DNA of 9,400 bases from DAOVGU01 sp030637775 [NCBI: bacterium]. Its GTDB lineage: Bacteria; Ratteibacteria; UBA8468. This document shows, piece after piece, positions 1-9,400 of this stretch. The stretch spans positions 1 to 9,400 of the forward strand of contig DAOWFY010000075.1 of assembly GCA_030637775.1 (NCBI GenBank). Direction: 5' to 3'. How positions within the stretch are numbered: position 1 is the first letter of the stretch; every line of letters begins with the position of its first letter. A program made the position numbers and the translations under genes. The notes under the pieces are model-generated. The model did not search any database, had not been told where the DNA came from, and saw nothing but the letters and a program-made list of their open reading frames with translations.

Positions 1-1
1 A

Positions 2-1150
2 GCGGTTGGGATTAGCACGAAGAATTGTGCAAAGACAATTGAAAATGTAGTTAGAGTGGTTGACGAGGGATTGAAAAAATATTTTCCCGATAAGGAGGGC
101 TTAATTATTGTCTCCGATGGATTCTCAACAGATAAAACCAGGGATATTGCCGAAGGAATCAAGACAGAAAGTGAAAAGATAGTAAAGCAACAGGAAGGTT
201 CATTAGGTAAAGGGAATGGGGTAAAAACCATTTTTTCATTGAGTAAGGAAAACCAAGCGGAGGCGATTGCTTTAGTGGATGGGGATCTTACCAGTATTAA
301 GCCTGAGTGGATTAAGAGATTGCTTCTTCCTGTCTTAGAAGGAAATGACCTTGTTGTTCCCTTTTACCTGAGAGACAGGTATGATGGGGTGATTACCAAC
401 CAGATTGCTTTTCCTTTGACCAAGACCCTTTACGGGGTGAATATCAGACAGCCAATTGGAGGGGAATATGGGCTTTCCTCCCGCTATAGCCAGATCGCGC
501 TTTCCCATAAACTTTTCCCGGCAAAATTCGGTATTGACATCTTCTTAACCACAGTTGCCTGCTGCGAGGGAATGAAGATCGTGGAATCTGTATTAGGAAT
601 AAAGGAGCATGAGTCGACTAAAGAATATGAGGATCCGGAGAAACTCCTCGTTCCGATGTTCTATCAGGTTGTCGGCAGAATTTTTGAGTTGATTAGCTAC
701 TATAAAGAACATATTAAAAAGGTAAGAGGGATGAGAGAAATCGAAAGGATTGGTGTGATTCCTTCTGTAGCCCCGGCTCGGATCCCGGTGGATAAAGAGG
801 TGCTTTTGACTAAATTCAAGGCAAAATATGAGGAGTTCATTCAGGGAAAGAAGGAAGCAGAGTTTTTGGAGGAATTGCTTCCTTCCTTTGAGAAAATAGA
901 CAAGGAAAAGATAGAGAATTTTTCCTTACCTCTTGATCTCTGGGTGAAAGCGGTATATTATTCTATCAACGCTTTCCTTAAAGGAGAAGAAGTGATGAAT
1001 ATCCTGCGTGCTCTCTGGCAGGGCAGATTTATTGCTCTGGTAAAGGAGACCGAAAAAATGGATAACCAGGAGGCAGAAGATTATATCCAGAAACAGGTGG
1101 ACATATTTGCAAAATATAAATATTTGCTGCGAAAGTCTCAAGAAAGTTAA
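2..1150 (+). CDS. GT-A glycosyltransferase, glucosylglycerate/mannosylglycerate synthase-like (5' end missing)
   Basis: The reading frame is open to the left window edge, so the true start lies upstream. The first visible residues, VGISTKNCAKTIENVV, are the first beta strand of a GT-A fold and precede the GTG at 56. A nucleotide-binding SDGFSTDKT segment (about 113-139) and a DXD-like DGDL metal/nucleotide-sugar motif (about 278-289) follow. Then come YDGVITNQIAFPLTKTLYG and RQPIGGEYG, and a helical C-terminal domain (from about 800) containing LPLDLWVKAVYY and WQGRF. From memory, this two-part layout resembles the small GT-A group around glucosyl-3-phosphoglycerate, glucosylglycerate and mannosylglycerate synthases, which make compatible solutes from an NDP-sugar and a (phospho)glycerate. 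The donor and acceptor cannot be read from sequence. There is no signal peptide in the visible part, so it is probably cytoplasmic. The next two genes also handle sugars. The glycosyltransferase call is firm; the solute-synthase assignment is moderate. Confidence 0.8.
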   Translation, partial: AVGISTKNCAKTIENVVRVVDEGLKKYFPDKEGLIIVSDGFSTDKTRDIAEGIKTESEKIVKQQEGSLGKGNGVKTIFSLSKENQAEAIALVDGDLTSIKPEWIKRLLLPVLEGNDLVVPFYLRDRYDGVITNQIAFPLTKTLYGVNIRQPIGGEYGLSSRYSQIALSHKLFPAKFGIDIFLTTVACCEGMKIVESVLGIKEHESTKEYEDPEKLLVPMFYQVVGRIFELISYYKEHIKKVRGMREIERIGVIPSVAPARIPVDKEVLLTKFKAKYEEFIQGKKEAEFLEELLPSFEKIDKEKIENFSLPLDLWVKAVYYSINAFLKGEEVMNILRALWQGRFIALVKETEKMDNQEAEDYIQKQVDIFAKYKYLLRKSQES

Positions 1151-1174
1151 TCTACTAGCACATCCCTACTAAGA

Positions 1175-1183
1175 TAGTATAAT
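1175..1183 (+). promoter_or_regulatory. Putative -10 region upstream of the nucleotidyltransferase
   Basis: TATAAT at 1178-1183 sits within TAGTATAAT, a 9-mer also found before three other transcription units in this window. The hexamer 17 bp upstream (CTAGCA) is a poor -35. A transcript would start near 1190, giving a leader of under 20 nt. It suggests that the nucleotidyltransferase/GT4 pair can be transcribed independently of the preceding gene. Confidence 0.5.
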
Positions 1184-1207
1184 TAGTAAATAGCGGAATT
1201 TGTTAAA

Positions 1208-2137
1208 ATGAAAACAATAATTTTGGCCGGAGGATATGGCACTAGACTGCAACCAATAACTGCGGAAAGACCAAAATCCTTGCTCCCGGTGGCAGGGAAA
1301 CCAATTATTGAGTATATCTTATCCGCCACTGAATCTTTGGCGGGTGCGCCACCCTTCATTTCGACAAATAAAAGATTCCTTTCCGCTTTCAGAAAGTGGC
1401 AAAGGAATAGTCCTTTTTCTGTAAAGATTATCACCGAACCAACAATGTCAGAAAGCGAGAAATTGGGCACAGTTGGATCTTTAAATTTCCTGGTAAGAAA
1501 AAAGAGAATAAGAGATGATCTCCTGGTCATTGCCGGAGACAATATCTTTGAGTTCGATTTAAAGGATTTCGTCAACTCCTTTCAGGATAAATTCCTTATT
1601 GCTATCTACGATATTAAGGATAAGGAAAAGATTAAAAGGAAGTATGGCAATGTGGAGATCGATGAAAAAGGAAGAATCATCGATTTCATTGAAAAACCTT
1701 CTTCTCCTAAAACAACTTTGGTTAGCACCGCCTGTTATATCTTTCCAAAAAGAGTATTGGACACAATACCGGAATTTTTAAGTCAGACGGAAAAAGGGAA
1801 GGATGCGATGGGATATTTCTGCAGTTGGCTGCTAAAGGAGAAAAAAATTCCTATCCAGAGTTTTGTCTTTAAAGATGCTTGGTTTGATATCGGAAGCAGA
1901 GTTTCCTATTTAGCCGCGAATAGATACTACCTGAAAGGAGAAAGCTATTCAGGCAAAAAGAGTGAAATTATCAACTCAAAGGTAACCGATAGCATCATTT
2001 TTGATGAGGTGGTATTACAGAACTGCGAGATTACCTCCTGCGTTATTGACGATTATTGCCGCATTTCCAACCTAAAGTTAAAAGAATGCCTTATTGGTAA
2101 AGGCACCATTATCAAAGGGATTCCAGGTATCCGATGA
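1208..2137 (+). CDS. Sugar-phosphate nucleotidyltransferase (NDP-sugar pyrophosphorylase family)
   Basis: Likely condenses a sugar 1-phosphate with an NTP to give an NDP-sugar and pyrophosphate, in the cytoplasm. The N-terminus carries the family signature AGGYGTRL (residues 7-14) followed by ERPKSLLPV (20-28) with the catalytic/phosphate-binding Lys. LGTVGSL (86-92) contacts the base, GDN (110-112) is the metal-binding position, and EKP (162-164) and AWFDIGS (224-230) are later conserved blocks. Residues about 256-305 are short hexapeptide-like beta-helix repeats (NSKVTDSII, NCEITSCVI, LKECLIGKGT), a truncated version of the C-terminal helix of GlmU- and ManC-like relatives. At 309 aa it matches compact glucose-1-phosphate thymidylyl/uridylyltransferases and archaeal-type mannose-1-phosphate guanylyltransferases, so the nucleotide and sugar remain open. 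The ATG at 1208 is chosen because the motif begins at residue 4. The Shine-Dalgarno sequence is weak. Its stop overlaps the GT4 start (ATGA). Confidence 0.9.
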   Translation: MKTIILAGGYGTRLQPITAERPKSLLPVAGKPIIEYILSATESLAGAPPFISTNKRFLSAFRKWQRNSPFSVKIITEPTMSESEKLGTVGSLNFLVRKKRIRDDLLVIAGDNIFEFDLKDFVNSFQDKFLIAIYDIKDKEKIKRKYGNVEIDEKGRIIDFIEKPSSPKTTLVSTACYIFPKRVLDTIPEFLSQTEKGKDAMGYFCSWLLKEKKIPIQSFVFKDAWFDIGSRVSYLAANRYYLKGESYSGKKSEIINSKVTDSIIFDEVVLQNCEITSCVIDDYCRISNLKLKECLIGKGTIIKGIPGIR

Positions 2138-3387
2138 AACCAGGAATTGCTTTTATTCATTACAGTTGCCCGCCGGTGGTTGGTGGCGTGGAGTTTGTCC
2201 TGGAAAGCCAGAGCAAGCTATTTGCGAATAATGGATACAAGGTGAAGGTTATTGTCGGCAAGGGAGAGAAATTCGCTCCGGATATAGAAATAACGCTTAT
2301 TCCGGAGATTGATTCTACCCATCCTTTAAATCGGAAGGTAAATGAAGAAATAAAGAAAGGAGACTTTAAGGAATTCTATCGGTTAAGGGAGAAAATAGGA
2401 AGATCTTTAAAAAAAGAATTGAAGAATTGCAATATCGTGATCTGCCACAATATTCTCTCTATGCCATTTAATCTTGCCTTGATGGCTGCTTTACACCAGC
2501 TTATTCCCCGATTAAAGAAAAGATTTATTGCCTGGGTCCACGATTCACCTTTAATTGACCCTACCTACAGGGATTATATTGAGTCTGTCCCGATGGAAAA
2601 ATATCCCTGGAATCTTCTCACAAAACCTTTGAAGTCGATAGAATATGTTACCATCTCAAAACTGCGGCAAGGTCAGCTTGCTGAGATCTGGGGTTTAAAA
2701 AAGAAAAGGATTAAGGTCATTCCTAATGGTGTGGATATCGCCAAATTTCTCAATCTTTCCCCACAAGCGGTTCATCTCTTCCAGGGGTTAAAATTGGGGG
2801 ATGGTTTAACCATTCTTTTTCCCGCCAGGGTCATTAAACGCAAGAATATTGAGTTAGCAATTAGAATCATTAAGAGTCTTTCGGAAAAAGGGGTAAATCC
2901 TAAACTAATTATCACCGGACCTCCCGACCCCCATATTAAAAAAGGAAAAGATTATTTTACTTTTCTTAAAAATCTTGTCAAAAAATTGTCCTTAAAGAAG
3001 GAGGTTATTTTTCTTTATGATGTCGTTGACCCTTTTACTAAAAAGCGATTGAAGGTGGGATTGAAACTTCTGCGGGATCTCTATCTCCTTTCTGACCTAC
3101 TTCTGGTTACCAGTTATCAGGAAGGATTTGGCATTCCCATCCTGGAGGCGGGATTGGTAAAAAGACCTATCTTTACGTCAGATATTGCTCCCTTACCCGA
3201 GGTAGGAGGCAGGGAAGTCAACTACTTTAGCCTAAAGGAGAACCCTAAAGAAATTGCCAGGCGGATCATCAAGTTCTCTACCTCTGATCAAGCGTCTCTT
3301 CTCTTCAAAAAGATTGTCACCCAATACAGTTGGGAGAAAATCTTTAAGGAAAGGATAGAACCTTTAGTCCTCGGAGAAAAAGATTGA
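2134..3387 (+). CDS. GT4-family (GT-B) glycosyltransferase
   Basis: A 417-aa retaining-type glycosyltransferase of the GT4 family. The N-terminal Rossmann half begins GIAFIHYSCPPVVGGVE, with the glycine-rich acceptor loop GGVE at residues 17-20. AWVHDSP (133-139) and VIPNGVD (195-201) are standard landmarks before the donor domain. FPARVIKRKN (229-238) supplies the Arg/Lys that hold the donor diphosphate, and EGFGIPILEA (330-339) is the E-x7-E motif with E330 and E338. IAPLPEVGG (351-359) closes the active site. No membrane segment or signal peptide is evident. Start ATG 2134 overlaps the preceding stop by four bases, so the protein is likely made with the nucleotidyltransferase and may use its product. 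In context it may extend the glycoside started by the first gene, for example a mannosyl transfer onto a glucosylglycerate-type acceptor, but a surface-glycan role is equally compatible. Its last 44 bases overlap the convergent gene at 3344. Confidence 0.92.
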   Translation: MKPGIAFIHYSCPPVVGGVEFVLESQSKLFANNGYKVKVIVGKGEKFAPDIEITLIPEIDSTHPLNRKVNEEIKKGDFKEFYRLREKIGRSLKKELKNCNIVICHNILSMPFNLALMAALHQLIPRLKKRFIAWVHDSPLIDPTYRDYIESVPMEKYPWNLLTKPLKSIEYVTISKLRQGQLAEIWGLKKKRIKVIPNGVDIAKFLNLSPQAVHLFQGLKLGDGLTILFPARVIKRKNIELAIRIIKSLSEKGVNPKLIITGPPDPHIKKGKDYFTFLKNLVKKLSLKKEVIFLYDVVDPFTKKRLKVGLKLLRDLYLLSDLLLVTSYQEGFGIPILEAGLVKRPIFTSDIAPLPEVGGREVNYFSLKENPKEIARRIIKFSTSDQASLLFKKIVTQYSWEKIFKERIEPLVLGEKD

Positions 3388-4000
3388 TACCAAAGATGAT
3401 CAGGATAGCCCCGCAAAGGTAGCGAAAGATCTTAAGAGCTTTAGGTGACCTTATTAACTTAGAGGGAAGGGCAGAGGCGAGGGTTCCTAAAAGCAATAAG
3501 GGGGAGAAAAAGGTCCCGATTCCAAAGGAGAAAGCATACAATAGCCCTTCAAAGGCGTTTTTTGCGATGCAGCCAATATAGGTAAAAATGGCAATGAGGG
3601 GAGCACAGGGGGAAAGTCCGATGAGAAGACCCAGCAGGAGAATGCTTCTGCTGCTCTTTTTCTCAAGATGATGTTTTAAGATCCGGCAGAGAGGTTTTTG
3701 AGAACTTCTGAAAAAAATCTCCATTCCGATAATAATTATAAAGATTGCGGTTAAAAAATAGATTACTTGCGAAGAGAAAAAATGGTCGATGGTGCGGAAG
3801 GTGATCGTTATTAAAAGACCCAGAAGGGCTACCGCTAAAAGTCTGGCTAAAGAAAAGATAACGGTTATCTTCAGACCGCTCTGCCAGTTGGTTTTGGTTC
3901 CAGCAATATAGGGCAGGATGATGGGACCGCAAAAGAGAAGGCAGGGTCCCCAGCCCATAAGAAGACCGGCCATCAACAGCTTGGTTAAATCCGCAGCCAT
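3344..4000 (-). CDS. CcdA/DsbD-like (DsbD_2 / TauE-SafE type) integral membrane protein
   Basis: A 218-aa hydrophobic protein with about six membrane segments in two similar halves. The first half starts with GWGPCLLFCGP (residues 16-26) and the second with GLSPCAP (128-134). One proline-cysteine pair per half (C20, C132) is the hallmark of CcdA and the central domain of DsbD. Those proteins pass electrons from cytoplasmic thioredoxin across the membrane to periplasmic thiol proteins, such as those of cytochrome c maturation. The family is often annotated as sulfite exporter TauE/SafE, and this sequence does not separate the two readings. ATG at 4000 shares a base with the stop of the upstream UroD-family relic (TAATG), with a GGAAG ribosome site nearby, so expression probably depends on read-through of that relic. 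No thioredoxin or cytochrome gene is adjacent. The 3' end overlaps the convergent GT4 gene by 44 bases. Confidence 0.78.
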   Translation of the reverse strand: MAADLTKLLMAGLLMGWGPCLLFCGPIILPYIAGTKTNWQSGLKITVIFSLARLLAVALLGLLITITFRTIDHFFSSQVIYFLTAIFIIIIGMEIFFRSSQKPLCRILKHHLEKKSSRSILLLGLLIGLSPCAPLIAIFTYIGCIAKNAFEGLLYAFSFGIGTFFSPLLLLGTLASALPSKLIRSPKALKIFRYLCGAILIIFGINLFLRGLKVLSFP

Positions 4001-4538
4001 TATTTTCTTCCTGCCTCGTACATCGCAATGATATTCTCTGTGGGGATATCTGGCTGCAGATTATGACTGGGAGCCAAGATAAAGCCCCCATCCTTTCCCA
4101 AGGTTTCGATGCGCGATTTCACTTCCTTCTTCACCTCTTCTGCCGTACCTACGGGCAAGGTCTTCTGGACATCGATGGAACCATGAAAGCAAATATCCTT
4201 GCCGAATTCCCTCTTTAATTCTTCTGGCGCCATTCCTTTTGCTCTGGTTTGAATCAGATTTAGAATATCAAGACCAATCTCAATAAAGTCCGGGATAAAT
4301 TCCCTGATAGTCAAAAGGCTCTATCTCGGGCCAGGGGTGGTTCTCTATTTTCTGCGTTCTTTACCTCTGCCAATGGCGATTCAACTACCTCTAAGTAACT
4401 ACCTTTCCTCCAAGCGATCTTTCTTCTCTTCACTCCCCAGATATCTTTATAGGTTCCATCCGGCAACTTTTGCTGACGATCAGGTTCTTTATGGCTTAAA
4501 GAAAAAAGGATTCTTTCCTTGGAATTTTTTTCTTCCAT
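4000..4538 (-). pseudogene. Decayed UroD-family (uroporphyrinogen decarboxylase-like methyltransferase) gene
   Basis: Two fragments of one family lie head to tail. The N-terminal piece (4538 down to about 4320) begins with KERILFSLSHKEPDR, then LPDGTYKDIWGVKRR and YLEVVESPLAEV. Reading the next bases in another frame gives NHPWPEIEPFDY, the expected continuation, so there is a frameshift near 4340. The C-terminal piece (about 4310 to 4000) reads REFIPDFIEIGLDILN, then LIQTRAKGM, LKREFGKD, HGSIDVQKTLP and SHNLQPDIPTENI. It ends the way UroD/MtaA/MtbA-like proteins do. Family members are about 340-380 aa; here roughly 170 central residues are gone, and tens more seem lost between PDR and LPDGT. 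The intact family includes heme UroD and corrinoid-linked methyltransferases; the HGSIDVQ and HNLQPD style favours the latter. The short open frames at 4000-4314 (TTG start) and 4311-4538 should not be taken as two real genes. The stop is coupled to the following membrane-protein gene. Confidence 0.85.
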
Positions 4539-4547
4539 TTAAATTTG

Positions 4548-4576
4548 ATTATACTACAAAGAGGAAAAAATGGAAA
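4548..4576 (-). promoter_or_regulatory. Promoter of the UroD relic / membrane-protein unit
   Basis: On the minus strand, TTTCCA (4571-4576) and TATAAT (4548-4553) are separated by exactly 17 bp. The -10 is again part of TAGTATAAT. The -10 ends only nine bases before the ATG at 4538, so the expected transcript would be leaderless or nearly so, and no Shine-Dalgarno sequence is present. Confidence 0.6.
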
Positions 4577-4599
4577 AATAAAGAATAATATGGTAAAAT
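4571..4599 (+). promoter_or_regulatory. Candidate promoter of the small basic protein gene
   Basis: TGGAAA (4571-4576), then 17 bp, then TAAAAT (4594-4599), preceded by TG in the extended -10 position (TGGTAAAAT). The -35 occupies the same six bases as the -35 of the divergent promoter, so the two would compete for polymerase. The leader would be just over 100 nt. The support is sequence resemblance only. Confidence 0.35.
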
Positions 4600-4603
4600 G
4601 CTT

Positions 4604-4701
4604 AATTAACAAAATTAACAAAATTGTAGTTGCTCAATTTGCTACAAGCTTAAGCTGAAAGACTAATTACGCATATTCCTACTGAAGTGAGCGAATAGGA
4701 A
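4604..4701 (+). repeat. Cluster of short direct and inverted repeats upstream of 4714
   Basis: Four elements are packed into about 100 bases. AATTAACAA occurs twice in tandem (4604-4612, 4613-4621), followed by a further AATT. TTGTAG (4624-4629) is inverted as CTACAA (4642-4647). AGCTTAAGCT (4647-4656) is a perfect 10-bp palindrome. TTCCTA (4676-4681) is inverted as TAGGAA (4696-4701), just before the ribosome site AAGGAG. The cluster lies in the presumed leader of the small protein gene. It could be operators or leader RNA structure; no known riboswitch was recognised. Confidence 0.4.
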
Positions 4702-4713
4702 AGGAGCGGAATT

Positions 4714-4983
4714 ATGAGTGAGGAAAAAGAGGAAAGGGTCGAGAAGATTCCTGTAACTTCTCCCTTAAAGGTAATTGACTACCGCACCCTCTCCAAGGGT
4801 TTCGGCTGGTGGTCGGCAGCGGTCTTGGTAGAATCCTGGGGAAGGAAGCAGATCGTCTTTTATCTCTGGCAGAGAAAAAAGAAGGGTTGGGCCAGGAAGC
4901 AGAAGTTTGCTATCCGCGATGCCCAGCAATGGGATAATTTGGTTGATGCAGCAAGTGATCTTTTGCCAAAATTAGAGAAATAG
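4714..4983 (+). CDS. Small basic conserved-looking protein of unknown function
   Basis: An 89-aa protein with an acidic/charged N-terminus and a basic, aromatic core: WWSAAVLVESWGRKQ, then YLWQRKKKGWARKQKFAIRD, then QQWDNLVDAASDLLPKLEK. Alternating hydrophobic/polar residues predict a three- to four-stranded sheet followed by one C-terminal helix. That shape, with a basic sheet and a W in the helix start, recalls PC4-like single-strand nucleic-acid-binding domains, but this is resemblance by eye only. ATG 4714 is well supported by AAAGGAG seven bases upstream. There is no signal peptide and no cysteine. It stands alone between a divergent and a convergent gene, so context gives no role. Its stop overlaps the convergent exchanger gene by 12 bases. 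The clean Shine-Dalgarno sequence and protein-like composition make it a real gene. Confidence 0.75.
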   Translation: MSEEKEERVEKIPVTSPLKVIDYRTLSKGFGWWSAAVLVESWGRKQIVFYLWQRKKKGWARKQKFAIRDAQQWDNLVDAASDLLPKLEK

Positions 4984-5889
4984 AAAAAGAAGGTAGCTAC
5001 AATAGATTGAAAAAAGAACTATTCCTTCCCAGCGTTGGTATTTTTTCTTTGTATATCCGAAAACAATCATCAAAGACATTAAAAGAAGCATCATCGGCAG
5101 GATCAGAGATTTTGCTTGTGGTCCTATTAGTAAGGGAGAGATAAATGCGGAGGTCCCTACCACTAAAAGAATGTCAAAGATATTAGCTCCAATAATATTG
5201 GCGGCCGAAATCTCTATCTGACCTTTAAAAAGAGCGGTAAGGGAGGTAATCAGTTCTGGCAAGGAGGTACCTAAAGCAATTAGAGAGGCCGAAATTATCA
5301 ATTCCGGTATCCCTAAGGACGCCGCAATCTTTACCCCGGAGAAGACCAAAACTCTGCTTCCTCCCACCACCAAAGTCGCTCCCAAAATGAAGAAAAGAAG
5401 ATTTTTTACAAGAGGAAATTCCTTTTTTCTTTGATACTTTTCCTTCACCTTTTTGAAGGAAAACCAGAGATAGGCTACCAGGCAGGCAAGGAGAAGGAGA
5501 CCTCCTGACCTGCTGATCACTCCCAATCGAGACAAAAGATAGAGAAGAAATCCTGCGGCCAGCATCATCAGCCCTTGCTCTAAAAGAATTTCCCTCTTGA
5601 TCGCGATGGTAGAAAGGAGTACGCAAAATCCGAAGAGCCCGATATTGCAAACCACCGAGCCCGTCGCATTTCCTAATGCCATCTGAGGATGATTACTTAA
5701 GGCAGCAAAGGAGGAAACACACAGCTCCGGAGCCGTTGTGGCTAAGCTGACAATTGTTACCCCGATGAGGCCCTTGGAAATTCCTACCCCTTCGGCAATA
5801 GCAACAGCCGAACCTACGAACCAATCTGCACCTTTAAGAATGATAAAAACAGTGAGAGAAAAAATTATTATTTGAATGGTAAGATTCAT
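4972..5889 (-). CDS. CaCA-family Na+/Ca2+ (cation) exchanger, YrbG-like
   Basis: A roughly 305-aa inner-membrane antiporter with about ten membrane segments in two inverted halves joined by a short basic cytoplasmic loop (FSFKKVKEKYQRKKE, about residues 145-159 counted from the GTG at 5892). Each half carries an alpha repeat. Alpha-1 reads GVTIVSLATTAPEL ... GNATGSVVCNIG and alpha-2 reads IALGTSLPELITS ... GANIFDIL. The ion-binding positions known from the archaeal exchanger NCX_Mj are kept: Glu in both PEL motifs, Asn after GS in alpha-1, Asp in alpha-2. Alpha-1 is the more divergent repeat, with TTAPEL replacing the usual GTSLPEL. Members exchange Ca2+ for Na+ or H+; the coupling ion cannot be inferred here. 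The frame could begin at GTG 5892, but the adjacent ATG 5889 is preferred. No good Shine-Dalgarno sequence precedes either. It is transcribed divergently from porA. Confidence 0.9.
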   Translation of the reverse strand: MNLTIQIIIFSLTVFIILKGADWFVGSAVAIAEGVGISKGLIGVTIVSLATTAPELCVSSFAALSNHPQMALGNATGSVVCNIGLFGFCVLLSTIAIKREILLEQGLMMLAAGFLLYLLSRLGVISRSGGLLLLACLVAYLWFSFKKVKEKYQRKKEFPLVKNLLFFILGATLVVGGSRVLVFSGVKIAASLGIPELIISASLIALGTSLPELITSLTALFKGQIEISAANIIGANIFDILLVVGTSAFISPLLIGPQAKSLILPMMLLLMSLMIVFGYTKKKYQRWEGIVLFSIYCSYLLFLFL

Positions 5890-5912
5890 CACAGCAAAAC
5901 TATACCATACTT

Positions 5913-5940
5913 TTGACTTTTATGAGAAATTTACTATAAT
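5913..5940 (+). promoter_or_regulatory. Sigma-70-type promoter of the porAB unit
   Basis: TTGACT (5913-5918) and TATAAT (5935-5940) are separated by 16 bp, the closest match to the consensus promoter in the window. Transcription should start near 5947, leaving a leader of about 68 nt. A strong GGAGG lies at 6006-6010 before the ATG. It lies in the gap between the divergent exchanger gene and porA. Confidence 0.75.
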
Positions 5941-6014
5941 GTAAGAAGAAAATGAGAAACATATTTGATCGCAGTGACCATTAACTGAACTTTTAAAAAT
6001 ATTGAGGAGGAAAG

Positions 6015-7193
6015 ATGTCTGAAAAAAGAATGGCCAAGACCGCCAATGAAGCAATTGCCGAGGCAATGAGGCAAATCAATCCCGATGTTGTTGCTGCTTA
6101 TCCCATTACTCCGGCTACCGAAATTGTTCAGATTTTCTCTCAATTTGTTGCCGATGGTAAGGTCACAACAGAGTTTGTTCCGGTAGAGAGTGAGCACAGC
6201 GCGATGAGTGCCGTTGTTGGTGCATCTTTAGCCGGGGCAAGAGCAATGACCGCCACTTCCTCCCAGGGTCTTGCTTTGATGTGGGAAATCCTTTATATTG
6301 CCTCAGCATTGAGGCTTCCGGTAATAATGCCGATGGTCAACCGGGCCCTTTCGGCACCGATTAATATCCACTGCGATCATAGTGATTCAATGGGGGCCCG
6401 GGATTCTGGCTGGATTCAACTCTATTCCGAGAGTGTCCAGGAGACCTACGATAATGTTATTCAGGCGGTCAGAATTGCTGAAAGGTCCTTGCTTCCGGTA
6501 ATGGTTACTACCGACGGTTTCATCCTTTCCCATTGCCTGGAACTCTTAACGCCTCTCTTAGATAAAGAAGCAAAGGATTTTATCGGTGAATATAGACCTA
6601 AAAATTTCCTCCTGGATACAGAGCATCCCTTCACCGTAGGAGCTTTAGATTTGCAGGATTACTACTTTGAGCATAAGCGCCAGGAGGCAGAAGCAATGAT
6701 AGAAAGTAAAAAAATAATTTTAAAGATCGGGGAAGAATTTGAAAGGAAATTTGGCCGCAGATACGAATTTTTTGAGGACTATAAAGTTATTGACAGCGAG
6801 GTTGCTACCGTTGTGATAGGTTCTGCAGCGGGGACAACCAAGGTGGTGGTTGATCAACTGCGAGAGGAGAAAATAAAAGCGGGTCTTTTAAAACTAAGGG
6901 TCTTTCGTCCCTTTCCCGCAGAGGAATTAAAGGAGCTATTGAAGAATGTTAAGGTCATAGCAGTTTTAGATAGAGCAGATTCCTTGAATGCTGTCTCCGG
7001 TCCGCTTTTTAGCGAAATAAGAAATGCTCTCTACGATCTTGAGGAAAGACCGAAGATCGTTAACTATATCTATGGACTTGGTGGTCGGGATATCGGATTA
7101 AAGGAGATTCATTCTATCTACGAAGATCTTGAGGAAATAAACAGAACAGGAAAGATTAAAAGTTTGCTAACTTATTTGGGAGTAAGAGAGTAA
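6015..7193 (+). CDS. porA: 2-oxoacid (pyruvate):ferredoxin oxidoreductase, alpha subunit
   Basis: The alpha subunit of the four-subunit-type oxidoreductase that decarboxylates pyruvate to acetyl-CoA and reduces ferredoxin in the cytoplasm of anaerobes. At 392 aa it has the usual length for a separate alpha chain. AAYPITPATEIVQ (residues 27-39) is the family signature near the active site. The pyrimidine-binding domain continues through VPVESEHSAMSAVVGAS and TATSSQGLALM. VNRALSAPINIHCDHSDSM followed by RDSGWIQLY is typical of pyruvate-specific PorA, more than of 2-ketoglutarate KorA. The C-terminal domain (VIGSAAGT through the LKLRVFRPFP block) is the transketolase-C-like domain. GAGGAGG four to nine bases upstream fixes ATG 6015. 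It is separated from porB by 12 bases. The gamma and delta subunits, usually encoded beside it, are absent from the window. Confidence 0.95.
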   Translation: MSEKRMAKTANEAIAEAMRQINPDVVAAYPITPATEIVQIFSQFVADGKVTTEFVPVESEHSAMSAVVGASLAGARAMTATSSQGLALMWEILYIASALRLPVIMPMVNRALSAPINIHCDHSDSMGARDSGWIQLYSESVQETYDNVIQAVRIAERSLLPVMVTTDGFILSHCLELLTPLLDKEAKDFIGEYRPKNFLLDTEHPFTVGALDLQDYYFEHKRQEAEAMIESKKIILKIGEEFERKFGRRYEFFEDYKVIDSEVATVVIGSAAGTTKVVVDQLREEKIKAGLLKLRVFRPFPAEELKELLKNVKVIAVLDRADSLNAVSGPLFSEIRNALYDLEERPKIVNYIYGLGGRDIGLKEIHSIYEDLEEINRTGKIKSLLTYLGVRE

Positions 7194-7205
7194 GGAGAAA
7201 GAATA

Positions 7206-8129
7206 ATGGCAAATTTAAAGGAATTATCGGAAAGGAAGGAACTACTTGTTGGAGGACATCGACTCTGTCCAGGGTGCGCTGCGGGCATCATTGCCCGGCA
7301 GGTCCTTCTGGCAGCAAAGGAGCCAGTAGTGGTAGTAACCTCTACCGGCTGCCTGGAGGTTGCTACTACTATTTTCCCTTACTCCGCCTGGAAGGTTCCC
7401 TGGTTCCATAATGCCTTTGAGAATGCTGCCAGTACTATCAGCGGAATAGAGGCGGCTTATAGAAGTTTAAAGAGAAAAGGTAAGATTGATAAAGAGATCA
7501 GGTTTATTGCCTTTGGCGGAGATGGTGGCACCTATGATATTGGTCTGCAGGCTCTTTCCGGAGCGGTAGAAAGAGGACATCGATTTCTTTATATCTGCTA
7601 CAATAATCAAGCCTATATGAATACCGGAATCCAGCGTTCTTCCGCCACTCCAAAAGGAGCCAGCACCACCACCGCCCCAGCAGGAACGGTGATTCCGGGA
7701 AAAATCCAGTTTCGTAAAGATTTAACTAGGATTATGGTTGCCCATCAGATTCCTTATGCCGCGACGGCAACGGCAGGTAAATGGAACGATCTGATAACTA
7801 AGGTAGAGAAGGCTTTAGCTACCGATGGCCCCAGTTTCATGGACATCCTTTCTTCCTGTCGGCTTGGTTGGGGACATCCTCCAGAGCAAACCCTAACCAT
7901 TGGCAGACTTGCGGCAGATACCTGTTTCTGGCCCTTATATGAAGTGGTTGCGGGAGAATACCATCTTACCTATAAGCCAAAGAAAAAAAGACCAGTTACC
8001 GAATGGCTAAAAACGCAGGCCCGTTTTAAACATCTCTTTAAACCGGAGAACAAGGGCTTAATAGATACCATCCAGAATTATGTTGATGAGCAGTGGCAAA
8101 AACTTCTCAAACTTTGTGGAGAAGAATAA
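7206..8129 (+). CDS. porB: 2-oxoacid (pyruvate):ferredoxin oxidoreductase, beta subunit
   Basis: The thiamine-diphosphate-binding beta chain, partner of the alpha chain encoded just upstream. The four cysteines that bind the [4Fe-4S] cluster next to the cofactor are all visible: LCPGC (C21, C24), STGC (C49) and SSCRLGW (C218). The ThDP/Mg2+ motif is GGDGGTYDIG (104-113) with YNNQAYMNTG (132-141). PWFHNAFENAAS (65-76) and SSATPKGASTTTAPAG (145-160) are standard PorB segments. At 307 aa it has normal length and ends in a basic/helical tail. An AAGGAG ribosome site lies between porA and ATG 7206. No sign of damage is seen, unlike the gene that follows 12 bases downstream. Confidence 0.95.
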   Translation: MANLKELSERKELLVGGHRLCPGCAAGIIARQVLLAAKEPVVVVTSTGCLEVATTIFPYSAWKVPWFHNAFENAASTISGIEAAYRSLKRKGKIDKEIRFIAFGGDGGTYDIGLQALSGAVERGHRFLYICYNNQAYMNTGIQRSSATPKGASTTTAPAGTVIPGKIQFRKDLTRIMVAHQIPYAATATAGKWNDLITKVEKALATDGPSFMDILSSCRLGWGHPPEQTLTIGRLAADTCFWPLYEVVAGEYHLTYKPKKKRPVTEWLKTQARFKHLFKPENKGLIDTIQNYVDEQWQKLLKLCGEE

Positions 8130-8141
8130 GCGGTCAAATAG

Positions 8142-8566
8142 ATGATGAACTCCTTATTGATTGGAGCAATTACACTTCTTCTCTTATTTTTAAGTTATAG
8201 ATTTTATGGGAGAATTGCCGAAAGATTATGGCAGATAAGCCCGGAAAGGAAAACGCCGGCAATAGAGAAAAAGGATGGGGTAGATTATATTCCGGCTAAA
8301 AACTGGCTGATTCTCTTTGGTCATCAATTATCTTCAGCCTCTATCTCTTAAGTAAAAACAGACCAGTTTTCTATACCTTGATCCCCGCTCTTTTTATGTT
8401 GGCTACTACCATTGCTGCTCTTCTCTATCAGGCAAATAATTTCTTCCGTTCTGAACAATTACTTTTAGGCACCGTTGCCACTATTCTTCTTGTTCTCTCT
8501 GCCTTCGTTATTGTAGAAAGTAGTAAAATCATCAGAAAGAGACTTTCATCCTCTCCCCAAATATAG
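8142..8566 (+). pseudogene. cstA: Remnant of a CstA-family carbon-starvation/pyruvate transporter
   Basis: Two ends of one family with the middle missing. The first piece (8142 to about 8325) is a membrane helix followed by RFYGRIAERLW, RKTPAIEKKDGVDYIPAKNW and LILFGHQ. This is the CstA N-terminus, where FGHH and the long transmembrane core should follow. In a different frame from about 8327, and with no stop between, runs IIFSLYLLSKNRPVFYT, then LIPALFMLATTIAALLYQA and a last helix ending at the TAG at 8564-8566. That is the CstA C-terminus. Intact members have about 480-700 residues, so more than 300 are lost and the join shifts the frame. CstA and its relative BtsT import pyruvate or peptides, so an intact ancestor next to porAB would have coupled pyruvate uptake to its oxidation. 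The frames at 8142-8351 and 8378-8566 are not independent genes. Confidence 0.82.
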
Positions 8567-8572
8567 TATAAT
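8564..8572 (+). promoter_or_regulatory. -10 region of the tRNA-Asn promoter
   Basis: TATAAT (8567-8572), inside TAGTATAAT, ends eight bases before the mature tRNA 5' end. Transcription would start almost at position 1 of the tRNA. The -35 region (TTTCAT, 8544-8549) is weak and lies within the cstA remnant. Confidence 0.6.
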
Positions 8573-8580
8573 AAAAGAAG

Positions 8581-8895
8581 TCCCCGGTAGCTCAATGGTA
8601 GAGCGTTCGGCTGTGGTTAGCAGCGCTCAGCAGTAATGCTGAGATGAAAAGTGGGTGAATTCAGGAAAGCCTAACCTTACCTTTAGCGTAAGTACGGTAA
8701 TCCTGAGCCAAGTTAGCCGATTTTAAGGCGGCTAAAAGGTGCAGAGACTAAAGCTGACGAATAGAATAATGCTTATTAGCGCCCACCTCCAGTACATAGA
8801 TTTGTGTATTGGATGATGAGATAGTCCATGCCTTATAGAAATATAAGGGAGTTTTTGTAACCGAAATGTCGTAGGTTCGAGCCCTACCCGGGGAG
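8581..8895 (+). tRNA. tRNA-Asn(GUU), interrupted in the anticodon by a group I intron
   Basis: Exons are 8581-8614 and 8858-8895; joined they give a 72-nt cloverleaf. The acceptor stem TCCCCGG pairs fully with CCGGGGA (8888-8894), leaving G as the discriminator. The D arm is GCTC-AATGGTA-GAGC (8590-8604). The anticodon stem TTCGG (8606-8610) pairs with CCGAA (8861-8865) across the intron. The variable loop is ATGTC, and the T arm is GTAGG-TTCGAGC-CCTAC (8871-8887). Splicing at U8614/U8858 gives the loop CTGTTAA, anticodon GTT, within the GGCTGTTAACC context normal for bacterial asparagine tRNAs. The intron lies between anticodon bases 35 and 36. CCA is not encoded. Reading straight through the first exon as CTGTG would suggest a GTG histidine anticodon, but the intron's own pairings exclude that. 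Confidence 0.93.
8615..8857 (+). ncRNA. Group I self-splicing intron (243 nt, no ORF)
   Basis: The full core can be drawn. P1: exon GCTGU (8610-8614) with GCAGC (8620-8624), U-G at the 5' splice site. P10: GGTTA (8615-8619) with exon TAACC (8858-8862). P2: 8626-8632/8637-8643 with a GTAA tetraloop. P3: GTGGGT (8651-8656)/GCCCAC (8781-8786). P4: TTCAGG (8660-8665)/CCTGAG (8702-8707). P5: near 8669-8673/8693-8698, extended by CTTAC/GTAAG. P6: CC/GG (8708-8709/8738-8739), extended by TTAGCCG/CGGCTAA. P7: GACTA (8746-8750)/TAGTC (8822-8826). P8: CCAGTACA (8789-8796)/TGTATTGG (8805-8812). P9: CCTTATA (8831-8837)/TATAAGG (8842-8848) with a GAAA loop. The intron ends in G8857. L2 and L9 tetraloops suit the usual docking onto P8 and P5. 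An extra stem (about 8753-8780) sits between P7 and P3'. There is no homing endonuclease, so the intron depends on vertical inheritance or on transfer helped in trans. Confidence 0.93.
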
Positions 8896-8908
8896 CAATT
8901 CTTATTAT

Positions 8909-8931
8909 CCCGAACTAAAAAATCGGGTTTT
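8909..8931 (+). terminator. Weak terminator-like hairpin after the tRNA
   Basis: CCCGA (8909-8913) pairs with TCGGG (8923-8927) and is followed by four T. Its stem is short and its loop A-rich. It may be a first, leaky stop before the stronger hairpin just downstream. Confidence 0.35.
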
Positions 8932-8933
8932 GA

Positions 8934-8972
8934 GGGAGAAAATTCATTGTGAATTTTCTCCCTATTTTTTTT
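8934..8972 (+). terminator. Strong intrinsic terminator of the tRNA-Asn transcript
   Basis: A perfect 13-bp stem, GGGAGAAAATTCA (8934-8946) with TGAATTTTCTCCC (8950-8962), closed by a three-base loop and followed by TA and eight T. It ends the tRNA unit before the next promoter. Confidence 0.85.
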
Positions 8973-8993
8973 GTTTTAGAGCGTAATATGATA

Positions 8994-9015
8994 TAGTATA
9001 ATATGCAGAAGGGAG
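8994..9015 (+). promoter_or_regulatory. -10 region and ribosome site of the methyltransferase-like gene
   Basis: TAGTATAAT (8994-9002) repeats the -10 core seen elsewhere in the window. GGGAG (9011-9015) lies eight bases before ATG 9024. The transcript would begin near 9009, almost at the ribosome site. No good -35 is visible in the T-rich terminator tail upstream. Confidence 0.5.
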
Positions 9016-9023
9016 AATGAGCT

Positions 9024-9400
9024 ATGGTGAATGGTGTGGATTTATTAGACATAAAAGAAGCAAGTAGATGGGCAAGTAATTATTTGAAACGAAATGTTAC
9101 AACATCAAATATAGCATATTTAGTTCAGTATGGAAGAGTTAAAAAATACGGAGACAACGGTACTACGCTTGTTAAGAAAAAAGAGCTGATAAAATATTAC
9201 GAAACTTTTAATGGGAAAAGGGAAGTCCAATGGAGAGCACAGATAGGTAATGATTTAAATTGGGCTCTATCCTTTGATAATTATAAAGAAGCAGAAACAA
9301 CAAAGCATGTGCATAGGTTGCATCCTTATAAAGGAAAATTTATCCCACAGCTTGTCGAATATTTTCTCGATAGTCACACCGATAAGTTCAAAAGAGATAC
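9024..9400 (+). CDS. Putative site-specific DNA methyltransferase with N-terminal HTH-like domain (3' end missing)
   Basis: The frame is open from ATG 9024 to the window edge, 125 codons plus two bases. Residues about 5-60 (DLLDIKEASRWASNYL ... VQYGRVKKYGDNG ... LVKKKELIKYYE) look like an excisionase/MerR-style helix-turn-helix with a wing: a helix, a turn, a recognition helix, then a short beta hairpin. Residues about 78-115 (LNWALSFDNYKEAETTKHV, HRLHPYKGKFIPQLVEYFL) are, from memory, the N-terminal block of adenine-N6/cytosine-N4 DNA methyltransferases of restriction-modification systems. The SAM-binding DPFxGSGTT motif and the catalytic (D/N/S)PP(Y/W) motif should follow beyond the window. 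The N-terminal part may bind the recognition site or autoregulate. ATG 9024 has a good ribosome site; GTG 9027 is an alternative. Location just past a tRNA gene fits accessory DNA. The methyltransferase assignment rests on one conserved block. Confidence 0.7.
   Translation, partial: MVNGVDLLDIKEASRWASNYLKRNVTTSNIAYLVQYGRVKKYGDNGTTLVKKKELIKYYETFNGKREVQWRAQIGNDLNWALSFDNYKEAETTKHVHRLHPYKGKFIPQLVEYFLDSHTDKFKRD

What the first reader, a model, noticed from the sequence alone, without database searches (positions are those of the whole stretch)
8581..8895. tRNA-Asn(GUU) split inside its anticodon by a group I intron
The exons fold into a complete asparagine tRNA only after removing 243 nt between anticodon bases 35 and 36. 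The intron core is complete, and a perfect 5-bp P10 (GGTTA with TAACC) plus the P1 U-G pair fix both splice sites. Well-known bacterial group I tRNA introns sit in Leu(UAA), Arg(CCU), Ile(CAU) and initiator Met tRNAs. An Asn host is unfamiliar to me and may be undescribed. If this is the only tRNA-Asn gene, all asparagine decoding depends on splicing.
Basis: partly seen in the sequence, partly recalled or inferred. Interest (0 to 1): 0.85.

Follow-up and report, generated by a model that had tools for sequence, protein, structure and literature searches.

The report
tRNA-Asn gene split by self-splicing intron
The gene for the asparagine-carrying tRNA in this uncultured bacterium is interrupted inside its anticodon by what looks like a self-splicing RNA intron, and the same tRNA is cut at the same spot in other bacteria and in some large phages, which the reviews I could consult do not list.

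Summary
Rfam finds a complete group I intron at 8597-8848 (83.2 bits, E 1.7e-20). Removing 8615-8857 leaves a complete tRNA-Asn(GUU). Two relatives, one in the same genus, have that 73-nt tRNA uninterrupted and identical, which fixes both splice sites. Covariation across 22 related introns supports the core. No second tRNA-Asn was found in the window's genome, which is 83.5% complete.

What changes is the scope: this is not unique. In 386 sampled genomes, 18 of 54 group I intron places lie in tRNA-Asn(GUU) at the same 35|36 junction: 5 in the window's class, 13 in 13 other families. All 29 Asn introns compared contain the guide GCAGC once. Two carry an HNH-like ORF; one class member keeps a trace of it. 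Eleven IMG/VR viral contigs have the same split tRNA-Asn.

The review passages I read do not name Asn. A relevant 2025 preprint could not be opened, so priority is uncertain. Splicing itself is inferred.

The parts
8581..8614 (+). 5' exon of tRNA-Asn(GUU): acceptor 5' strand, D arm, anticodon stem 5' strand, loop bases 32-35 (CTGT)
   Evidence: ARAGORN on joined exons and with intron option; identical uninterrupted tRNA in G001 and G002
8615..8857 (+). group I intron, 243 nt; no ATG/GTG/TTG ORF of 60 aa or more inside
   Evidence: RF00028 83.2 bits, 8597-8848; empty sites in G001 and G002; ORF list
8610..8614 (+). P1 5' strand (exon GCTGT, ends in the U of the U-G pair)
   Evidence: sequence; pairing computed
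8615..8619 (+). P10 5' strand GGTTA, pairs with exon 2 TAACC 8858-8862; 5 bp only here and in G003
8620..8624 (+). internal guide sequence GCAGC; occurs once in each of the 29 Asn introns compared
8626..8643 (+). P2 hairpin (8626-8631 with 8638-8643)
   Evidence: 6 of 6 pairs show changes on both sides
8651..8655 (+). P3 5' strand, pairs with 8782-8786
   Evidence: 100% of cells paired, 3 of 5 pairs with changes on both sides
8661..8706 (+). P4/P5 domain (P4 8661-8665 with 8702-8706)
   Evidence: P4 99.1% of cells paired, nearly invariant
8746..8750 (+). P7 5' strand GACTA, pairs with 8822-8826 TAGTC (guanosine-binding helix: recalled family knowledge)
   Evidence: 97.3% of cells paired
8751..8780 (+). 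extra stretch between P7 5' strand and P3 3' strand; by position like P7.1/P7.2 of subgroup IA introns (recalled; inference)
   Evidence: alignment A1
8831..8848 (+). P9 hairpin, GAAA loop
   Evidence: 6 of 7 pairs with changes on both sides
8857..8857 (+). terminal G of the intron
   Evidence: sequence; boundary given by the empty sites
8858..8895 (+). 3' exon: loop bases 36-38 (TAA), anticodon stem 3' strand, T arm, acceptor 3' strand, G73; CCA not encoded (next bases CAA)
8933..8963 (+). terminator-like hairpin downstream of the tRNA gene
   Evidence: consensus scan, 2 found in the region against 0.6 in shuffles; not evidence of function
7206..8129 (+). neighbour gene, thiamine-pyrophosphate enzyme (oxidoreductase beta subunit); tRNA-Asn also follows it in some relatives
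   Evidence: Pfam TPP_enzyme_C; tRNA-Asn downstream of it in L031, L032, L041, L042

Best explanation
A group I ribozyme sits between U35 and U36 of the tRNA-Asn(GUU) gene. After transcription the exon end GCUGU pairs with the intron's GCAGC guide. A guanosine attacks after U35, the freed exon attacks after the terminal G (8857), and the exons join to give a tRNA identical in sequence to the uninterrupted tRNA of two close relatives. Because no other tRNA-Asn was found, asparagine decoding should depend on this reaction. The intron belongs to a widespread set of introns at this one tRNA-Asn site that I think spread by homing: two members carry an HNH-like ORF between exon 1 and the guide, one class member keeps a remnant of it, and the window's copy has none. 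Shown: gene structure, empty sites, conserved core, shared guide, distribution. Inferred: splicing, dependence, homing.
For: RF00028 full-length hit. Joined exons give tRNA-Asn. G001 (same genus; its locus is that of CSMAG_1143) and G002 (same family; CSMAG_1505) hold the same 73 nt uninterrupted. G003 (same family) has the intron at 92% identity, so it is not an assembly error. 25 of 41 pairs change on both sides; covariation score 0.494 against 0.171 shuffled and at most 0.136 slid. GCAGC guide in 29 of 29 Asn introns. HNH-like ORFs in L189 and L193; remnant CANCHREVHA in L041. An uninterrupted-tRNA-Asn pattern hit both positive controls (G001, G002) and 2 of 18 intron-bearing genomes, and neither of those 2 is an intact tRNA; the pattern would have seen the own joined exons of 15 of the 18.
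Against: No RNA data. The genome is a fragmented 83.5% complete assembly. The HNH hits are below Pfam's cut-off (18.5 and 18.6 against 21.4 bits). P8 is weak: its outer pair fails in 18 of 22 and two more in 9 of 22 each. The window's own intron has no endonuclease ORF; homing is judged from sporadic distribution and relatives' ORFs. One origin of the five introns in the phylum was not firmly rejected (AU p 0.058), so vertical descent with many losses remains possible.
Confidence: 0.92

Rival explanations
1. The interrupted gene is a dead copy: the intron no longer splices and a second, intact tRNA-Asn lies in the unassembled part of the genome.
For: Genome 83.5% complete in 177 contigs; no transcript data.
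Against: The joined exons are identical to the uninterrupted tRNA of G001 and G002; the core is intact and covarying; G001 and G002 show one tRNA-Asn place each; no intact uninterrupted copy was seen in more complete intron-bearing genomes such as G098, G165 and G135 (99-100% complete).
Confidence: 0.05
2. It is a copy of the classical cyanobacterial/proteobacterial tRNA intron (Leu(UAA), Arg, Ile) that moved to tRNA-Asn recently.
For: Same class of host gene and same loop.
Against: The three Leu and one Arg(CCU) introns fall apart from all 19 bacterial Asn introns (branch 99/100; 89/99, not starred and with a long-branch warning, in the first tree that also held L207 and L216); guide and junction differ.
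Confidence: 0.04
3. The intron is kept because it does something for the host, for example gating tRNA-Asn supply or shielding the anticodon of the precursor from anticodon nucleases.
For: Recurrent use of the same junction by bacteria and by viral contigs.
Against: Members of the same genus and family lack it; 5 of 35 genomes of the phylum have it, as expected for a nearly neutral mobile element. Not tested here.
Confidence: 0.08

Closest known systems
Group I introns of bacterial tRNA genes (tRNA-Leu(UAA), tRNA-fMet, tRNA-Ile(CAU), tRNA-Arg(CCU); Arg(CCU) recalled)
   Same: RF00028 core, insertion in the anticodon loop, U-G at the 5' site, terminal G, often without ORF
   Different: Host is tRNA-Asn(GUU), junction 35|36 (the Leu examples here 34|35, Arg(CCU) 36|37), guide GCAGC, separate place on the tree
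Group I introns with endonuclease ORFs in bacterial tRNA genes (PD-(D/E)XK type in a CAU tRNA, L207 here)
   Same: tRNA host with an ORF between exon and core
   Different: The two ORF-bearing Asn introns have an HNH-like ORF, not PDDEXK_5; the window's intron has none
Phage group I introns in protein genes
   Same: The viral Asn intron of L356 resembles phage introns, some annotated Intron_gpI or lying in polymerase genes; the window's intron shares its core with L356
   Different: Hausner 2014 places the phage introns known then in protein genes (PMC3984707, passages); those found here lie in viral tRNA-Asn
Nakagawa et al. 2025 preprint on a novel group I intron insertion site in tRNA genes of Patescibacteria
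   Same: Bacterial tRNA group I introns at a new site (title only)
   Different: Unknown: seen only as a title in the reference list of PMC12641178; not held

Membership tests
Group I intron (Rfam RF00028) | Covariance-model match above the curated cut-off | tested here: met
   83.2 bits against 50
Group I intron (Rfam RF00028) | Core helices P3, P4, P6, P7, P9 present and, where variable, kept by compensatory change | tested here: met
   91.3% of 888 cells paired, 25 of 41 pairs changed on both sides; P4 and P7 nearly invariant, P8 weak
Group I intron (Rfam RF00028) | Exon 1 ends in U pairing with G of the guide; intron ends in G | tested here: met
   boundaries given independently by empty sites
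Group I intron (Rfam RF00028) | Guanosine-initiated self-splicing | not testable with these tools
   needs in vitro transcription
Group I intron (Rfam RF00028) | Subgroup (IA, by extra helices between P7 and P3) | tested here: inconclusive
   the extra stretch is present in the window and in part of the Asn introns, absent in others; no subgroup models at hand; the criterion is recalled
Functional tRNA-Asn gene | Complete cloverleaf with GUU anticodon after splicing | tested here: met
   identical to the uninterrupted tRNA of G001 and G002
Functional tRNA-Asn gene | Only tRNA-Asn of the genome | tested here: inconclusive
   38 RF00005 hits, none read as Asn by ARAGORN; 15 CTGTTAAC sites, none in a tRNA; but the assembly is 83.5% complete
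Mobile (homing) group I intron | Homing endonuclease gene inside the intron | tested here: not met
   no ORF of 60 aa or more inside 8615-8857; HNH-like ORFs only in other genomes' Asn introns

The most novel reading that the evidence does not exclude
Junction 35|36 of tRNA-Asn(GUU) is a major, overlooked group I intron homing site shared by bacteria and large phages. It has been entered by at least two intron lineages, an HNH-type endonuclease has helped spread it, and phage tRNA clusters act as vehicles between bacteria. Standard tRNA finders miss or misname these genes, so many genomes appear to lack tRNA-Asn.
Probability: 0.5. Interest if true: 0.72.

Novelty: new variant of a known kind. 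Interest (0 to 1): 0.55.

Why it matters
ARAGORN without an intron option reports no tRNA here, and with introns allowed it named several of these split genes Thr, Tyr or Asp (against 40, 53), so genomes may look as if they lacked an essential tRNA. In the 386-genome sample tRNA-Asn was the commonest tRNA host I could assign (18 of 25 tRNA places; 13 of 20 outside the window's over-sampled class), which would change the usual list of hosts. The same junction in viral tRNA-Asn genes gives a testable route for tRNA intron spread.

Tried and rejected
P10 as the fixer of splice sites: rejected; it is not conserved. ARAGORN's anticodons of split genes: several wrong, replaced by my own splice search, which demands T (in one search T or C) before the intron and G at its end and so builds these in. 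Its first version crashed. Guides: one search took the longest pairing anywhere in the intron, which for some introns was another spot; I then chose the GCAGC next to P2. One search shows GCAGC occurs once per intron.

All were examined, 80 and 40; three passed the filter: L289 and L329 are split tRNA-Asn, L315 is not. A stricter pattern gave 12, of which two (L351, L356) are real. A third gave 15: ten split tRNA-Asn, five (L364, L365, L369, L370, L373) without core or tRNA. It missed L329, whose gap is longer than allowed, so eleven is a lower bound. Rfam: L329 62.0 bits, L289 36.4, under the cut-off of 50, L363 not found in two scans of its locus though it closely resembles L367 (62.3); so 9 of 11 pass. 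For L351 my search ranked a Thr reading first; I took Asn because exons and junction match the others.

Trees: one origin of all Asn introns is not rejected (AU p 0.10), nor one origin in the phylum (0.058), nor a clade of the 21 bacterial-type Asn introns without Tyr (0.38), so 'two lineages' rests on the tree alone. L207 and L216 were dropped from the second tree as long branches; L329 was found later and is in no tree or alignment. Of 54 intron places 14 have no assigned host.

BLAST of the window's locus against named phages gave one match, to exon 2 only; L351 none; L356 39 records, intron part only; L367 10; L366 one; L195 none in plasmids.

Full report
What is there. The window holds tRNA-Asn(GUU) in two pieces: exon 1 at 8581-8614, a 243-nt insert at 8615-8857 and exon 2 at 8858-8895. 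ARAGORN without introns finds no tRNA in the window. With introns allowed it finds tRNA-Asn(gtt) with a 243-nt intron, and on the joined exons a full cloverleaf. Rfam's only hit in the window at gathering score is Intron_gpI, 8597-8848, 83.2 bits, E 1.7e-20, over the whole model.

Boundaries. Among 99 genomes searched with the 316-nt locus, G001 (same genus) and G002 (same family) match positions 1-34 and 278-316 at 100% on adjoining bases, that is, with the intron exactly absent. G003 (same family) has the intron at 92%. Their uninterrupted tRNAs (G001, G002) are identical to the window's joined exons. By identical sequence, G001's locus is that of 'bacterium isolate CSMAG_1143' (L031) and G002's that of CSMAG_1505 (L032). 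G003's contig has the length of, and a 37-nt identical overlap with, L033, 'Candidatus Ratteibacteria' CG_4_9_14_3_um_filter_41_21. The window's bacterium is therefore of the same family as a named Ratteibacteria assembly; its own name was not given. In the 80 named loci fetched by the neighbouring gene, ARAGORN saw tRNA-Asn in 7, two of them (L041, L042) with an intron. An eighth, L051, misnamed Tyr, is a split tRNA-Asn. L041 and L042 are the loci of G030 and G014.

Structure. I aligned the guide-to-end part of 22 introns: 19 bacterial Asn, 2 viral Asn and 1 bacterial Tyr. The structure (P2-P9, 41 pairs) I wrote by hand from the window's sequence. 91.3% of 888 cells pair; 25 of 41 pairs change on both sides; the covariation score is 0.494 against 0.171 in shuffles (0 of 500 as high) and at most 0.136 when slid. 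P3 and P7 hold (100% and 97.3%). P8 is weak (59.1%), its outer pair failing in 18 of 22. The structure came from the window, which favours it on cells paired. The guide GCAGC occurs once in each of 29 Asn introns. A P10 of 5 bp is found only in the window and G003 and of 4 in three more; the other 14 bacterial and all 10 viral ones show 3 or fewer by an exact-match rule.

Is it the only tRNA-Asn? The genome gave 38 RF00005 hits, none of which ARAGORN reads as Asn. None of 15 CTGTTAAC sites lies in a tRNA. A pattern for uninterrupted tRNA-Asn was run on 21 genomes (18 with an Asn intron, G001, G002, and G318 with the Tyr intron). G001 and G002, the positive controls, were hit. Of the 18, G240 and G345 were hit: the first is no tRNA, the second a 3' half only, and ARAGORN finds no tRNA in either locus. 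The pattern would have recognised the genome's own joined exons in 15 of the 18. Dependence on splicing is likely but not proven; the window's genome is 83.5% complete.

How common. The window's class and phylum searches each held 35 genomes. Ten have an RF00028 hit at E 0.001 or better, at 18 places; five places, in G000, G003, G013, G014 and G030, are tRNA-Asn, and the loci of the other 13 contain 23S rRNA words. In a sample of 386 genomes, 42 have hits at E 1e-9 or better, at 54 places. My host assignment, from ARAGORN, 23S words and my splice search, is 18 tRNA-Asn, 7 other tRNA (Tyr, three Leu(UAA), Arg(CCU), one uncertain Arg, one CAU), 15 23S and 14 unassigned. The 13 Asn cases outside the class lie in 13 family codes among 351 genomes. 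In the phylum of G098 (45 genomes, 7 with hits) there are two Asn, four CAU and one unresolved. The sample is centred on the window's relatives and was scored with stricter filters, so these are not global rates.

Mobility. L189 (G221, 562 nt) and L193 (G302, 552 nt) carry open frames of 111 and 119 codons between exon 1 and the guide, with HNH-like motifs. Pfam HNH matches at E 0.0023 and 0.0021, below its cut-off. L041 (Omnitrophota DRTY-6.bins.152, the same locus as G030) keeps CANCHREVHA behind a stop at the same place. This looks like gain, decay and loss of a homing gene, an inference. On the tree the window and G003 pair (100/100) apart from the three other class members (96/89); holding the five together is not firmly rejected (AU p 0.058).

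Phages. Eleven IMG/VR contigs, of 10 to 470 kb, carry a split tRNA-Asn: ten of 15 stretches found with a P7-to-T-arm pattern, all at 35|36, and L329 from the first, looser pattern (ARAGORN). Nine of eleven pass the Rfam cut-off. PHROG scans of 20 proteins from the ten gave packaging or virion hits in L367 and L372 only, a phage-type sigma factor family in L366 and L368, other families in L351, L356, L363 and L371, and nothing in L289 and L362. For most, 'viral' thus rests on IMG/VR's own classification. Two viral introns (L351, L356) fall with the bacterial Asn introns; eight fall on the Leu/Arg side of a branch (99/100; 89/99), though one origin of all Asn introns is not rejected (p 0.10).

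Compared with what is known. The 2014 review of tRNA diversity puts bacterial tRNA group I introns in cyanobacteria and alpha- and beta-proteobacteria, mostly at 37/38 (PMC4033280, passages). Hausner 2014 says phage introns seen to date lie in protein genes (PMC3984707, passages). The tRNAscan-SE 2.0 paper says the program was not designed to detect group I introns and names fMet and Ile2 cases (PMC8450103, passages). A cyanobacterial survey adds Arg, Gly and Lys (PMC5733544, passages). A chloroplast survey reports no intron in tRNA-Asn (PMC9840617, passages). Archaeal group I introns were all in rRNA (PMC6125680, passages). Ten literature searches listed no paper whose title or abstract opening announces a bacterial tRNA-Asn intron; I opened passages of ten papers. 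One 2025 preprint title could not be opened. The mechanism is the standard one; the host tRNA, the junction and the sharing with viral tRNA genes are what is new to me.

Noticed in passing
L400 (Klebsiella phage Muenster MT708547.1), about 646-953 of the locus: A named jumbo phage has an unannotated tRNA with CAU anticodon split at 36|37 by a 231-nt group I intron (RF00028 104.1 bits), between annotated tRNA-Ser and tRNA-Asn genes.
   Followed up: partly
L399 (uncultured phage LR756501.1, 735,411 bp), about 592-881 of the locus: tRNA-Leu(UAA) appears split at 34|35 by a 205-nt group I-like insert; it did not appear at the Rfam cut-off.
   Followed up: partly
L190 (G318), 1477-1782: tRNA-Tyr(GUA) is split at the same 35|36 junction with a GCAG guide; Tyr and Asn share loop bases CUGU, so the intron may have jumped between them.
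   Followed up: partly
L389 (G345:C272:11786-11812): A 3' half of tRNA-Asn without the intron, matching the joined exons of that genome's split tRNA-Asn, with no 5' half: looks like an attachment-site remnant of an integrated element.
   Followed up: no
L002 (G000:C159:5397-5715): The window's genome has a second group I intron, in 23S rRNA (61.6 bits).
   Followed up: partly
L207 (G164): A tRNA with CAU anticodon holds a 648-nt group I intron with a PDDEXK_5 ORF (E 7e-50).
   Followed up: partly
window 4000-4538, minus strand: A 104-aa ORF matching only the end of uroporphyrinogen decarboxylase, next to a 75-aa ORF that was not scanned; possibly one broken gene.
   Followed up: no
window 8142-8566: A 69-aa ORF matching only the start of CstA (63 of 560 positions), then an unscanned 62-aa ORF just before the tRNA; possibly a degraded carbon starvation gene.
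   Followed up: no
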